Shown here one piece after another: positions 1-64,000 of a DNA stretch of 64,000 nt. The stretch is from Streptomyces halobius (GTDB lineage: Bacteria > Actinomycetota > Actinomycetes > Streptomycetales > Streptomycetaceae), in the NCBI RefSeq assembly GCF_023277745.1, contig NZ_CP086322.1, positions 5,766,001-5,830,000 on the forward strand. Direction: 5' to 3'. How positions within the stretch are numbered: the first letter of the stretch is position 1; every line of letters starts with the position of its first letter. The position numbers and the translations under genes were made by a program. The notes beneath the pieces were generated by a model. It was not told where the DNA came from. It saw only the letters and a program-made list of their open reading frames with translations, and made no database searches.

Positions 1-105
1 GCCGTGCCGAGACCCGGGGGCCTGACGTGGGGTGAGGGTCAAGCGGGGTGGTGGGGCCAGGGCGAAGGGGCGGCCCGCCGGTGATGACGGCCTCCCCTGC
101 CCGTT

Positions 106-498
106 TCACCCCTGCGGATACCGGTCCTGCAGTACCGAGTTGACCAGGGCCTGGACATCCTCGCGATCCAGGCCCTCGGCCTGGGCCCGTGCCATCCAGG
201 AACGCAGTTCCTCGCGCAGCAGGGCGTCCGCCGCCGACTTGGGGCGGGCGAGCGTACGGCTGACGAAGGTGCCGAGGCCGGGCCGTGGTTCGACCAGGCC
301 CTCGCGTTCCAGTTCGCGGTACGCCTTCAGCGTCGTATTCGGGTTGACCTTGGTCGTGGCGGCGACCTGCGCGGCCGTCGGCAGACGGTCGCCCTCCACC
401 AGGATGCCCAGCCGCAGGGCCTGCTGGACCTGTTGGACTATCTGGAGGTAGGTGGCAACGCCGCTGCGGCGGTCGATGCGGAATTCGACGATGCTCAC
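106..498 (-). CDS. GntR-family regulator, YtrA subfamily
   Basis: A 130-aa DNA-binding regulator. An N-terminal winged helix-turn-helix of about 70 residues (YLQIVQQVQQALRLG, then DRLPTAAQVAATTKVNPNTT and the wing GLVEPRPGLGTFVS) is followed by a short helical tail of about 50 residues, the size typical of the YtrA subfamily, which usually controls adjacent ABC transporter genes. The GTG at 498 gives the family's usual N-terminus. The frame stays open upstream to an ATG at 843, so a longer product is possible. Any target operon would lie to the left, outside the window. The subfamily call is from size and motif; targets are unknown. Confidence 0.85.
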   Translation of the reverse strand: MSIVEFRIDRRSGVATYLQIVQQVQQALRLGILVEGDRLPTAAQVAATTKVNPNTTLKAYRELEREGLVEPRPGLGTFVSRTLARPKSAADALLREELRSWMARAQAEGLDREDVQALVNSVLQDRYPQG

Positions 499-875
499 CG
501 CCTCTCTGCTGTTCGTGTGTTGAGGGCTGTCAGGGTTGCCAGTGCTGTCAGGGTTGATAGCGCGGTTATTGCCGCTGTTACGGCTCTTGCTGCCAGCAGC
601 GCTGTCGGCACGGGCGCCACGGCCTGTGCGTTCCCCGACGTACTGGGTCATCCGGTTGACGATGCCCAGTTTCTCCCGGCAGGCGTCGATGTCGCGGCTG
701 TTGCCGGTGGCGCAGGCGCCGTAGCCGAAGAGCCTGCCGTCCGCGGTCGCCACCCAGTCGTCGACCCGGACGGCGCCGGGCGGCAGACGGGGCCCCTCCC
801 CGTCGTAGGGGTATGTCGTGGAGCGCGGCCCTCGATCGCCCATGGGCTCGGGGCGCGCACCGAATCCCTCCTTTA

Positions 876-889
876 ACTAGTTGGTTAGT
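876..889. promoter_or_regulatory. candidate operator/promoter zone upstream of GntR gene
   Basis: An AT-richer patch holds the inverted repeat ACTA-N6-TAGT. It lies just upstream of a good ribosome-binding sequence for leftward translation (complement of 866-874, AAAGGAGGG). Short inverted repeats of this kind are common operators for GntR proteins, and autoregulation would fit the position. Inferred from pattern only. Confidence 0.3.
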
Positions 890-972
890 GGAATGAGTAT
901 GGGAAGCGGCCCGGAGGGCTGTCAAACCAGCGGGGGAGGGGCGCGGAAGGCGGTGCGCGAGAGCCCGGTCGG

Positions 973-1491
973 CTAACCGTTCACCAGGGACTTCGCCATA
1001 CACCGGCTCGACTCATACGTCCGGTAGAGCCCGAACTTCTCCGCCTTCTGCAGCATCCGGTAGCCACTGGAGGCATACAGCTCGATCGCCTCCGGCTGCA
1101 TGGTGCCGGTCTCCAGCACCATGCGGGTACGGCCCGCGGCCCGCGCGTCCGCTTCGAGGGCGGCCAGGATCCGGCGGGCCAGCCCCCGCCCCCGGGCCTC
1201 CGGGAGTACGAACATCCGCTTGATCTCGGCGTCGCCGACCGCGTACCCCTCGGCGGCGTCCTCGATCCGCCGCCAGCCGCCGGTGGCCAGCGGACGCCCG
1301 TGCTCGTACGCCATCAGGTACGCGCCGTTGGGCGGCACGAACATCTCCGGGTCCAGCGGCGTCATATCGCCGTCGCCGTAGCGCCGGGCGTACTCCTGCT
1401 GCACGAGTTCATCGAGCTTGACCGCGTCGGGGTGGTCATAGCGGACGGGGCGTATGCGGACGGCGCGTGTGCGGGCAGGGCGTATCTCCAT
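973..1491 (-). CDS. GNAT-family N-acetyltransferase
   Basis: About 172 aa from the ATG at 1491. The acetyl-CoA binding motif A is clear: IKRMFVLPEARGRGLARRIL has the R/Q-x-x-G-x-G/A signature. It is followed by a typical beta5-alpha4 segment (LETGTMQPEAIELYASSGYR) in which the late-GNAT YxxxGF-like motif is YASSGYR. It should transfer an acetyl group from acetyl-CoA to an amine; the substrate cannot be read from the sequence. An in-frame start at 1566 would add 25 arginine/histidine-rich residues and is less likely. It is divergent from xthA with about 145 bp between them. Confidence 0.88.
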   Translation of the reverse strand: MEIRPARTRAVRIRPVRYDHPDAVKLDELVQQEYARRYGDGDMTPLDPEMFVPPNGAYLMAYEHGRPLATGGWRRIEDAAEGYAVGDAEIKRMFVLPEARGRGLARRILAALEADARAAGRTRMVLETGTMQPEAIELYASSGYRMLQKAEKFGLYRTYESSRCMAKSLVNG

Positions 1492-1637
1492 TCCGGGAAT
1501 CGTACGGGTGTCCGGGTGGGTGGCGTGGCGGGTTCGCGGGGTCGGTATCGTGCCCCGGATGCTCACCGTGACCTCTGTCGATGTGTGGGACAGCCTCGTG
1601 CCGCTTGTGAATCCGATGTGAATCTGAGGAGCATGTT

Positions 1638-2342
1638 TTGCTCACCGTGACCTCTGTGAATGTCAACGGGCTACGTGCTGCCGCCAAGAAGGGCTATGTG
1701 CCGTGGCTGGCGGCGACCGCTGCCGACGTGCTGTGTCTGCAGGAGGTGCGGGCCGAGGCCGCGCAGCTGCCGGCGGAGGTGCGGGAGCCCGCCGGCTGGC
1801 ACACCGTGCACGTCCCGGCGGCCGCCAAGGGGCGGGCCGGTGTCTCGCTCTGCACACGGCGCGAGCCGGAGCGGGTCCGGGTGGGCTTCGGCTCGGCGGA
1901 ATTCGACGGGAGCGGGCGGTATGTCGAGGCCGACCTGCCGGGCGTGACCGTCGCCAGCCTCTACCTCCCGTCCGGCGAGGTCGGCACCCAACGGCAGGAC
2001 GAGAAGGAACGGTTCCTGGCGGAGTTTCTGCCGTACCTCGTCGACCTGCGGAAACGGGCGGAGGCGGACGGGCGTGAGGTGCTGGTGTGCGGCGACTGGA
2101 ACATCGCGCACCAGGAGGCCGACCTGAGGAACTGGAAGGCCAACCAGAAGAAGTCCGGCTTCCTCCCGGAGGAGCGCGCCTGGCTGACCGATGTCCTCGA
2201 CGAGAACCGGGGCGGCTACGTCGATGTCGTCCGAGCGCTGCACCCGGACGTCGAGGGGCCGTACTCGTGGTGGTCGTATCGGGGGCGGGCCTTCGACAAT
2301 GACGCTGGGTGGCCGGTAGAAACAGATTACAGTACGGGTTGA
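1638..2342 (+). pseudogene. xthA: exodeoxyribonuclease III, 5' part, split by prophage
   Basis: AP endonuclease/3'-5' exonuclease of base excision repair. TTG start at 1638 with RBS GAGGAGC ten bases earlier. The metal-binding Glu (CLQEVRAEA) and the Asp/Asn pair (CGDWNIAH) are present. True coding sequence stops at the att core (2313); the frame then runs through phage DNA for nine codons (PVETDYSTG) to a TGA. The lost C-terminus, found at 45024-45158, holds the R-I-D segment and the catalytic S-D-H. Joined, the halves give 268 codons, almost exactly the E. coli enzyme length. The truncated 234-aa product should be inactive. Confidence 0.95.
2291..2337. other. attL (prophage left attachment site), core GGGTGGC 2307-2313
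   Basis: The chromosome/phage junction. Left of the core is xthA sequence encoding DNDAGW; right of it is phage sequence with the arm GAAACAG (2319-2325) and AGTAC (2331-2335). These arms are inverted copies of CTGTTTC and GTACT beside attR. Core GGGTGGC is the only stretch identical in attL and attR, as expected for a serine integrase with a very short overlap. The integrase start is 48 bp downstream, so attP sits in the integrase leader. Confidence 0.9.
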
Positions 2343-2360
2343 TTCAGAGAGGTAAGACCC

Positions 2361-4115
2361 GTGCTTGACGTGCAAGACCCCCAGACCATGGTCTACCCGA
2401 GCCATCAACTTCGGGCCCTGTCGGGCATCCGACTGTCCGTGAAGACGGACGAGACCACCAGCCCCATGCGCCAGCGAGCGGCCAACACCGGGGAAGCAGC
2501 CAGGCGGGGCGCCGTCATCATCGGGGAAGCGGAAGACCTAGACGTTTCCGCAACCAAGACGAACCCGTTCGAGCGGCCGGAGCTGGGCGCGTGGCTCAAG
2601 CGCCCGGACGCGTTCGACATGATCATTTGGTGGCGCATGGACCGGGCCGTCCGGTCCATGGCCGACATGGCTGCCTTGGGACAGTGGGCCAAGGAACACG
2701 GCAAGCTCCTGGTGTTCGCGGAAGGGCCCGGCGGTGCCCCGCTGGAACTGGACATGCGGCACTCGTCGCCGGTGTCTGAGCTGATCATGATGCTTCTTGC
2801 GTTCGCGGCGCAGATGGAAGCGGCAGCCATCCGGGAGCGCGTCACCGGCGCGATGGCGGCACTGAGGGCCCAGGGTCGGTACTCCGGCGGCCTGATCCCG
2901 TTCGGATACAAGAAGATCCCGAACCCGGATGGGGAAGGCTGGAAGCTGGGCCCTGACATGGACGCGGTGGCCATCCTGGAGCGCATCATCCGGGACGTGC
3001 TGGACGGTAAGAGCCTCCAGTCCATAGCCATGGAGCTGAACGGGGATGAGGTTCTGGCCCCGCGCGACTACCAAGCAAAGCTCCTGGGTCGGCCCACGGG
3101 CGGGAAGCGCCACGGGCGAATAATCGAGCGGTTCAAGTGGACGGCCGGCACACTTTCCAAGGTACTCCGCACCAAGACCCTCATGGGGCACAAGACGCAC
3201 AAGGGGAAGACCGTCCGGGACAAGGACGGTAAGCCCATCTTGATCGGGGAACCGGTTCTGGAGCGCGACGAATTCGAAGGTCTCCAGGTCACGTTGGACT
3301 CCCGTACGCCGCACAGGGAGCGGCGGCGCAAGGACACGCGTTCGCTGCTGCTGGCCGTGGCGCATTGCGAGGGGTGCGGGACGCGTATGTACAAGGCTCC
3401 CCGTGCTGGATCGCCGGACGGGGATTACAACTGCCGGGCCATGGCCGCTGGCGTCAAGTGCCCGTCCTCGGCAGGTGTCCGTGCGGACTGGCTGGAGGCG
3501 TATGCGGAACGGGAGTTCCTGGACTTGGGGGGGTCGGCTCGGATGACGCGGACCATTGAGCACAAGGGGTACGACCCCGGCCCGGAGCTGCGTGAAGTCG
3601 AACAGGAACTCCGGGCCTTGTACGCGGACAAGGACGCGCGGAAATCCAAGATGGGCCGGATGATCTGGCAAGAGGAAGTAGACGCCTTGGAGCGCCGGGC
3701 GAGCGCCTTGGAGGCCACGCCGAAGGTGGAGGCCCGTACAGAGATCATCGAGACCGGGGAGACGTTCGCCCAGCACTGGCGGGCCCTGGAGCCGGTCAAG
3801 CCCATGTCCAAGGTGTACCCGGACAAGGAGCTGGAGGCTCCGCCGGTCGTGCCGGAGGACATGGACGAGACCGACGTGACGACCTGGGAGAACTTCCAGG
3901 CGGATTGCCGGGGCTGGGAGACATACCAGCAGGCGCTTACGGAGGCCATCGCGGAGCGTCGCCGGATGCTCGTGGAGGCGGGGGCGCGTGTGTACGTCTC
4001 CAAGGGCATCTCCGGTGGGCGTGCCGATCGAGTCTTGGACGAGAGCCGGGTGCGGTTCGTGATCGAGCGCAGCGAACCGGAGGCGGACACGCTTCTGTAC
4101 GACGTGCAAGACTGA
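2361..4115 (+). CDS. int: large serine integrase
   Basis: 584 aa, the usual size for phage large serine recombinases. The N-terminal catalytic domain has the nucleophile in GIRLSVKTDE (Ser26) and the arginine motif WWRMDRAVRSM. A recombinase domain follows (about 170-280; GLIPFGYKK), then a zinc ribbon (CEGCG near 335, NC and KC about 20-35 residues later) and a predicted coiled coil (about 400-440; EQELRALYADKDARKSKMGR). It would cut attP and attB at the core and exchange ends without host factors. GTG start with GAGAGG eight bases upstream; the promoter must lie within or beside attP, so expression depends on integration state. Confidence 0.95.
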   Translation: MLDVQDPQTMVYPSHQLRALSGIRLSVKTDETTSPMRQRAANTGEAARRGAVIIGEAEDLDVSATKTNPFERPELGAWLKRPDAFDMIIWWRMDRAVRSMADMAALGQWAKEHGKLLVFAEGPGGAPLELDMRHSSPVSELIMMLLAFAAQMEAAAIRERVTGAMAALRAQGRYSGGLIPFGYKKIPNPDGEGWKLGPDMDAVAILERIIRDVLDGKSLQSIAMELNGDEVLAPRDYQAKLLGRPTGGKRHGRIIERFKWTAGTLSKVLRTKTLMGHKTHKGKTVRDKDGKPILIGEPVLERDEFEGLQVTLDSRTPHRERRRKDTRSLLLAVAHCEGCGTRMYKAPRAGSPDGDYNCRAMAAGVKCPSSAGVRADWLEAYAEREFLDLGGSARMTRTIEHKGYDPGPELREVEQELRALYADKDARKSKMGRMIWQEEVDALERRASALEATPKVEARTEIIETGETFAQHWRALEPVKPMSKVYPDKELEAPPVVPEDMDETDVTTWENFQADCRGWETYQQALTEAIAERRRMLVEAGARVYVSKGISGGRADRVLDESRVRFVIERSEPEADTLLYDVQD

Positions 4116-4130
4116 GAGGCACGTCACGTT

Positions 4131-4166
4131 GAGGGAGTCGGGCCCCGCCGGGGGTTCGGCTCCCTC
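4131..4166 (+). terminator. stem-loop after integrase
   Basis: GAGGGAG (4131-4137) pairs with CTCCCTC (4160-4166), with further pairing of CCCCG and GGGG inside. It begins 16 bp after the integrase stop. There is no T-run, which is usual in high-GC actinomycete terminators. Confidence 0.65.
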
Positions 4167-4202
4167 TCACGTTGAGCTAGGGCCGGCTGAGCGCAGCGTG
4201 AC
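4167..4202. promoter_or_regulatory. dyad element, copy 1 of 3
   Basis: Reads CTCACGTT, a short spacer, then a GGCC-containing GTGAGCGC-like block ending GCGTGAC. The outer TCACG and CGTGA are inverted. Closely similar layouts occur at 15693-15729 and, on the opposite strand, at 30653-30691. It lies between the integrase terminator and the tRNA. A repressor or other phage regulator site is a reasonable inference. Confidence 0.45.
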
Positions 4203-4493
4203 AGTTCGGGGGTGATGGGGGTAAGAAATGTGCCCATTGGTAGTTCTTTTTAAATGTGTCTATAGAGAAGTAGGGGCAACGGGCAGGTTTCTTGCCTCCG
4301 TTGTCTTGGGTGCCCCGTCGTGCGGAGCGGGCGGTCCTGGTGGCCTGTCACGCTCACCAGTTAATGGATATGTAGGCGGGCCCATGGCCTCACTCTCCAG
4401 CGTCTGACGTGGAGGTGAGTGCAGGTTCCTCGCCGTGGCTCCTCTTGTGCGCCCCGTTCTCTCCTCCGGGATGACGCGCGGGAGTTGAGCCCT

Positions 4494-4565
4494 GGTCCCG
4501 TAGCTCAGTGGTAGAGCGCCCGATCGTCGATCGGATGGGCGCCGGTTCGATTCCGGCCGGGACCG
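4494..4565 (+). tRNA. phage tRNA-Asp (GTC), atypical anticodon loop
   Basis: Complete cloverleaf: acceptor GGTCCCG/CGGGACC, D arm GCTC/GAGC with loop AGTGGTA, T arm GCCGG-TTCGATT-CCGGC, discriminator G and no encoded CCA. With standard numbering the anticodon is GTC (Asp); discriminator G also fits Asp. Two oddities: position 33 is C rather than the near-invariant U, and the first anticodon-stem pair (27-43) is C-A. These suggest a drifting or specialised tRNA. The rest of 4203-4493 shows no gene; it has one short AT-rich patch near 4240-4265. Confidence 0.75.
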
Positions 4566-4571
4566 CTTACG

Positions 4572-4847
4572 TCACTCGCCGATGGTCTCCACCTGGACGC
4601 CAAGATCCGCCAGGGACGCCCGGATGAACTGGGCCGTCTCGGCACTGCGGGTGAGCCGGGCCCAGCCGACGACGCGCACCGTGTCACCAGCCTTGACCGT
4701 CTCCACCAGCTCTTGCCACCCGATCCCCGGGGCGTCGGTGCTGATCCTGAAGTCAGAGAAGACGATGGCGCAGCCGGAGGCGTAGAGCGTGGCGGCCTGG
4801 TCATCGATCTGGGCGGAGTCGGTCCGCGCGTAGCCGTAGACGGTCAT
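4572..4847 (-). CDS. stand-alone resolvase/invertase N-terminal domain protein
   Basis: 91 aa that match only the catalytic domain of small serine recombinases: the start VYGYARTDS, the middle WQELVETVKAGDTVRVVGWA, RLTRSAETAQFI (the R-x-x-R region) and a final LADLGVQVETIGE. There is no DNA-binding domain. The position normally held by the catalytic Ser (YARVS) is Asp here, with a Ser one residue later, so catalysis is doubtful. It ends seven bases from the phage tRNA. It could be a remnant or a protein that pairs with and modulates the integrase; the latter is speculation. No strong RBS is visible. Confidence 0.7.
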   Translation of the reverse strand: MTVYGYARTDSAQIDDQAATLYASGCAIVFSDFRISTDAPGIGWQELVETVKAGDTVRVVGWARLTRSAETAQFIRASLADLGVQVETIGE

Positions 4848-4885
4848 ACAGGGAGCTTACGAGCCCCTTCTATCGAGGGGGTTGT

Positions 4886-5188
4886 GTGGCCTGGCATGGC
4901 AGTGAGCGGCGTTCGCGCCTACCGGCGGACTGGCCGGTCCGGCGGCTATCCGTGTTGAAGCGGGACGGTTTCCAGTGCGTGGCCATCCTGCGGGACACGG
5001 GGGCCCGGTGCGCGGCACCAGCCACGGACGTGGACCACATCGTCCCGGGTGACGATCACGACCCGGCGAACCTTCAGTCTCTGTGCCGGTGGCATCACGC
5101 GCGGAAGTCGAGCGCGGAGGGCGCGGCGGCACGGAGGAGGCGGGTGTCCAGGCAGAGGCCGGCAGATCGGCATCCTGGGGAACTGTGA
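4886..5188 (+). CDS. small HNH endonuclease
   Basis: 100 aa. The HNH core is complete: zinc Cys (FQC, ARC), the first His in VDHIVPGDDHDPANLQSLC, and the last zinc/catalytic part LCRWHHARKS. Such short HNH proteins are common in siphoviruses, where they often help the terminase cut DNA at packaging; here it is 2.4 kb upstream of the terminase genes, so this role is inferred. The GTG at 4886 gives the normal N-terminus. Its 3' end is part of a duplicated segment that recurs at 5750. Confidence 0.8.
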   Translation: MAWHGSERRSRLPADWPVRRLSVLKRDGFQCVAILRDTGARCAAPATDVDHIVPGDDHDPANLQSLCRWHHARKSSAEGAAARRRRVSRQRPADRHPGEL

Positions 5189-5409
5189 TGGCGGCGAAAT
5201 GACATGGGATGCCGGGCTTTCCCCCACCTCCGAGGGGCCAAGGTTCACGGAGGCGAGGGAAACCATGTCCACCTGCTCACATGCACATCCGTCATCTCCG
5301 TCGTCCTTTACGCAGTTTACGGGCTTGGCAAATCGGAAGCTGCCATTGTCACCCAAGTGGAGCAATGTACTGGTGCACTCGCTGGCGTTCCGGCGCGCCA
5401 ACCGTTTTG
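5150..5409 (+). repeat. direct repeat R1 (about 250 bp, imperfect)
   Basis: Starts in the last codons of the HNH gene (GGCAGAGGCCGGCAGAT) and runs to the CCAACCGTTTTG box. R2 (5750-5982) matches in ordered blocks: CTGTGATGGCGGCGAAATGA, CACGGAGGCGAGGGAA, GGAAGCTGCC, AAGTGGAGCAA, GTGCACTCGCTGGCGTTCC and CCAACCGTTTT. It has several small indels relative to R2. There is no convincing open frame beyond the HNH end. Confidence 0.8.
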
Positions 5410-5471
5410 CTAGCGCCGCAATTGAGGGCTTTTGCGCGGGTGCGCTGGTTGATGGTTTTGCGTACGAAGTA

Positions 5472-5509
5472 GGGCCTCGCCGAGCTTAGGAGGGCTGTGG
5501 GCGAGGCCC
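5472..5509. repeat. inverted repeat GGGCCTCGCC / GGCGAGGCCC
   Basis: A perfect 10-bp stem with an 18-nt loop in the non-coding stretch between R1 and R2. Probably a transcription end or RNA structure; no gene is visible in 5410-5749. Confidence 0.5.
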
Positions 5510-5664
5510 CGAGGGGGCCGAGGGAATGAACCCTGGCTGCTCAACGACCGACGCGCACGCGGGTTACTTGTCTGGCTCAGCAGGCTTCGGCGGGGTCGCC
5601 CTGCTGGGGTTCCCCTCACCTCGTCGCGGGGAGTGGCACCACCTGCAACGGCCGACCCGAACTG

Positions 5665-5742
5665 GGGGCAAGAAAGTCACCCTCTCTATAACCCCATCAT
5701 ATGCGTGTAGCAAGAAGTAAAGGGAGGGTGACTTTTTGCCCC
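5665..5742. repeat. long hairpin H1 with about 19-bp stem
   Basis: GGGGCAAGAAAGTCACCCTC (5666-5685) pairs with GAGGGTGACTTTTTGCCCC (5724-5742) with one bulge; the loop is about 38 nt and AT-rich. The layout resembles hairpin H2 at 25392-25477 (arms starting GGGGCAGAAAAGCG). The two may be the same kind of element; the role is unknown. Confidence 0.7.
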
Positions 5743-5749
5743 TCGCTGT

Positions 5750-5982
5750 GGCGGAGGCTGGCAGATGGGCATCCTGGGGGACTGTGATGGCGGCGAAATG
5801 ACTTTCCCCCACCTCCGAAAGGCCTGAGGTTCACGGAGGCGAGGGAAGCCATGCACACCTGCAATGCGCATTGATCATCCTTGACACGGTACGCGCTTGG
5901 CAAACCGGAAGCTGCCGCTGTCGTCCAAGTGGAGCAAGGTGCTGGTGCACTCGCTGGCGTTCCGTCCGCGCCAACCGTTTTG
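5750..5982 (+). repeat. direct repeat R2 (partner of R1)
   Basis: Begins with a second copy of the HNH 3' end (WRRLADGHPGGL-stop in the equivalent frame) but without the rest of the gene, then follows R1 through to the CCAACCGTTTTGG box. It suggests an old tandem HNH arrangement or a duplication later split. 5983-6064 shows nothing identifiable. Confidence 0.8.
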
Positions 5983-6064
5983 GCCCGGGGGTGCCCCCCT
6001 CTTGATCGGCTGAAAGACCGATACGTGTTAGCAGCCGTGTCTGCGTACGGGTTTTCAGGTCGTT

Positions 6065-6292
6065 GAGGGCCGGCGGCGAGCTGCACGGTATGACGCTGCT
6101 GCGCGGCTCCGCCGGATCATCCGGAAGTCAGGGCGTTGAAAGTGTGCCCGCTGTGGTTGGCACGTCCTCGCGTCGGGTATCGACGTGGATCACGTGCGGC
6201 CCCTCTCGTTGGGAGGGACCGACACGGACCGGAATGTTCAGGTGCTGTGCCGTGACTGCCACCAGCTCAAGACAGCCACGGAATCCGGGTGA
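6065..6292 (+). pseudogene. HNH endonuclease remnant with in-frame stop
   Basis: In one frame this reads RRIIRKSGR-stop-KCARCGWHVLASGIDVDHV..., then RNVQVLCRDCHQLKTATESG and a TGA at 6290. The second half is a clean zinc HNH (C-x2-C, DVDH, N, C-x2-CH). The stop is a TGA at 6137-6139, directly before KCARC, where many HNH proteins have Trp (TGG), so a single G-to-A change would explain it. No in-frame start codon is apparent upstream. Likely a decayed relative of the type that sits beside terminase genes. Confidence 0.75.
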
Positions 6293-6327
6293 GCAGTCCC
6301 CGTTCTAGATGTGGGGCGGAGGAGCGG

Positions 6328-6558
6328 TTAGTGAGCGCTGCCTGCGATGCCCGAGATGAGGGTTTGAGGGTTAATGACGTTACCTCGACCTGAATTCACG
6401 CTAGCCCCGTAGGTCACCCCGTAGTGGTTCTTTGAACGGTCGATCTCGATGGCCGCATTCATGTTGTTCAAGATCTCGTCCGCGTGAGCGACTCCAGAGA
6501 ACGGCAAAGCAGCCCCGGCGAGGGTGAGGACGGCAAGTGCACGCCTGGTGGTGTTCAT
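6328..6558 (-). CDS. small secreted protein, unknown
   Basis: 76 aa from the ATG at 6558. A good Sec signal peptide (NTTRRALAVLTLAGAALPF..., ending AHA before DEIL) is followed by a 50-residue mature part rich in Asn, Gly and Ile with no cysteine. It is not recognised; it does not match chaplins or rodlins by eye. The opposite orientation to the late genes suggests expression during lysogeny, so it may change the host surface. An in-frame ATG at 6597 is possible, but the charged N-terminus fits 6558 better. No strong RBS for either. Confidence 0.55.
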   Translation of the reverse strand: MNTTRRALAVLTLAGAALPFSGVAHADEILNNMNAAIEIDRSKNHYGVTYGASVNSGRGNVINPQTLISGIAGSAH

Positions 6559-6610
6559 GCGCTGCCAACGAGCGGCCACGGGGATGGTTACGACCATCGC
6601 ACAAACGCTG

Positions 6611-6644
6611 CCCCAGTACGGGCGTTGGGCGGCTCGTACCGGGG
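6611..6644 (-). terminator. stem-loop between 6679 gene and small secreted gene
   Basis: CCCCAGTACG pairs with CGTACCGGGG (one A-C mismatch) around the loop GGCGTTGGGCGGCT. A related sequence sits at 7053-7087, before the second paralogue's neighbour, so this stretch appears to have been duplicated with the genes. Confidence 0.5.
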
Positions 6645-6678
6645 CGGTAGGTCGTGACGTCCCCCCAACTGCGTTGGC

Positions 6679-7008
6679 CTATCCGCCTAGAGTCCCACCG
6701 GCCCCGCCGGGTTCTTCGGAAAATGCATCCGCGTTGAGATGAATGACGCCATAATCGTATGCGTGGCGCTTAGCGGCGGCTCCAGGGCTCAATGGTGGTG
6801 CAGTGGTCGCCATGTACGCCGCAACAGCGTTCCCGGCCCCGTCAACGACCGTCAGCCCTGCCGGAACGGCCGTTCCGCCGCTGGCCACGAGCTGGGGCAC
6901 ACCGTCCACGTATCGCAGGCTGAGCGTGCCCACGTCTTCGGGCTTGACCTCTTCTGCGGGGATCGTGACCGAGTCGGTTGCTTCGGGTGTTGCTGGCTCG
7001 TCAGGCAT
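6679..7008 (-). CDS. unknown protein, tandem paralogue A
   Basis: 109 aa; ATG at 7008 with AAGGGAG 12 bases upstream. The central block (EVKPEDVGTLSLRYVDGVPQ, then VASGGTAVPAGLTVVDGAGNAV) is nearly the same as in the next gene, so the two arose by duplication. The N-terminus is acidic and Thr/Pro-rich; the C-terminus ends AFSEEPGGAGGTLGG. No signal peptide or membrane segment. Family not recognised. It is leftward, back to back with the terminase operon, so it is probably lysogeny-expressed. Confidence 0.65.
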   Translation of the reverse strand: MPDEPATPEATDSVTIPAEEVKPEDVGTLSLRYVDGVPQLVASGGTAVPAGLTVVDGAGNAVAAYMATTAPPLSPGAAAKRHAYDYGVIHLNADAFSEEPGGAGGTLGG

Positions 7009-7106
7009 GGCGCTATGCACTCCCTTGGATCGGTTCTCACTGATGCTGCCTCCGCCCCGGCACGGGCGTTGGACGGCTCGCACCGGGGGCGGTGCACGCC
7101 AAGCGG

Positions 7107-7496
7107 CTATCGGGGTCGTGCCTCGTGGGCGTAGTGAACTGCCGCTTCCCTTGCTTGAACTGCTGCATGCGATACCGAGGGTGGCGGCCCCGCTGCGTAG
7201 GTCGCAACAGCGCTTCCCGACGCGTCAACAACCGTAAGGTCTGCCGGAATGCCAGTCCCGCCGCTGACGACGAGCTGGGGCACTCCGTCCACGTAGCGCA
7301 GGCTGAGTGAGCCGATGTCTTCGGGCTTGACCTCGGTTGCCGGAATCTGCTGGATCTCTTCCTCGGCGGCAGCCGTGGAGGTCTCCGTTTCGCTGGTCGC
7401 GTTGACCTGCGCGGATTTGCCGACGCCGACCGGGCCGCCGATTCCCACCCATAGGCCACGCCCCTGGGGTGCCTCGTGTGCTTGCTCGTCAGGCAT
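7107..7496 (-). CDS. unknown protein, tandem paralogue B
   Basis: 129 aa; ATG at 7496 preceded by AGGAGGAGG. It shares EVKPEDIGSLSLRYVDGVPQ and SGGTGIPADLTVVDASGSAV with the gene at 6679, but has its own N-terminus containing GGPVGVGKSAQ. That stretch is loosely P-loop-like, but the protein is too small and lacks other ATPase motifs, so it should not be read as one. Divergent from the small terminase gene (97 bp), so this gap must hold outward promoters. Confidence 0.65.
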   Translation of the reverse strand: MPDEQAHEAPQGRGLWVGIGGPVGVGKSAQVNATSETETSTAAAEEEIQQIPATEVKPEDIGSLSLRYVDGVPQLVVSGGTGIPADLTVVDASGSAVATYAAGPPPSVSHAAVQAREAAVHYAHEARPR

Positions 7497-7592
7497 GGCC
7501 CTGCCTCCTCCTGGTCGGCTCCTTGCCGACCGTGGCGAACCTCCCCATTGTGCTCCGCCCCCACACGCACGACCACCCGGAAGAAGGTGATC

Positions 7593-8021
7593 ATGCCCGG
7601 CCCCGTGCCTAAACGGTCGGACCAGCGCCGGAGGCGCAACGAGTCGGACGGCCCGGCCTTGGTGAAGGCGGAGGCCGGTAAGGCCCCGACGATCCCTCGG
7701 GCGTCCGGTGACTGGCACCCGATCGCGAAGCGCTGGTTTCAGAGTCTGAAGGACTCCGGCCAGGCGCAGTTCTACGAACAGTCGGATTGGCTCACGGCGG
7801 TGTACGTGGCAGAGGCCATGAGTCGGAACCTGGGCCAGTCCAAGTTCAGTGCTCAGCTCTTCCAGTCGGTCATGTCCGCGATGACGGACCTACTGACCAC
7901 GGAGGGCGCCCGGCGGCGGGCCCGGGTGGAGTTGGAGCGGGAGGCCGGCGGGGAGGACCCGGCGGAGGCGGCCCGCGTGACGCTCATGGAGACGTACCGG
8001 AGAGCCGCAGCAGACAGATAG
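7593..8021 (+). CDS. terminase small subunit
   Basis: 142 aa; ATG at 7593 with AGAAGGTGATC upstream. A basic N-terminus (PKRSDQRRRRNE) is followed by WHPIAKRWFQSLKDSGQ and a helical body. This is the pattern of actinophage small terminases that recognise the packaging site and load the large subunit. Position directly before the large terminase supports it. First gene of the rightward late operon. Confidence 0.85.
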   Translation: MPGPVPKRSDQRRRRNESDGPALVKAEAGKAPTIPRASGDWHPIAKRWFQSLKDSGQAQFYEQSDWLTAVYVAEAMSRNLGQSKFSAQLFQSVMSAMTDLLTTEGARRRARVELEREAGGEDPAEAARVTLMETYRRAAADR

Positions 8022-8062
8022 CTGGAGTGGCGTCACTCCTGAACTTGAGGGGAGGTGATGCC

Positions 8063-9698
8063 ATGCCAGCCCAAACGCTTGAACCGGTCCGCACGTGGCC
8101 GGACACCGTGCCGGAACCAACGCGGACCCTGGGGTGGGACGTGCTGTCGTGGACTTCCCGCTGGCTTCTTCAGCCGGACGGCCCCGACGCGGGTACTCCG
8201 TGGCGGTTCACGGATGAACAGGTCCGAATAGTCCTCCGCTGGTTCGAGATCGACGACGCGGGCAACTTCACCCGTCGCCAGGGCACCATCCGGCGCCTGA
8301 AGGGCTGGGGGAAGGACCCGTTCCTGGCGGCTCTGTGCGCCGTGGAGTTCGTCGGCCCGTGCCGTTTCGGCGGATGGCGGGAAGACGGGACGCCGATAGC
8401 GGTTCCGCACCCGGCTCCGTGGGTTCAGGTCTGTGCCGTTTCGAAGGACCAGACCCGCAACACGATGCGCCTGTTCCCGGGCATGTTCTCCCCGAAGCTG
8501 ATCGCCGAGTACGGCATCGACCTGGGTAAGGAGATCATCTACTCCAGCGGGGGCGGGGTGATTGAGGCCGTCACCAGCTCGCCCCGCGCGCTGGAGGGCG
8601 GCCGATTACCGCTCCACCTTCGTGGTGATGAACGAGACCCATCACTGGATCTCTTCTAATGGCGGCCACGAAATGGCCATGACGATTGCCGGTAACGTCG
8701 GCAAAAGCCGTGGTGGCGGCGCCCGCACCATGGAGATCACTAACGCTCCCCTCCCTGGGGAGGACTCCGTGGCGGAACAGACCTGGCACGCCTGGTCGAA
8801 GTTCGCGGAGGGCAAGAGCCGGGATTCCGGCATGTACTACGACTCCGTGGAGTCCCCGCCCGTGGACTTGGCGGACCCGGACGAGCTCCTGGCCGGCATC
8901 CTCGCGGCGCGTGGTGACGCGGACTGGCTGGATGTGGAGTGGATCGTCTCCACGATCTACTCCGGTCACATGCCGCGTTCGCGGTCGCAGCGGATGTTTC
9001 TGAATCAGTTGGTCACGGCAGAGGACCAGTTGATTAGCCCGGAGAACTGGGACGCATGCGCCACGGATGACCGTCTGGTGGACGGTGACGCCGTGACTTT
9101 GGGTTTCGATGGCGGTCGAACCGATGATGCAACTTGCCTTGTAGCGATGCGCGTGCGGGATCGCCTGATCGTTCCCCTGGGCGTGTGGGAGCGGCCCGAC
9201 GGCCCTGCGGGTGATGGCTGGGTGGTTGACCGTCGGGCCGTGGACGGGGCGGTCCGTAACGCCATGGAGCGGTACGACGTGCAGGCGTTCCACGCGGACG
9301 TAGCGCTCTGGGAGAGCTACGTGGATGCGTGGTCGGAGGACTACCGGGACCGCTTGGTTATCAAGGCCAGTCCCCAATCTGCAGTAGGCCGGGACATGCG
9401 CGGCGGCCTCCAGGAGCTGACCTTGGCCAATGAGCGGCTGGTGTCGGCCGTGGAGAACGGCCAGGTGCGACACCTTGGAGAAACGATTTCCCTGGGGCGC
9501 GCGCTGCGGCGGCACGTGCTGAACACCAGGCGTCGACCGAACCGTTATGGCCTGTCCTTCGGCAAGGCGAACCGCGAGTCCGCGCACAAGGTGGACGCGT
9601 ACGCGGCCACGCTGTTGGCCGACTTGGCACGGCATCGACTCATTGAATCCGGCAAGACCCGGCCCGCCGAACGCTCGGGGGCCGTCTTCTTTTTCTAG
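8063..9698 (+). pseudogene. terminase large subunit, frameshifted
   Basis: Motor and nuclease for DNA packaging. ATG at 8063 with GGGGAGGTGATG upstream. The ATPase part has a Walker A-like RRLKGWGKDPF and Walker B/adenine region VVMNETHHW; the nuclease part has TLGFDGGRTDDA and a late HKVDAYAA. The frame changes between EGG and RSTFVVMNE near 8603. Removing seven bases (8603-8609, CGATTAC) restores EGGRSTFVVMNETHHW, the expected sequence. As read, translation ends at 8659 inside the ATPase domain, so packaging should fail unless this is a sequencing error or a +1 shift occurs. Confidence 0.88.
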
Positions 9699-9713
9699 GA
9701 GTGGCGCGGCGTT

Positions 9714-11141
9714 TTGGCAGTAACGAATTCCTCCCCTGTGGAGTTGGCGGAGCTGGGGTTCTCCCGGCTCCGCGCAGACCGTGAGCGGCTGGACCGAATA
9801 GACCGGTACATGCGCGGTGAGCACGACGGGCCGTACATCCCCCGGAGCGCCACGGAGGAGTACAAGCTGCTGGCCAAGCGGGCCATTTCCAATTGGCTGC
9901 CGCTCCTGGTCAAGACCCCGTCCCAGGCGATGGCCGTGGACGGCTACCGCCGGAGCGCCGGCCCGGACGGGGACACGCCGGAGGAGACTCCGGCGGAGTG
10001 GCGGGCCTGGCAGGACAACCGCATGGACGCCCGCCAGACCCCGGTCCACCGGGCCGCGCTCACCTATGGCCAGGCGTTCGCCACGGTCCTACGCGACTCG
10101 GCGGACCCGGCCCGGCCGGTCATCCGGGGCGTGTCCCCGCGTCTGCTGTATGCGTCGTACGAGGACCCGGCGGCCGACGCGCTCCCGCTGTGGGCACTTC
10201 AGGTGGAAACCGTCCCCGACGCGGAGGGCGTGGAGGCGCGGGCGTGGCTGTACGACGCAACCCACGTCTATGACGTCCTGGTGGGCGGGAAGGGCGGCCC
10301 CCAACTCCTGGCGTTTCGTCCCCATGGCATGGGCGTGTGCCCGGTGGTGCGGTTCGCGCCGGACATCGATCTGGAGGGCCGGGTCACGGGCGTTGTAGAG
10401 CCCATGATCCCGATCCAGGACCGGGTCAATCAAACGGTGTTTGACCTCTTGGTGTCCCAGACGTTCGGGTCGTTCAAGGTCCGGACGATCTCCGGTCTGG
10501 CGCCGGAGTTTCGGCGTGATCCGGAGACCGGGGAGATCCTGCACGACGCCGCCGGGCGCCCCCAGGTGATCCCAATTCAGGCGGACGCGAGCCGGTTCTT
10601 GGTGGCGCCCGACGCGGACACCAAGTTCTCTCAGCTAGACGAAACTCCGCTCTCGGGGTTCCTGGACGCTATCGAGCTAGCGACAAAGCACCTGGCCGCG
10701 CTCTCCCAGACCCCGCCCCATTACCTGTTGGGCTCCATGGTCAACCTGAGCGCGGAGGCCCTGGCGGCTGCTGAATCGGCCCTGTCCCGCGCGGTGGACG
10801 AGTACAAGCACTCCATGGGGGAGTCCTGGGAACTGGTGCTGTCCCTGTGCGCCACGGTCGGGGGCGCGGAACCGGACCCCCGGGCCGAAGTCCTCTGGAA
10901 GGACGCGGAGTCGCGATCCCTTGCCCAGACGGTGGACGCCCTGGGCAAGGCAGTGCAGATGCTCAACGTTCCGGCCCGCGCGATGTGGTCGCGCATCCCC
11001 GGCGTCACGGCCCGGGACGTGGAGGAGTGGGCGCAGATCCAGGAAGCCGACGACCCGGGCCTACGCATGGCGGACGCGATGGCGTCGGCCGTCACCCCGC
11101 CACCGGGTACGGGACGCGGGTCTGGTGGCGGCAGTGAGTAG
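9714..11141 (+). CDS. portal protein, SPP1 gp6-like
   Basis: 475 aa; TTG start with GGAG 12 bases upstream. Typical portal start: RADRERLDRIDRYMRGEHDG, then KRAISNWLPLLVKTPSQAMA, and a core IPIQDRVNQTVFDLLVSQTF characteristic of the SPP1 gp6 family. It forms the ring through which DNA enters the head and to which connectors attach. It lies 15 bp after the terminase and overlaps the next gene's start. Confidence 0.92.
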   Translation: MAVTNSSPVELAELGFSRLRADRERLDRIDRYMRGEHDGPYIPRSATEEYKLLAKRAISNWLPLLVKTPSQAMAVDGYRRSAGPDGDTPEETPAEWRAWQDNRMDARQTPVHRAALTYGQAFATVLRDSADPARPVIRGVSPRLLYASYEDPAADALPLWALQVETVPDAEGVEARAWLYDATHVYDVLVGGKGGPQLLAFRPHGMGVCPVVRFAPDIDLEGRVTGVVEPMIPIQDRVNQTVFDLLVSQTFGSFKVRTISGLAPEFRRDPETGEILHDAAGRPQVIPIQADASRFLVAPDADTKFSQLDETPLSGFLDAIELATKHLAALSQTPPHYLLGSMVNLSAEALAAAESALSRAVDEYKHSMGESWELVLSLCATVGGAEPDPRAEVLWKDAESRSLAQTVDALGKAVQMLNVPARAMWSRIPGVTARDVEEWAQIQEADDPGLRMADAMASAVTPPPGTGRGSGGGSE

Positions 11142-12123
11142 AGCAACGGCGGCCCTCCTGGATGAGCACTGGCGGGCCCAAGCCCGGATCGGTGCGGGCG
11201 TCTCCGCCCAGTCCCTGGCTCAGTGGTCGCGCGTGAATCCTCACTCCCTGGAGGAGTCGGGGGCCGCGTGGCTGGCCTGGATGCTGGCACTAATCCGCGG
11301 TGAGCGGCGACGCTCCCGCGATCAAGCGGCGGCGTTCTACCGCCTCTACCGGGCCCTGGAGACCGGTCACACCGTCCCGCCTCTGTCCGGGGAGCACGTG
11401 GGCGAGACCACGACCCTGGGAGAGCTACGGGAGGACTGGGCGGCGCAGACGGACACGATCCGCACGCCGGAGCCGGACGACGGCGAGGAAATCCGGCTGG
11501 ACGGGTTCGACTGGCCCCAGGAGCCGGAGGACGCCCACGACCGCGCGGCCGTGGCGTCCCTGGTCTCCCAAGGACCGGCCAAGCTGCGGCAGGACGTGGC
11601 CCAGGCGGCCACCGAGCAGACGCGCGGCAGGCTGGACGAGGCCGGGTTTCTCCAAGAGCTGGAGGAGGCGTCACAGACAGCGGGGCGTACTTCGGCTGGT
11701 GCGGCTGACCGGGAGGCCCTGCGGGCAGGGCGGGATCTGATCGACCGGGCGTCGAACCAGGACCGACGGGCCGTCGGCTGGGCCCGCGTGACCGACGGCA
11801 ACCCTTGTGCGTTCTGCGCCATGTTGGCCAGTCGGGGCGCGATCTATTCGTCCCAGGCCACGGCGGCCGGCGGAGGGCGGAGGAAGCCCCGCGGATCGGC
11901 TGACGGGCGGGTCCGCGCGAACCGGCGGCCTCTGGTTTCCCGGGAAGACCTGGCCCGGTACCACTACGGCTGTCATTGCCAGACGGTCCCGGTGTTCAGC
12001 AGGAACGACTTCATGACCCCCGATGCCCGGCGGTTCGACCGGGAATGGCGGGAGGTCACGCGCGGCAAGGCGGGCGCGGAGGCGCGTGCGGCCTGGCGGC
12101 GCCACATCGAATCATCACGTTGA
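11134..12123 (+). CDS. VG15/MuF-like minor head protein
   Basis: 329 aa; the GTG at 11134 overlaps the portal stop, so it is probably translationally coupled. The C-terminal region has the signature GWARVTDGNPCAFCAMLASR then HYGCHCQTVPVF: paired cysteines and HxGCxC as in MuF/VG15-type minor capsid proteins, thought to sit near the portal and in some phages to be injected with DNA. The long Glu/Gln/Ala-rich helical N-terminal half fits the same group. Confidence 0.85.
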   Translation: MSRATAALLDEHWRAQARIGAGVSAQSLAQWSRVNPHSLEESGAAWLAWMLALIRGERRRSRDQAAAFYRLYRALETGHTVPPLSGEHVGETTTLGELREDWAAQTDTIRTPEPDDGEEIRLDGFDWPQEPEDAHDRAAVASLVSQGPAKLRQDVAQAATEQTRGRLDEAGFLQELEEASQTAGRTSAGAADREALRAGRDLIDRASNQDRRAVGWARVTDGNPCAFCAMLASRGAIYSSQATAAGGGRRKPRGSADGRVRANRRPLVSREDLARYHYGCHCQTVPVFSRNDFMTPDARRFDREWREVTRGKAGAEARAAWRRHIESSR

Positions 12124-12137
12124 CCGGAGGCCATCAC

Positions 12138-12647
12138 ATGGCGGAGAACCCCACCCCGACCCCGACTGACTCCCAGACGGAACATGTTCCGTCTGACGAC
12201 GGCCAGGAGGCCCAGGTCCCGACGGAGACGCCGGAGGCGGAGGGCCAGGACGACGGCCAGGAGCTGGACGCCGACGCCCTCCGAGCGGAGCTGAAGACCG
12301 CCCGCGAGCAGGCGGCCCGTTACCGGGTAAAGGCGCGGGAGACGGCGGAGGCCCTGAAGGCGGCCAAGACGCCGGAGGAGTACCAGACGGTGGCCGACCG
12401 GGCGGCGGAGCTGGAAACGGAACTCCAGCGGGAGCGCCTGGCCCGCAAGTACAGCCTTCCGGACGCTCTGGCAGCCCGGATCTCCGGCGCGGATGACGAT
12501 GCACGCGAAGCGGACGCCAAGGCGCTGGCGGAGCTGTTCCGCAGCCATGGCGGGGGCGTGGGTCGGGGCGGTTTGGACCCGTCGGCCACGCCGGTCTCCA
12601 GCGATCCGGGAGAACTGGCGGCCAGCATTCCCCGTGCACGCCGGTAA
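12138..12647 (+). CDS. head scaffolding protein
   Basis: 169 aa; ATG with CCGGAGG upstream. An acidic, Thr/Pro/Gln-rich N-terminus is followed by a long coiled coil (about residues 45-115; KTAREQAARYRVKARETAEA) and a small C-terminal tail. Low-complexity helical proteins in this slot, directly before the coat gene, are scaffolds that guide head assembly and leave before DNA entry. Confidence 0.85.
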   Translation: MAENPTPTPTDSQTEHVPSDDGQEAQVPTETPEAEGQDDGQELDADALRAELKTAREQAARYRVKARETAEALKAAKTPEEYQTVADRAAELETELQRERLARKYSLPDALAARISGADDDAREADAKALAELFRSHGGGVGRGGLDPSATPVSSDPGELAASIPRARR

Positions 12648-12665
12648 GGCGACTTAAGCAGAACC

Positions 12666-12704
12666 AAAACCAAGGGCTTTCACTATCCAAGGGCCCTTGG
12701 TTAT
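12666..12704 (+). terminator. hairpin between scaffold and coat genes
   Basis: ACCAAGGGC and GCCCTTGGT form a 9-bp stem with a loop of about 16 nt. Placed just before the coat gene, it may end or process the upstream transcript or raise coat mRNA stability. Confidence 0.55.
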
Positions 12705-12747
12705 GCCGTTGTGCGCTGGCCCGGGGCCCCTGCCCTGAGCGGAGCAC

Positions 12748-13683
12748 ATGGCAAACGCATTTCTGAAGTCGGAGACGATCGCGGCCACGGCCCTGGGCCT
12801 CCTGGAACGAGAGATGGTTCTTTCCAATCTCGTCTGGGCAAACGCGGGTTTCGACTTCACTGGCGCTAAGGCCGACACGGTTACCGTGCGAATACCGGCG
12901 ACCACCACGGCCCGCGAGTACGAGTGGCGCAACGACCGGTCCTCGGACATTGTCCTGGACGAGCTGGCGGAGGACTCCATCACGGTCCAGCTCAACAAGG
13001 ACATTTACAGCGCAGTTGCGGTCACGGACGAGGAACTGACGCTGGATATCAAGGACTTCGGTTCTCAGGTCCTTCAGCCCCAGGTCAACGCCGTGGCCAA
13101 GGCGATTGACACGGGCGTGGCGTCGATGATCGAGGGCGCCAACTACGCCAACACCGGGACGCTGTATACCAATGATCCGTGGGCTGGCATCATCGATGCC
13201 CGCGCGGCCCTGAACAAGGCCAATGTTCCCCAGGAGGGCCGTACCCTCCTGATGGGTGCGGACGTGGAAACCGCGTTCCTGAAGTCCAACCGGATCTCCG
13301 ACGTGTCCAAGTCGGGTTCGGACTCAGCACTCCGCAGCGCGACGGTTGGCCGTCTGGCCGGGTTCGATCTGGTGGTTTCGAACGCCATCGACCCCGGCAA
13401 GGCGTATGCGTTCGTCCCGTCGGCGTTCGTCCTGGCGACCCGGGCCCCGGCCATCCCGGCGGGTGTCACCAGTGGTTCGTCCCAGAGCTACAACGGCCTG
13501 TCCATGCGCTGGATTCGGGACTATGACGCGGCCAAGCTGCGGGACCGTTCCATCCTGAATGTGTACGCGGGGTACAACGTCATGACGGACAAGGTGGGTC
13601 CGTCCAAAAAGCTGGTTCGGGCGGTCAAGCTGAATCTGGCCGACCCTCCGGCGGATGAGCCCTCCCGCGACTCCAGCGCGTAA
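12748..13683 (+). CDS. major capsid protein
   Basis: 311 aa; begins MANAFLKSETIAATALGLLE. It has the layout of an HK97-fold coat protein of the P22/actinophage type: an N-arm, TVTVRIPATTTAREYEW, IDTGVASMIEGANY in the long-helix region, and the C-terminal YAGYNVMTDKVGP segment. No clear protease-type prohead motif is seen, so assembly probably relies on the separate scaffold. The most strongly expressed head gene, with its own leader after the hairpin at 12666. Confidence 0.9.
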   Translation: MANAFLKSETIAATALGLLEREMVLSNLVWANAGFDFTGAKADTVTVRIPATTTAREYEWRNDRSSDIVLDELAEDSITVQLNKDIYSAVAVTDEELTLDIKDFGSQVLQPQVNAVAKAIDTGVASMIEGANYANTGTLYTNDPWAGIIDARAALNKANVPQEGRTLLMGADVETAFLKSNRISDVSKSGSDSALRSATVGRLAGFDLVVSNAIDPGKAYAFVPSAFVLATRAPAIPAGVTSGSSQSYNGLSMRWIRDYDAAKLRDRSILNVYAGYNVMTDKVGPSKKLVRAVKLNLADPPADEPSRDSSA

Positions 13684-13692
13684 GGGGGCCGC

Positions 13693-14064
13693 ATGACTCC
13701 CCTGGCAGACATAGCGGCCCTGGAACAGCGACTGGGGCGGGAGCTGGTCGGGGAGGAGCGGGCGCAGGCGGAGGCGGCGTTGGCGGACGCCTCCGCCACC
13801 GTGCGGGCTTACGGTGACGCCTGGCCTGACCCGGCCAAGGCCCCGGCCGTTGTCGTGGCCGTCGCCCTGGCGGCTGCTGAGCGGCGCGTGAGGAACCCGG
13901 AGGGGTACCGGTCGGAGCTGCAAGGCTCGTACCAGTACCAGCTCCCGGCGTCACTGCCCGTGGGTGCCGGCCTGACCGACGGTGAAGCCCGGTTGATCCG
14001 CGCTGCCGTCGGAGCCTCCGGTGTGTTCGCGGTGCCGGTGGAATCTCTGGGGGGTTCGCTGTGA
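13693..14064 (+). CDS. head-tail connector (adaptor)
   Basis: 123 aa starting MTPLADIAALEQRLGRELVG. Small helical protein with ALADASATVRAYGDAWPDP, as in gp6/gp15-type adaptors that bind under the portal. First of four short, tightly packed connector genes; its stop overlaps the next start (GTGA). Confidence 0.8.
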   Translation: MTPLADIAALEQRLGRELVGEERAQAEAALADASATVRAYGDAWPDPAKAPAVVVAVALAAAERRVRNPEGYRSELQGSYQYQLPASLPVGAGLTDGEARLIRAAVGASGVFAVPVESLGGSL

Positions 14065-14384
14065 GCCTCCTGGACTCCGGCCCGGACCTGGTCACGGTCT
14101 ACCCCACAGTGGAGGTGGACGACGGGTACGGCGGCACCAAGCCGGGCCCCGGCGAGCCGGTGACGCTCCGGGCCCGCGTACTCCCGGCCACGTCCGACGA
14201 GAGCGGGGAGCCGGGATACCTGACCGGTACCGAGTACCGCGTGTACGCCCGCTCCCTCCCGGCTGGGCCCTGGTCCCGCGTGGAGTGGGCCGGGCACGTC
14301 TGGGCCGTGGTCGGGGAGCCCCAGCACTTCGGCGGCTCCCGGCGCCTGGCCCATGACGTGGCAACGATCCGAAAGCGCGGGTGA
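14061..14384 (+). CDS. head-closure/stopper protein
   Basis: 107 aa, beta-rich (DLVTVYPTVEVDDGYGG; TEYRVYARSLPAGPWSRVEW). Position after the adaptor and length match head-closure proteins that seal the portal after packaging. GTG start overlapping the preceding stop. Assigned by position and size. Confidence 0.7.
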   Translation: MSLLDSGPDLVTVYPTVEVDDGYGGTKPGPGEPVTLRARVLPATSDESGEPGYLTGTEYRVYARSLPAGPWSRVEWAGHVWAVVGEPQHFGGSRRLAHDVATIRKRG

Positions 14385-14390
14385 CATGAC

Positions 14391-14672
14391 GTGGCAGAGG
14401 TGAAGCGCAACCTGGACAGCATCGTGGCGCACATGCCCGGAGTCCGAGACGCCGTCGCCGATGAGCTGGAGAGCCGGGCGGACAGGGTGCGGGCCGTGGT
14501 CGAAGCGCACCGCCATACCGGGGCCCTGGCCTCTGGCATGACCGTACGCACCAACCGCACAGACTCCACGGTCACCCTGGAGGACCCGGCGGTGGTGGCC
14601 ATCAACTACGGCCACCTGGCCCCCAACGGGTGCTGGGTGGCGGGCATCCATGCCATAGAGGCCGGCCTATGA
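14391..14672 (+). CDS. HK97 gp10-like/DUF5403-type neck protein
   Basis: 93 aa; GTG at 14391. Contains KRNLDSIVAHMPGVRDAVAD and a TGALASGMTVR/INYGHLAPNG segment like the small gp10-type proteins that join head and tail. Overlaps the next start by ATGA. Function inferred from neighbours. Confidence 0.65.
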   Translation: MAEVKRNLDSIVAHMPGVRDAVADELESRADRVRAVVEAHRHTGALASGMTVRTNRTDSTVTLEDPAVVAINYGHLAPNGCWVAGIHAIEAGL

Positions 14673-15076
14673 GGCCGGTACTCCCCGACGTGGACGCCCT
14701 GGTGGGGGACGCCCTCCGCCACGGCCTGAGTGCCGCCACGGTCCGCGTGGCCTGGCCCGATGACTGGGCCGACCGGCTCCCGCTGGTCGTGGCCCGCCGG
14801 GTGCCCGGAGGCTCCTCCAACCCGCTCGGCATCGACGTGGCGCTGATCGACGTACAGGCAGCGGCCATGGACCGGCGGGAAGCGTCCCGCCTGGCCCGCG
14901 TTGCGCGCGTGGTCCTGGCCGACGCGTGCCGGGGACAGTACCGGGGCACCGACGGCTACTTGAGCCGCTTTGAAGACGTGAGCGGTCCGGCGGAGATCCG
15001 GACCGGCGAACCGACGGCCGGACCGGACCTCTTCCGGTTCCAGGCCACGTACCGCGTGACCGCGCGGCCCATCTGA
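14669..15076 (+). CDS. tail terminator/completion protein
   Basis: 135 aa from ATG at 14669 (overlapping the preceding stop). The alternating alpha/beta pattern (PLVVARRVPGGSSN, IDVALIDVQAAAMDRREA, FRFQATYRVTARPI) and place just before the tail tube gene fit the ring that ends tail growth and docks to the head. Confidence 0.72.
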   Translation: MRPVLPDVDALVGDALRHGLSAATVRVAWPDDWADRLPLVVARRVPGGSSNPLGIDVALIDVQAAAMDRREASRLARVARVVLADACRGQYRGTDGYLSRFEDVSGPAEIRTGEPTAGPDLFRFQATYRVTARPI

Positions 15077-15099
15077 CTTACCCCTGGAGGGCGGCCCCT

Positions 15100-15687
15100 T
15101 TGGCCCTGATTGACGATGCCGCGTTCGTCGCGGCAGGCGGTTACATCTACATCGCAGACCCGGACACGGCCAAGCCGACCGATATCAAGGACCCGCTGGC
15201 ACCGGGGAACGGCTGGGAGTCCATCGGCCACACCAGCCTTGACGACCTGCCCGAGTTCGGCCGTGACGGCGATGACCCGGAGGTCAAGGGCAGTTGGCAG
15301 AATGCCAAGCTCCGCGCCACCACGCCGGACGTGACGTACTCCGTCACCATCAAGTCCATCCAGGCCACGGCCCTGACGTATCAGCTCTATTTCGGTGCGG
15401 GCCCCGCGGCCGTCCAGGCGGACAAGTCATTCCGTATCCCCGCCCAGCCCCGGCCACAGACCAAGGCCCTGTTGGTCGTCCTGGTGGACGGCACCAACTA
15501 CCTGCCCCTGTGGCACCCGCGCGTCTCCCTCCTGGGATCGGACGCCGTGGGCCTGGCGGCGGACAACTTCGTGACGTTCCCGATCAAGGGCACGTTCCTG
15601 GGCTCCAGCCTGATCGGCAACGCCATCGGCGAGTGGGCCCAGATCGAGGCCCCGGCCCCGCCCGACCCGGGCGGCGAGGGCGAGTAA
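15100..15687 (+). CDS. major tail (tube) protein
   Basis: 195 aa; TTG start with GGAGG upstream. Beta-rich with YIYIADPDTAKPTDIKDPLA and WESIGHTSLDDLPEFGRDG, typical of siphovirus tube proteins of actinophages. The acidic, proline-rich tail (APAPPDPGGEGE) is probably surface exposed. Followed by a strong hairpin, which would set its transcript level apart from the tail chaperones. Confidence 0.87.
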   Translation: MALIDDAAFVAAGGYIYIADPDTAKPTDIKDPLAPGNGWESIGHTSLDDLPEFGRDGDDPEVKGSWQNAKLRATTPDVTYSVTIKSIQATALTYQLYFGAGPAAVQADKSFRIPAQPRPQTKALLVVLVDGTNYLPLWHPRVSLLGSDAVGLAADNFVTFPIKGTFLGSSLIGNAIGEWAQIEAPAPPDPGGEGE

Positions 15688-15692
15688 CGCCC

Positions 15693-15729
15693 TCACGTTA
15701 TGTAGAGCGCGGCCTGAGCGCTCCGTGAC
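15693..15729. promoter_or_regulatory. dyad element, copy 2 of 3
   Basis: CTCACGTT, spacer, then GGCCTGAGCGCTCCGTGAC. Almost the same as 4167-4202, and as the reverse complement of 30653-30691. In the gap between the tail tube gene and its hairpin. Confidence 0.45.
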
Positions 15730-15732
15730 CAC

Positions 15733-15765
15733 CCTCCCCGTCCGGACGGTCCCCCGGACGGGAGG
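15733..15765 (+). terminator. hairpin after tail tube gene
   Basis: CCTCCCCGTCCGG pairs with CCGGACGGGAGG (12 bp, one bulged C) around an 8-nt loop. Probably a terminator or mRNA-stabilising end separating the abundant tube transcript from the low-level chaperones. Confidence 0.7.
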
Positions 15766-15812
15766 CCTGCATTCCCAAGGGACCGCACCACCAACGACTT
15801 TGGGGACACACC

Positions 15813-16157
15813 TTGGCACTTTCTTGCGCGGAGATGATGGCGGAGGCTGCGGCGGAGTACGCGGGCCTGGACCTGGAGACACGGGCCGGTAAGACGGTCC
15901 AGCTCCGCAATATCCTCATGCTTCCCGACGAGGGCCTGAAGGCCGCCCGGGTCATCCTCGGCAAGTTCGGCGAGACCGGCGCGGAGGAGCTGGAGGAGCT
16001 GGTCCCGCAGATCCGGGACCTTCTCCTCCTAGTCGCCGACGACCCCGCCGCGCTGAAGACGGAGATGGAGGACTGGCCCCTGGCCGTGTTCGTCCGCACG
16101 GTCGGTGACTGGCAGGAGGAGACCCAGGTGGGGGAAGCTCCGCGCTCGGACAGCTAA
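15813..16157 (+). CDS. tail assembly chaperone, short form
   Basis: 114 aa; TTG start. Short acidic helical protein (LDLETRAGKTVQLRNILMLP; GAEELEELVPQIRDLLLL) between tube and tape-measure genes, the conserved slot for tail chaperones. A slippery run near its end (16130-16136) lets some ribosomes move to -1 and make the longer form. Confidence 0.85.
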   Translation: MALSCAEMMAEAAAEYAGLDLETRAGKTVQLRNILMLPDEGLKAARVILGKFGETGAEELEELVPQIRDLLLLVADDPAALKTEMEDWPLAVFVRTVGDWQEETQVGEAPRSDS

Positions 16158-16537
16158 TCGACCAAGGCCACGGCGGGGCGCTGCGGGCGGACCTCCAACG
16201 GTTCTACGGCCTGGATCTGGCCGACGTGTGGAGAGGCACGCTCACGCCCCGCCGGGCCTGGCAACTGTCTGAGCACCTACCACCGGACTCCGCCCTGGCC
16301 GCATCGTTGGCCGGCGGGCCCGAACACCGGGGGTGGACGGTCCAAACCCACCTCCTGGCCCAGCTCCTGAACGCCGTGCGGTTCGCCGACGCCAACAACG
16401 TCCGCGTCTCCGGCGGACGACTCAAACGGGAGCCGACTCCCGTCAACGTTCCACAGGTCAAGGCGGACAAGCCCAAGCGTGCGCGCCTTGACCTGTCCAC
16501 ACACCCCTTGGCCAAGCCCATTGCACCCAGGGGGTAG
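15813..16537 (+). CDS. tail assembly chaperone, -1 frameshift fusion
   Basis: At G-GGG-GAA (16130-16136) a -1 slip converts ...QVGEAP to ...QVGGSSALGQLIDQGHGG and continues through FYGLDLADVWRGTLTPRRAW to a stop at 16535. The -1 frame is open across the junction and has no good start of its own, and GGSSALG is what related phages encode after the shift. The two forms coat the tape measure during tail assembly. A separate start at 16226 is unlikely. Confidence 0.82.
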
Positions 16538-16540
16538 TTC

Positions 16541-19231
16541 ATGGCCGGGCCCGGAGGCCGCGAGGCCGGGCGGCTGGCAATCCGCGTTCTGCCGAACACG
16601 GCGAATTTCGCCACCAGTCTCCAGCGGTACCTAGACCGCATCGAGCGCCGGGCCCGCGTCCAGGTCCAGGCCGTCCCAGACCTGACCGGATTCCGGGAGC
16701 GGCTCAATACCCAGCTCGCACGAATACGGGCACGGGTCCGCGTCACCGTGGACCCGGACCTGTCCGCCTTCCGCGACCGGCTCCGCGAACGCCTCCAGGG
16801 CGCGAACGCCGCCCTCGGCGTCCGCCTGGAGGTCAACGAACGGGAAGTGCTCCGGCTCCGTCGCCAGCTGGCGCACATCACGCCCCCGCTGACCCTCCCG
16901 GCCCGCGTGGACGCGGACCGCAACGCCCTTACGGCGCTGAGTAGAGACGTCTCGTCTCTCGGGGGTGGGTCGGGTGGGGCGGCCCGGGGTGTGCTGTCCC
17001 TGGTGGGGTCCGTCGGCAAGTTGGCCACTATGGCCTCCTCCGTCCCGGCGGTGGCGGGCCTGAACTCGTCCATTGCGTCCATGGCCCCGGCGGCCGGTGT
17101 GGCGGCCCCGGCCGTCTTGGCCCTGGCATCGGCCGGGGTCGCGCTCAAGGTCGGCATGTCCGGCGTCTCCGATGCACTGTCGGGCGACGCGGAGGCCATG
17201 GCCAAACTGGCCCCCGCTGCACAGGATTTCGTGACCCAGGCCAAGGCGCTGGCGCCTGCCTGGGACGAGGTGAAACGTTCCGTCCAGGGGACGCTTTTCC
17301 AGGGCCTGGGCGACACGCTCACCAAGACGGCGAACTCCGTCCTGCCGGTCCTGAAGACCCAGCTCACCGGCACCGCGTCCGCGCTCAACTCCATGGCCAA
17401 GGATGCGGCCGGCACGGCGCGGACCCTGGCCGAGGACGGCACGCTGGGCAAGGCGCTGAGCGGCGCAACCCGGGGCCTTAAGAACATGCGGGGCCTGCCG
17501 GGAACGGTCCTCCAGGGCCTGGTCCAGCTCGGCGCGGCGGCGGCCCCGACGTTCGAGCGGATGACGGCCTCCATGGGCCGGGGCCTGGACCGGCTCCGGG
17601 CCAAGATGACCGGGGCGTTCGAGTCGGGCGCCATGCAGTCGTCCATAGAGGCGGCGGTGGGAGTCGCCAAGCAGTTCGGCGGCGTCCTGGCCAATGTCGG
17701 CAAGACCCTCGGCAACGTCCTGGGCGCGGCAGCTGACGCGGGCGGCGGCGCGCTTCAAGTCCTCTCGGAGCTGGCGGCTACGGCTGCCAAGGTCACGGCG
17801 ACGCCGGAGGCCCAGGAGACGTTCCGGGCCCTGTTCGAGACCGTCTCGGCGGTCGGAAAGGCCGTCTCCCAGGTCTTGGGGGCTGCCCTGAAGGCTGCCC
17901 TGCCGCTGGTCCACGCGTTGGTGACAACGTTGTCAGGGCCGATTCAGGACGCGGTCCAGACCCTGACTCCCGCGTTCGTCCAGCTCGCCCAGAGTTTGGG
18001 TGCCGGACTGGCGCCCGTCGTCAAGGTCGCCTCCCAGGCCCTGGCCGCCATCCTGCCGATTGCGGCCCAGCTCGCGGCGCAACTGGCCGGCGCGCTCGGT
18101 CCTGTCCTGGAGATCGTCGGCGGGCTGGTCGCTCAGATCGCGTCTGCGCTGCTCACGGCCCTGAAGCCGGTCCTGGCGCAGCTCCCGGCGATCGTCGGGC
18201 CCATCCTGTCCGTTGTCGCCCAACTTGCCCCAATTTTGGGGGATTTGGTCGGTCAACTGGTCAGCGCCTTGGCTCCCGCCCTGGCCACCATCGGGTCCGC
18301 GCTCGGTCAACTCCTGGCAGCCTGCGGCCCGTTGATCGAGGGCGTAGGCTCGCTCCTCGCCGGTGCCTTCCGGGCGCTCATGCCGGTGATCACGGCCGTG
18401 ATCGGCATCGTCGGCAAGATCGCGGGCGTCCTCGCGTCGCTGGCCGCGAAGTACATCACGAGCATCGTCGTGCCAGCGATCAAGATGATCGTGGCCCTGT
18501 TCCGGGGCGACTTCTCCGGAGCGCTGAACGCAGCCAAGTCGCTGCTGTCCGGGCTGGCTTCGTTCTTCGGGTCGATTTTCTCCAAGATCGGTTCCATCGC
18601 GTCCGCTGGCGTCTCGGCCGTGGTCGGGTTCTTCCGTGACATGGGTTCTCGGGCGTGGGCGCACGTGAAGTCGATGGGCTCTCGCGTGGCGAGCGCGGCC
18701 CGGTCGGCCATGTCGTCCATGGGGTCGAAGATCTCTAGCGGGATCGATTCGGCCGTCGGGTTCGTCCGCAGCCTCCCCGGCCGTGCGCGTGACGCCCTGG
18801 GCAACCTCGGCTCCACGCTCTGGAACGCGGGCGCGAGCCTGATCCGGGGCTTCATCCACGGCATCACATCCATGATCGGCAGCCTGCGGGACAAGCTGGG
18901 CAGCATCACGTCCATGCTCCCGGACTGGAAGGGCCCGGCGGAGCTGGACGCCCGCATCCTCACTCCGAACGGCCGCCTCCTCCTGAAGGGCTTCATGCGG
19001 GGCATTCAGGACCAGGTGCCCCAGCTCAAGCGGCAGTTGGGCGGCATCACCGCAGACATCCCGGCCATGGTCGGAGAGCCGGTGCGCGTCCAGTCAGAAC
19101 ATGTTCCGTCTGCCACCCGAAGCGGCCCCGGACCGACGGCCGCACTCACCATCGAGAACTTCAACGCGGGCACCCTCACCCCTGGTCAGGTGGCCCGCGA
19201 ACTGGAGTGGCGCATGAAGGCAAGGGGGTAA
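16541..19231 (+). CDS. tape measure protein
   Basis: 896 aa, the longest phage gene. N-terminal helical repeats of the type DLTGFRERLNTQLARIRARV / DLSAFRDRLRERLQ, a central Ala/Gly/Leu/Val-rich hydrophobic zone (about 420-650), and a C-terminal part with SSFFGSIFSKIG-like amphipathic segments. Length sets the tail length; at about 1.5 angstrom per residue this predicts a tail near 130 nm. No lytic transglycosylase motif seen. Confidence 0.93.
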   Translation: MAGPGGREAGRLAIRVLPNTANFATSLQRYLDRIERRARVQVQAVPDLTGFRERLNTQLARIRARVRVTVDPDLSAFRDRLRERLQGANAALGVRLEVNEREVLRLRRQLAHITPPLTLPARVDADRNALTALSRDVSSLGGGSGGAARGVLSLVGSVGKLATMASSVPAVAGLNSSIASMAPAAGVAAPAVLALASAGVALKVGMSGVSDALSGDAEAMAKLAPAAQDFVTQAKALAPAWDEVKRSVQGTLFQGLGDTLTKTANSVLPVLKTQLTGTASALNSMAKDAAGTARTLAEDGTLGKALSGATRGLKNMRGLPGTVLQGLVQLGAAAAPTFERMTASMGRGLDRLRAKMTGAFESGAMQSSIEAAVGVAKQFGGVLANVGKTLGNVLGAAADAGGGALQVLSELAATAAKVTATPEAQETFRALFETVSAVGKAVSQVLGAALKAALPLVHALVTTLSGPIQDAVQTLTPAFVQLAQSLGAGLAPVVKVASQALAAILPIAAQLAAQLAGALGPVLEIVGGLVAQIASALLTALKPVLAQLPAIVGPILSVVAQLAPILGDLVGQLVSALAPALATIGSALGQLLAACGPLIEGVGSLLAGAFRALMPVITAVIGIVGKIAGVLASLAAKYITSIVVPAIKMIVALFRGDFSGALNAAKSLLSGLASFFGSIFSKIGSIASAGVSAVVGFFRDMGSRAWAHVKSMGSRVASAARSAMSSMGSKISSGIDSAVGFVRSLPGRARDALGNLGSTLWNAGASLIRGFIHGITSMIGSLRDKLGSITSMLPDWKGPAELDARILTPNGRLLLKGFMRGIQDQVPQLKRQLGGITADIPAMVGEPVRVQSEHVPSATRSGPGPTAALTIENFNAGTLTPGQVARELEWRMKARG

Positions 19232-19232
19232 C

Positions 19233-20129
19233 TTGGCGCCGCATCTGCTGATGGCCGACGGCCTGATAGCGCAGGACTGCCAAATCCAGTTCGGCAACCT
19301 CCTGTTGGGGGAACACACGCCGTTCGTCGGCGAGAGGCTGACCGGTTGGGATGACCTCCCGGACGTGGACGTGGCCAACGTGGCCATGCCGGGACAACAC
19401 GGCGCGTGGCCCGGCCAGATACTGGCCGGCACTCGGGTCCTCCAGTGGGATTTCTCCATCCTCCCGGAAGACCCGGAGGCGTTCCCTGCCATCTTGAACC
19501 ATCTACGGGCGGCCACCGCCTTGGGCCAGGAGGAACGGGAGCTGGTGGTCCAACTTGCCGGGGCCCGGCGGATGATGCGCGGACGTGTCACCCGCCGGTC
19601 CCTCCCGGCGGACCGCCAGTACACCAAGGGGGAGCCGTCCGGCTCCATCGTGTGGGAGTGCTCCGACCCGCGCCGGTACTCCGTCACGGAGATACGGGCC
19701 CGCGTCGGCCTCCCGGAGTCGGAACCGGGCCTGGACTGGGGTGGCGGCCTGGAATGGGCCCTGGACTGGGGCCCGGCCGGGTCCACCGGCTCCGTGAACG
19801 CCACGAACGCCGGGGACGCCCCGGCTCACCCCATCGTGGAGTTCCGGGGCCCGGTCGTCCGCCCGTCCCTGGTGCAGACCGGGAGCGGCCTGGTGCTGGA
19901 GTACGACATCACCTTGGCGGAGCGCGACACGCTCACCGTGGACTGCGCGGCCGGGACGGTCGTCCTCAACGGCTCGGCTTCCCGCCTTCACACGGCCACC
20001 CGGGTCTCCAAGCCGGAGCAGGCGTTCACCGTGGAGCCCGGCTCCACGCCCATGGCATTTCGCGCGGACATGGCCGCGTACGACCCGCGCGCATCGGTGA
20101 CGGTCCGGTGGCGCCACGCATATTGGTAA
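19233..20129 (+). CDS. distal tail protein
   Basis: 298 aa; TTG start, two bases after the tape measure stop. The order tape measure - Dit is conserved. The N-terminal region has GERLTGWDDLPDVDVANVAM and RVLQWDFSILPEDPEAF, typical of siphovirus tail-component (Dit) proteins; the C-terminal part is a beta domain. It forms the hub linking the tube to the tip. Confidence 0.8.
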   Translation: MAPHLLMADGLIAQDCQIQFGNLLLGEHTPFVGERLTGWDDLPDVDVANVAMPGQHGAWPGQILAGTRVLQWDFSILPEDPEAFPAILNHLRAATALGQEERELVVQLAGARRMMRGRVTRRSLPADRQYTKGEPSGSIVWECSDPRRYSVTEIRARVGLPESEPGLDWGGGLEWALDWGPAGSTGSVNATNAGDAPAHPIVEFRGPVVRPSLVQTGSGLVLEYDITLAERDTLTVDCAAGTVVLNGSASRLHTATRVSKPEQAFTVEPGSTPMAFRADMAAYDPRASVTVRWRHAYW

Positions 20130-20145
20130 GAGAGGTGGACCGGCT

Positions 20146-21219
20146 GTGACGGTTCGTAGTGGATGGCTGGTGACGCGGGGACCGGACGGCGGGGGCCAGA
20201 CCCGACAGGACACCCGCGTGGTCCCGATCGGAACGTTCGCACCCGCCGGAGAACTCACGGCACGCTCCGGCGTCATCCCCGGCGGAAACCCGTTTGCCCT
20301 GTACGCCGCCGGAGAGATGGACCTCACCGTGGGAGTGGGCCGCGCGATCATCCAGGGCACCACGGATCAGGGCGCCTATCCCGTTGCTGTGACGGCTCCA
20401 GAATCTGTGACCATCGCTCCTGGCGACGCGCAATTTCCGCGCGTGGACGTGGTGGCGCTGCGGGTCTACGACGACCCGTATGACTCCTCCGGGGAGGTGA
20501 AAGCCACCGTAGAGGTGGTGGAAGGTGATCCGGCCGCCGCGCCCACCGCCCCGACGCTCACCGGAGCCGCCCTGGCCCTGTGGGAGGTGACGGTCCCGGC
20601 CGGAGCGTCCTCCGGAACGGGCGGCATCCACTGGGCCACCGCAGTAGCGGACCGCCGGGAGGTCACCGTGGCTGTCGGCGGTATCGCCCTGGGCAACGCG
20701 CCAGCGGCCTACCCCGGGCAGTGGCGGGACTATGGCGGCATCCTGGAGCGCTCGAATGGGACCGATTGGGAGCCGGTGGTCCGCCTTGGCTACTCCGGCC
20801 GGCTGGAGCTGGGGGACGTGAGCCTGTACCGGAAGGGCGCCGAGACGCTGGTGACGGACGAGCGGTTCACGGCCCGGGTGGAGAAATCCAGTAGCTACTT
20901 CAAGCTGCAACCCGGGTGGAAGGTCCGAGTCTTCGAGGGCAAGAAGACGTGCGGCCTGACCCATTTCGTCCTTGAAGTGGAGCGGACAGGCGCGCCTATC
21001 ACCGCGAACGGCTCCGGCAACATCCCGGACGAAACGATCCTCACGATTCCCCGCCAGTTCCGTCCGGCTCATGACGTGGAGACCATCGCGTGTGACGGAT
21101 TCGCTGACGGCGGATGCCGCATCAGCCCGAGCGGCACGGTCGTGCTCCGCACCTGGGCGCCGAATGGAACGCTCACCAAGGGCAACATCGTCCGCATCAC
21201 CCCCACGTACATCCTCTGA
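20146..21219 (+). CDS. minor tail/baseplate protein
   Basis: 357 aa. The N-terminal half (TVRSGWLVTRGPDGGGQTRQ; FPRVDVVALRVYDDPYDSSG) resembles minor tail proteins that form the upper tip in actinophages; the C-terminal half is beta-rich with two cysteine pairs (KTCGL, IACDGFADGGC) and may contact the host. It may include the receptor-binding part. Confidence 0.7.
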   Translation: MTVRSGWLVTRGPDGGGQTRQDTRVVPIGTFAPAGELTARSGVIPGGNPFALYAAGEMDLTVGVGRAIIQGTTDQGAYPVAVTAPESVTIAPGDAQFPRVDVVALRVYDDPYDSSGEVKATVEVVEGDPAAAPTAPTLTGAALALWEVTVPAGASSGTGGIHWATAVADRREVTVAVGGIALGNAPAAYPGQWRDYGGILERSNGTDWEPVVRLGYSGRLELGDVSLYRKGAETLVTDERFTARVEKSSSYFKLQPGWKVRVFEGKKTCGLTHFVLEVERTGAPITANGSGNIPDETILTIPRQFRPAHDVETIACDGFADGGCRISPSGTVVLRTWAPNGTLTKGNIVRITPTYIL

Positions 21220-21230
21220 GGAGCTGAATC

Positions 21231-22328
21231 CTGTCGCAGTACCGGTTTCTGTTCGCTGACCTGCGCACAGACCAGACGTTGGACCAGCTCCCCGTCCAGG
21301 GCGTTACCTTCGACGACTACATAGGCAAGACAGGTGCCCTGTCCGGCACCATCCCGGTACCGGATGCGGAGATGGCGGCCCGGGTCAAGCGGGCTGTGGT
21401 TCCCGGTCGTACTGCCCTGTGGGTGGAGCGCGGATCGGATCTGTGGTGGGGCGGGATCGTGTGGACCATGACCCCGGCCGTGGACGATCGTGGCGCCGTG
21501 ACGGTGGCCATACAGGCGGCCACCTTTGACTCCTACTGGGACCACTGCATCCTCCGGGACACCCTGGAGGCCAGGCAGATGGACCAGTTCGACATCGCCC
21601 GGGACCTGGCGACGTACGCCACGGACCAGGAGGGCGGAGACATCGGGATCCGCATCGACTACAGCAAGACGGCGGGCGTCCGGCGGGACCGCACGTATTC
21701 CCGGTTCGACTCCACCCGGGTTCGGGAGGCCCTGGACCGCCTGGCGGCCGTCGAGAACGGCTTTGAGTGGCGCGTCCAGGTCTACCGCGACGCCTCGACC
21801 GGAGAGCGCGTGAAGCGCCTCCAGCTCGGATACCCCACCATCACGGCGGGGGCCGCGCCGGTCATGCTGACCTACCCGGGCAACGTCCTGAACTACTCCT
21901 GGCCCCAGGACGCCACCCGGATGGCCAACACCTGGCAGAGCCGTGGCGCCACCGACAACCAGAACCAGGCGGACGCGTCCAACCCAATCATGTCCACCGT
22001 GTGGTCCTACCCGGACAAGCTGAAAGCCGGATGGCCCCGGCTGGACGGATCCAGCGACTACAACACCGTGGAGAAGCTGGGCACCCTCAACGAGCACGCG
22101 AAGGCAGATCTGGCGCGCGCCAAGGACCCGGTGGTGATTCCGTCCATCCGGACCCGTCTGGACGGACAGGTGACGCCCGCGCTCATCGGCTCCGCTGTGC
22201 GGCTGCGCATCCTGGACACCTGGTTCTCCGATGGCCTGGACGCTGATTTTCGCGTGGTCGGACTGAACGTGACCCCGGCGCAGCGCGGACAGCAGGAATC
22301 CGCGGAGCTGTACTTGGAGGCTGCATAG
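21231..22328 (+). CDS. Gp37-like tail protein, probable CTG start
   Basis: About 365 aa. Contains LPVQGVTFDDYIGKTGALSG and TYSRFDSTRVREALDRLAAV, the pattern of the ReqiPepy6 Gp37-like siphovirus tail family. Homology-like sequence begins SQYRFLFADLRTDQ, upstream of any ATG/GTG/TTG except TTG 21279. The CTG at 21231 has GAGGAG seven bases before it, so CTG is the likely start. The last codon overlaps the next GTG. Confidence 0.75.
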   Translation: MSQYRFLFADLRTDQTLDQLPVQGVTFDDYIGKTGALSGTIPVPDAEMAARVKRAVVPGRTALWVERGSDLWWGGIVWTMTPAVDDRGAVTVAIQAATFDSYWDHCILRDTLEARQMDQFDIARDLATYATDQEGGDIGIRIDYSKTAGVRRDRTYSRFDSTRVREALDRLAAVENGFEWRVQVYRDASTGERVKRLQLGYPTITAGAAPVMLTYPGNVLNYSWPQDATRMANTWQSRGATDNQNQADASNPIMSTVWSYPDKLKAGWPRLDGSSDYNTVEKLGTLNEHAKADLARAKDPVVIPSIRTRLDGQVTPALIGSAVRLRILDTWFSDGLDADFRVVGLNVTPAQRGQQESAELYLEAA

Positions 22329-23029
22329 TGGCGACGATCCCGCAGGACATTAACGACCGACTCCGGCGCCTGGAGGCGGAGTTGCGGGCCCTGACGACGG
22401 CCGCCAACCGTCGGCCGGCACTGAACCAGATCATGCACGGAGACGTGAAGATCGGCGAGGGCGGCGGCCTGTCCGTCCGCCAGCCCGGCGGCGCGGAAAC
22501 CTTCCGCGTGGGCGAGGCCGGACCCATCGCCGGAGAACACGCCCTCATCGTGCGGCGCAGAGACGGCAGCGTCGCACTGTCGGTGTGGAACGGCACCACC
22601 GCCGACGAACAAGCCCAGGCGGTCCGCATCAAGGATGCCCAAGGCCACGAACTCCTGTCGGAGGACGTAGTGGCCGGTGGCCTGGCCCGCCCCCACCTGC
22701 CCATCCCCATGAGCCCAGCCCAGGCGACCGACTGGCCGTCCACCAGCGACACGTCCTGGACGGACCTCCAAGTGGCATGGCCGGAGATCCAACACCCGCG
22801 CCTGGAGGTGTTCGCCCAGGCCGTAGGCAACGGGAACGGCGGGGACATCCGCATCACCGTGGACGGCCAGGTGATGGCCTCCGGCGCCACCGGCAAGCCC
22901 ATCCAGACCACGTTCAAGATCCCCGGCTATGAGTTCGGGGCGCACCCGAAAATCACGCTCCAGGCACGGGCCAAGGCGTCGTCCACCGTGTGGGCGTACG
23001 TCCAGCGGTTGTACGGCGTCGCGTCCTGA
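22328..23029 (+). CDS. minor tail protein, unknown fold
   Basis: 233 aa. Starts with a short coiled coil (DINDRLRRLEAELRALTTAA), then beta-rich sequence. The C-terminal half (HPRLEVFAQAVGNGNGGDIR; GYEFGAHPKITLQARAKAS) looks like a jelly-roll-type domain, suggesting a short tail fibre or spike that binds the host. Last structural gene; ends at a strong terminator. Confidence 0.6.
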   Translation: MATIPQDINDRLRRLEAELRALTTAANRRPALNQIMHGDVKIGEGGGLSVRQPGGAETFRVGEAGPIAGEHALIVRRRDGSVALSVWNGTTADEQAQAVRIKDAQGHELLSEDVVAGGLARPHLPIPMSPAQATDWPSTSDTSWTDLQVAWPEIQHPRLEVFAQAVGNGNGGDIRITVDGQVMASGATGKPIQTTFKIPGYEFGAHPKITLQARAKASSTVWAYVQRLYGVAS

Positions 23030-23053
23030 ACCACCCAGATCAATCAGTCACAC

Positions 23054-23084
23054 GGCCCCGCCGGGCAGCTCCGGCGGGGCCTTT
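23054..23084 (+). terminator. terminator after tail genes
   Basis: GGCCCCGCCGG-GCAGC-TCCGGCGGGGCC followed by TTT. Perfect long stem with short loop; separates tail and lysis modules. Confidence 0.85.
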
Positions 23085-23105
23085 GCATGCCAACAGGAGG
23101 ACGGC

Positions 23106-24134
23106 TTGGGTAAGGCCGCAGACGTGATCCGCATAGCGCGCGGAGAGATCGGCTACCACGAGGGATTCAGCGGTGGCCACTGGAACAACCACCAGCGCTA
23201 CAGCCCGGCCGTCCCAGGCCTGGAGTGGTCCCAGAACCAGGCATGGTGCGCCACCTTCGTCTCCTGGTGTGCCCGGCAGGCCGGCGTAACCTCCCTGTTC
23301 CCAGTAACGGCGTCCGTGTGGACGGCGTACGACTGGTTCAAGTCCCGTGAGCGCTACTCGGCGTACCCGGCCATCGGCGCCCAGGTGATCTACGGCAAGT
23401 CGGCGAACTCCCACACGGGCGTGGTCGTTGCCTACGACGCGACCACGATCACCACGGTGGAGGGCAACACCTCCGCCGGCTCGGCAGAGGGGGACGGCGT
23501 CTACCTCAAGCGTCGCAACCGCCGGGATGCCTACGTCCACGGGTACGGCCTGCCCCGGTACCCGGAGGGCGTGACCACGGCGGACCCGGCCCTGAAGGGA
23601 CGGAGCGGCTTCAAGTACAAGGCGGCAGCCTCCGGCCCGGCCACCGGCGGCTCCCACTCCGGCGGGTCCAAGGCCAAGACCGTGACCGTGAAGGCGGGCC
23701 AGACCCTGGGGAAGATCGCGGCCTCCGCCGGGGTGTCGATGGCGGCCCTCCTGGCCGTCAATCCCCAGGTGAAGAACCCGGACTTGATCCACCCGGGAGA
23801 CAAGATCACCGTTCCGGACAAGGGCACCAAGGCCCCGTCGAAAGCCAAACCGGTGGTGTCGCTGGCCCGCATCCGCGCTGCGGCCGTACGTGACCCCGGC
23901 CTGCGGCAGGGCGGCACCACCTACCCGGCCGACGTACGGCACGTCGAAGCGGCGCTCCGGGCGGAGGGGCTGTTGGATGCCCGGTGGTGCGATGGCTCCT
24001 TTGGGTCCATGACCCGCATCGCGTACGCGAACTGGCAGAAGCGGGCCCGCGTCGGCGGCCCGCCGGACGGCATCCCCGGTATCGCCTCGCTCCGCCTCCT
24101 GGGCACGAAGCACGGGTTCACCGTGAAGGGGTGA
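23106..24134 (+). CDS. endolysin: CHAP + LysM + PG-binding-like domain
   Basis: 342 aa; TTG start seven bases after AGGAGG. The N-terminal CHAP amidase/endopeptidase domain (about 1-150) has the catalytic Cys in NQAWCATFVSWC and His in SANSHTGVVVAY. A Ser/Gly linker follows, then a LysM repeat (KTVTVKAGQTLGKIAASAGV, about 195-240), and a C-terminal part (YPADVRHVEAALRAEGLLDA ... DGIPGIASLRLLG) like a peptidoglycan-binding domain. It would cut cell wall peptide at lysis. No signal peptide, so it needs a holin. Confidence 0.9.
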   Translation: MGKAADVIRIARGEIGYHEGFSGGHWNNHQRYSPAVPGLEWSQNQAWCATFVSWCARQAGVTSLFPVTASVWTAYDWFKSRERYSAYPAIGAQVIYGKSANSHTGVVVAYDATTITTVEGNTSAGSAEGDGVYLKRRNRRDAYVHGYGLPRYPEGVTTADPALKGRSGFKYKAAASGPATGGSHSGGSKAKTVTVKAGQTLGKIAASAGVSMAALLAVNPQVKNPDLIHPGDKITVPDKGTKAPSKAKPVVSLARIRAAAVRDPGLRQGGTTYPADVRHVEAALRAEGLLDARWCDGSFGSMTRIAYANWQKRARVGGPPDGIPGIASLRLLGTKHGFTVKG

Positions 24135-24135
24135 G

Positions 24136-24381
24136 ATGAGCGAGCGTGACGAGCTGGGCGGCGTCACCATCGGGGCCCGTGAGATCTATGACGAGCTGGT
24201 GGCGCTCCGGGGCGATGTGCGGAGCCTGTCACAGACCCACGAAGCGGTGAGGCAGACCCTGACCGATCACGAAACCCGGCTCCGGGGCCTGGAGCGGTGG
24301 CGCTACGCCCTGCCCGTGGCGGCCGTCACCTCCGCCGGGACTCTGATCGCGGCGGCATTGAAGGCTACGGGCGTCGTGTAA
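24136..24381 (+). CDS. small membrane protein, lysis-associated
   Basis: 81 aa; ATG directly after the endolysin stop. A soluble coiled N-terminal 55 residues (EIYDELVALRGDVRSLSQTH) and one C-terminal membrane span (YALPVAAVTSAGTLIAAALK). The shape suits a holin partner, antiholin or hemolysin XhlA-like protein. Function inferred from its place. Confidence 0.65.
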   Translation: MSERDELGGVTIGAREIYDELVALRGDVRSLSQTHEAVRQTLTDHETRLRGLERWRYALPVAAVTSAGTLIAAALKATGVV

Positions 24382-24395
24382 CGGGCCCAGTGCAA
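24378..24395 (+). repeat. 20-bp early repeat, degenerate copy
   Basis: GTAACGGGCCCAGTGCAAAG-like; matches GTCACGGNCCCCAGTGCATG with one gap and a changed end. It lies before the dNMP kinase gene, as the better copies lie before other early genes. Confidence 0.35.
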
Positions 24396-24448
24396 AGACA
24401 ACGAACCAATCCGCGCCCGTGGGGCGCGCTGTACCTGGAGGACGCACC

Positions 24449-25024
24449 CTGTCCCATCCCCACATCGCGCTCATCGGCAAGGCCCGGTCCGGCAAGGACA
24501 CCGCAGCCGCCGAATTCAGCCGGCACGCCGCCTACACCCACCTGGCGTTCGCCGACGAACTCAAAGCAGCACTCACCCGCCTTAACCCGCTGGTGAACTC
24601 GTGCTGTTGTTACGAGGACTACCACCTGGTGGACGCTCTGGAGGACCACGGCGGATGGGAGGGGGCCAAGTCCCTCCCCGAGGTCCGACGACTCCTCCAG
24701 GAGTACGGCCAGGCCATACGTGAGCGTGACCCGGATTTCTGGGTCCGGCCCGTCCAGGCCCAGGCCCGCCAGGGGACGGAATGGAACCTGCCCTGCATCG
24801 TCACGGACGTTCGGTACGCCAACGAGCTGGCCGCCCTGCGCCAGGAGGGGGCCGTGGTCGTCCGCGTGGACCGGCCGGGGGCGGGCCTGGCCGGACAGGC
24901 CGGTGAACACGACTCGGAAACGGAGCTGGACGGCGTCGAGCCGGACCACGTGCTCAACAACGGCGGGACGTTGGACGAATTCCAGGCCAACGTCCGTGCT
25001 CTGCTTACACAGTTGGGAGACTGA
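24449..25024 (+). CDS. deoxynucleoside monophosphate kinase, probable CTG start
   Basis: 191 aa. P-loop GKARSGKDTAA at residues 9-19, then LAFADELKAALTRLNPL and CIVTDVRYANELAALRQEG, the pattern of T4 gp1-like dNMP kinases that supply dNDPs for phage replication. The first residues of the family (SHPHIALIGK) follow a CTG that has GGAGG seven bases upstream; no standard start lies close. Placement inside the lysis module, between two membrane proteins, is unusual. Confidence 0.82.
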   Translation: MSHPHIALIGKARSGKDTAAAEFSRHAAYTHLAFADELKAALTRLNPLVNSCCCYEDYHLVDALEDHGGWEGAKSLPEVRRLLQEYGQAIRERDPDFWVRPVQAQARQGTEWNLPCIVTDVRYANELAALRQEGAVVVRVDRPGAGLAGQAGEHDSETELDGVEPDHVLNNGGTLDEFQANVRALLTQLGD

Positions 25025-25276
25025 ATGATCGACCTTATTCGCCAGGCCCTCCGGGACAACCCGGTAAGGGTCCGGACCGCCCTTGGCGCGCTCCTGGTCC
25101 TGGTGGGCCACTACATCCCCGCCGTGGCGGACGTGGCCGTGAACGACCAGGCCATGGACGCGATCACGTTCCTGGTCCTCCTGTTCCTGGGCGAGGGGGC
25201 GTCCCGGAAGGTGGCGGCCAAGTACAACCCGGCAACTCTGCCGGAGGAGTCGGTGGGCGACGGCACCGGCCGATAA
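25025..25276 (+). CDS. holin
   Basis: 83 aa; ATG adjacent to the preceding stop. Two membrane spans (VRTALGALLVLVGHYIPAVA and DAITFLVLLFLGEGA) joined by a short loop, with charged ends. This is the layout of small actinophage holins that release the endolysin. It ends 74 bp before a strong terminator. Confidence 0.78.
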   Translation: MIDLIRQALRDNPVRVRTALGALLVLVGHYIPAVADVAVNDQAMDAITFLVLLFLGEGASRKVAAKYNPATLPEESVGDGTGR

Positions 25277-25349
25277 GCAGGAGGCCCGGACAGACGAGGG
25301 AGCTGGAGGGCCTGGACGAGTAACGCCACGAGCCGCACGCGCTCACCCT

Positions 25350-25384
25350 GGGGCCCCGTTCCATCACGGAGCGGGGCCCCTTTG
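25350..25384 (+). terminator. terminator ending the late operon
   Basis: GGGGCCCCGTTCC-ATCAC-GGAGCGGGGCCCC (one G-T pair) followed by TTT. Marks the end of the 18-kb late region. Confidence 0.85.
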
Positions 25385-25391
25385 GCTTGTA

Positions 25392-25477
25392 CCGGGGCAG
25401 AAAAGCGTCCCTAGGGTTCTTCTTTCCCTAATTGGTTTTAGAGAAAGAAGGAGCTAGGGGCGCTTTTCTTTCCCCGG
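25392..25477. repeat. long hairpin H2, about 35-bp imperfect stem
   Basis: Left arm from CCGGGGCAGAAAAGCG through CCCTAG to TTCTTCTTTC; right arm GAAAGAAGG, CTAGGGGCGCTTTTCTTT, CCCCGG. About 30 of 35 positions pair around a 15-nt AT-rich loop. It sits exactly between the late and early modules. It resembles H1 at 5665. Possible roles: replication origin, protein-binding cruciform or double terminator; the sequence does not decide. Confidence 0.75.
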
Positions 25478-25483
25478 GTCTGG

Positions 25484-25505
25484 GCGTCACGGGCACCAGT
25501 GCATG
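25484..25505 (+). repeat. 20-bp early repeat, copy 1
   Basis: GCGTCACGGGCACCAGTGCATG. Its CACGGGC pairs with GCCCGTG near 25540, so it forms the left arm of a large hairpin just before the nuclease gene. Two mismatches to the consensus GTCACGGNCCCCAGTGCATG. Confidence 0.75.
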
Positions 25506-25560
25506 ACTCCGTAATCGACAGAACGCGGCCCCTTGGGGCCCGTGGCGAGCGGAGTAAGCC

Positions 25561-26355
25561 GTGGCGACACTCAATACCATTCAACGTTCAGGATCGCGTT
25601 TTTACGTGGACCCGAAAAGCGGCGAAAAGGCGCCGGGCGTGACCTCGATTCTGTCCATGCTCCCAAAGGGGTTCCTTCAGTTCTGGGCAGCCAAGGAGGT
25701 GGCCACGGCGGCCGTGGACAACATCGGGCCCCTGGTGGGCCTGGCGATGACCGACCGCTCCGGCGCCATCGACTATCTGAAGGGGGCGCCCCGGCGGGTC
25801 ACCCGGCATGCGGCTGACATTGGGTCGGACGCTCACGATGTGTTCGAACGCCTCGCCCGTGGTGAGTCCGTGACCCGTGTCCACCCGGATCTCCGCTCCT
25901 ACGCCGATCACTTCCGGGAGTTCCTTGACACCGTCCAGCCGGAGTTCCTGTTCCTGGAAGATGCGGTGTGGAGCGATGAGCACAACTATGCCGGGTCGTT
26001 CGACGCAATCGCCAAGATCGGTGGGGAGGTTGTGGTTCTGGACTGGAAGACCACCCGCTCCGGCGTCCATGAGGAAGTCGCCCTACAGCTCTCTGCGTAC
26101 GCGAACGCGGATCGCATAGTCCGGGCTGACACGGGGGAGTCCGTGCCCGTGCCGGCCATCGACGCGGCGGCGGTCGTCCATGTGCGCCCGGAGGGCTGGA
26201 AGCTGGTCCCCGTCCGGCACACGCCGGAGCTGTTCGACGTGTTCGTCCACTTGCGGGCCGTATTCGAGTGGGAACGCACGTTGAAGCGGGGAATAATTGG
26301 CCGCGCCGTTGCCTCCGGTGGGGAAATGGAGACCGGCACGCAGCGGCGAGCGTAA
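25561..26355 (+). CDS. PD-(D/E)XK nuclease (RecB/Cas4-like)
   Basis: 264 aa; GTG start. Conserved order: HAADIGSDAHDVFERLARGE, then GSFDAIAKIGGEVVVLDWKT (the D ... D-x-K metal site) and VALQLSAYANADR (QxxxY motif). This is the RecB-type exonuclease arrangement of many phage recombination modules. It probably processes DNA ends during replication or recombination. First gene of the early rightward group. Confidence 0.83.
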   Translation: MATLNTIQRSGSRFYVDPKSGEKAPGVTSILSMLPKGFLQFWAAKEVATAAVDNIGPLVGLAMTDRSGAIDYLKGAPRRVTRHAADIGSDAHDVFERLARGESVTRVHPDLRSYADHFREFLDTVQPEFLFLEDAVWSDEHNYAGSFDAIAKIGGEVVVLDWKTTRSGVHEEVALQLSAYANADRIVRADTGESVPVPAIDAAAVVHVRPEGWKLVPVRHTPELFDVFVHLRAVFEWERTLKRGIIGRAVASGGEMETGTQRRA

Positions 26356-26370
26356 CGCGCGGGAGGGCCC

Positions 26371-26390
26371 GTCACGGCCCCCAGTGCATG
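26371..26390 (+). repeat. 20-bp early repeat, copy 2
   Basis: GTCACGGCCCCCAGTGCATG, identical to the copy at 34875. In the 117-bp gap between the nuclease and gp3-like genes, directly before a terminator. Confidence 0.85.
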
Positions 26391-26402
26391 GAATTAGCGA
26401 GA

Positions 26403-26431
26403 GGTCCGGCGGCCATACGCCGGGCCTTTTT
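26403..26431 (+). terminator. terminator before gp3-like gene
   Basis: GGTCCGGCG-GCCATA-CGCCGGGCC followed by TTTTT. A classic intrinsic terminator. Together with copy 2 of the 20-bp repeat it forms a stop-and-restart point. Confidence 0.85.
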
Positions 26432-26472
26432 GCTCCCTGATTCCAAGCGATTCCCCAAGGAGCGCCCACAGC

Positions 26473-27210
26473 ATGGCTCGCACCCTCCGCGTGTTCGACA
26501 ACGACCCCTCCGCCCGACCCAAGGTCTACAGCTCCGATTTCGTCGGACGGTTCCGAGCCGGGCAGAAACTCAACGGGCGCCCGGTGGGTCTGTCTGCCTG
26601 GCGGATCACGACCGGAGACCCCGAGGTGGGCAAGGCCGTGGCGAATCTGTACGGAGGCATACCCCAGTCGTGGGAGACCACCAAGGAGGACTCCTTGGAG
26701 GTGCTGACCGACGCGGACACCGTGAAGGTCATCGTGGACGGCCCCGACGCCGTGTCGTTCCGCATGGCTCTCTACGGCATGACCGGCAAGCCCATCCACG
26801 CGTGTGACGGCGTGGAGTTCATCGACACTGAGGACCCGCGCGTGGGCCAGCCGTGCGGCTGCCCCCAGACGCTCCAGGAGCGCAAGGCGGGCGCCAAGGC
26901 GGGCCACGGCCCGAAGCCGGACCAGCGGATTGAATTCCGCCTGGCGGATGACCCGGAGCTGGGCCGCTTCAGGCTCATGACCGGCTCGTGGGACTTCATG
27001 AAGTCGATCGAGACGGTGTGGCGGGAGCTGGAGGCCGTCGGCGGCCCCGCCCTGTGCACGCTCAAGCTCGAACTGGTCGAGTTCCAGACCAAGAGCGGCG
27101 TGGACGTGACGTACCGGAAGCCGGTCCTTCAGGTCCACGGTCGTGTCCCCCAGGACGTAGGCGCGGCGCTCCCCTCCCTGGCCAAGCACGTGGAGGAGCC
27201 GCCGTTTTGA
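26473..27210 (+). CDS. gp3-like recombination directionality factor
   Basis: 245 aa, close to the length of phiC31/phiBT1 gp3. The N-terminus ARTLRVFDNDPSARPKVYSS and DFVGRFRAGQKLNGRPVGL, then GDPEVGKAVANLYGGIPQSW, look like that family, recognised from memory rather than search. In phiC31, gp3 binds the serine integrase and turns it from integration to excision. Here it lies 24 kb from int in the early module, so it would be made only after induction. A DNA-metabolism protein is the alternative; gp3 relatives in other phages have such roles. Confidence 0.75.
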   Translation: MARTLRVFDNDPSARPKVYSSDFVGRFRAGQKLNGRPVGLSAWRITTGDPEVGKAVANLYGGIPQSWETTKEDSLEVLTDADTVKVIVDGPDAVSFRMALYGMTGKPIHACDGVEFIDTEDPRVGQPCGCPQTLQERKAGAKAGHGPKPDQRIEFRLADDPELGRFRLMTGSWDFMKSIETVWRELEAVGGPALCTLKLELVEFQTKSGVDVTYRKPVLQVHGRVPQDVGAALPSLAKHVEEPPF

Positions 27211-27250
27211 TCACTCACCGCTAGGCCGGCGGTGAACACCGCGTGACCAG

Positions 27251-27281
27251 CGGGGCCAGGCCCACTACGGGCCTGGCCCCG
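27251..27281 (+). terminator. perfect hairpin after gp3-like gene
   Basis: CGGGGCCAGGCCC-ACTAC-GGGCCTGGCCCCG, a 13-bp perfect stem without T-run. A second smaller inverted repeat (CACCG/CGGTG) lies just upstream. Confidence 0.75.
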
Positions 27282-27313
27282 CCCCATTCCAAGACAAGAC
27301 AGAGGAGAGACGC

Positions 27314-27595
27314 GTGGCGAAGCGTGGCCACATTCACGATTTCACGGGTCAGGAGATCCGCGAGGGGGACACCCTGGTCTACGCGGCCCGGCGCGGGAAC
27401 TCCGTCCGGATGGTGGAGGCCACAGTCCTGCGGACCTATACCGAGAACTACAAGGGCCGCGTTCTGCCCATGCTGAAGGTCCGGCCCACCGGCAACGAGA
27501 GCGGCTGGGTCAAGCGCTCCACGTTCCGTGTGGAGACGGTGGCGGCCGAACACGTCGCCGTGACGATCCCGGTGGAGGTCCCGGCCGGTGTCTGA
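27314..27595 (+). CDS. small conserved early protein, unknown
   Basis: 93 aa; GTG with AGGAGAG upstream. Beta-rich: EIREGDTLVYAARRGNSVRM, VRPTGNESGWVKRSTFRV. It resembles small SH3-like proteins that often accompany phage replication genes, but no family is certain. No cysteines or membrane segment. Overlaps the start of the next tiny gene by eight bases. Confidence 0.65.
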   Translation: MAKRGHIHDFTGQEIREGDTLVYAARRGNSVRMVEATVLRTYTENYKGRVLPMLKVRPTGNESGWVKRSTFRVETVAAEHVAVTIPVEVPAGV

Positions 27596-27698
27596 CGTGA
27601 TCCTGGTCCTGGCGGTTGTCTCCATGGTGGCCGTTGTCTTCCTGGCGCTGGTCCTTAGTCTCCTGATCGCTCGCGTGACCCGCCGGAGCCGCCGGTGA
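27588..27698 (+). CDS. tiny membrane protein, 36 aa
   Basis: Reads SDVILVLAVVSMVAVVFLA then LVLSLLIARVTRRSRR: one long membrane span with a basic cytoplasmic tail. GTG at 27588 overlaps the preceding stop, and its own stop overlaps the next start (GTGA), so it is bracketed by coupled genes and is probably real. Function unknown. Confidence 0.6.
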   Translation: MSDVILVLAVVSMVAVVFLALVLSLLIARVTRRSRR

Positions 27699-28090
27699 AC
27701 AACCCCAACAAGCAGAAGGGGACCACCTGGGAGCGGGCGGTCCGGCACTACCTGAACACTGCCCTTGGCCAGTACGTCGATCACTGGCAGGACGCGGCGT
27801 ACCCATGGAAGGACCCCCACGACCCGGATAACGTCACCCGCCCCGCCCAGACTGGCATCAAGGACGTGGGAGACCTCCACGCCAGGCCGTTCGTCCTGGA
27901 GTGCAAGGCGGAGAAGTCCATCCGCCTGGCCGACTACGTACGCCAAGCCAACCGGGAGGCCGTGAACGCCGGGTTCCCGTACGGCGTGGCCGTCGTGAAG
28001 GCCCCGCGTCGGCGCGTGGAGGACGCGTACGCGGTCATGGACCTGGTGACGTTCGGGCGTGTCCTCCAGGCCCTCCGCAATCTCGACTGA
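27695..28090 (+). CDS. Holliday junction resolvase-like nuclease
   Basis: 131 aa. NKQKGTTWERAVRHYLN at the start (Hjc/Hje-like KGxxxE), then GIKDVGDLHARPFVLECKAE, giving the PD-(D/E)XK metal site D ... E-C-K. Small nucleases of this type in phage early regions resolve branched DNA before packaging. GTG start overlaps the tiny membrane gene. Confidence 0.82.
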   Translation: MNNPNKQKGTTWERAVRHYLNTALGQYVDHWQDAAYPWKDPHDPDNVTRPAQTGIKDVGDLHARPFVLECKAEKSIRLADYVRQANREAVNAGFPYGVAVVKAPRRRVEDAYAVMDLVTFGRVLQALRNLD

Positions 28091-28101
28091 CCCCCCATCC
28101 G

Positions 28102-28148
28102 CGGGCGTGTCACGGACCCCAGTGCATGGGGCCGGACACGCCCGTTTT
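28102..28148 (+). terminator. terminator enclosing repeat copy 3
   Basis: CGGGCGTGTC pairs with GACACGCCCG, followed by TTTT. The 20-bp repeat (28109-28128) starts in the left arm and fills the loop. Confidence 0.8.
28109..28128 (+). repeat. 20-bp early repeat, copy 3
   Basis: GTCACGGACCCCAGTGCATG; one difference from copy 2. Inside the terminator hairpin, 40 bp before the primase start. Confidence 0.85.
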
Positions 28149-28168
28149 GCATTGGAGGAGAGACGACG

Positions 28169-30601
28169 TTGCGTAAGGACCTTGCCCAGTTCCTGGCCCG
28201 CTTCCCGGAAGTGGTGGAGGAGCGTGGGGAGTACGGCGTCCCCTGCCCCGTGCACGATGACCAGCGCCCCTCCCTGTTCTTCCGCCTCAAGGAGGACGGC
28301 CGGCTCCTGATGCGGTGCTGGGCGGGGTGTTCCCGTGACGCCATCCTGGCGGCTCTGGGCATGCGGGCGTCGGACCTGTTCGACTGGACCCCTGGGGCAG
28401 GGGTGAAGGCGTCGGCCAAGCCGGTGCCCGGCGCTCTGGATACCGGCGCCCTCGCGGCCCTAGCCCAGTACGTGGACACCACGAACGTGGCGTTCCTGGA
28501 CCCGGAGCACCCAGAGGCCCGGGACTACGTACTCCAGCGCTTTGGCCTGGACGCGGAGCGCGCGGTGGACCTCGGCCTGGGCCTGGACTACCCGGGCCTG
28601 GACGACCGGTTCACCTACCGCTCTACCGGCTACCTGCGCCACCCTCGCTTGACGGTCCCGCTGTGCGACTTCAACGGCAGGCCCCGGGGCCTCCAGGGCC
28701 GGGACCTGACCGGCCACTGTCCGGCCCGGTGGCTTTCCATCGTTTCACCGGAAGGAAGTGCGTGGGCCAAATACGGCGCCCTGCGGGCCCGTTCCGGCTA
28801 TGACACGGTGCTGGTCACTGAGGGTCCCGCCGACGGTCTCACGGCCCTGGCCGTCGGGTACGACGTGGTGATGGTGCGTGGCGCGGGCCTCGCCCGTAAC
28901 GCGGCCTTGGTGGAGGAGCTGGCGGCGGGCCTGGGGGACCGGGACGTGGTGCTGGCCGGGGACCGGGACAACGCGGGGGCCGCGTTCACTGACGCCCTGG
29001 CGGACGCGTTGGTCCGGGCCGGGGTCATGGTCCGGAAACTGGAGATCTCGACGGCCGGGGACGATCTGGCCGACTGGCGGGCCCGTGCCCCGGAGGCGTT
29101 CCCCGGCCAGCTCCACGCGGCCGTCCGCCGGGCGGTCCTCCACACCGTGGACATGGAGCCGGAGGTGGAATCCGCGGTGGCCCCGCAGGAGCCGGAGCCG
29201 GACGTGACGTTCCCGCTCACCGACCTGGGCAATGCGGAGAGGCTGTTTCGCCAACTCGGCGGGCATGTCCGGATGGTGCCGGGCGTGGGCGTGTTCAAGT
29301 GGCACGGTCGGCACTGGGCCCAGGTCCCACAGGAAGCGCTGTATGCGGACGTTCGGCGGGTGGTGAAGGCCATGGCCAGCGAACCGGGCCACGATCCGGA
29401 GAAGCTGTCCAAACACCTGGTGAACTCGCAGAATGCAAGCAAGGTCAAGGGGATGGTGGAGATGCTGTCTTCCATCCCCGGTGTGTACGCCACCGTGGAG
29501 CAGTTCGACGCGGCCCCTCACCTCCTGGCGTTCGCGAACGGAGTGGTGGACCTGCGCACGGGCCAGCTCCGGGAGGCGGACCCGGCCGACATGAACACAT
29601 TTTTCGTGGACGTGGCGTACCGGCCGGAGGCCCAAGCCCCGCGCTGGGAACGGTTTTTGCAGGAGTGCCACCCGTCGTGTGAGGCCATGCCGGCCTTTCT
29701 GCAGCGACTCACCGGCTACGGCATCAGCGGGTACGGCGTGGAGCGGATATTCGTGATGCACGTGGGCCCGACAACCAACGGGAAGACGACGTTCACCACG
29801 GCTCTGGAGAACGTGTTCCGGGAGGCCGTGAAGCGGGCGGACGCGAGCCTGTTCCAAAAGCGCCGCGAGTCCGGCGGGCCGCGCGCGGACGTGGTGGGCC
29901 TGCGGGGCCGACGGCTGGTGATCTCCTCCGAGTGGCCTGCGAACATGCCTTTGGACCAAGCCCTGATGAAGGCGGTCACGGGGGATCAGACCATCACGGC
30001 CCGAGGCGTTTACGCACGGAGTGAAATCACATTCAAGCCGGTGTGTCTGGTCCAGGTGGACACCAACTATGTGCCCGACGTTGACGCCACGGACGCCGCC
30101 CTGTGGCAACGCGTTCGTGTCGTCCCGTGGGGCGAGGATTTCCGGGGGCGGGAGGACCGCCACCTCCAGGCCACGCTTCGCCAGGAGCGGGAGGGCATCG
30201 CGGCATGGGCCGTGAGAGGCGCAGTGGCCTGGTTCAAGGCGTATGAAAGCGGCCGGGGCCTGGAGTTCCCGGCGGCCGTGGAGTCGCGCACGGCGCACTA
30301 CCGGGACAGCTCCCACCCGTTGAGCGGTTTCATCGGGGAGGAGTTCGAGGTCCAGGCGGGTTCGCAGGTCTCCCGGTCGGAGACCTGGGACCGCTACCGC
30401 TCGTGGGTGGAGGAGTGCGGCATCCGCCACCCGATGACCCGCAACAAGTTCTACGACGCTTTGAGGACCTTCCCGGGTGTGCGGGAGAAGAAGTCTTACG
30501 GGGTGTTCGTCATGGAGAACCTGGCCGACTGCCGCGCGGTGTCACGCGGCCCAGTGCATGGGGGTGAGACGGACATATTCGGCCAGGCCAAGGCGGTCTA
30601 G
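28169..30601 (+). CDS. primase-helicase (Toprim + D5/SF3 helicase)
   Basis: 810 aa; TTG start with GGAGGAG upstream. Order: CHC2-type zinc finger (CPVHDD ... MRCWAGCS, residues 25-55), Toprim domain (VLVTEGPADGLTALAVG with Glu, and VVLAGDRDNAGAAF with DxD, about 210-275), then a D5/phage P4-type region and an SF3 helicase P-loop GPTTNGKTTFTTAL (about 530) followed by LVISSEWPANMPLDQALMK. It primes and unwinds DNA at the fork. The same fusion is found in phiC31-like phages. Confidence 0.92.
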   Translation: MRKDLAQFLARFPEVVEERGEYGVPCPVHDDQRPSLFFRLKEDGRLLMRCWAGCSRDAILAALGMRASDLFDWTPGAGVKASAKPVPGALDTGALAALAQYVDTTNVAFLDPEHPEARDYVLQRFGLDAERAVDLGLGLDYPGLDDRFTYRSTGYLRHPRLTVPLCDFNGRPRGLQGRDLTGHCPARWLSIVSPEGSAWAKYGALRARSGYDTVLVTEGPADGLTALAVGYDVVMVRGAGLARNAALVEELAAGLGDRDVVLAGDRDNAGAAFTDALADALVRAGVMVRKLEISTAGDDLADWRARAPEAFPGQLHAAVRRAVLHTVDMEPEVESAVAPQEPEPDVTFPLTDLGNAERLFRQLGGHVRMVPGVGVFKWHGRHWAQVPQEALYADVRRVVKAMASEPGHDPEKLSKHLVNSQNASKVKGMVEMLSSIPGVYATVEQFDAAPHLLAFANGVVDLRTGQLREADPADMNTFFVDVAYRPEAQAPRWERFLQECHPSCEAMPAFLQRLTGYGISGYGVERIFVMHVGPTTNGKTTFTTALENVFREAVKRADASLFQKRRESGGPRADVVGLRGRRLVISSEWPANMPLDQALMKAVTGDQTITARGVYARSEITFKPVCLVQVDTNYVPDVDATDAALWQRVRVVPWGEDFRGREDRHLQATLRQEREGIAAWAVRGAVAWFKAYESGRGLEFPAAVESRTAHYRDSSHPLSGFIGEEFEVQAGSQVSRSETWDRYRSWVEECGIRHPMTRNKFYDALRTFPGVREKKSYGVFVMENLADCRAVSRGPVHGGETDIFGQAKAV
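30541..30560 (+). repeat. 20-bp early repeat, copy 4 (inside primase 3' end)
   Basis: GTCACGCGGCCCAGTGCATG; two to three changes from consensus. The only copy inside a gene, encoding the last residues of the primase. It lies 158 bp before the polymerase start. Confidence 0.7.
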
Positions 30602-30614
30602 GCACACGTTAGTT

Positions 30615-30646
30615 GGGGGCTGGCCCGGTTGGGTCGGCCCCCTTTT
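30615..30646 (+). terminator. terminator after primase
   Basis: GGGGGCTGGCCC-GGTT-GGGTCGGCCCCC followed by TTTT. Confidence 0.85.
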
Positions 30647-30652
30647 GTGTGT

Positions 30653-30691
30653 CACGGAGCGTTGGGCCGGCGGCCGACAGAGCGTGACGGA
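30653..30691. promoter_or_regulatory. dyad element, copy 3 of 3 (opposite strand)
   Basis: GTCACGGAGCGTTGGGCC ... GCGTGACGG. Read on the minus strand it matches the order of 15693-15729, ending CGCTCCGTGAC. It lies directly before the polymerase start. Confidence 0.45.
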
Positions 30692-30698
30692 GCGCCGC

Positions 30699-32561
30699 GT
30701 GAAGACTTACCGCCACACCCTCGCCGGGGACGTGACGACCATCCATGCGTTGGAGACGGACGACGACGCCCGGGAGGCCCGGGAATGGCTCACGGCTCAT
30801 CAGCCACGGTCCCTCGCGCTGGACACGGAGACCACGGGCTTGGACACCTTCAGCCCAGGGCACCGACTCCGGACGGTGCAGTATGGCGACCGGGACACGG
30901 CGTTCGTCGTTCCCTTCGAGCGGGGCGGACCGTTCGCGGACGTGGCGCGGACCGTGGTCACGCGGTGCCCGGAGCTGGTGATCCATAACGCCGCCTATGA
31001 CCTGTTGGTCTTGGACCGCCACGGCGTGGCCCCTCTGGAGGCCGTCGCGCCCCGAGTCCGGGACACCAAGATCCTGGCCCACCTGTCCGACAGTCGCCAG
31101 GACTTTGAGGGCGGCGTGGGGGTCAGCCTCAAACCGTTGTCCGCCTGGTACGTGGACCCGGCGGCCCCCGACACCCAAAAGGGCCTGACCCGCGTTTTCC
31201 ACGCTCACGGCCTGACAAAGGAAACCGGCTGGGCCGGGGTCCCGTACGAGGACGAGACGTACCAGCGCTACGCCGGTTTGGACGTGCTCCTGGCCGCCCG
31301 CCTCCGCCCCCACCTGGAACAGGAGCTGGAACGCCATGGCATCCCGGACGTGCTGGTGGAGTTCGAGCACCGGCTCATGGCCATATGCGCGGCCCTGGAA
31401 CGCCGGGGGATGCTCCTGGACGTGCCGTACACGGAGGGCCTGGTGGGCCGGCTCCAGGAGGCGGCGGAGCGCCACGCGGCCAAGGCCGCGAGGTACGGCG
31501 TGGAGAACGTCAACTCTGACCGCCAGGTGGCCGCTGCGCTCCAAGGCATGGGGGAGCAGTGGGAGGAGCGCACCGACTCCGGCGCCCTCTCCGTCGCCAA
31601 GGAAGTGCTGTTGCCCCTGGCGGACCTGAACGACAAGTGGGAGCGGCTGAACGTCCGCACCCCCAACCCGTTGGCGGACGCCGTGCTCCACGCAAAGCGC
31701 GCGGGCCGGTGGCGCAAGTCATACGCCCTGGCCATGCTGGAGCGCCGGGACGCCGGAGACCGCGTACACCCGAAGATCAACACACTGGGCGCCAAGACGG
31801 CCCGCGCGTCGGTGTCGGACCCGCCGTTCCAGCAGCTTCCTTCCAAAGGCTGGGAGATCCGCCGCTCCGTGATTGCGGAGCCGGGAAACGTGTACTTCAG
31901 CGTGGACCAATCGTCGGTGGAGCTGGTCGTCCTGGCCGCCCTCTCACAAGAACCGCGCATGTGTGACGCGATCCGAGGCGGCAGGAACTTGCACGATCAC
32001 ACGGCCACGTTGATGTTCGGAGCCGAGTTCACGAAGCACCAGCGCGGCCTTGCCAAAGTCGCGGGCCTGGGGACCTCCTACCAGGGTGGGGCCAAGACCC
32101 TCGCGAAGCAGACCGGGCTATCGGTGGAGGTTATGCGGGACACCCTGGCCCGCTACGCCAAGGCGTACCCGGGAATCAAGCGATGGGCCCGCGGCCTCCA
32201 GCGCCACGCCTTGGCGAACAACTGCGAGATCCGCACGCCCTCCGGCCGGCGCCTGGTCCTCGACCGGGACAAGCTCTATAAGGGCGTGGCTTACATGTGC
32301 CAGTCAACGGCGCGGGACACGATGGGTCAGGCGCTCATCGACCTTCAGGACAAGGGCCTGACCCAGTATCTAAACCTGTGGGTGCATGACGAAGCGCTGG
32401 GCACGGCCCCGGAAACGGAGGCGGCCGACATTGCCCGGGAGGTAGCGGAGACGGTCCGCATGGACCTGTTCGGTGTTCCTATCGGCACGGATGCGGAGGT
32501 TTACGGTCGTACGTGGGCTGGCGGCTACGGCCTTCCGCCAGAGTGGGCCCCAGCCGCCTAA
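30699..32561 (+). CDS. family A DNA polymerase (PolI-like)
   Basis: 620 aa from GTG at 30699 with GGAG eight bases before; an earlier GTG at 30684 is possible. The N-terminal 3'-5' exonuclease has DTETTGLDTF (Exo I), VIHNAAYDLLVLD (Exo II) and YAGLDVLLAARL (Exo III). The polymerase part has INTLGAKTARASVSDPPFQQ (motif around 360), VDQSSVELVVLAALS (motif A, Asp-Gln-Ser rather than Asp-Tyr-Ser), the O-helix-like KVAGLGTSYQGG, and LWVHDEALG (motif C, His-Asp-Glu). It copies the phage genome. No 5'-nuclease domain. Confidence 0.93.
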   Translation: MKTYRHTLAGDVTTIHALETDDDAREAREWLTAHQPRSLALDTETTGLDTFSPGHRLRTVQYGDRDTAFVVPFERGGPFADVARTVVTRCPELVIHNAAYDLLVLDRHGVAPLEAVAPRVRDTKILAHLSDSRQDFEGGVGVSLKPLSAWYVDPAAPDTQKGLTRVFHAHGLTKETGWAGVPYEDETYQRYAGLDVLLAARLRPHLEQELERHGIPDVLVEFEHRLMAICAALERRGMLLDVPYTEGLVGRLQEAAERHAAKAARYGVENVNSDRQVAAALQGMGEQWEERTDSGALSVAKEVLLPLADLNDKWERLNVRTPNPLADAVLHAKRAGRWRKSYALAMLERRDAGDRVHPKINTLGAKTARASVSDPPFQQLPSKGWEIRRSVIAEPGNVYFSVDQSSVELVVLAALSQEPRMCDAIRGGRNLHDHTATLMFGAEFTKHQRGLAKVAGLGTSYQGGAKTLAKQTGLSVEVMRDTLARYAKAYPGIKRWARGLQRHALANNCEIRTPSGRRLVLDRDKLYKGVAYMCQSTARDTMGQALIDLQDKGLTQYLNLWVHDEALGTAPETEAADIAREVAETVRMDLFGVPIGTDAEVYGRTWAGGYGLPPEWAPAA

Positions 32562-32591
32562 GTGCGGTCACAGGAGTAAATTGCCTTGTCT

Positions 32592-32616
32592 ATAAGCGCA
32601 TTGCTTATGCGCTTAT
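32592..32616. promoter_or_regulatory. perfect palindrome, candidate operator
   Basis: ATAAGCGCAT - TGCTT - ATGCGCTTAT: two perfect 10-bp half-sites with a 5-bp gap, 31 bp after the polymerase stop. No T-run follows, so a protein site is more likely than a terminator. 32617-32863 holds short open frames in two phases but none with convincing start or composition. Confidence 0.55.
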
Positions 32617-32863
32617 CCGGCTGGGAGGGATTCCGGAGCCTTGTTTGCCTGCGAGACCGGACTTGCCCGCATACGGCGATTGCATCGCGGACCGTGCAGG
32701 GCGAAACGCCATCCGGCATGCGTCGGCCAGCGGCCTTCCCGTGACAATCCTGTACGCCATGCGTGCGTGAAGTTCCATATGTGCAGCGCCAGTTGAGGCT
32801 GTTGGTGCCCGCGAGTAGTGATTTCGAGGCTGTGTTTGCCTGAATCGGAGACGGTTTACTGAC

Positions 32864-32899
32864 AGAGGGGCCCCGCCTGTGCGGGGCCTCTCGCTTTTT
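32864..32899 (+). terminator. terminator after replication genes
   Basis: AGAGGGGCCCCGC-CTGT-GCGGGGCCTCT, then CGCTTTTT. Strong intrinsic terminator. Confidence 0.88.
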
Positions 32900-32902
32900 C
32901 GG

Positions 32903-32998
32903 CCTAGGTGCAGGTATGGCGAGTGATCTACATCTCTTAATGCCTCTTGCGTCACTCGCGCTCATTGATCACGAACTGTCTGGATCCGCCTAGGTGGG
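32903..32998. promoter_or_regulatory. repeat-rich region upstream of TetR-type gene
   Basis: Contains the perfect inverted repeat GCGAGTGA (32919-32926)/TCACTCGC (32952-32959) and two direct copies of GCCTAGGTG, near 32902 and 32989. These could be operators for the following receptor-type regulator. The 33000-33160 stretch is lower in GC than its surroundings and has AAAACCTAC-ACGTTGGT at about 33061-33078, an imperfect inverted arrangement loosely like an autoregulatory element. Confidence 0.4.
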
Positions 32999-33160
32999 GC
33001 TGTGACCTGCGGAAATGTCCAATATCTAGATCATTTCGAGCTCCTTGTTCGATATGCGCCAAAAAACCTACACGTTGGTGATCTCAACGACTCGTTATCT
33101 ACCTTCGTTGGCAGTTCGAACGCACCGCGTAACTCGACGAAGACGAAATGGAGACGTGTA

Positions 33161-33832
33161 GTGACTCATGATGGCCGGGCGGAACGGACCCCCCAGCAGG
33201 AGCGCTCCATCCGCACCCGTAGCCGCATCCTCGAATGCGCAGCGACCCTTTTCGATAGGCACGGCTATCCCATGACCACGGTGGGCGACATCGCAAAAGA
33301 GGCTGAGGTCACGCGCGGTGCCCTGTACTACCACTTCCGCGATAAGCAGGCCGTCGCCGCTGCCATCTTCGAGGAGCAGTTCGAGGGAATGTCTGTTCCT
33401 CCGCAACATCTGCGGGTGCAGGAACTTGTAGACGCAACCTACCTGCTCGTATATGGGCTGCGAATCAACCCGATCCAGCGGGGTGCCGCACGCCTGACGA
33501 TGGAACAGGGCACCGACCGCGTCGACCGGACACGGGTCATGCAAATGTGGATCGATTTCGTGGTATCGATCCTGTCAGAGGCCCAAAAGCAGGGGGAAGT
33601 TCGGCCCGAGGTGGACGTTAACAGGGCTTCCAGGTATTTCGTGGCAGCTTTTGCAGGAGTGCAAAACATGTCACAGGCGTTCACCAAGCGGCATGACCTC
33701 GACGAGTACCTGACGGACATGTGGCAGTACACCCTGCCTGCCATCGTCAGCGATGGCGTAATGGCCAAAATCATGCTCGACCCAGAGCGAGGTGCGCAAC
33801 TCGCGCGCCACGGAATAGCACTGGCAAGCTAA
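33161..33832 (+). CDS. TetR-family gamma-butyrolactone receptor homologue
   Basis: 223 aa; GTG with GGAG seven bases upstream. The N-terminal HTH (IRTRSRILECAATLFDRHGY, VGDIAKEAEVTRGALYYHF) and the next block (PPQHLRVQELVDATYLLVYG, INPIQRGAARLTMEQG) match the ScbR/ArpA/CprB group much more closely than TetR in general. Trp130 (VMQMWIDFVV) is at the place of the ligand-pocket Trp of true receptors. These proteins repress antibiotic and development genes until a hormone binds. In a prophage it may connect lysogeny or cargo to host signalling. Base composition upstream differs from neighbours, suggesting transfer. Confidence 0.85.
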   Translation: MTHDGRAERTPQQERSIRTRSRILECAATLFDRHGYPMTTVGDIAKEAEVTRGALYYHFRDKQAVAAAIFEEQFEGMSVPPQHLRVQELVDATYLLVYGLRINPIQRGAARLTMEQGTDRVDRTRVMQMWIDFVVSILSEAQKQGEVRPEVDVNRASRYFVAAFAGVQNMSQAFTKRHDLDEYLTDMWQYTLPAIVSDGVMAKIMLDPERGAQLARHGIALAS

Positions 33833-33856
33833 GCAGAAGGGAAGGGGGGCTGAAAC

Positions 33857-34006
33857 GTGATCGCACTGTGCGCGCTCGTTGCCGTATGGGAAGCGCTGTC
33901 GAAGCTGGTACTGCTCTTCACCGTAGCGGCTTTGATGATCCTGGCGATCGCCACGTCGCTCGCGTGCCTCGCCCTCGGTTCAGAGCCCAGAGACAGGTGC
34001 GAGTAG
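33857..34006 (+). CDS. small membrane protein downstream of receptor
   Basis: 49 aa, GTG with a purine-rich GGGAAGGGGGG upstream. Ends: VAVWEALSKLVLLFTVAALM then ILAIATSLACLALG and a charged tail EPRDRCE. One long or two short membrane segments. Only 24 bp after the receptor gene, so probably co-transcribed. Unknown function. Confidence 0.5.
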   Translation: MIALCALVAVWEALSKLVLLFTVAALMILAIATSLACLALGSEPRDRCE

Positions 34007-34034
34007 ATAACTGACCCCGCTTCAGTTCCCCGGA

Positions 34035-34109
34035 TCCTACGGCCTATATGCCGGCTACATCACCGGTGCCGTTCTGCCGGTAGACGGCGGAGTCGGCATG
34101 GGTCACTGA
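34035..34109 (+). pseudogene. C-terminal scrap of FabG-type SDR
   Basis: In frame: YITGAVLPVDGGVGMGH followed by TGA. This is the ending of FabG-like short-chain reductases (YITG-x-V-x-x-VDGGxGMGH). Only about 24 codons remain, with no start. It may be a relic of the region from which the receptor gene came, or of an earlier recombination in a fabG gene. Confidence 0.65.
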
Positions 34110-34159
34110 CACCCGCGATTCCGTCCGGTACCGCACGTCACTGCGGCCGGTAAAGGAAA

Positions 34160-34193
34160 CCGGCGCCCAGGGGTTGCAGCCCCCGGGCGCCGG
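34160..34193 (+). terminator. terminator after receptor module
   Basis: CCGGCGCCC-A-GGGG-TTGCAG-CCCC-C-GGGCGCCGG, a long nearly perfect stem. Confidence 0.75.
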
Positions 34194-34290
34194 CCGATGC
34201 GCTCCCTTGCAGGGGAGCCATGTTCAGCTATCGAGGCCCGCTCAACCTTTGGTGAGAGAGTGCGGGACTCGGCTTACCACGAAGAGGATT

Positions 34291-34635
34291 GTGGCACTTC
34301 ACCCGACGCCCCGCGAAATCGACCGGCCTTCCCTGAGCACACATGCCCTGGAGTGCATCCGGCGGCGCGTGGCTGGCGTCCGCCAGGCCGGCCAGCCTCC
34401 ACAGGTGGCGGCGCTCTACCTGTGGCATCTGCGCAGCGCCCTGTACGCCTATGCGCTCCGCCTGGCCCTGGTCGCCTTCCCGCCGAAGGGCAGCCGGCTG
34501 CCGTACCTGCCCCGCGCCACCAGGCGCCGCCTCTACGCCCGCGCCACCCGCGTACCGCGTGACCGCGCCTGCGCCCTGACCGGCCTTGCCCGTCTGTCCA
34601 AGGCTGTTGGCATCACTGATCCGTCGGCGCTCTGA
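34291..34635 (+). CDS. small basic helical protein, unknown
   Basis: 114 aa from GTG at 34291 (GAAGAGG upstream). Rich in Arg, Leu and Ala with a long helical centre (VAALYLWHLRSALYAYALRL) that could be amphipathic or membrane-bound. Longer starts upstream are possible but run through the terminator. Not recognised. Confidence 0.45.
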   Translation: MALHPTPREIDRPSLSTHALECIRRRVAGVRQAGQPPQVAALYLWHLRSALYAYALRLALVAFPPKGSRLPYLPRATRRRLYARATRVPRDRACALTGLARLSKAVGITDPSAL

Positions 34636-34874
34636 GCCGGGCGGACCCCCTTTCAGGCCCCGCTCCGGCATCCAACGCCAGGGCGGGCCTTTTAGTTCGC
34701 TCGCTCTGAGCTAACCCATACCTGATCACGCGCGCCCCGTCGGGCCGCGCGGCGATGCCCCCTGCCAGCACGCCATCTCCCGGGGCACACCCCTACCCAC
34801 TCGTTCGAACATGCGTACGGACTTCAGGGCCCAGCTCTAACTCCCGATTCGAACAGGCGTGCGGATCTCCGCCT

Positions 34875-34894
34875 GTCACGGCCCCCAGTGCATG
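34875..34894 (+). repeat. 20-bp early repeat, copy 5
   Basis: GTCACGGCCCCCAGTGCATG, identical to copy 2. Its end joins the hairpin ATGACC/GGTCAT (34892-34910). 46 bp before the sigma-factor start. Confidence 0.85.
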
Positions 34895-34940
34895 ACCACG
34901 AGCCGGTCATCCGGGCCCCCTTTCCAAGGAGCACCACCCC

Positions 34941-35807
34941 ATGCTTTGCCCCGCCCTGATTCGTGCTGCCCAGAACGGCGACACGGAGGCAACCGCCCAG
35001 GTACTGGACAGCCTGGAAGGAATGATCTACCGCCTGGCAGAGAAGTGCATGGCGCACACTCCGGGCCTGTCTGCCGGGTACGGGGACAAGTTGGAAGACC
35101 TCCGCCAGGACGGCAGGGTGGCGGCCCTGGAAGCGCTCGCCCGCTACAACCCGGAGGGCGGCGCCAAGTTCTCCACGTACGCCCACTCCCGCATCAAGGG
35201 CGCCGTCCTGGACAGCGCCTCCGGCCGCTCCGGGCCGACGATTTCGGCCGACGCGGTGGCGACCTTCAAGGGCTGCATGGGCATCGTCGGCGGGGACTTG
35301 GAGGCCGCGGAATACCTGGCCACTGTCCTGCCCAGCTCAAGCCACCGCCTCAGTGCAGAAACGTCACTTCGGGTCCGCCAGGTCCTGGAAGGAACGGTAT
35401 TCCTGGACGCCATGGACCCCACCAGTCGGGAAGGCGAACCCCTGGCGGAGGGTCTGGCAGACCCTTACCGGTACGGCGTGCCGGAGGACTTGGTGGAGCC
35501 GCGGGACGTGGCCATCCAGGACCGGGCCCGGAAGGCGGCCCTGGCGCATGCCCTCCTGGAGAAGCTTCACGGCAACGCGGACCGTGTGGTCCGGATGACC
35601 TACGGTTTCGACCCCGAACCCCACCTGTTCAACGGGTACGACGCCGACGGCCTCCCGATACCCGACCACTCCGCCATAGCGGAGGCTCTGGGCATCACCG
35701 TGGCCACCTCCCGCCAGACGCTGAAGCGGGCCCTGGACCGGCTCCGCACGGCCGTCCAGACGCTGGCCCTGGAGGACGTGGACCTGGACGTGGAGCTGGC
35801 CGCGTGA
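34941..35807 (+). CDS. phage-encoded sigma-70 type factor
   Basis: 288 aa; ATG with AAGGAG upstream. Region 2 is clear: LEDLRQDGRVAALEALARYN then GGAKFSTYAHSRIKGAVLD (the helix that contacts RNA polymerase and the -10). Region 4 is in the C-terminal part: DHSAIAEALGITVATSRQTL / KRALDRLRTAVQ, a sigma-type HTH. The middle is divergent. It could direct host RNA polymerase to phage promoters, for example for the late operon, which encodes no other activator. Overlaps the HNH gene (GTGA). Confidence 0.85.
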   Translation: MLCPALIRAAQNGDTEATAQVLDSLEGMIYRLAEKCMAHTPGLSAGYGDKLEDLRQDGRVAALEALARYNPEGGAKFSTYAHSRIKGAVLDSASGRSGPTISADAVATFKGCMGIVGGDLEAAEYLATVLPSSSHRLSAETSLRVRQVLEGTVFLDAMDPTSREGEPLAEGLADPYRYGVPEDLVEPRDVAIQDRARKAALAHALLEKLHGNADRVVRMTYGFDPEPHLFNGYDADGLPIPDHSAIAEALGITVATSRQTLKRALDRLRTAVQTLALEDVDLDVELAA

Positions 35808-36556
35808 ACTGGCCTCCGAGCGCAGATGACCAACTAACCAAGGTGTGCACGAAGTGCGGAGTGGACAAGGCGCTGGATGAGTTCCATCGGGACAAGAGCC
35901 GACGGGACGGCCATCGTTCGGACTGTAAACGGTGTGCTCGGTTGAGGGACGCTCAGCGTCGTGCCGCCGATCCCGTGAGAGTGCGGGAGCAGAGCCGGGT
36001 GAGCGTTGCTAGGTGGCGCGCGAGGAACCCCGAGGCTGCTAAGGCCAAGGAAGCGGCCTACCGCGAACGTAACGCCGACGCCATCCGGGAGCGGAAGCGC
36101 CGGTACAGCCAGCGTGAAGCCGAGCGGCTGCGTGAGAAGAACTCCCGGTACTACGCCGCGAACCGAGAACGCCTGCTGGCCCAAATGGCGAGCTACAGAG
36201 CGAGGAACGCGGAGAGCCTAGCCCGTAGCCAGGTGCGATACCGGAAGGAGCGCCCCGAGGTAATCCGTGCATGCAACCAGCGGCGCCGGGCGCGCGCACG
36301 CGAGGCCCGCGTGGAGCCATTCGCGTTGGCCGACCTCTTCGCGGACTGGGAGGAACGCGGCCTGTACGCCTGTACGGCCTGCGGCGCCCCATGGGAGCAC
36401 ATCGACCACGTAATCCCTTTGTCCAAGGGCGGGGCCCACTCCATAGCCAACCTGCAACCACTTTGCGCGGCTTGCAACTTGTCGAAGTCCGACCGTGACC
36501 CCTGGGTGTGGGTCGCTGAACTACTGGGAGACGCCCCGTGCGTATGCGATTCATGA
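35804..36556 (+). CDS. HNH endonuclease with N-terminal zinc finger and coiled coil
   Basis: 250 aa. N-terminal CTKCG ... DCKRCA zinc knuckle (residues 15-45), a long charged region of repeated RERN/RYxxR units (about 60-165; e.g. AAYRERNADAIRERKRRYSQ) and a C-terminal HNH (ACTACGAPWEHIDHVIPLSK, then IANLQPLCAACNLSK). This layout is common in free-standing homing-type phage HNH proteins. Start GTG overlaps the sigma gene stop, so the two are probably translated together. Confidence 0.85.
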   Translation: MNWPPSADDQLTKVCTKCGVDKALDEFHRDKSRRDGHRSDCKRCARLRDAQRRAADPVRVREQSRVSVARWRARNPEAAKAKEAAYRERNADAIRERKRRYSQREAERLREKNSRYYAANRERLLAQMASYRARNAESLARSQVRYRKERPEVIRACNQRRRARAREARVEPFALADLFADWEERGLYACTACGAPWEHIDHVIPLSKGGAHSIANLQPLCAACNLSKSDRDPWVWVAELLGDAPCVCDS

Positions 36557-36672
36557 CCCTGGAGGACGCCACGCTGGCCGGGGCCTCCATGACCGACCTG
36601 GGCCAGGACCTGGAGCTGGAGACCGATCCGGACGACCGGGCCCCCTGGCGCCTGGACGACACCGACGAATGA
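36538..36672 (+). CDS. tiny acidic protein, 44 aa
   Basis: GTG at 36538 (GGGAG seven bases before), overlapping the HNH gene end. Sequence MRFMTLEDATLAGASMTDLG, then a strongly acidic end DPDDRAPWRLDDTDE. Composition and coupling support a real gene. Charge suggests a DNA mimic or inhibitor, but this is only a guess. Confidence 0.5.
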   Translation: MRMRFMTLEDATLAGASMTDLGQDLELETDPDDRAPWRLDDTDE

Positions 36673-36730
36673 TCACGCCCGGTAGAGGGCCGGCGGAACC
36701 GCTAGTAACGACCCCTGGAGGCACCCCCAG

Positions 36731-37192
36731 ATGGCTGAAGAGTTCGAATGTGACTACGACGGCGGGACGCGCGCCACGGTGCAAGCGGACCCGGACGGAT
36801 ACGTGGAGGTGGAAGTCCAGCGTCTTGACGACGGGCCTGAACCGCCGGCGTACCTGTACCTGACCCCGGAGGCCGCCCGCAGGTTCGCCCGAACGGTCAC
36901 GCTGGCATCCATCACGGCGGAGGGAGAACAGGCCCCGGAAGTGCCGACCGCTGCCGCCTCGGAGCTGGCCCCCGCGCCATGCCCCGAGGACAACGGGGCT
37001 TGTTCCGCGGATTGCTCGGAGCGGCCCGAGTGCCACCGGGCGGCCGTGGCGGATCTGTTCCGTCCTGTCGAACCCGTCACAGAAAGCGGAGAGGCCACCC
37101 GCGAGGAACTGTTCCTCGCTGCCCGAGAGCTGGCTGGCCCGGCGGCCGGCCTGGACGACGTGCTGAAGGTGGCCGCATACCTGGCAGCCTGA
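36731..37192 (+). CDS. acidic protein with Cys cluster, unknown
   Basis: 153 aa; ATG 10 bases after GGAGG. The N-terminal 65 residues are beta-rich (ECDYDGGTRATVQADPDGYV, LTPEAARRFARTVTLASI). A middle Cys group (APCPEDNGACSADCSERPEC) could bind zinc. C-terminal helices follow. Ends at a perfect 17-bp terminator that also faces the convergent DUF397 gene. Confidence 0.65.
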   Translation: MAEEFECDYDGGTRATVQADPDGYVEVEVQRLDDGPEPPAYLYLTPEAARRFARTVTLASITAEGEQAPEVPTAAASELAPAPCPEDNGACSADCSERPECHRAAVADLFRPVEPVTESGEATREELFLAARELAGPAAGLDDVLKVAAYLAA

Positions 37193-37193
37193 C

Positions 37194-37236
37194 AGAACGG
37201 CCCCCTTCGCCTAGCGATGGCGAAGGGGGCCGTTCT
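37194..37236. terminator. bidirectional terminator
   Basis: AGAACGGCCCCCTTCGC - loop of 9 - GCGAAGGGGGCCGTTCT, perfect 17-bp stem between convergent genes. Confidence 0.88.
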
Positions 37237-37275
37237 CGTGCTCATAGCGGACAAGGCAGCTAGGGGGCCCGCTGG

Positions 37276-37488
37276 TCAGCGGGAAAATGAGCCGGCCTTG
37301 ATGTCCGCAATGAAGGCGGAGAAGGAGGTGGAGGGGAAGGAGAGGACAGGCCCCTCCGGGTCCTTACTGTCCCGAACGGGCACGACGCCGCGCGAGGCGA
37401 CGAGGTTAGCGGCGACCTCGATGCAAGAACCGCCGCTGCCGCTGTAGGAGGACTTGAACCAGGTGAGGGGGAGGGAGTCGGTCGTCAC
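37276..37488 (-). CDS. DUF397 protein
   Basis: 70 aa with the family signature WFKSSYSGSGGSCIEVAANL ... VPVRDSKDPEGPVLSF and a C-terminal FSAFIADIKAG. Small partners of XRE/DUF5753 regulators in Streptomyces; such pairs control development and have been compared with toxin-antitoxin systems. GTG start overlaps the XRE gene stop. Confidence 0.92.
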   Translation of the reverse strand: MTTDSLPLTWFKSSYSGSGGSCIEVAANLVASRGVVPVRDSKDPEGPVLSFPSTSFSAFIADIKAGSFSR

Positions 37489-38324
37489 GGGGTGCCCTTT
37501 CGTACCTGCTCTATCATGGCCACTGATTCAGCCTGGGAAAGCGCTTCGGCCTGTAGTTGATGGTAGGCCCTCACCAGTGGCAGTACGGATGTGATCTCCC
37601 TGTCCAAGTGTCCGTTGGTCTCGGACTCAACGTAGGACATGACGGAGCGATCGGGCAGGGTCAGCAGATTCACTAGCCGATTGAACGGGCGGCGCTCGCC
37701 CATGGAGTAGGGGGCCAACTGGAGCGTGGTGTCCGGCTGGCCGGCGAACTCGATCAGACGAGCCAACTGGCGCTCCATGACCTGGGCCCCTCCGATCGGC
37801 CGCCGGATACAGCTTTCATCCAAGACCACGATCACCATGGGCGGGGTGCGCCGCACCAGAGCCGCTTGCCGTTCCGCCAGGAACGCAACCCGCTCAGATG
37901 CTTGTTCGGGGCTGAGCGTGCCCCGCTTCACGTGGCCTTCTTCGATGGCTCTCGCGTACTCCGGTGTCTGAAGCAATCCGGGAATCACCCCTAAATCAAA
38001 CAGCCGGATCTCTGCCGCGCGAGCCTCCTGCCCCAAGTACTCCGGGAACCCTTCCATAAGACTGCCGTTCCGGAGCTCCCCCCAAGCGCGTTCGAACGAC
38101 TCTGCGGTCCCAGTGAGCCCGAGTGCAACGTCTACAGCCCGCGAAAAACGGCGAGTTGGCGGTTTGCGGCCGGTTTCGACCGCCGAAATATGCCGCCCCG
38201 AGTATCCCACCTGTTCAGCCAGCTCGTCCTGCTTCCAGCCGCGCGCCTCCCTCGCGCTGCGCAGACGAGCGCCGTAGGCCGCTTGGGGCGAGGCGTCCGG
38301 GTTCAACTCCTTCACGTTTACCAA
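37485..38324 (-). CDS. XRE-family regulator with DUF5753 domain
   Basis: 279 aa; TTG start preceded by GGAGG. The N-terminal HTH (YGARLRSAREARGWKQDELA, YSGRHISAVETGRKPP) is followed by DUF5753 (EARAAEIRLFDLGVIPGLLQ TPEYARA; TLQLAPYSMGERRPFNRL), the WhiJ/Scr1 group. Forms a two-gene operon with DUF397. In a prophage it could be the maintenance repressor or a cargo regulator. Divergent from the unknown operon at 38422, so the 97-bp gap probably holds its operator. Confidence 0.92.
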   Translation of the reverse strand: MVNVKELNPDASPQAAYGARLRSAREARGWKQDELAEQVGYSGRHISAVETGRKPPTRRFSRAVDVALGLTGTAESFERAWGELRNGSLMEGFPEYLGQEARAAEIRLFDLGVIPGLLQTPEYARAIEEGHVKRGTLSPEQASERVAFLAERQAALVRRTPPMVIVVLDESCIRRPIGGAQVMERQLARLIEFAGQPDTTLQLAPYSMGERRPFNRLVNLLTLPDRSVMSYVESETNGHLDREITSVLPLVRAYHQLQAEALSQAESVAMIEQVRKGTP

Positions 38325-38421
38325 CGTGCCCTCCGTCCCTAGAACGTTGAAGAGGAGCCCGACTGTAGGCCACGCTGAGTCGCCCTGGTAGTGGAAGCGC
38401 TACGGAGAGGAGTGCGTGACC

Positions 38422-38913
38422 ATGTCTGCCCCCATGATCAGAACGCCGCATCAGGCCGTGAGGGATGTACGCCAGCGCCTGGACGATGCGCTGGACCTCG
38501 TGGGGCTCGATGCCGGACCCTCCGTGATCACACAGAACATGGTCGAGGGGATCGTCACCAACCGAATCCGCCTCGCCACGCTGTCAATCCCTCGGGCCGT
38601 CAGCCTTGTTCAGGCTATCGGTGGACGGGTACCCGGGACCCTGGCGCGTGAGGTAGCCAAGGCGCTGGACGCCGCACTGCACACGGCCGGAATCGACACG
38701 GATACGTCCTCGGCGGTCCTGTGGAATACCTGGACGGCTACCCGGATCATCCCTCCGTCGATGGATCACGCCCAGTCTGAGCTACTTGTAAAGACCATCA
38801 GGGAAGTAGCGATGAGCGGCACCGCCGACGACCTTTCCAAGAAGAACCGCGACAAGAACAAAGAGTCGTCGGGCGGCTCCGATTCGGGCAAGAACGCCGG
38901 CCGGAAGTGGTAG
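38422..38913 (+). CDS. unknown protein, divergent from XRE gene
   Basis: 163 aa from ATG 38422 (AGGAG 9 bases upstream; GTG at 38416 is too close). Helical, with RTPHQAVRDVRQRLDDALDL and ARLA-type segments; the charged end KKNRDKNKESSGGSDSGKN looks disordered. No family recognised. First gene of a short operon read away from the XRE gene, so it may be that regulator's target. Confidence 0.6.
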   Translation: MSAPMIRTPHQAVRDVRQRLDDALDLVGLDAGPSVITQNMVEGIVTNRIRLATLSIPRAVSLVQAIGGRVPGTLAREVAKALDAALHTAGIDTDTSSAVLWNTWTATRIIPPSMDHAQSELLVKTIREVAMSGTADDLSKKNRDKNKESSGGSDSGKNAGRKW

Positions 38914-38915
38914 CC

Positions 38916-39260
38916 ATGCGCTGCCCTGTGGAGTCGGCTCACGACATGCAGCGGCTGAGTCGATGGACCTACCGCTGCGAGGCGCATGGCGTGACGCTCG
39001 TGTTCCACGCTCCTGGCCCGGCCAGTGAACCCCCATCCCGTTCCCGGACCGTTGAGCGAGGCTCCCCCCTTCGCGGGGTGGGCCCAGATGACCCGGTATA
39101 CGTCGCCAAGAGCAGCGGAGCCCGATACCACGCCGTACCGAGCTGCTACACCGTCGACAAGTGCCCCGTGCCGGTCATAGCTGTCACATCCCGCAGCAAA
39201 GCTGAGCGCGACGGCCGGAAACCGTGCGGCCACTGCGTCAAGGAGGAGGCCCGCAGATGA
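38916..39260 (+). CDS. small Cys-containing protein, unknown
   Basis: 114 aa. Two halves: RWTYRCEAHGVTLVFHAPGP, and VYVAKSSGARYHAVPSCYTV ... GRKPCGHC. The second resembles the short motif seen in phage and host proteins with Tyr-His-x3-Cys and a final C-x2-C, which may bind zinc. GGAAG upstream of ATG. Stop overlaps the next ATG. Confidence 0.6.
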   Translation: MRCPVESAHDMQRLSRWTYRCEAHGVTLVFHAPGPASEPPSRSRTVERGSPLRGVGPDDPVYVAKSSGARYHAVPSCYTVDKCPVPVIAVTSRSKAERDGRKPCGHCVKEEARR

Positions 39261-39379
39261 CTGGGCGACGGCGACGCCGCCGGATCAACGTGGACGGCGT
39301 GTTCGTCGGCGGAATTCTCCTTCTGTGCGTTTGGGGCACGGTGGTGCTCGTTGTGATCGCTGCCCTGGCAACCTCATGA
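39257..39379 (+). CDS. tiny membrane protein, 40 aa
   Basis: A basic start TGRRRRRRINVDG and then one membrane span (VFVGGILLLCVWGTVVLVVI). ATGA overlap with the preceding gene supports translation. Its stop overlaps a further ATG, but what follows is a hairpin. Function unknown. Confidence 0.6.
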   Translation: MTGRRRRRRINVDGVFVGGILLLCVWGTVVLVVIAALATS

Positions 39380-39382
39380 ACT

Positions 39383-39425
39383 CCCGCTCCCTGGTGCCCG
39401 AGACACTCAATCGTCAGGGAGCGGG
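39383..39425 (+). terminator. terminator of 38422-39379 operon
   Basis: CCCGCTCCCTG pairs perfectly with CAGGGAGCGGG around a 21-nt loop. Confidence 0.7.
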
Positions 39426-39684
39426 GCACGACCCCCGGCTTGGTCATGGCCGGGCGCGCTCCCCGTGGAGGGCCCAACCATCCCCCGGCCCCCGTCTTGC
39501 CTGCGAAGGGGTCAAGACGAAATGAGGAGCGCCGGCGGTCGTCCGGTTTTTAGCAGGGGCCGGGCGACCGCACAGGTCCGCCATCCGGGGCGAGTTTCCT
39601 CCCCCTGATACATGAACGCTGAGAGGATGCCGCGCAACGGGCGCCAACGGGGTGCCTGTTGGGAACGCCAAAGGAGCACAGGAC

Positions 39685-40434
39685 ATGTCAGCAACCCTCG
39701 TGACACAGGCTCTGATCCTGGCGGGTGGCCAGGCGACCCGTATGCGGCCGTACACCGACGACGCACCCAAAGCCATGGTCCCGGTAGCCGGGGCTCCCAT
39801 CGTCGGATACCAACTGGCCTGGCTCGCGGAACACGGCGTGAAATCCGTAGTGATCAGTGGCGGCTACAAGCACGAGATGATTTCGGAGTACGCGGGCGAC
39901 GGCGCCCGGTTCGGTATCGAAGTCCGGTACGCCATCGAGGAGGAGCCACTGGGACGCGGTGGCGGCCTCAAATTCGCGGCGGGCCGCTTGGCCGATCCGG
40001 CCGCGCCGTTCTTCGTCCTCAACGGTGATGTTCTCGCGACGTTCTCTCTGGCGGACTTTGCCGAGTACCACGGCCACCATGACGGCTCCGTGACCGTAGC
40101 TCTGTCTCCGTATCGGTCGAACTGGGGAGTAGCGGACTTGGGTGAAGGTGACCGCATCCACGGTTTCGTTCAGTCGCCGGAACTTCCCTACTGGATCAAC
40201 GCCGGCATCTACGTATTCAATCCCGAAGTCGTCGCCATGCTCCCCGACAAGGGCGACCACGAAGACAGCACGTTTCCTCAACTCGCTAAGGACGGGCAGC
40301 TTATCGGCTATCGCCTGTCCGGCTACTGGCGCGGCATCGACACCGTGAAGGACGTACTGGAAGCGTCCAAGGAAGTCCGCAACTCCGGAGGGGTGCTGGC
40401 CCCAGAGTTCCAGACGACAGACCCCAACACCTGA
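39685..40434 (+). CDS. sugar-phosphate nucleotidyltransferase
   Basis: 249 aa; ATG with AAGGAG upstream. Nucleotide loop LILAGGQATRMRPYTDDAPK with the Arg and Lys of the family, then MVPVAGAPIVGYQLAWLAEH, FFVLNGDVLATFSLADF (metal Asp), and WINAGIYVFNPEV. These match NTP-transferases that make NDP-sugars such as GDP-mannose or dTDP-glucose. First gene of a four-gene cargo cluster. It might supply an activated sugar or alditol; the actual substrate is open. Confidence 0.85.
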   Translation: MSATLVTQALILAGGQATRMRPYTDDAPKAMVPVAGAPIVGYQLAWLAEHGVKSVVISGGYKHEMISEYAGDGARFGIEVRYAIEEEPLGRGGGLKFAAGRLADPAAPFFVLNGDVLATFSLADFAEYHGHHDGSVTVALSPYRSNWGVADLGEGDRIHGFVQSPELPYWINAGIYVFNPEVVAMLPDKGDHEDSTFPQLAKDGQLIGYRLSGYWRGIDTVKDVLEASKEVRNSGGVLAPEFQTTDPNT

Positions 40435-40478
40435 GCCACGGGCCACCGCCGGCCCGTGACGTCGAAGGGACACGGATC

Positions 40479-41297
40479 GTGATCAACGCGAACGAGGTAA
40501 TCGGAAGCCACAACGTTCTGTTCGTCACGTTCGACTCATTGCGCTACGACGTAGCGCGGGCAACCACGCACGGTGGCCGAACTCCAAATCTGGAAAACCT
40601 GCTCCCTGACGGACTCTGGGAAGAGCGCCGTACGCAAGGGTCCTTCACACTCCCCGCGCATGCGGCGTTCTTCTCCGGATTCCTGCCCGTTCCTTCCGGC
40701 CCGGAACGCCCCGGTAGGCTGCTCGCCTGCCACGCGATACGCGGCACCACGATCAAGAAGCAAACGTTCGTGTTCGACGCGCCCAACATCGTGGATGGAC
40801 TTTCCGGGCTGGGATACCGCACCGTGTGCATCGGCGGGGTCGGCTTCTTTTCCAACCAGACGAAGCTAGGTCGCGTTCTGCCGGGGCTCTTTCAAGAGAG
40901 CTACTGGAATCCGAAAACAGGAACGGACTGCCCGGACTCCACACGCCACCAAGTGGACATTGCCCTCAACGTGCTTCGGGAACAGGAAACAGGGAGTCTG
41001 CTATTCCTGTTCCTCAACATCCCTGCCACGCACACCCCGCACCATGTGTACCTACAGGGAGAAACGGTGGACACATGGGAAAGCCAATGCGCGGCACTCG
41101 CCTACGTGGACACTCAACTAGGCCGGCTATTCGACGCCATGCCAGACGCAGGACCATGGCTTGTCCTGCTGTGCGCCGACCACGGCGAAGCCTTCGGCGA
41201 AGACGGCTACCACGGGCACGGCATTGCCCACCCCACGGTGTGGACCGTCCCCTACGCGGAAAGCCTCATGCCTCTACCGGCCGCACCGCACCACTGA
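40479..41297 (+). CDS. sulfatase/alkaline-phosphatase-fold hydrolase
   Basis: 272 aa; GTG start. Metal ligands in VLFVTFDSLRYDVARA (N-terminal Asp) and LLCADHGEAFGEDGYHGHGI (Asp-His, then His). The nucleophile region is GSFTLPAHAAFFSG, with Ser/Thr rather than the Cys-x-Pro-x-Arg of true sulfatases, so a phosphoesterase or phosphoglycerol-type transferase activity is more likely. It resembles the STM4013-type group. Short for the family (usually 270-500 aa). No signal peptide, so it acts in the cytoplasm. Confidence 0.78.
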   Translation: MINANEVIGSHNVLFVTFDSLRYDVARATTHGGRTPNLENLLPDGLWEERRTQGSFTLPAHAAFFSGFLPVPSGPERPGRLLACHAIRGTTIKKQTFVFDAPNIVDGLSGLGYRTVCIGGVGFFSNQTKLGRVLPGLFQESYWNPKTGTDCPDSTRHQVDIALNVLREQETGSLLFLFLNIPATHTPHHVYLQGETVDTWESQCAALAYVDTQLGRLFDAMPDAGPWLVLLCADHGEAFGEDGYHGHGIAHPTVWTVPYAESLMPLPAAPHH

Positions 41298-41391
41298 CAG
41301 ACTTCCGTCACGATCGGAAGGCCATGGGACAGGTCGAGCGATCGGGGCGGGTGCAAGTGCACCACCTGACTGAAGAAGGAGGGAACGCCAC

Positions 41392-41532
41392 ATGAGAGAC
41401 ATGCGGTTCATTACCGCCGCCGATGGCGGAGGGGACGAAGACGACGGCCACCCCGGCCAGCCCTGGGAGCCGCCCCCGCCGCCGCCCCCGGACGGCGAGA
41501 TGCCGCCCGGCGATGGGACTCACCGCAAGTGA
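41392..41532 (+). CDS. 46-aa Asp-Gly/proline-rich peptide, candidate RiPP precursor
   Basis: Excellent RBS (GAAGGAGGGAACGCC) before ATG. Sequence begins MRDMRFITAADGGGDEDDG and continues with HPGQPWEPPPPPPPDGE then MPPGDGTHRK. Four Asp-Gly pairs occur, the bond most prone to aspartimide formation. The stop TGA overlaps the GTG of the PCMT-like methyltransferase, so both are made together. A short acidic peptide coupled to such an enzyme is the plan of imiditides, RiPPs whose Asp is methylated and cyclised. Product identity is inferred; no other maturation enzyme is adjacent except the two upstream genes. Confidence 0.65.
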   Translation: MRDMRFITAADGGGDEDDGHPGQPWEPPPPPPPDGEMPPGDGTHRK

Positions 41533-42701
41533 CGCTCACCTCTGAGCAGGAAGGCCGCGCCGGTGACGAGCTGGCGCGGTCCCTCCTCGAAACAGGAGCC
41601 CTGACGCCCGAGTGGGCGCAGACGTTCAGGGCCGTACCACGCAAGCTGTTCTTGCCGGATCTCATCTGGGCGCACGACATGGCCACCGGGCGCAGCGTCC
41701 CCCTCTCCCGGAACGACGACCCCGAAGGGTGGGCGCGGGCCGCTTACGCGAACGTCCCCCTCGTCATCCAGTGGGACGACGGAAAGCACACGGGCACCGC
41801 GCCGGGAACCGTGCCCACCAGTTCGGCGAGCATGCCGTCAGTCGTGGCCGCGATGCTTCGCGACCTGGACGTAAGCGACGGTATGCGGGTGCTCGAAGTT
41901 GGCACCGGTACGGGTTGGAACTCCGGACTCCTCGCCCATCGGTTGGGCAGCGCGAACGTGGTCAGCGTCGAGATTGACGGTGCGGTGACCGAACAGGCCC
42001 GGGGAGCGTTGAAGCGGGCCGGGCTCAGCCCCGAGGTAATCCACGGGGACGGGGCGGACGGCTGGGCGCACGGAGCACCGTATGACCGTGTGATCGTCAC
42101 GGCAGGGGTGCGAGCCGTCCCGCCGCACTGGTTGGAACAGACACGGCCAGGCGGGATCATCCTTGCCCCCTGGGGCACCCACTACAGCGACCAAGACGCA
42201 CTCATCCGGCTGACCATGGGGAAGGACGGCAGCGCGACAGGGCCGTTCCTGCGCATGGTCGAGTTCATGAAGCTACGGGATCAGCGATTGGACTGGAACA
42301 GGTTCCGGGATCACGTGCCAGAGTTCCCCGGCAACGCGGACGTGTCCAGTACGCCGGTCACCTTGGCAGATCTGGGGGACCGCTACGAGTCCGTACGGTT
42401 TGCGATGGGGCTGCGTGTGCCCGACTGTGCCCATGTGGTCAACCGGTCAGATGCGGGGACAGGGAAGGCGTGGTTCTTCGACCTGACGAGCCGGTCATGG
42501 GCAGCCGCCGTTTTCCGGAGTGGTGAGCCGGAGGCCACGGTCTACCAGTCGGGGCCACGTCGCTTGTGGGACGAGGTAGAGGCGGCCTATCGGTGGTGGG
42601 TCAGCCGGGGCAAGCCAGAGCACACCCGGTTTGGCCTCACCATCACCCCAGAGGGACAGCGGGCATGGCTGGACGAGCCGGCCGACTCCTGGCCTCTGTG
42701 A
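41529..42701 (+). CDS. PCMT-like O-methyltransferase (RiPP type)
   Basis: 390 aa, nearly twice the 210 aa of repair-type protein-L-isoaspartate methyltransferase. The N-terminal part has FRAVPRKLFLPDLIWAHDMA and the PCMT-specific TSSASMPSVVAAMLRDLDVS; SAM motif VLEVGTGTGWNSGLLAHRLG; then VIHGDGADGWAHGAPYDRVI and LEQTRPGGIILAPWG. The extra C-terminal domain (about 230-390) is the feature of PCMT homologues in lanthipeptide, lasso, graspetide and imiditide clusters. It probably methylates Asp in the 46-aa peptide, which then closes to aspartimide. Confidence 0.85.
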   Translation: MTLTSEQEGRAGDELARSLLETGALTPEWAQTFRAVPRKLFLPDLIWAHDMATGRSVPLSRNDDPEGWARAAYANVPLVIQWDDGKHTGTAPGTVPTSSASMPSVVAAMLRDLDVSDGMRVLEVGTGTGWNSGLLAHRLGSANVVSVEIDGAVTEQARGALKRAGLSPEVIHGDGADGWAHGAPYDRVIVTAGVRAVPPHWLEQTRPGGIILAPWGTHYSDQDALIRLTMGKDGSATGPFLRMVEFMKLRDQRLDWNRFRDHVPEFPGNADVSSTPVTLADLGDRYESVRFAMGLRVPDCAHVVNRSDAGTGKAWFFDLTSRSWAAAVFRSGEPEATVYQSGPRRLWDEVEAAYRWWVSRGKPEHTRFGLTITPEGQRAWLDEPADSWPL

Positions 42702-42706
42702 GAGCA

Positions 42707-42747
42707 CCCCGCCCGTCTGTCCGCTCCCCCGTGGCAGACGGGCGGGG
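42707..42747 (+). terminator. terminator of cargo cluster
   Basis: CCCCGCCCGTCTG - 15 nt - CAGACGGGCGGGG, perfect 13 bp. Ends the run of four genes. Confidence 0.85.
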
Positions 42748-42789
42748 CTCTCTGCCTCACTGTCAGACCCCGCCTCTACCCTGCGCAGC

Positions 42790-42963
42790 ATGAACGACGC
42801 ACCCGGCGCCAAGATCAACCAACGCATGTACGAACTACGCGCCGAAGGGCTCACGGTCCCGGAGACCACCGCGCGCCTGGAGGCCGAGGGCTACCGCGTA
42901 CCGGGCAACGCTCTGCCGGACAATTCCCAGGAACGCCCATCCGGTGACCGGACAACCGCATAG
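42790..42963 (+). CDS. small protein with HTH-like helix pair
   Basis: 57 aa: GAKINQRMYELRAEGLTVPE then TTARLEAEGYRVPG. The helix - turn - helix spacing (GLTVPETTARLEAEGY) suggests DNA binding. There is no RBS, but a TACCCT-like -10 lies about 10 bp before ATG, so it may be leaderless. It sits between two terminators. Confidence 0.5.
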   Translation: MNDAPGAKINQRMYELRAEGLTVPETTARLEAEGYRVPGNALPDNSQERPSGDRTTA

Positions 42964-42973
42964 GATCAACACG

Positions 42974-43016
42974 GCCCCGTCTATCCGCTCCCCCCGTGGC
43001 GGATGGGCGGGGTTTT
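42974..43016. terminator. terminator between convergent genes
   Basis: CCCCG plus ATCCGC pair with GCGGAT plus CGGGG; TTTT follows on the plus strand. Confidence 0.7.
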
Positions 43017-43074
43017 GCCGTTGCCCGGCGGCCGTGTCCGGAACCAAAAGACCGCCGGGCCGGTCTGTCACAGG

Positions 43075-43905
43075 TCACGCGGCCAGTTCTTCCAGGTACC
43101 GGCGGCCCGTCCGGTCGGAGACGTTCAGCTTGGAGGCCAGGGTGGAGCCGTTGACCGGCTGGCCGTCCGCCTCCAAGGCGGCCACGGCCTCCCGGATCTC
43201 CTCCACCGCCCGGCCACGCGGCCCGGACCTCCGCGTCCGGACAACCTCCAGGCCCGGGATCGTGTCCGCCTGTCCGGCTCCACCATCGATCACGGACAGC
43301 TCCGCTGGCGGTGACGGAGCGGCCACCACCTCCGCCTCAGTGTCCGCGTCGGTGTCCGCCAACTCCCGACCGTCGATCGCCTCCGCGTTCCTCGGCTCCT
43401 GGCCGGACACGCCCGTGACCGTCTCGGCGGAATCCGCGGCGGCCACCACCGGCTCCTCCACGGCCACCCGGTGGGCCCTGGCCACCATGTGCATGATGTG
43501 CGCGACCACGACCGGCGGCACGGCGGACACAGCAGCCACCAGCCACGCGGACGAAGCGGCGAACCCGGCCGAAATCAGGTGCGCGGTCACCTGCGCGGCC
43601 AGGGCCAGAGCGAGAGCCCCAGCGGCCCCCACAACGGCCGTTCCCCGGCCGGGCGCCCCCTTGGGTCGGGAGTCCACGAACATGGCCGCCACGGCCGCGT
43701 ACACGGACACGCAGACCGGCATGAGCCACGCGACCCACGGCGACCACCCGGCCAGGACGGCCAGGGAGTATTCCCCGGGCGCGGACATGACGAGCGCGGC
43801 GGCCAACACGATGAAAGCGGCCGGGCGGGCGTACCAGGGAAGAGCAACGGCAGACACAAGGAACCTCAGAGCGTCGTACGGGGAAGAAGCGGTGGGGGCG
43901 GTCAC
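43075..43905 (-). CDS. membrane protein with C-terminal HTH, DUF2637/SpdB-like
   Basis: 276 aa. Four to five membrane segments in the first 140 residues (YARPAAFIVLAAALVMSAPG, WVAWLMPVCVSVYAAVAAMF, AVVGAAGALALALAAQVTAH, SAWLVAAVSAVPPVVVAHIM). An acidic linker follows, then a winged-helix-like end (ALEADGQPVNGSTLASKLNV SDRTGRRYLEEL). The layout matches DUF2637/SpdB-type proteins of Streptomyces plasmids and integrative elements, which act in intramycelial plasmid spread. Its place in a phage is unusual. GTG start overlaps the upstream gene's stop. Confidence 0.75.
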   Translation of the reverse strand: MTAPTASSPYDALRFLVSAVALPWYARPAAFIVLAAALVMSAPGEYSLAVLAGWSPWVAWLMPVCVSVYAAVAAMFVDSRPKGAPGRGTAVVGAAGALALALAAQVTAHLISAGFAASSAWLVAAVSAVPPVVVAHIMHMVARAHRVAVEEPVVAAADSAETVTGVSGQEPRNAEAIDGRELADTDADTEAEVVAAPSPPAELSVIDGGAGQADTIPGLEVVRTRRSGPRGRAVEEIREAVAALEADGQPVNGSTLASKLNVSDRTGRRYLEELAA

Positions 43906-44825
43906 GCGGCCACGGCGGACCGGTGGGCCCGCATCGCGGCGCGGATCTCGGAAGCGCGGACGACCACGGCCGGGTCCGGCTCAGAGTCGGCGGCCAGGGC
44001 CTGGAGGTCCGGGTGGACCTGGACCCCGGAGCACACGGCGCAGATGCCGGAAGGCTGGCCGACGGGGAGCGGATTACGGCACTGGCCGCAATCGACGTAC
44101 CGAGCCCAGGAGCGGCGCGGCTCTGGCAATTTCCGGGTGAGTCGGTCGGCCACCAACTTGGCAGCGGAGTGGACCTTGGCCGGGAGATCGTGAACCAGAG
44201 CATCCGCGATCTCCACGGCGGAGGCGCCGTTCTGGAGCCACTGAGCGGCCAGCGGGACCAGCCCCTGGACCTGACGCTGGGACAGACGGAGACGCACGTC
44301 CATGGTCGCCAGGCGAGCCAGCACGCGGGCCGCTTCCTGCCCCTGGTGGCCGTTCCCCTGGAAGCCCTCCCGTGCCGGAGCGGCCGGAGTCTGCACCTTG
44401 GCGACGGAGGGGGAGGGGAGGGGCTTTTCTGGAGTCTTAGAGGAGAGTTCCTTTACTCCCGTAGGGAGCGTTCCCGCGCTCCGAGCGGCCGGGTCACCGG
44501 TTCCCGGAGAGGCGGGAACCGGCGATTCCTGGGGGGTGTCGTAGACGAACGTCTCCGTCCAGACTCGCCCCGTCTCCGGGTCGCGGATGGTCCGGCGGAA
44601 GTAGTACCCGGCGTCCTCCAGCTCCTGGACGGCCTTAGAGACACCTCGGCGGCCGACGCCTGGGTTGCGGTCCGCAAGGGTGCGCACGTCTTCCTTGGCG
44701 CCGTCGGGAAGTGACAGAAGGTGAATGAGGATGCCGCGCGCCGTGAAGGACAGGCCCCGGTGTCGGGCGGCGGAGTTCGGGACGATCACGAAATCCCGGG
44801 GGTGGGACGTACGATGAACGCGCAC
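43902..44825 (-). CDS. winged-helix replication/regulatory protein
   Basis: 307 aa; GTG with AGGAG upstream. The N-terminal winged helix (FTARGILIHLLSLPDGAKED, GRRGVSKAVQELEDAGYYFR) resembles DnaD/RepA-type helix-turn-helix proteins of actinobacterial plasmids. The centre is a Pro/Ser linker, the next part is helical (LRLSQRQVQGLVPLAAQWLQ), and a zinc ribbon (CGQCRNPLPVGQPSGICAVC) lies near 250. Together with the SpdB-like gene it forms a two-gene leftward operon. Likely DNA-binding; exact role unknown. Confidence 0.75.
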   Translation of the reverse strand: MRVHRTSHPRDFVIVPNSAARHRGLSFTARGILIHLLSLPDGAKEDVRTLADRNPGVGRRGVSKAVQELEDAGYYFRRTIRDPETGRVWTETFVYDTPQESPVPASPGTGDPAARSAGTLPTGVKELSSKTPEKPLPSPSVAKVQTPAAPAREGFQGNGHQGQEAARVLARLATMDVRLRLSQRQVQGLVPLAAQWLQNGASAVEIADALVHDLPAKVHSAAKLVADRLTRKLPEPRRSWARYVDCGQCRNPLPVGQPSGICAVCSGVQVHPDLQALAADSEPDPAVVVRASEIRAAMRAHRSAVAA

Positions 44826-44850
44826 TGGGAGGCTTCAGCTCCTGGTGTCG

Positions 44851-44881
44851 GACCCCGGGGTGTTAGCGCACCGCCGGGGTC
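44851..44881. terminator. hairpin near attR
   Basis: GACCCCGG and CCGGGGTC, 8 bp perfect, 15-nt loop. It lies upstream of the leftward operon and could close any transcript coming from the host side or form part of that promoter zone. Confidence 0.5.
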
Positions 44882-44918
44882 GTCTGTATTCCGGACGAGT
44901 AGCGATCCGGGTTGTCCA

Positions 44919-44930
44919 TGGTGATCACCA
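44919..44930. promoter_or_regulatory. 12-bp perfect palindrome, candidate operator
   Basis: TGGTGATCACCA, in the 200-bp non-coding stretch between the leftward operon and attR. It lies about 95 bp upstream of the leftward start. Confidence 0.4.
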
Positions 44931-45005
44931 AGAACCTGCCCGAATCTCCGGAAACCCGCTGGTCAGAGCGCTAGAGTGCTGGCAGGCGGAAGGTCCGCTA
45001 CCGAT

Positions 45006-45048
45006 CTGTACTCTGTTTCAACCGGGTGGCGCATCGACTACCACATGG
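45006..45048. other. attR (prophage right attachment site), core GGGTGGC 45024-45030
   Basis: Phage side carries GTACT-CTGTTTC (45008-45019), the inverted match of GAAACAG and AGTAC near attL. Host side continues xthA at CGCATCGACTAC (RIDY). Reconstructed attP is arm - AACC - GGGTGGC - CGGTA - arm. Confidence 0.9.
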
Positions 45049-45158
45049 CCACGCCGGGTCTGGCGCGGCGGGCGGCGAAGGCATACGTGGAGCGGGCCGA
45101 GAGCTATGACACGCGGTGGAGTGATCACGCGCCGGTGACGGTGGCCTACGAGCTCTGA
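45024..45158 (+). pseudogene. xthA: exodeoxyribonuclease III, 3' part
   Basis: After the core: RIDYHMATPGLARRAAKAYV, then a region ending RWSDHAPVTVAYEL and TGA. Contains the catalytic Asp (R-I-D) and His (S-D-H) lost from the 5' part. It has no start of its own except a weak GTG/ATG, and is separated from its promoter by the prophage. Confidence 0.95.
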
Positions 45159-45265
45159 GGGGGTTACGGCCTCGACCTCTGCGGGGCTTACGGCCTTCGC
45201 GGCGCCGCTTCGGGCGGCCGGGGCCGGCCACTCGGACGGGCGGCTGTAGGGGCGGGGCGGGGTGG

Positions 45266-46096
45266 CTACTCGCCCGAGTCGTGCTCACCCTCGCGTTCCC
45301 GCAGCCACTCGTCGATTTCGGTGCGGACGCGGCGGTCCATGGCCATGGAGAGTTCCGCTTCGACGACGCCCTTGGAGAGAGGGCGGAGCTTTTCGATGGT
45401 CCGGGCGATGCGGCTGACCTCTTCCGGGGTGGGGGGATCCTCGGCGGAGGCGCGCTCCAGGACGTCGGAGAGGACGTGGGTGCGGATGAGGGTGGTGAAG
45501 AGGTCGGCGAGGGCGTCGGCGTGGGCGCGTACCTGGCGGCCCGCTTCCAGGACGGCGGCGAGGGGGATGCCGTTGGCGACGAGGTCGGTGGAGGCGTCCA
45601 GGAGGCGCTGGCTGATGTGGACGAACTCGTCGCCGTCGACGGTGAGATAGCCGAGGTCGAGGGAGGTGGAGAGGTTTTCGGGGGTGACGTCCCGGCTGAA
45701 GTGGTCGGCGAGCTGCTCGGGGGTGAGGCGGACCGGGGTCTCCTCGGACCAGGGCGTCACGATGGTGTCTTCGAGGCCCAGAAGTTCGCCGACGTCCCGT
45801 CCGCTCTCGAAGGCGGCGAGCAGTTCGGCTATGCCGCCGAGGGTGTGGCCGCGCTCCAGGAGGGCGCCGATGGTGCGCAGCCGGGCGAGATGGTGCTCGT
45901 TGTACCAGGCGATCCGGCCCTCGCGGCGCGGTGCGGGGATCAGCTTGCGTTCGCGGTAGAAGCGCAGCGTACGGACCGTGATGCCGGCAGCCTTGGCCAG
46001 CTCGGGCATGCGGAATTCGCGCTTCTCGCGCTGCTCGCCGACGCCTTCGCGGGCGTCTTCCCCGGCGATCGCCTTTTCGTTCTCGTTCGCTGCCAC
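45266..46096 (-). CDS. MerR-family regulator
   Basis: 276 aa; GTG start. HTH at residues 29-70 (RMPELAKAAGITVRTLRFYR, ERKLIPAPRREGRIAWYNEH), then a helix and a long C-terminal effector region of about 180 residues without Cys metal ligands. Divergent from the monooxygenase cluster (217 bp), which it probably controls. Confidence 0.92.
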   Translation of the reverse strand: MAANENEKAIAGEDAREGVGEQREKREFRMPELAKAAGITVRTLRFYRERKLIPAPRREGRIAWYNEHHLARLRTIGALLERGHTLGGIAELLAAFESGRDVGELLGLEDTIVTPWSEETPVRLTPEQLADHFSRDVTPENLSTSLDLGYLTVDGDEFVHISQRLLDASTDLVANGIPLAAVLEAGRQVRAHADALADLFTTLIRTHVLSDVLERASAEDPPTPEEVSRIARTIEKLRPLSKGVVEAELSMAMDRRVRTEIDEWLREREGEHDSGE

Positions 46097-46312
46097 TTGC
46101 TCACCCTATGCCGGGAACGTGTCGTGGGTCCGGGGTGCAACCGGCGGTAACTTCCTGGCGTCCGACCCCTACCGCTCGGTACGGAGGTGCCCTAGTCTCC
46201 ATCGTGCCAGTGATTGCTGGCGTGGTTGAAGTGGCGATCGATGGTGACGAGTGACGTCCGATGGCGTTCGATGGCGTCCGGGAAACGGCGTCCGATTCGG
46301 GAGGCGGGTGGC

Positions 46313-47863
46313 ATGGCCGAACGCGAGCAGAGGCATGTGCGGGTGGCGGTGATCGGATCGGGGTTCGGTGGCCTGGGGGCGGCGGTACGGCTGCGCCGCC
46401 AGGGGATCACCGACTTCGTGGTCCTGGAGCGGGCCGACTCGGTGGGCGGCACCTGGCGGGACAACAGCTATCCGGGCTGCGCGTGCGATGTGCCCTCGCA
46501 TCTGTACTCGTTCTCCTTCGCGCCCAACCCGGAGTGGCCGCGGAACTTCTCCGGGCAGCCGCACATCCGGGCGTATCTGGAGCGGGTGACGGACACGTTC
46601 GGGCTGCGTCCGCACATCCGCTTCAACTCCGAGGTGCGGAGCCTGCGGTGGAACGGCGATGAGCTGCACTGGGAGGTCGAGACGGCGGGTGGGGCGCTGA
46701 CCGCGGATGTGGTGGTCTCGGCCACTGGGCCACTGTCCGATCCGAAGATCCCGGACATTCCCGGGCTTGATGAATTCCCGGGCAGGGTCTTTCACTCGTC
46801 CCGTTGGGATCATGATTACTCGCTGCGCGGGAAGCGCGTGGCGGTGATCGGGACCGGCGCCTCGGCGATCCAGATCGTGCCGGCCATCCAGCCCGAGGTC
46901 GACCGGCTCACCCTCTTCCAGCGCACCCCCGCCTGGGTCCTGCCGCGCGCCGACCGGAAGATCACCGCCGCCGAGCGCTGGCTGCACACCGCGTTCCCGG
47001 CCACTCGCGCCGCCCGCCGCGGGCTGCTGTGGGGGATCAGGGAACTGCAGGTCAGCGCGTTCACCAAGCGTCCCAACGAGCTGGGACTGATCGAGGCTCT
47101 GGCCAAGAACCATATGAAGCGGGCGGTCAAGGATCCGGCCCTGCGCGCCACGCTCACCCCCGATTACCGGATCGGCTGCAAGCGCATCCTGCTCTCCAAC
47201 AGCTATTACCCGGCGCTTGCGCAGCCCAATGTGGACGTGGTCGCGGAGGGGCTGACGGAGGTGCGGGGGAATGTGCTGGTGGGATCCGACGGAAGCGAGG
47301 TCGAGGCCGATGCGGTGGTCTTCGGCACCGGATTCCATGTGACGGACATGCCGATAGCGCATCGCGTCACCGGCGCCAACGGGACGACGCTGGCCGAGGA
47401 GTGGAAGGACGGGATGGAGTCGCTGCGTGGTGCGAGCGCGGCCGGGTTCCCCAACTTCCTGACCATCATCGGTCCCAACACCGGCCTGGGGAACAGCTCG
47501 ATGATCCTGATGATCGAGGCCCAGCTGAACTACATGGCGGATTTCCTGCGCCAGTTGGACACCCTCGGCGGGAAGATCGCGCTGAGTGCCCGGCCGGAGG
47601 CGGTGCGGGAATGGACCCGCAAGATCCAGAAGCGGATGGAGCGCACGGTGTGGAACACCGGAGGCTGTGACAGCTGGTATCTGGACGCCAACGGGCGTAA
47701 CACCACGGTCTGGCCGGGGACGACCTCGGAGTTCAAGAAGGTGACGCGGCAGGTAGATCTGGCGGAGTACGAGGTGTTGCGGGTGCCGGGGGCGGGGGCG
47801 CGGCCCGGCGCCGGTGCGTCCGCCGGTATACCCGCCGGCACGTCCGCAGGGGTGGTCGCATGA
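46313..47863 (+). CDS. Baeyer-Villiger-type flavin monooxygenase
   Basis: 516 aa from ATG 46313. FAD Rossmann motif VAVIGSGFGGLGAAV, the family fingerprint FPGRVFHSSRWDHD (F-x-G-x3-H-x3-W), NADPH motif VAVIGTGASAIQIV and a late VFGTGFHVTDMP. Inserts one oxygen next to a ketone (or oxidises a heteroatom) using NADPH and O2. Start at 46214 would add 33 residues and is unlikely. Followed by an ester hydrolase and an SDR: oxidation of an alcohol, insertion of oxygen, hydrolysis of the ester. Confidence 0.9.
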   Translation: MAEREQRHVRVAVIGSGFGGLGAAVRLRRQGITDFVVLERADSVGGTWRDNSYPGCACDVPSHLYSFSFAPNPEWPRNFSGQPHIRAYLERVTDTFGLRPHIRFNSEVRSLRWNGDELHWEVETAGGALTADVVVSATGPLSDPKIPDIPGLDEFPGRVFHSSRWDHDYSLRGKRVAVIGTGASAIQIVPAIQPEVDRLTLFQRTPAWVLPRADRKITAAERWLHTAFPATRAARRGLLWGIRELQVSAFTKRPNELGLIEALAKNHMKRAVKDPALRATLTPDYRIGCKRILLSNSYYPALAQPNVDVVAEGLTEVRGNVLVGSDGSEVEADAVVFGTGFHVTDMPIAHRVTGANGTTLAEEWKDGMESLRGASAAGFPNFLTIIGPNTGLGNSSMILMIEAQLNYMADFLRQLDTLGGKIALSARPEAVREWTRKIQKRMERTVWNTGGCDSWYLDANGRNTTVWPGTTSEFKKVTRQVDLAEYEVLRVPGAGARPGAGASAGIPAGTSAGVVA

Positions 47864-48975
47864 GCCGGTCGCCGCATGTCACCAGCGGGCCGTACGCGCC
47901 GCCCGCCCCGCGTGGGACGCGCACCGTCACCTCCGCCGACGGTGCCCGGCTGTACGCCGAGATCCACGGGCCCGAGGGCGCCCCGGCCGTCGTCCTGGCC
48001 CACGGCTGGACCTGTTCCACCGCGTTCTGGGCCCCGGTCGTCCGCGAGCTGGCCACCGACCACAAGGTCATCGTCTACGACCAGCGCGGACACGGGCGCA
48101 GCCCGGCCGCCACCCGCGCGGGCCACAGCACCCAGGCCCTCGCCGACGACCTGGTCGCCGTGCTGCAGACGATGCTGGAGCCGGGCGAGCGGGCCGTCGT
48201 GGGCGGTCACTCCATGGGCGGCATGGCGATCATGGCCGCCGCCGACCGGCCGCAGCTGCGCACGCGGGCCGCCGCCGCGCTTCTGTGCAGCACCGGCGGC
48301 GCCGATCTCGCGGCGGAATCACGGGTGTTCCCGCTGCGCACGCCGAGCGGCCGCCGCCGGGCGCATCGTCTGCTGCTGCGCTCGCGTGCCCCGCTCGGCC
48401 CGGTGTCGCCGGTCGCCAAGTGGGCCCTGAAGTACGCCACGATGGGGGCCGGCGCCACCGCCGAGCAGATCGAGGCATGCGCACGGATCGTGCACGCCTG
48501 CCCGTCCGGCGTACGGTCCCGCTGGGGCAAGGTGCTGTACGGGATCGAACTGACCGGCGGCGTGGCTCGGTTGGAGATACCGACCGCAGTCCTCGCGGGC
48601 ACCGCCGACCGGCTCACGCCGATCGCGCACGCCCGCCGGCTGGCCTCCGTACTCCCCGACTGCCGTGGTCTGACCGAGCTGCCGGGCCTGGGGCATATGA
48701 CACCCATCGAGGATCCGGTCGCGGTCTCCGGCCTCCTCCGTGACCTGGTCAGGGATCACCTGGTGGGCAGTCAACTTCCCTCGGGACGGGCGGCCACCGA
48801 AGGCCGGAAGGCGGCCACGGAGGCGATGGCCGCCGGAGACGGGCAGGTCATCCCGGAGGCCGAGGTCGCCGATGACCAGCAGGCCGCCACTGGGGAAACG
48901 GCCACCGAAGATCCGCAGGCCGCTGCCGCCCCGGCTCCCAGGACCACCCGGCAGAAGAAGGAGAGGACGGCGTGA
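47860..48975 (+). CDS. alpha/beta hydrolase
   Basis: 371 aa; ATGA overlap with the monooxygenase. VLAHGWTCSTAFWAP oxyanion segment, nucleophile VVGGHSMGGMAIMA, an Asp in LAGTADRLTPIAHA and His in LPGLGHMTPIEDP complete the triad. It probably cleaves the ester or lactone made by the monooxygenase. The last 80 residues are an Ala/Thr/Glu-rich tail beyond the catalytic fold. Confidence 0.9.
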   Translation: MSRSPHVTSGPYAPPAPRGTRTVTSADGARLYAEIHGPEGAPAVVLAHGWTCSTAFWAPVVRELATDHKVIVYDQRGHGRSPAATRAGHSTQALADDLVAVLQTMLEPGERAVVGGHSMGGMAIMAAADRPQLRTRAAAALLCSTGGADLAAESRVFPLRTPSGRRRAHRLLLRSRAPLGPVSPVAKWALKYATMGAGATAEQIEACARIVHACPSGVRSRWGKVLYGIELTGGVARLEIPTAVLAGTADRLTPIAHARRLASVLPDCRGLTELPGLGHMTPIEDPVAVSGLLRDLVRDHLVGSQLPSGRAATEGRKAATEAMAAGDGQVIPEAEVADDQQAATGETATEDPQAAAAPAPRTTRQKKERTA

Positions 48976-49048
48976 GCGAGCGTAGCGAGCGAGCCATGGA
49001 AAGGTGCGTGCCTTGCGAATGCGGGGCCGAGCGAAGCGAGGTTTCAGC

Positions 49049-49930
49049 ATGAGCAAGCGCAGCGGCCTGGAGGGCCAGGTCATCGTCGTCACCGGCGCGG
49101 CACGCGGGGTCGGTGCGCTGCTCGCCCGCAAGCTGTCGGCGCGTGGCGCGACGCTGGCGCTGGTCGGACTGGAGCCGGACGAGCTGCGTGGCGTCGCGGC
49201 CTCGCTGCACGGCCCGGCGCACCACTGGCACGCCGACGTCACCGACCACGAGGCGATGGCCGAGGTCGCCGTCGAGGTGAAGGACCGCTTCGGGAAGGTC
49301 GACGCCGTCGTCGCCAACGCCGGTGTGGCCACCGGCGGTCCGTTCGCCGACTCCGACCCGGTCGCCTGGAGGCGGGTCATAGAGGTCAATCTGATAGGCG
49401 GCGCGGTCACCGGCCGGGCCTTTCTGCCCGTACTGGCGGAGTCCCGGGGTTACTTCCTGCAGATCGCCTCGCTCGCCGCGATCACCCCGGCCCCGATGAT
49501 GACCGCGTACTGTGCCTCCAAGTCGGGCGTCGAGGCGTTCGCGCACAGCCTGCGCGCCGAGGTCGGCCACAAGGGCGTACGGGTCGGTGTCGGCTATCTG
49601 AGCTGGACCGACACCGATATGGTGCGCGGCGCAGACCAGGACGACGTCATGCGCGAGCTGCGTGCGCGGCTGCCCTGGCCGTCCAACAAGACCTATCCGC
49701 TGGGGCCCGCCGTCGACCGCATCGTGGCGGGTATCGAGCGCCGCTCCGCGCATGTCTACGGGCAGTGGTGGCTGCGCGGGATGCAATCGATCCGTGGCTA
49801 TCTGCCGTCGGCCATCGGGATGGTGGGCCAGCGTGAGATGCGGCGGTTCGGGGAGCGGCTCGACGGGATGCGGGTCGGCCTGGTCGGCGCGGGCGGCGAG
49901 GCGGACGAGAAGGCGCGGCTGAATCGGTAG
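49049..49930 (+). CDS. short-chain dehydrogenase/reductase
   Basis: 293 aa from ATG 49049. NAD(P) motif VVTGAARGVGALLA, structural NAGVATGG, and the catalytic SLAAITPAPMMTAYCASKSG (Ser ... Tyr-x3-Lys). C-terminal 60 residues extend past the usual SDR length. Third enzyme of the cluster; it would interconvert the alcohol and ketone substrate. Confidence 0.9.
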   Translation: MSKRSGLEGQVIVVTGAARGVGALLARKLSARGATLALVGLEPDELRGVAASLHGPAHHWHADVTDHEAMAEVAVEVKDRFGKVDAVVANAGVATGGPFADSDPVAWRRVIEVNLIGGAVTGRAFLPVLAESRGYFLQIASLAAITPAPMMTAYCASKSGVEAFAHSLRAEVGHKGVRVGVGYLSWTDTDMVRGADQDDVMRELRARLPWPSNKTYPLGPAVDRIVAGIERRSAHVYGQWWLRGMQSIRGYLPSAIGMVGQREMRRFGERLDGMRVGLVGAGGEADEKARLNR

Positions 49931-50040
49931 GGGGCGAATCGGTGGGCCGACCGGTGGGGAATCGGTAGGGCACCGGTGAGGGAGAGGGGCGGGACGGCCG
50001 CCCCGGGAGAAGCCGTCGAGCCCACTCGGCCGCGACACAT

Positions 50041-50081
50041 ATGCCGCAAATGTATATGCCACATATATTAAAGTGCGGCAT
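50041..50081. promoter_or_regulatory. AT-rich inverted repeat, promoter/operator region
   Basis: ATGCCGCA (50041-50048) and TGCGGCAT (50074-50081) flank an AT-rich core with TATATG and CATATATT. It lies 60 bp before the small charged gene at 50142. In such a GC-rich genome this stands out as a regulated promoter. Confidence 0.5.
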
Positions 50082-50141
50082 TTGTTCCTTTATGTCAGGC
50101 TGGTCGGGCCCGATCCCCAACCCCCCACAGGAGTGATCCGC

Positions 50142-50342
50142 ATGGGTACCTCCGACCAGCCCAAGGGCAAGGCCGAGCAGCTCTCGGACGAGGCCAAGAA
50201 GCGGATGCGCGAGATCAAAGAGCGCGGCAAGCAGCAGGAGCGGCAGCGTGGCCGGCAGGCCCCCGAGCGTGGCCGGCCGATCCGTGACGAGGGCGAAGAG
50301 GGCCTGGAGGACTACCAGGACTACCGGGATCCTTACCAGTGA
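50142..50342 (+). CDS. small highly charged protein
   Basis: 66 aa; ATG with CAGGAG upstream. Lys/Arg/Glu/Gln-rich (KKRMREIKERGKQQERQRGR) with an acidic C-terminus (DEGEEGLEDYQDYRDPYQ). Probably disordered. Resembles small stress-type proteins in actinomycetes in composition only. Ends at a perfect terminator. Confidence 0.65.
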   Translation: MGTSDQPKGKAEQLSDEAKKRMREIKERGKQQERQRGRQAPERGRPIRDEGEEGLEDYQDYRDPYQ

Positions 50343-50353
50343 CCCGAGCCGGC

Positions 50354-50391
50354 CTGAGGGGTGCACCCGACGATCCGGGTGCACCCCTCAG
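50354..50391. terminator. terminator
   Basis: CTGAGGGGTGCACCCG-ACGATC-CGGGTGCACCCCTCAG, perfect 16-bp stem between convergent genes. Confidence 0.88.
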
Positions 50392-50459
50392 CGCGCGTCG
50401 CCCCCAGTAGCCCCCTACCCATCCCCTGATCCCCGGTCTACTTGTCCCTGCGCGGTCAA

Positions 50460-53400
50460 TCACCCACTTCTCGGCGGCAGTTGAGGCCGCCGACGATCCG
50501 GTACGTCCGACAGGTCCGGCGGGGTCGCGGCCGGATGCCGTTCCAGCAGCTCCAGCGCCGTACGGACCGCTACACCGAGCTGTGGATAGCGTCCCTCCGC
50601 CCAGTGCAGCGGCGAGCGCAGCGCCTCGATGTCGACCTCGACCCCGTGGTTCTCCACATCCCAGCCGTACCCCTCGAACCAGGCCGCGTTCATCGGGACG
50701 GTGATCACGGTGCCGTCGCCGAGCCGGTGTCGGCCGGTCATCCCGACCACCCCGCCCCAGGTGCGCATGCCCACCACCGGGCCGATGCCCAGCAGTTTGA
50801 ACGCCGCGGTGATCATGTCGCCGTCGGACGAGGTCATCTCGTCGGCCACCGCGACGACCGGGCCGCGCGGTGCGTTGCTGGTGTACGACACCGGCTGGGC
50901 GCCGCGGGTCAGATCCCAGCCCATGATGGTGCGGGTCAGCTTCTCGATCACCAGCTCGGAGATATTGCCGCCCGCGTTGCCCCGTACGTCCACGATCAGC
51001 GAGGGCAGCGAGAACTCCCGCCGCAGATCCCGGTTGAACTGGGCCCAGCCGGAACCGCCCATGTCGGGGATGTGCAGATAGCCGCACTTGCCGTCGCTCA
51101 ACTCCCGTACCACAGCCCGCCGTTTGGCCACCCAGTCCTGGTAGCGCAGCGGCCGCTCGTCGATCAGCGGGACGATCGCGACCCGGCGGGGATGGCCGGC
51201 CGCATCAACGGGGCCCGAAGGGCCTTTCCCTGAAGGATGGCGGGGGGTGACGGGTGGGAGGCAGAAGGTCAGCTCCACGGTGGTGCCGCCGGCCGCGGCC
51301 AGCAGCGGATACGGGCCGGACACCGGGTCGACCGGGCGGCCGTCGACATGGGTGAGCGCGGCGCCCTCGCGGATGCCCGTACCGGCGAGCGGGGAGCGTG
51401 CCTTGGAGTCCGAGGAGTCGCCGGGCAGAATTCGTTTGACGACCCAACTGTCACCCCGTCGGACGAAGTTGGTGCCGAGCAGGCCCATCGCCCGCTGGTA
51501 GTGCGGCGGCCCCTCGTTGCGGCGGGCGCCGGCGACATAGGCGTGTGAGGTGCCCAGTTCGCCGAGCACCTCGCGGAGCAGATCGGCGAACTCGTCGGGG
51601 GATGCCACCCGTTCGAGCAGCGGCCGGTACTGCGCCAGCACCTCCTCCCAGTCGATGCCGCACAGCTGCGGCTCCCAGAAGTACGCCCGGACGATCCGGC
51701 CCGCCTCGTCGTACGCCTGGCGCCACTCCGCCTCGGGATCGACGTCGTGCAGGATGCGGCGCAGATCGAGGAAGACCGCGGTATCGGGGTCCGGCGGCTC
51801 GGTCGCCGGTACCGCGCGCAGATCGCCCTCGTCGATGACGACCAGCCGGGTGCCGTCCCCGCTGAGCGCGAACCCGTCGAGGGAACTGGTCAGTTCGGTG
51901 CGCCGAGCCTTGGTCAGGTCGAAGTGTTCGAGGGTGGGCCGCCCCGACACGTCGGCGGGATTGGCGAACGTCTCGCCCAGCGCACCGGAGATCGGCCAGC
52001 GCAGCCAGACCAGTCCGCCACCGCTGACCGGATAGAGGGAGGAGTACTTGGACGCGGCGACCGGGAACGGGGTGACCCGGTTGGCCAGCCCCTCCACCTC
52101 CACCAGGACCGGCCCCTCGCCCACCGGCGGACGCTCCGCCGGGTCCAGACCGCCCGCCGCCGGCCGCCCTTCCGGCGACAGCGCGAAGGGGGACGGAGTG
52201 GCGGAGGACAGCGGCACCAGGTAAGGACGGCAGCCCAGCGGAAAGGACAGATCCCCGGTGTGCACGTCGTAGACCGGGTCGAAGCCACGCCATGACAGGA
52301 AGGCCAGGTAGCGACCGTCCCGTGTGAAGACCGGCTGCTCGTCCTCGAAGCGGCCGTTGGTGACGTCGATGAGGGTGTGGTTGTCGAGCCGGGCCATCTT
52401 GATCTTCCGCAGCGACCGGCCGATACCGGGGTGCGACCAGGTCAGCCAGCCCGAGTCGGGGGAGAACGACAGATCACGGACCGGCCCGTTGTCGGAGCGG
52501 ATCAGCTGCCGGACCTCACCGGGCTGCCTGATGCCACCGGATTGCGTGACGTCACCGGGTTGTGTGACGTCATCGGGGGAGGGCACCGGATCGGCATCGG
52601 GCGCGGGTCCCGCGCCACCGGCCACCCCCGCCACCCGAGCCTCCCGCTCACCTTCCCCCACCCCGGCTCCCGTCTCCTCCTCCCGCTCCTCAGGCCGGGC
52701 CACATTCACCAGCAGCAGCCGGCCGTCATGGGACGCCACCGCCAGCCGTTCGCCGTCGGGGGAGGAGACCATCTCGTGGACCCGGCCGAGCTTCCCGTGC
52801 GCCAGCCGGCGCGGTGTGCCGGCATCGCTGGCCCGGGGCAGATTGATGATCTCGATGGCGTCGTCGCCCTCGGCGTCCGTGACATACGCGATCCGGCCGG
52901 TGGAGCCCAGCATCGCGGGCAGCCGTACCCGGACACCCGGGGAGTCGTGGATCGCGCGGGCCGGGCCGTCGCGGTGGGTGAGCCAGTACAGGCTGCCGCG
53001 CACGCCGACTGCGCTGGCCCGCCCGGTGGCGTCCACGGCGAGCGAGGTGATGTGCGACGCCGCCGGGACCTGGTAGGGGCGGCGTCCGGCCCGTGGACCG
53101 CCGAGCCGCACCGCCAGCTTGCGCGGGACGGCGTCCGGGCCGAGGTCGTCGATCAGCCAGATGTCGCCCGCGCACTGGTAGACGATGCGGGAGCCGTCGG
53201 TCGAGGCGTGCCGGACGTAGAACTCGTCGTGATCGCTGTGCCGACGCAGATCGGTGCTGTCATGCAGGCACGAATAGACATTCGCGATGCCTTCGTGGTC
53301 CGAGAGAAACGCGATCCGGTCGCCCACGAACATCACCGAGTCGAGGTGCCCCTGCAGATGCGGCAGCAGACGGGTGCCGTGCAGCCACATCCGGCCCATC

Positions 53401-53942
53401 GCCCCGCCCCGGTAGCGCTTCCAGGAGGCTGGCTCGTGCGGTGGCTTGCCGGTGAGCAGGAGCGTCTTGTGCTCCCCGTCGATATCGGCCACCGCGATAT
53501 CGGAGACCGGCCCCCAGGGCAGTTGCGCACCCGGACTCCCATCGGTCGCCAGCTTGTACGCCCAGGAGTAGTACGAGAAGGGCTGGCCGTGCGAGGAAAC
53601 CGCCAGAATGTGGCCGTCCGGCGTCCACCCGCAGACCCGCGCGTCCGTGCTCCCCCAGTACGTCAGGCGCCGGGCGGGCCCGCCGTCGACCGAGGCCAGA
53701 TGCACCTCCGGGTCGAGGCTGCGCCATGTGGTGAAGGCGATCTGCCGGCCGTCGGGGGAGAAGCGGGGGTGGCTGACGCGGGTACGGTCGACGGTCAGCC
53801 GCCAGGCCCGGCCGGGCTCCGCTCCGGCCGGGGCGATCGGGGCCATCCAGAGGTCGTCCTCGACGGCGAAGCAGAGCGAGTCGCCGTGCAGATGCGGAAA
53901 CCGCAGATAGGAGCCGGGCGGCGGGCTCGGCTCGGCCGGCAT
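50460..53942 (-). CDS. tricorn-type S41 protease
   Basis: About 1160 aa from ATG 53942; a GTG at 54017 would add 25 residues. The N-terminal half has beta-propeller repeats (HPRFSPDGRQIAFTTW, DGHILAVSSHGQ, FTRDGRYLAFLSW). Then a C1 helical part, a PDZ domain (near GTGIREGAALTHVDGRPVDP) and the S41 peptidase core (LIVDVRGNAGGNISELVIEK, VADEMTSSDGDMITAAFKLL with the nucleophile Ser). Tricorn degrades peptides released by the proteasome, which actinomycetes also have. No signal peptide; cytoplasmic. Confidence 0.92.
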   Translation of the reverse strand: MPAEPSPPPGSYLRFPHLHGDSLCFAVEDDLWMAPIAPAGAEPGRAWRLTVDRTRVSHPRFSPDGRQIAFTTWRSLDPEVHLASVDGGPARRLTYWGSTDARVCGWTPDGHILAVSSHGQPFSYYSWAYKLATDGSPGAQLPWGPVSDIAVADIDGEHKTLLLTGKPPHEPASWKRYRGGAMGRMWLHGTRLLPHLQGHLDSVMFVGDRIAFLSDHEGIANVYSCLHDSTDLRRHSDHDEFYVRHASTDGSRIVYQCAGDIWLIDDLGPDAVPRKLAVRLGGPRAGRRPYQVPAASHITSLAVDATGRASAVGVRGSLYWLTHRDGPARAIHDSPGVRVRLPAMLGSTGRIAYVTDAEGDDAIEIINLPRASDAGTPRRLAHGKLGRVHEMVSSPDGERLAVASHDGRLLLVNVARPEEREEETGAGVGEGEREARVAGVAGGAGPAPDADPVPSPDDVTQPGDVTQSGGIRQPGEVRQLIRSDNGPVRDLSFSPDSGWLTWSHPGIGRSLRKIKMARLDNHTLIDVTNGRFEDEQPVFTRDGRYLAFLSWRGFDPVYDVHTGDLSFPLGCRPYLVPLSSATPSPFALSPEGRPAAGGLDPAERPPVGEGPVLVEVEGLANRVTPFPVAASKYSSLYPVSGGGLVWLRWPISGALGETFANPADVSGRPTLEHFDLTKARRTELTSSLDGFALSGDGTRLVVIDEGDLRAVPATEPPDPDTAVFLDLRRILHDVDPEAEWRQAYDEAGRIVRAYFWEPQLCGIDWEEVLAQYRPLLERVASPDEFADLLREVLGELGTSHAYVAGARRNEGPPHYQRAMGLLGTNFVRRGDSWVVKRILPGDSSDSKARSPLAGTGIREGAALTHVDGRPVDPVSGPYPLLAAAGGTTVELTFCLPPVTPRHPSGKGPSGPVDAAGHPRRVAIVPLIDERPLRYQDWVAKRRAVVRELSDGKCGYLHIPDMGGSGWAQFNRDLRREFSLPSLIVDVRGNAGGNISELVIEKLTRTIMGWDLTRGAQPVSYTSNAPRGPVVAVADEMTSSDGDMITAAFKLLGIGPVVGMRTWGGVVGMTGRHRLGDGTVITVPMNAAWFEGYGWDVENHGVEVDIEALRSPLHWAEGRYPQLGVAVRTALELLERHPAATPPDLSDVPDRRRPQLPPRSG

Positions 53943-54151
53943 CCTGCGGAGCCGCCCGCGAGACGTGGCGGCATGCGTCTCCGAGTGCGGGCCGACGGCC
54001 TCGCGTGCGTCGCTCACGGCTCCATGGTTTCGGGAGGGGGAGGGGGCGGCAACTCGGCTGGGTCCATACGAGCCGGGGCGGGGGACGGGGTGGAGCCTGG
54101 GGGACCCGCCACTTCGCGGCCGGCGGCGTGCCCGTACTTCCTGTTCCCCAG

Positions 54152-54286
54152 AGGGCCCAGGCATTCTTCGCAGCCCACGGCCTCACCGTCGAGCGGGTCC
54201 TGACCGACGACGGCCCCTGCTACAAGTCCAGCCTGTTCACCCAGACCCTCACCGCGGCGGACATCGCCCACTGCGGGTCAATACAC
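54152..54286 (+). pseudogene. IS481-type transposase fragment
   Basis: RAQAFFAAHGLTVERVLTDD then GPCYKSSLFTQTLTAADIAH: part of the rve catalytic core (Asp in LTDDG) of IS481-family transposases. Ends abruptly; no inverted repeats or target duplication seen. Relic of an insertion. Confidence 0.7.
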
Positions 54287-54979
54287 CTAGTCGGTGGGAG
54301 TCATGGTCTTCTTCGCCCGTTCGTACGCCGGGAGCATCTCCTTGTGCTCATCGGTGTCGAGCCCGCCGAGGTGCACGATGACCGCGTCCTTCGGCGTGGT
54401 AACGGCGAGTGCCCGTTCCTGCTTCGGCTCGTCCAGAAGAGGGCTCTTCGTGGTGTAGACGACCTCCGCGGCGGGCAGGTCACCGGCCTTGGTGTTGTTG
54501 AATTTCCGCTCGGTGACGTTTTTCTCCTCGGACATGAACGTCTTGAGAACCTGGCGCGGTGAGTCGTCGGTCCGGTCCGTGATCCACACGCGCATAAAGC
54601 CGATCATGCCGGCCGGTTTCGCATCGATCTCACAAGCGCCTCTGGCCGACTTACGACCCAGGAAGCTTCCGAAAAGCTCTGCGTCCTCGGCCGAAATCCC
54701 CGTGGGCTTCCACCCCTTCTCCACATCGAACGAGACCGGGAGTTCACAGGCCGTTCCGGTGCTTCCGATCCGGGTGACCTTCTTCTACCAGTCGCCCTTA
54801 CTGGCCGGTGCCTGCCCCTTCCCCGTCTCCTTCTTCTCTTGTTTCGTTTCCTTCGACGTGCTGGCCGAAGCCGCGGTCTCCTTGGTGGAGTCGCTGTCCT
54901 CGTCGGCAGCGGATGAGCAGCCGGTGAGTATGCCGATGGCGAGCGCGGCAGCCGCCGCGCCCCACGTGCGTTTGTGCAT
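54287..54979 (-). pseudogene. lipoprotein gene with internal stop
   Basis: Start MHKRTWGAAAAALAIGILTG then Cys: a good lipobox (LTGC). After a Thr/Lys/Ser/Glu-rich linker the frame reads ASKGDW-stop-KKVTRIGSTGTACELPVS and goes on to TMTPTD-stop at 54287. The TAG at 54785-54787 is in frame, so a single change would restore a protein of about 230 aa. The family is not known; it looks like an actinomycete surface lipoprotein. The neighbouring IS fragment fits local decay. Confidence 0.7.
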
Positions 54980-55544
54980 GGAGTTGTTTTCCTCGCTGAT
55001 CGAACCAACCGCGCACGAAGTTAACTCCAGAGGTGTCGTGTGTACAAACCGTTCAGTCTGAAGTTTCCGGCATGGTGGTGGCGAGGCAGGTCCCGGCCTT
55101 ACCCGTGGTGCGGACGGCGCATGAGGTGGAGTCGGACGCGTCGGATTCCGGCCTTCGCCGTCCGGCCTCTCCGCGACCTCGCTCATCGGCTCGGCTGGTC
55201 CGACCGGCGCCGCCGCCACCAGGCAACGGTCACAGGCCGGCCAGTACCGGCGGCAAGCCGCAACCCGGACATGAACATCACGATCTGCAGCTGGAGTACC
55301 AGTTCGGGGCAACGCCTACCACCCTTTCCCCTTTTCCTGCTGGGTAATGGGAAAGAGTGGGCAGGTTGACGCGATTTCCTCCCTCCCGAGTTCAGGAGTT
55401 CGGCTTCCCTCTTCAGGGTGAAGCTGCCGCAGGGCCGAAAACTACCTGGTGATGGACGGCCGACGACCGGAAGCTGGTCTCCGCACCAAAGATCGGTGAG
55501 CCCCCGTTCGTGGGAAAGGAATCCATTTCGTGGGAAGGAAGTTC

Positions 55545-56111
55545 ATGAAGAACGCGTCCCGCTCCCGTCGCCCGGTCCGCAAGACATTCCTTGCGGCCGC
55601 CACCAGCGCCGCTCTGATGGCCGTCTCCGCCCCGACCGCGACCGCGCAGCCCGCAGCAGTGGAGCACGTCGCGCATACCGCCGGCACGAAGGCGACGGAC
55701 CCCGTCGTCACCGGGGTTCCCTACCACCTCATCAACCAGGAGAACAGGGGAGTCACTTTCGAGCCCTACCTCAACTGGGACTACGCGCTCCTGACCAACT
55801 CTCCGGGGAGCCGGGGCACCGCCGTCGTTTTCGAGAAGAAGGACGACGGCTACGTCATCAAGTCGACGAGCTCCCACTGGAGCGGATACAACACCTGGTG
55901 CGCTGCCGGCAACGGCATCAAGCTGGACCAGGAAGGCAACTGCGCGTCCCGCTGGGAGTTTGTGCCCAGCTACACCGGCTACCTGCTCCGGCTCGCGGGA
56001 ACGCAGAATTACGTGAGCCAGCCCGTGGGCGGTAAGGGCTGGCTGGTGGCATACGCTTCCGCGCTCCCCCATTTCAGGGAATTCACCGCCTTCAAGCCCG
56101 TACAGGCCTAG
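55545..56111 (+). CDS. secreted protein, unknown
   Basis: 188 aa; ATG at 55545 with GGAAGGA upstream. Basic start KNASRSRRPVRKTFLAAATS, hydrophobic core and cleavage near TATAQPA. The mature part is beta-rich with Trp/Tyr (GVTFEPYLNWDYALLTNSPG; SSHWSGYNTWCAAGNG) and two Cys, possibly a beta-trefoil-like fold. No enzyme motif seen. 54980-55544 upstream shows no convincing gene. Confidence 0.7.
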   Translation: MKNASRSRRPVRKTFLAAATSAALMAVSAPTATAQPAAVEHVAHTAGTKATDPVVTGVPYHLINQENRGVTFEPYLNWDYALLTNSPGSRGTAVVFEKKDDGYVIKSTSSHWSGYNTWCAAGNGIKLDQEGNCASRWEFVPSYTGYLLRLAGTQNYVSQPVGGKGWLVAYASALPHFREFTAFKPVQA

Positions 56112-56189
56112 CAATACGGCCCGATGCCGTGCCGCCGGAACAAAGGCGGTACGGCGCCCCGTGGCCACTGACCGCGATCATCATGATCA

Positions 56190-56300
56190 GCGTCTTCGCC
56201 ACCCTCACCGGATCAACGAGACCGGAGTCGAAGAGCCAGAAGTCGTTGCCTGGCAGGGCAATGCCGGTGGCCTTGCGCCGTGAGAGCCACCGCACCCGCT
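56190..56300 (-). pseudogene. DUF6879-type fragment
   Basis: On the minus strand VRWLSRRKATGIALPGNDFW then LFDSGLV, similar to the centre of DUF6879 proteins (LPGNDFWLFD), which are encoded near XRE regulators in Streptomyces. Too short and degraded to act. Confidence 0.5.
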
Positions 56301-56462
56301 CCCCGGCCCGGGTCCCTGCCGAGCTTACGCAAGGCCATGATGTCCACCTCCGTTGAAGCCGACGATCTCCGTGCAAGGCAACGATCTCCGTGCCGAGGTT
56401 GCCGCCAACTTGCGTGGGATACGAGGAACTTGCCGGAACTTGCCGGGATGAGTAGCGGCGGC

Positions 56463-56640
56463 TCATGCCGCGGCTGCCAGGTCGCACCAGACGTACTTGC
56501 CGATGTCTCCCGTGTTCATCAGCGGGTACCAGCCCCAGTCGTCGGCGCAGATGCTGACGAGGTCGCGCCCGCGGCCGTACTCGGTGTGGTCGGTGAGGCG
56601 CAGCGCGGGCGCCGGTGGGGTGGGATCGGTGTCGGCCCGT
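56463..56640 (-). pseudogene. C-terminal fragment of anti-sigma-type ATPase
   Basis: Minus strand: TEYGRGRDLVSICADDWGWY then PLMNTGDIGKYVWCDLAAAA and TGA. Pattern of the end of HATPase_c_3 regulators (GRGL-x-LV-x-x-x-ADDWG). No N-terminal ATP-binding part is present. Confidence 0.5.
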
Positions 56641-56931
56641 GTCGGTGTGAGCGCGGAACGCGTCCGGTTTCTGGCCAGCTACTACAGGGCTGGGGATGCC
56701 CCGCTTGTCGATGCGCTGGCCCATATGGCGACTGAGCGGGTGCGCGGATGGTGGGAGGAATGCCGCGGTCTGCTCCCACGTGGGTTCATCAAGCGGCGCT
56801 GCGGATCAGAAAGGCCGATCGCGGGATCGCCCGACGGCAGCTGCTGTACATCCTGGAGTGAGGCGCAGAAGGCCGCGCTCGGAGTCGTAGAGTCGAGGGA
56901 CTTCCTCTACGGCCTGACTCAACAGATCTGA
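56640..56931 (+). pseudogene. XRE/DUF5753 regulator fragment
   Basis: SAERVRFLASYYRAGDAPLV then DALAHMATERVRGWWEECRG: typical of the segment after the HTH in XRE/DUF5753 regulators. The rest is missing or out of frame. It lies directly before an intact DUF397 gene, its usual partner. Confidence 0.6.
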
Positions 56932-56941
56932 AAGGCCCGAC

Positions 56942-57130
56942 ATGTCAGAGGTCCTTGCGTGGCAGAAGTCCTCGTTCTCCGAAGGTGAGGAGGGGCCCGA
57001 CTGCGTGGAGCTCGCCACCCTCGACCGCACCCTCCTCCTCCGCGAGAGCGAAATCCCCGCGCGAGCACTTTCTGCCACCCCCACCGGGCTCGCGGCGCTC
57101 ATACGTCACATACGGGGCGAGGCGGAGTAA
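56942..57130 (+). CDS. DUF397 protein
   Basis: 62 aa: VLAWQKSSFSEGEEGPDCVE, then VRESE-like LLRESEIPARALSATPTGLA and a last helix. Intact, but its regulator partner upstream is broken, so it may be without function. Confidence 0.82.
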   Translation: MSEVLAWQKSSFSEGEEGPDCVELATLDRTLLLRESEIPARALSATPTGLAALIRHIRGEAE

Positions 57131-57206
57131 GCGCCTATCCCGGGACAAGCGTGCATCCCGGCCCTCCGGGCCGCCGCCGGCCTCCCGTCCCGCATCACCG
57201 GCGCTC

Positions 57207-57260
57207 TTGCAACTTATTCGCAGTAGGCCGCAACATTGGTGGGTTGCATGGCCTGAAGCC
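57207..57260. promoter_or_regulatory. candidate metal-regulator box before cbiM
   Basis: TTGCAA-CTTAT-TCGCAG at 57207-57223, then GCAAC ... GTTGC further on. The TTGCAA half-site resembles nickel regulator (Nur) boxes in Streptomyces. No cobalamin riboswitch elements were recognised. Weak support. Confidence 0.3.
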
Positions 57261-57280
57261 GACCCCGGAGAGCCCCTGAG

Positions 57281-58471
57281 ATGCACGTACCCGATGGATT
57301 CATCAACGCGCCGGTCTCGGTCGCTACTGGCGCGGTCGCTGCGGCCGCCGTCGCGGTCAGCCTGCGGGGCGCCCGGCGGGAACTGGTGGGTGCGTCCCAG
57401 GGCGGCGGCTACGGCGCGGAGCGGACCGCGCCGCTGGCCGGGCTGGTCGCCGCGTTCATCTTCGCCGTGCAGATGCTGAACTTTCCGGTCGCGGCGGGGA
57501 CGAGCGGGCATCTGCTGGGCGGGGCGCTCGCGGCGATCCTGGTCGGCCCGTATACGGGTGTGCTCTGTGTGTCCGTGGTGCTGCTGATGCAGGGGGTGCT
57601 GTTCGCCGATGGCGGGCTGACGGCGCTCGGCGTCAACATCACGGATATGGCGATCGTGACGACGGTCGTCGCCTATGCGATCTTCCGTGGCCTGGTGAAG
57701 GTGCTGCCGCGCCGACGCCCGTCGGTCACCGTCGCCGCCTTCGCCGCGGCCCTGGTGTCGGTGCCCGCCGCGGCCGCCGCCTTCACCGGCCTCTACGCGC
57801 TGGGCGGGACGGCGGATGTGTCGATCGGCAAGGTCTTCACCGCGATGGTGGGGGTGCATGTGCTGATCGGGATCGGCGAGGCGGTCATCACCGCCCTGAC
57901 GGTCGGTGCCGTGATCGCCGTACGGCCTGATCTCGTCTACGGGGCTCGCGGGCTGACCAAGCCGCTGGAGCTGCGTACGGTGCAGGTCGCGGCGCCCGGC
58001 GCGGGAGAAGTCACGACAGCGGCGCGGGAGAAGGCGGCGGGTACCGCCGGAACCGGGACCGAGGCCGGAACCGGGATCGAACCTGCCGCCCCCGCCCCCC
58101 GCCGCTCCACCCGCCGCGTCTGGCTGGCCGGTGTGGCGGCCGCCCTGGTCTGTGCCGGTGGCGTCAGCTACTACGCCTCCGCCAGCCCCGACGGTCTGGA
58201 GAAGGTCGCCCATGATCAGGGGATCGACGCGAAGGCCGAGGAGCACGCCGCGAAGGACTCGCCGCTCGCCGACTACGGGGTGAAGGACATCGCCGACCCC
58301 TGGCTGTCGGGCGGGCTGGCCGGTGTGATCGGGGTCGGGGCGACGCTGGCCGTCGGGACGGGTGTGTTCGTGGTGCTCAGGCGTCGGAAGAGCGCCGACA
58401 CCGCCGAGCCCGTGACCGGCACCGCCGAGCCCACGACAGGCACCGCCGGGCCCACGACCGGAAGCGGCTGA
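57281..58471 (+). CDS. cbiM: cobalt/nickel ECF transporter, CbiM-CbiN-like fusion
   Basis: 396 aa. Starts MHVPDGFINAPVSVATGAVA, with the CbiM/NikM N-terminus (Met-His-x-Pro-Asp-Gly) that binds the metal. Six or more spans follow (e.g. LVAAFIFAVQMLNFPVAAGT; GHLLGGALAAILVGPYTGVL). After a linker, a PDGF/CbiN-like part (VWLAGVAAALVCAGGVSYYA, SPLADYGVKDIADPWLSGGL) with one or two more spans. S component for Co2+ or Ni2+ uptake. Confidence 0.93.
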   Translation: MHVPDGFINAPVSVATGAVAAAAVAVSLRGARRELVGASQGGGYGAERTAPLAGLVAAFIFAVQMLNFPVAAGTSGHLLGGALAAILVGPYTGVLCVSVVLLMQGVLFADGGLTALGVNITDMAIVTTVVAYAIFRGLVKVLPRRRPSVTVAAFAAALVSVPAAAAAFTGLYALGGTADVSIGKVFTAMVGVHVLIGIGEAVITALTVGAVIAVRPDLVYGARGLTKPLELRTVQVAAPGAGEVTTAAREKAAGTAGTGTEAGTGIEPAAPAPRRSTRRVWLAGVAAALVCAGGVSYYASASPDGLEKVAHDQGIDAKAEEHAAKDSPLADYGVKDIADPWLSGGLAGVIGVGATLAVGTGVFVVLRRRKSADTAEPVTGTAEPTTGTAGPTTGSG

Positions 58472-58472
58472 G

Positions 58473-59234
58473 ATGGGGGCGGGACACGCGCACAAGCTCT
58501 TCCGGCATGGGCAGTCCCCAGTGCACGCCCTGCCGCCCCACTGCAAGATCGCGGCCGTCTTCTGCTTCGTCCTGATCGTTGTCGCCACGCCCCGGGAGGC
58601 GCTCTGGGCCTTCGGGCTCTACGCGCTGCTGCTCGCGGCCGTGGCCGGGGCCGCCCGGGTGCCGGCCGGATTCCTGCTCAAGCGGCTGCTGATCGAGGTG
58701 CCGTTCGTGGCGTTTGCGGTACTGATGCCGTTTGTCGCCGAAGGGCCGCGTGTCCATGTTGCCGGGCTGAGCCTGAGCGCTTCCGGCCTCTGGGGCGCCT
58801 GGAACATCCTCGCCAAGGGGACGCTGGGCGTCGCCGCGTCCGTGCTGCTCGCCGCCACCACGGAGCTGCGGGAGCTGCTGCTCGGGCTGCAGCGGCTGCG
58901 GATGCCCCCGCTGCTCGTCCAGATCGCGTCCTTCATGATCCGCTACGGCGATGTGATCACCGACGAGATGCGGCGGATGCGCATCGCCCGGCTCTCCCGC
59001 GGCTTCGAAGCGCGCGGCGTACGCCACTGGGGCGTGCTCGCCAAGTCCGCCGGTGCCCTGTTCATCCGCTCCTACGAACGCGGCGAGCGGGTCCATCTCG
59101 CCATGGTCAGCCGCGGTTACACCGGCACCATGCCGGTCATCGCCGACACCACCGCCACCCGCGCGCAGTGGACCCGCGCGGCCGCCCTGCCCGCCGGCGC
59201 CCTCGCCGTCTGCCTCCTGGGATGGACCCTTTGA
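58473..59234 (+). CDS. cbiQ: ECF transporter T component
   Basis: 253 aa; begins one base after cbiM. Membrane protein with the T-component coupling motifs (RRMRIARLSRGFEARGVRHW and ERGERVHLAMVSRGYTG, the two Ala-Arg-Gly type helices). It links the ATPase to CbiM. Confidence 0.93.
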   Translation: MGAGHAHKLFRHGQSPVHALPPHCKIAAVFCFVLIVVATPREALWAFGLYALLLAAVAGAARVPAGFLLKRLLIEVPFVAFAVLMPFVAEGPRVHVAGLSLSASGLWGAWNILAKGTLGVAASVLLAATTELRELLLGLQRLRMPPLLVQIASFMIRYGDVITDEMRRMRIARLSRGFEARGVRHWGVLAKSAGALFIRSYERGERVHLAMVSRGYTGTMPVIADTTATRAQWTRAAALPAGALAVCLLGWTL

Positions 59235-60022
59235 GTACGACCACGCCGATGACCACGCCCGAGACCACACCCACCGCCCCCTCCCTCGACGTCTCCGGGC
59301 TCGCCTACGCCTACCCCGACGGGCATCAGGCGCTCTTCGGCGTCAACCTCACCGTCGGCCGCGGCGAACGGGTCGCGCTGCTCGGGCCCAACGGCGCCGG
59401 CAAGACCACCCTCGTGCTGCATCTCAACGGGATTCTGGAGGCGGGGGCCGGCACCGTCAGCGTCGCCGGGCTGCCGGTCGGGAGGAAGAACCTGGCCGAA
59501 ATTCGCCGCCGGGTCGGGATCGTCTTCCAGGACCCGGACGACCAGCTGTTCATGCCCACTGTGCGGGAGGACGTCGCGTTCGGACCGGCCGCCGCCGGGC
59601 TGCGCGGCGCGGAGCTGGAGGCGCGGGTCACCGAGGCGCTGGAGCGGGTCGGCATGGCCGGGTTCGCCGACCGGCCGCCGCACCATCTCTCCTTCGGGCA
59701 GCGGCGACGGGTCGCTGTCGCGACCGTGCTCGCCATGCGCCCGGAGATCCTCGTTCTCGACGAGCCGTCCTCCAACCTCGACCCGGCCTCGCGCCGTGAA
59801 CTCGCCGACATCCTACGGTCGTTGGACGTCACCGTCCTGATGGTCACGCACGACCTGCCGTACGCGCTGGAGCTCTGCCCGCGCTCCGTCGTGCTCTCCG
59901 GGGGCGTCATCGTCGCCGACGGCACCACCCAGGAGCTGCTCTGCGACGAGGAACTGATGCGCACCCACCGGCTTGAGCTGCCCTTCGGGTTCGATCCGCG
60001 TTCGGTGACGCTTCCGGCGTGA
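59222..60022 (+). CDS. cbiO: ECF transporter ATPase
   Basis: 266 aa from ATG 59222; a TTG at 59231 overlapping the cbiQ stop is the alternative. Walker A GPNGAGKTTLVLHL, Q-loop VFQDPDDQLFMP, signature LSFGQRRRVAVATVLA, Walker B EILVLDEPSSNLDPA, H-loop MVTHDLPYALELC. Powers metal uptake. The three genes form one tight operon. Confidence 0.95.
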   Translation: MDPLSTTTPMTTPETTPTAPSLDVSGLAYAYPDGHQALFGVNLTVGRGERVALLGPNGAGKTTLVLHLNGILEAGAGTVSVAGLPVGRKNLAEIRRRVGIVFQDPDDQLFMPTVREDVAFGPAAAGLRGAELEARVTEALERVGMAGFADRPPHHLSFGQRRRVAVATVLAMRPEILVLDEPSSNLDPASRRELADILRSLDVTVLMVTHDLPYALELCPRSVVLSGGVIVADGTTQELLCDEELMRTHRLELPFGFDPRSVTLPA

Positions 60023-60241
60023 TGTCCGTGGCGTGATGTCCGTGGTGGGGATCGCCGGCACGCCTGGGTAACCTCCGCCAAGCGTCCGTAACCTCCGTCC
60101 CCTGTTCCGTCGCCTGTTGTGCCTCCTGCTGCTGCCGTATGTGCGACGCGTACGGCCTCTGTGACGAATGCCACCCCCTGAGGCCCTGGTTACCAGCACT
60201 GATCCGGACGTTGCACCATTGATGGGTCACCCAAGCGACGG

Positions 60242-61450
60242 ATGAGTGGGAAGCGGGAAACAGTGGTGGACGTCCAGGGCACGGTCGAGGACGGCTTCGA
60301 GCCGGTCCGGGACGCCTTTGTGGCGAACTTCGTTCGCCGTGGTGAGCGGGGAGCGGCGGTCGCCGTGTACCGGCACGGCCGGAAGGTCGTCGACCTGTGG
60401 GGCGGCGCCAAGGACGGTGACGGCGACGCCACGGCCGCCCCTTGGGAGGCCGGCACCGCGCAGATAGTCCGCTCCACGACCAAGGGCATCGCCGCCATCG
60501 TGCCGCTGCTGCTGCACCAGCGCGGGCTGCTCGATCTGGACGCGCCCGTCGGCACGTACTGGCCCGAGTTCAAGGCCGCCGGCAAGGAACGGGTCCTGGT
60601 CCGCCATCTCCTGACGCATCGGGCCGGGCTGCCCGTGCTGGACACCCCGCTGACCCCTGCCCAGGCGATCGACGGGGTCAGCGGCCCCGCCGCGCTCGCC
60701 GCCCAGGCCCCGGCCTGGACGCCCGGCACCGATCACGGCTATCACGCGCAGACGTACAGCTGGCTGATCGGTGAGCTGGTGCTGCGGGTCACCGGGCGCA
60801 GCATCGGCAGGTGGATCGCGGACGAGATATCCGGGCCGCTGGGGCTGGATCTGTGGATCGGGGTTCCGGAGGCGGTGCAGTCGCGGGTGGGGCGGCTCGC
60901 GGAGATCGGGACGCCGGCCGCGCCGGGCTCGGCCGGGCTCCGGGTACGGCCCAAGCGGGCGGTGGCCGAGGCGTACGGCGACCCCACGTCTCTCACGCGG
61001 CGCGCGTTCGGGGCGATAACGCCGGCCCCCGACGAGAACGCCCCGGCCTATCGCGCGGCCGAGCTGCCCGCCTCCGCCGGCGTCGCCACGGCGCGGGCGC
61101 TGGCGCGGTGTTACGCGGCGCTGATGGGGCCCGTCGACGGGCGCGCCCGCCTCTTCGCCCCGGCGACGCTGACGCTCGCGCGTACGGAGGAGTCGGCGGG
61201 GCCCGACCGGACACTCGTCGTCAACACGCGCTTCGGGCTCGGGTTCATGCTGCATGGCGGGGCTTCGCCGCTGCTGGCGCCGGGGTCGTTCGGGCACCCG
61301 GGGCGCGGGGGCGCGCTCGCCTTCGCCGATCCGGAGAGCGGGTTCGCCTTCGGGTACGTCACGAATGGGATGCGTCGGGGGGTGACGGCGGATCCGCGTG
61401 CGCAGGCGCTGGTTGCGGTGCTGGCCGCCGCTTCCCACGTTGCGGGCTGA
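60242..61450 (+). CDS. beta-lactamase-family serine hydrolase
   Basis: 402 aa. The nucleophile S-x-x-K is VRSTTKGIAA; the Tyr motif is TYSWLIGEL; a C-terminal HPGRGG replaces KTG. This matches class C beta-lactamase-like esterases (EstB type) rather than true beta-lactamases. No signal peptide; cytoplasmic esterase or amidase. Confidence 0.88.
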   Translation: MSGKRETVVDVQGTVEDGFEPVRDAFVANFVRRGERGAAVAVYRHGRKVVDLWGGAKDGDGDATAAPWEAGTAQIVRSTTKGIAAIVPLLLHQRGLLDLDAPVGTYWPEFKAAGKERVLVRHLLTHRAGLPVLDTPLTPAQAIDGVSGPAALAAQAPAWTPGTDHGYHAQTYSWLIGELVLRVTGRSIGRWIADEISGPLGLDLWIGVPEAVQSRVGRLAEIGTPAAPGSAGLRVRPKRAVAEAYGDPTSLTRRAFGAITPAPDENAPAYRAAELPASAGVATARALARCYAALMGPVDGRARLFAPATLTLARTEESAGPDRTLVVNTRFGLGFMLHGGASPLLAPGSFGHPGRGGALAFADPESGFAFGYVTNGMRRGVTADPRAQALVAVLAAASHVAG

Positions 61451-61677
61451 CCCGCCGTAGCGCGTCTGTTGTGCTGTGCCCGCCGTCGGCGGGAGCGGGG
61501 TCGGCTGAGGGGCGGCCGCGTCGCGTGTGTGGTGGGTTGCGGTGCCGGGCCTCCGGACTTCGTCCTGCGGCCCGGCCCCTCCCTCCGGTGACGCGGCCGA
61601 CCCTCGGGGGAGAAAGGGAAGCAGTGGGTCACCCGGGGCAGGATCAGGGCCCGTCCGGTGGGCAGGGGCGGATGGCT

Positions 61678-62529
61678 CTAGCCTCCGTGCAGCATCAGGC
61701 CGATTCCCACCACCATCAAGCCTGCCGCGGCGATCCTCGGTCCTCCGAAGCGTTCCTTGAAGAACAGGGCGCCTATCGCCGCGCCGACGATGATGGACGA
61801 TTCGCGGAGGGCGGCGATGGGGGCCAGGGGGGCCTGCGTCTGGGCCCAGAGGACGAGGCCGTAGGCGAAGACGGAGAGCAGGCCGCCGGTGAGGCCGCGG
61901 ACGGCGAACGAGCGTAGTTCGGCGATCAGTCGGCCGCGGCGGGTGGTCAGCGCGTAGGCCGGAATGGCCAGACCCACCAGGGTCATCAGCCAGGCGGTAT
62001 AGCCGAGGGAGCTGCCGGAGGCGCGTACGCCGAGGCCGTCGACGGTGGTGTACGCGGCGATGGACAGGCCGGTGGCCAGGGCGGCGACGAGGGCCGGCCA
62101 GTGGGGGACGGCGCCCGAGCCCCGGATGCCCCAGAGGGCGATGCCGACCAGGCCGGCCGAGGCCAGGGCGACGCCGGCCAAAGCCCAGCCGTCGGGGATC
62201 TCGTGCACGAAGACGGCGGCGAGAACGGTGACGACCAGCGGCGCGGTGCCGCGTGCGATCGGATACATCTGGCCGAATTCGCCCAGCCGGAACGACCGCA
62301 TCAGCAGGGACTGGTAGACGACGTGGAGGACGGCGGAGGCGATGAGGAAGGGCCAGGCGGCGGGGGCCGGGAGGGGCGTGAAGAAGGCCATCGTGGCGCC
62401 GCAGACGGCGCCGCCGGTGCCGACGAGGGTGAAGGCGAGGAGCTGGTCGCGTATGCCGTGGGCTATCGCGTTCCAACTGGCGTGCGTGATCGCGGCGGTG
62501 AGGACCGCCGCGACGACGAGCGGGGTCAC
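61678..62529 (-). CDS. EamA/DMT-family exporter
   Basis: 283 aa, GTG start. Ten membrane spans in two repeats (e.g. HVVYQSLLMRSFRLGEFGQM, PIARGTAPLVVTVLAAVFVH; IAALRESSIIVGAAIGALFF, FGGPRIAAAGLMVVGIGLML). Drug/metabolite exporter; substrate unknown. Confidence 0.92.
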   Translation of the reverse strand: MTPLVVAAVLTAAITHASWNAIAHGIRDQLLAFTLVGTGGAVCGATMAFFTPLPAPAAWPFLIASAVLHVVYQSLLMRSFRLGEFGQMYPIARGTAPLVVTVLAAVFVHEIPDGWALAGVALASAGLVGIALWGIRGSGAVPHWPALVAALATGLSIAAYTTVDGLGVRASGSSLGYTAWLMTLVGLAIPAYALTTRRGRLIAELRSFAVRGLTGGLLSVFAYGLVLWAQTQAPLAPIAALRESSIIVGAAIGALFFKERFGGPRIAAAGLMVVGIGLMLHGG

Positions 62530-62704
62530 GCGGTGTGCCCGTGGGAGAAGAGGCCGTGGTGGGTGGGGACTTGGGTGCGGGGGGCGGCGTGCGGAGGGGC
62601 GCTCATGGCCCGCACGCTAACGAAAGCTGTACGGGCCATGCGAACGAAATCCGGTCGGGCGTCCCGGCCGGACGCCGAAACAGTCAGCCTGCGCTGAGGT
62701 TGGA

Positions 62705-64000
62705 TCAGCCTGCGTTGAGGATGGTACGGACCACCGGGCCCGCGTTGGTGCCGCCGTGGCCGCTCGCCGGGACGACGGCCGCCGCGGCGAGGTCACCGCG
62801 GTAGGCGGTGAACCAGGCGTTGGGCTTCTTCTGGCCGTCGACCTCGGCGGAGCCGGTCTTGGCGCCGATGTCGCCGCTGAGGCCGGACATCGCCTGGGCG
62901 GCCGTACCGGAGGTAGCGGTCAGCTTCATCAGCGACTTCAGGGCGGACGCGGTGCCGGGCTTCATATTGCGGGCGGCCTTGGCCAGCGTCCGGTTGTCCA
63001 GCGACGGCGAGACGATGTAGGGCTGGTGGAAGGAACCGGCCTGGACCGTCGCGGCGAGCGTGGCGACATTGAGCGGGTTCATCCGTACGCCGCCCTGGCC
63101 GATCAGCGAGGCCGCCATCTGCGCGTCGCTCTGGACGGGCACCGCGCCGTCGAAGGTGGGGATGCCGGTCTGCCAGTTCAGGCCGATGCCGAAGACGTCC
63201 CGGGCCTGCTTGGTCAGGTCGTCGTCCTTGAGCTTCTTGGCCTGTGAGATGAAGGCGTTGTTGCAGGACGCGGCGAAGCTCTGCGCGAAGGTGCCGTTCT
63301 TGATCTCGGTCTTGTTGAGATTCTGGAACTTCCAGCCGCCCACCGTCACATACTTCTCGCAGGGGTGCGGCTTGTTGGGCGCCGTCATACCCTTGTCGAT
63401 CAGCATGGCCGCGGTCACGATCTTCATCGTGGAGCCGGGGGCCAGCGACCCCCGGGTGGCCAGGTCGAAGCCCTTCGCCGGGGAGTTGGCCAGCGCCAGG
63501 ATCTCGCCGGTGCTGGGCTTGATCGCCGCGACGCCGGCCGACTTCTTGCCCTTGACGGCCTTCTCGGCCGCCGACTGCAGCTTGGCGTCCAGGGTGGTCT
63601 TGAGCGTGCCGGGAGTGCCCTTGGAGAGCACCTTCAGGGTCTTGTCGGGCTTGGCGCTCTTGGCGCGGTGGATGGACAGCTCCACGCCGGGCTTGCCGCC
63701 GGCCTTGTCGCCGTACTTGTCCCGCAGGCTGGCCAGCACTCCGGCCAGCGTCGGATGCTCCTCGGGCGTCAGCTCGGCGCCGTTGCGGTCCACGGCCTTG
63801 ATGGGCGGCGCGTCGGCCTCGCCGGTGCGCAGTTCGTCGCCCTTGGCGAGATCGGGGTGCAGCAGCGTCGGCTTCCAGGTGATCTTGGGTTCGCCGGTGG
63901 TGGCGTCGCGCTGGACGGTCGCCGAGGTGCCGTACGAGAACGGTGCCTTGGTGCCCTTGTGGTCGATCTCGGCGGCGACGGTGTAGGGCACCTTCTCGCC
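62705..64000 (-). CDS. penicillin-binding protein, C-terminal part (runs off window)
   Basis: About 430 residues present; the N-terminus lies beyond the window's right end. The transpeptidase domain has GSTMKIV (S-x-x-K), SCNNAF (S-x-N) and GAKTGSAE (K-T-G), all three catalytic motifs. The part before it (VAAEIDHKGTKAPFSYGTSA) is a dimerisation/NTF2-like region as in secreted lipid-anchored class B PBPs. Cross-links peptidoglycan on the cell surface. Confidence 0.92.
   Translation of the reverse strand, partial: GEKVPYTVAAEIDHKGTKAPFSYGTSATVQRDATTGEPKITWKPTLLHPDLAKGDELRTGEADAPPIKAVDRNGAELTPEEHPTLAGVLASLRDKYGDKAGGKPGVELSIHRAKSAKPDKTLKVLSKGTPGTLKTTLDAKLQSAAEKAVKGKKSAGVAAIKPSTGEILALANSPAKGFDLATRGSLAPGSTMKIVTAAMLIDKGMTAPNKPHPCEKYVTVGGWKFQNLNKTEIKNGTFAQSFAASCNNAFISQAKKLKDDDLTKQARDVFGIGLNWQTGIPTFDGAVPVQSDAQMAASLIGQGGVRMNPLNVATLAATVQAGSFHQPYIVSPSLDNRTLAKAARNMKPGTASALKSLMKLTATSGTAAQAMSGLSGDIGAKTGSAEVDGQKKPNAWFTAYRGDLAAAAVVPASGHGGTNAGPVVRTILNAG

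Follow-up and report, generated by a model that had tools for sequence, protein, structure and literature searches.

The gene at 33161 to 33832 on the forward strand encodes a phage-borne member of the ScbR/ArpA family of hormone receptors, the regulators through which Streptomyces senses its own antibiotic-triggering hormones. It lies in the window, by which we mean the whole 64,000-nucleotide stretch analyzed here (bases 5766001 to 5830000 of a 9.24-Mb chromosome), whose proteins find their closest company in Streptomyces, and it belongs to a prophage related to Streptomyces phage Attoomi. The gene has dyads upstream, a terminator and a hairpin on its flanks, remnants of a short-chain-dehydrogenase-type (SDR) gene behind it, pocket residues of the family in its product, and a phage context on both sides.

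The receptor belongs to the ScbR/ArpA family

The 223-amino-acid receptor starts at a GTG codon at 33161, with GGAG 7 bases upstream, and its reading frame of 223 codons closes with a stop that ends at 33832. The protein scored 196.4 bits (E = 5e-58) against NCBIfam NF041196, the equivalog profile for ScbR family autoregulator-binding factors, which has a curated cutoff of 150 bits, and the match ran from residues 13 to 196 over profile positions 1 to 190 of 191. Pfam recognized a TetR_N domain (E = 8e-16) and a TetR C-terminal domain. The best match in the PDB was the avenolide receptor AvaR1 (E = 2e-45, residues 11 to 214), with further matches to the gamma-butyrolactone receptor 5xay (4e-35), to 6srn (5e-25), which we take to be MmfR, and to CprB (1.5e-16). 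The profile score and the extent of the AvaR1 match bear out the claim of an earlier note that the protein resembles ScbR, ArpA, and CprB along its whole length. It is 49% identical over 203 residues to the receptor encoded next to afsA in the host chromosome. Its pI of 6.3 is not diagnostic for receptor versus pseudo-receptor.

We built a tree of 62 proteins, in which the phage-type members were the receptors of the window, of a second prophage in the same chromosome (described below), and of the viral loci L069 and L071, together with the database proteins P0002 to P0006. These nine formed a single clade (100/99), the sister of which was a protein of the Streptomyces genome G389 (locus L043; 100/99); next out came a host-lineage receptor clade that includes the host's afsA-adjacent copy (99/98) and, after it, the clade that holds AvaR1 and 5xay (93/84). 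A second tree, from which six rows, most of them on long branches, had been removed and to which eight generic TetR proteins encoded in the window's genome had been added, gave the same placements (100/99, 100/99, 100/98, and 96/82). In these trees, which were composed without any named pseudo-receptor, the receptor nests within the hormone-receptor family and the generic TetR proteins fall outside, so the grouping with generic TetR regulators that would have counted against the earlier note did not occur. The 29 reference family loci from sampled Streptomyces genomes were the best-scoring places rather than a random draw; 19 of them had an AfsA-like match in the fetched flank (tblastn with the host AfsA, E <= 1e-4). 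We rejected a generic TetR identity because the NF041196 score exceeded the cutoff and the eight generic TetR rows fell outside the family.

A protein search with the receptor returned 16 proteins at E <= 0.001, six of which (P0001 to P0006) were 66 to 100% identical, the others being less than 50% identical over partial length. P0002 to P0006 were assigned to the clade by sequence alone. The nine tree rows and the broken copy in L041/L070, which stood outside the trees and was placed by its 83% identity, make up the ten known clade members, and for five of the ten a phage location was shown. Among 392 sampled Streptomyces genomes, we found a receptor match at E <= 1e-60 in two, the window's genome (two copies) and G389, and a copy of the phage clade in one, the window's own; a set of 395 "relatives" genomes that overlaps this sample held no further case at E <= 1e-75. 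The 15 loci that a single-protein search of genome contigs brought up matched no better than TetR proteins in general do, and Streptomyces was named in none of their titles. Phage records yielded four tblastn matches, all below 60% identity and none spanning 80% of the query, and plasmid records yielded 460, again all below 60% identity; among the 40 of these 460 that were listed, many were annotated as ScbR family. In a viral scan with a mixed receptor alignment, 0 of 92 candidates were confirmed, and since the scan pattern is unable to match three known IMG/VR copies, the scan is uninformative on absence. The G389 relative (L043, L114) is like the phage receptors in its 51% identity and in its sister position in both trees but differs from them in its surroundings, the flanks of L043 being unlike the window's prophage at the DNA level.

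The ratios of nonsynonymous to synonymous substitution rates (dN/dS) for the receptor were 0.23 (window-L041), 0.32 (window-L069), and 0.30 (L041-L069), with 0.66 for the L069-L071 pair, which is separated by three base differences; the phage polymerase gave 0.12 to 0.20 over four pairs. By these ratios, the receptor is under purifying selection that is looser than that on a core gene. Because dN/dS is 0.23 to 0.32 between diverged copies and because of the placement in the tree, the resemblance to hormone receptors is not due to chance.

The gene is carried by an Attoomi-like prophage

The prophage occupies 42.7 kb, from about 2300 to about 45030 (the ends are approximate and share GGGTGG), within a host exonuclease III-like gene. 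The host reading frame loses homology near 2310 and resumes near 45025; its left part matches PF03372, the exonuclease/endonuclease family (E = 5e-22), and we take the interrupted gene to be that for exonuclease III. A serine integrase with an uncertain start is encoded at 2361 to 4115 on the forward strand (PHROG 95 integrase, E = 1e-85; tblastn match to the Attoomi integrase at 2571 to 3812). The upstream neighbor of the receptor gene encodes the phage DNA polymerase (30699 to 32561, forward strand; 83% amino acid identity to Attoomi gp34), and the downstream neighbor encodes a phage sigma factor (34941 to 35807, forward strand; PF04542, E = 1e-10; PHROG 15865, E = 2e-69; 69% identity to Attoomi gp35). 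Attoomi (MG593801) shares the gene order and about 70 to 80% DNA identity over much of its genome but lacks the receptor and has, between its polymerase and sigma factor genes, a 693-bp gap without annotated genes. The collinearity with Attoomi and the interrupted PF03372 frame confirm the prophage location, and the neighbors confirm the position between the replication module and the sigma factor, both as claimed earlier. We rejected a plasmid or an integrative and conjugative element (ICE) on the grounds that the gene order agrees with that of Attoomi and a serine integrase is present. There is a tRNA-Asp gene at 4494 to 4566 near the integrase gene, and the ARAGORN call of a tRNA-Ser at 29219 to 29314, within the primase open reading frame (ORF), is probably false.

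A second related prophage lies near 3.11 to 3.15 Mb of the same chromosome (locus G000:C1, about 3.105 to 3.150 Mb, L007 to L010), in a different gene, which from its translation is presumably YifB-like. Its receptor is a 99% identical protein. Between about 31.55 and 34.2 kb of the window, the DNA of the two prophages is 96 to 100% identical, whereas the surroundings are about 65 to 88% identical; other near-identical tracts lie at about 15.5 to 17.7 kb and, mostly, at 18.95 to 22.5 kb. Such tracts amid diverged surroundings suggest exchange between co-resident prophages, and because further tracts are similarly close, the exchange would not be confined to the receptor. The second prophage also has, in its polymerase/receptor gap, an insert of about 865 bp with the inverted ends GGGCTGTCCC/GGGACAGCCC, like a small mobile element, which holds a 170-amino-acid ORF (L008, 17725 to 18237) with no Pfam match.

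Replacement of an SDR gene at the receptor site

Viral contigs were searched with a polymerase alignment, which gave 12 loci. From these and the two prophages, with duplicates and distant loci set aside, we assembled 11 distinct Attoomi-like genomes, for which a polymerase about 73% or more identical to that of Attoomi was required. L077 and L078 (58% polymerase identity) and L080 were dropped, and L074 was taken to be Attoomi again (same length, identical polymerase). L075 is identical to the genome G174 over its 14,187 bases, and L069 and L071 are near relatives (94 to 96%). Of the 392 Streptomyces genomes, 23 had a polymerase match at E <= 1e-150, and only the window's genome and G174 had one at the Attoomi level.

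Of the 11 genomes, 5 (the window's prophage, the second prophage, L069, L070/L041, and L071) have the receptor at the polymerase-sigma site and 6 lack it. Two of the latter, L076 and L079, carry at the same site an MmyB-like regulator (PF17765, E = 1e-21 and 2e-24, respectively) and an intact SDR (PF13561, E = 2e-57 and 6e-57); three (Attoomi/L074, L072, and L073) have no regulator cassette; and in one (L075, the same as G174), the polymerase is fused in frame to the sigma factor across the site. The fused frame (L075/L046) encodes 814 amino acids, passing from polymerase residues 1 to 495 into sigma from residue 55, with the whole site deleted. In L076 (11925 to 13626) and L079 (13063 to 14764), the gene for the MmyB-like ligand-binding regulator is on the opposite strand and is accompanied by the intact SDR gene. 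The receptor copy of L041/L070 (L041 10001 to 10669) has one in-frame stop, at codon 87. At G389 locus L114 (4760 to 12679), the nearest relative outside the phage clade adjoins MmyB-like, chalcone-synthase-like, alcohol dehydrogenase, and AMP-binding genes, so the same two kinds of regulator, MmyB-like and ScbR-type, stand side by side there.

Behind the window's receptor gene, at 34050 to 34109 on the forward strand, we found the last 19 codons and the stop of an SDR gene, 84% identical to residues 216 to 234 of the L076 SDR. The same 19-codon tail follows the receptor in the second prophage. L070 retains the last five SDR codons and the stop, which overlap the receptor stop, and L069 and L071 have the same junction in a diverged 18-bp version, 15 of 18 positions of which are identical to L070. 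From these tails we conclude that an SDR gene once stood where the receptor gene is now, and the replaced unit was probably a pair of MmyB-like regulator and SDR. A single capture of the receptor, with two later junction forms, fits the tree; the trace in L069/L071 would be weak if taken alone.

Control elements around the receptor gene

An intrinsic terminator lies in the polymerase/receptor gap at 32865 to 32892 on the forward strand (12 pairs, 10 of them GC, with a T run; -27.1 kcal/mol). Between 32400 and 35100, there were five terminator-like matches, this one among them, with 1.3 expected, and no sigma-70-type promoter match. At 34160 to 34193 on the forward strand, a strong conserved hairpin lacking a T run (-37.2 kcal/mol for 34140 to 34200) is the likely end of the receptor transcript; its stem also folds in L069, L071, L076, and L079, and it is aligned in all seven cassette phages, that is, the five with the receptor and the two with the MmyB-like regulator and SDR. 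For a structured RNA at 34160 to 34218, no Rfam family came near its gathering score.

Two candidate operators precede the receptor gene. The first, the dyad AAACCTACACGTTGGTGA at 33064 to 33081 on the forward strand, resembles an autoregulatory element (ARE) and is present with 0 to 2 substitutions in all five receptor phages. At up to two mismatches it occurs in the 9.24-Mb genome only at the two receptor copies, and at three mismatches it occurs at five host places, compared with one for a reversed-pattern control. We scored ARE likeness against consensuses given in the accessible parts of PMC5744401 and PMC7480387, with three shuffles each. On the AvaR1 consensus from these texts, the dyad, read with ARE spacing, reached 16.25 of 20.08, which is not above the shuffled whole-prophage maxima. 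Scored against the same consensuses, no canonical ARE in the window's prophage or the second prophage rose above three shuffles, and a few ARE-type sites in L069, L070, and L071 equaled or slightly exceeded them.

The second candidate, at 33097 to 33116 on the forward strand, is an imperfect palindrome whose homologue is a perfect one, AACTACC-N6-GGTAGTT, in both L069 and L071. The window's version agrees with this motif at 12 of 14 positions and is the only site in the window with at least 11 (1.2 expected); agreement is 14 of 14 in L069 and L071, while L070, where the spacer is shorter, agrees at 11 of 14. The palindrome is degenerate in L041/L070, the phage with the broken receptor. Agreement at 11 of 14 was also reached at two further places in the 80 kb examined around the second prophage, neither of them within the phage, at two further places in L070, and at a single place in each of Attoomi and L072. 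A genome-wide search at up to two mismatches gave 9 places, including both receptor copies, versus 25 for the control and is therefore uninformative.

The ORF list includes a possible small hydrophobic ORF of 49 amino acids at 33857 to 34006 on the forward strand, with no Pfam match; its DNA is also present in the second prophage (96 to 99% identical), but nothing corresponding to it follows the receptor gene of L069, L070, or L071. Farther downstream, at 34291 to 34635 on the forward strand, a conserved small ORF of about 114 amino acids, basic and with an uncertain start, is found in all seven cassette phages and has no match in the four phages without the cassette (Attoomi, L072, L073, and L075). 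It matches no Pfam or PHROG family, and its dN/dS of 0.29 to 0.49 over five pairs suggests that it is coding. Upstream of it, at 34201 to 34218, is the conserved palindrome GCTCCCTTGCAGGGGAGC, which is imperfect in L069. Since this palindrome is present in all seven cassette phages, including L076 and L079 with their SDR and MmyB-like genes and no receptor, it is not tied to the receptor. The copy of it in the second prophage agrees with AACTACC-N6-GGTAGTT at 11 of 14 positions, a level at which 3.0 matches are expected per 80 kb. A role for 34201 to 34218 as a second receptor operator is doubtful, its presence in L076 and L079 speaking against it and the 11 of 14 in the second prophage for it, and we found among the seven cassette phages no operator before the small ORF that was specific to those with the receptor.

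Upstream of the sigma factor gene, at 34805 to 34864 on the forward strand, are two conserved TTCGAAC..CGTRCG elements 44 bases apart, which we take to resemble actinobacterial LexA boxes. The TTCGAACA part of the second copy is present in all 10 aligned upstream regions, including that of Attoomi, whereas its CGTGCG part varies; the first copy is found only in the seven cassette phages. We looked for a receptor site that would make the receptor the controller of the sigma factor gene and found none; the sigma factor gene has conserved elements of its own, which receptor-less phages share. The data do not support a receptor that controls the sigma factor, because terminators lie on both sides of the receptor gene, the operator-like sites belong to the receptor promoter, and the sigma factor gene has its own elements. 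The suggestion in the earlier note that the receptor could let the phage time its induction likewise gained no support: the terminator at 32865 to 32892 and the hairpin at 34160 to 34193 bracket the receptor, and the conserved sites lie at the promoter of the receptor itself.

The ligand pocket appears to keep its lactone end

The roles of the AvaR1 pocket and DNA-contact residues were taken from the accessible part of PMC7347384. In the nine clade members, with the broken L041/L070 copy left out of the count, Gln64, Thr108, Trp127, Phe161, and Gln165 of AvaR1 are kept without exception, Val158 is kept in eight, and Thr162 is Ala in six, Thr in two, and Ser in one. His130 is replaced by Phe in all nine, Thr131 is replaced by Ala, Val, or Leu, and the DNA-contacting Lys43 is replaced by Arg in all nine. 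It thus looks as though the lactone end of the pocket has been kept and the tail end and the DNA reading have changed. For comparison, 20 rows of afsA-adjacent receptors have Trp127 in 20, Gln64 in 16, and Thr108 in 2, and the AvaR1-type clade has Trp127, Thr108, and His130 in 15 of 15 and Gln64 in 14 of 15. Since Thr108 is AvaR1-like but His130 is Phe, the residue pattern does not assign a ligand class; according to the accessible text of PMC7347384, the receptor classes have so far not been separable by sequence or phylogeny. The receptor's Trp130, which had been put forward as a mark of true receptors, does align with AvaR1 Trp127 and is kept in 9 of 9 members, but it is weak as a mark on its own, being present also in 6srn and in host_L012, another family member of the host.

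The host has a hormone circuit of its own

A synthase gene that adjoins the receptor gene is usual in the ScbR/ArpA family, although it is not required. In the host, a gene for an AfsA homologue (PF03756, E = 9e-24) is divergent from that for a family receptor, with an SDR-like ORF beyond; no other AfsA match at E <= 0.001 was found in the window's genome outside this locus at 613.7 to 614.5 kb. The intergenic region between afsA and the receptor gene holds a strong ARE, which scored 19.66 on the published consensuses, compared with shuffled maxima near 16 (three shuffles). The phage receptor comes without an AfsA-type synthase and would therefore depend on a signal made by others.

What the phage receptor may do

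The explanation that we favor, and to which we give an even chance, is that a Streptomyces receptor was captured by Attoomi-like temperate phages, is maintained by purifying selection, and forms a self-contained unit at the variable polymerase-sigma regulator site, in which it would act as a ligand-responsive autorepressor. This explanation draws on the NF041196 score, the placement in both trees, the kept pocket residues, the shared site in 5 of 11 Attoomi-like phages, the SDR tails, the dN/dS values, the upstream dyad in all five receptor phages, and the host pair of afsA and receptor with its strong ARE. In this scheme, the receptor dimer would bind its own promoter and repress it, entry of a host-made lactone hormone into the pocket would release the receptor from DNA, and the level of receptor would then track the hormone state of the host. 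The most likely output would be a prophage coupled to that state through the receptor's own unit; rather than acting directly on sigma, the receptor might work by way of the conserved small ORF downstream or through competition or dimerization with host receptors. What speaks against the scheme is that the upstream dyads match the published ARE consensuses only weakly, that Lys43 is Arg in all nine members, that Thr108 and the Phe at His130 leave the ligand class ambiguous, that one of the five phage copies has an in-frame stop and a degenerate palindrome, and that only 1 of 392 sampled genomes held a copy of the phage clade. The conserved small ORF would be the most attractive phage target, the sole hint of a link to the receptor being the 11-of-14 site in the second prophage.

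A more direct coupling, in which the receptor represses a phage activator or antirepressor so that host hormone triggers lysis late in colony development, is the reading of the earlier note and would be a counterpart of VqmA of phage VP882 and of phage LuxR receptors; it is unlikely in our judgment. It draws on the closeness of the phage receptor to that of the host (49% amino acid identity over 203 residues) beside phage control genes, on the presence of the small ORF with a regulator in 7 of 7 cassette phages and 0 of 4 others, on the 11-of-14 agreement of the palindrome before that ORF with the receptor motif in the second prophage, and on the existence of such induction in phages of other bacteria, as described in the available portions of PMC12324486 and PMC10432266. 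However, the palindrome motif of the window's prophage is matched only at the receptor promoter, the AAACCTACACGTTGGTGA dyad is found nowhere else in the genome at up to two mismatches, the hairpin separates the receptor from the small ORF, the palindrome before that ORF is also present in phages without the receptor, and the sigma factor gene has separate conserved elements. The same isolation of the unit, with a terminator before it and a hairpin behind it, would suit cargo directed at the host, in which a receptor expressed by the lysogen binds host AREs, dimerizes with host receptors, or soaks up hormone and so shifts antibiotic production or development. For this reading, which we consider possible but somewhat doubtful, 6 of the 11 relatives have no receptor at this site, as expected of a moron; a host hormone circuit is present; and the related AvaR1 and AvaR2 most likely heterodimerize, as stated in the part of PMC5744401 that was accessible. 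The absence of the dyad elsewhere in the genome at up to two mismatches and the DNA-contact residue that differs from that of the host argue against the sharing of host operators.

The ligand itself might be of another kind. A pseudo-receptor of the same family, with an antibiotic or other metabolite instead of a lactone hormone as its natural ligand, is an alternative that we likewise consider possible but somewhat doubtful and is consistent with the change of AvaR1 His130 to Phe in nine of nine and of Thr131 to Ala, Val, or Leu, as well as with the statement in the accessible text of PMC7347384 that sequence and phylogeny do not tell the receptor classes apart; it has against it that Gln64, Thr108, and Trp127 are kept and that the protein is close to the lineage of afsA-adjacent receptors. 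That the receptor is a mere passenger, captured in the recombination that replaced the SDR and now drifting, is very unlikely. The broken copy in L041/L070, the patchy distribution among Attoomi-like phages, and a receptor dN/dS of 0.23 to 0.32 (0.66 for one near-identical pair), above the 0.12 to 0.20 of the polymerase, would fit drift, but the purifying selection on the receptor, the retention of full length both in two phage lineages that have diverged (the window's prophage with the second one, and L069 with L071) and in another five proteins from databases, the invariant pocket positions, and the conserved upstream dyads would not.

Like the ScbR/ArpA/AvaR1 family covered by NF041196, the captured autorepressor that we favor has the whole-length sequence, the pocket and coupling residues, and upstream dyads, but it differs in being phage borne, in having no adjoining synthase gene, in having Arg for Lys43, and in its diverged dyads. 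As a host-type quorum receptor in a temperate phage, it is comparable with VqmA of phage VP882 and with phage LuxR proteins (PMC12324486 and PMC10432266, in the parts available), although VqmA and LuxR belong to other protein families and to phages of Gram-negative hosts, whereas here we have a presumed repressor of TetR type in an actinophage. The modules of a transcription factor and a small ORF (TF-smORF) of polylysogens, as the accessible part of PMC10432266 describes them, resemble the present case of an exchangeable regulator near a conserved small ORF without known domains, in a host that has two related prophages; the small ORF here differs from theirs in its greater size and in its orientation, since it follows the regulator on one strand, after a hairpin, instead of diverging from it. 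We also considered that the polymerase-sigma site is a socket for exchangeable sensors, ScbR-type or MmyB-like/SDR, combined with the small ORF in a hormone-gated induction module independent of DNA damage, which seems to us quite unlikely. The sensor would report the hormone state of the host and the small protein would act on the phage decision; whichever sensor is present, the conserved hairpin, the palindrome, and the small ORF come next.

Among the open-licence papers listed by our searches, we found no report of a phage-borne gamma-butyrolactone receptor. By term counts, "butyrolactone" is absent from the main texts of the Samy prophage paper (PMC11302927) and of a review of natural products and phages (PMC12360287); in PMC8782336 it appears in gene-cluster tables and "prophage" appears nowhere. 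Quorum signals are reported to alter the abundance of soil viruses (PMC7298970). The receptor gene described here lies in five temperate-phage contexts and is related to the host receptor (49% identity), and a virus with a host-type hormone receptor may listen in on, or interfere with, the signals of its host. The presence of two related prophages with near-identical receptors in one cell makes a natural case for competition or signal sharing. If the socket reading were true, the site would be an actinomycete counterpart of the TF-smORF modules. The known quorum-reading phages use receptors of the LuxR or VqmA type, and a lactone receptor of TetR type in actinophages would bring Streptomyces, as producers of antibiotics, and their hormones into this picture and, if true, would link prophage behavior to development and antibiotic production.
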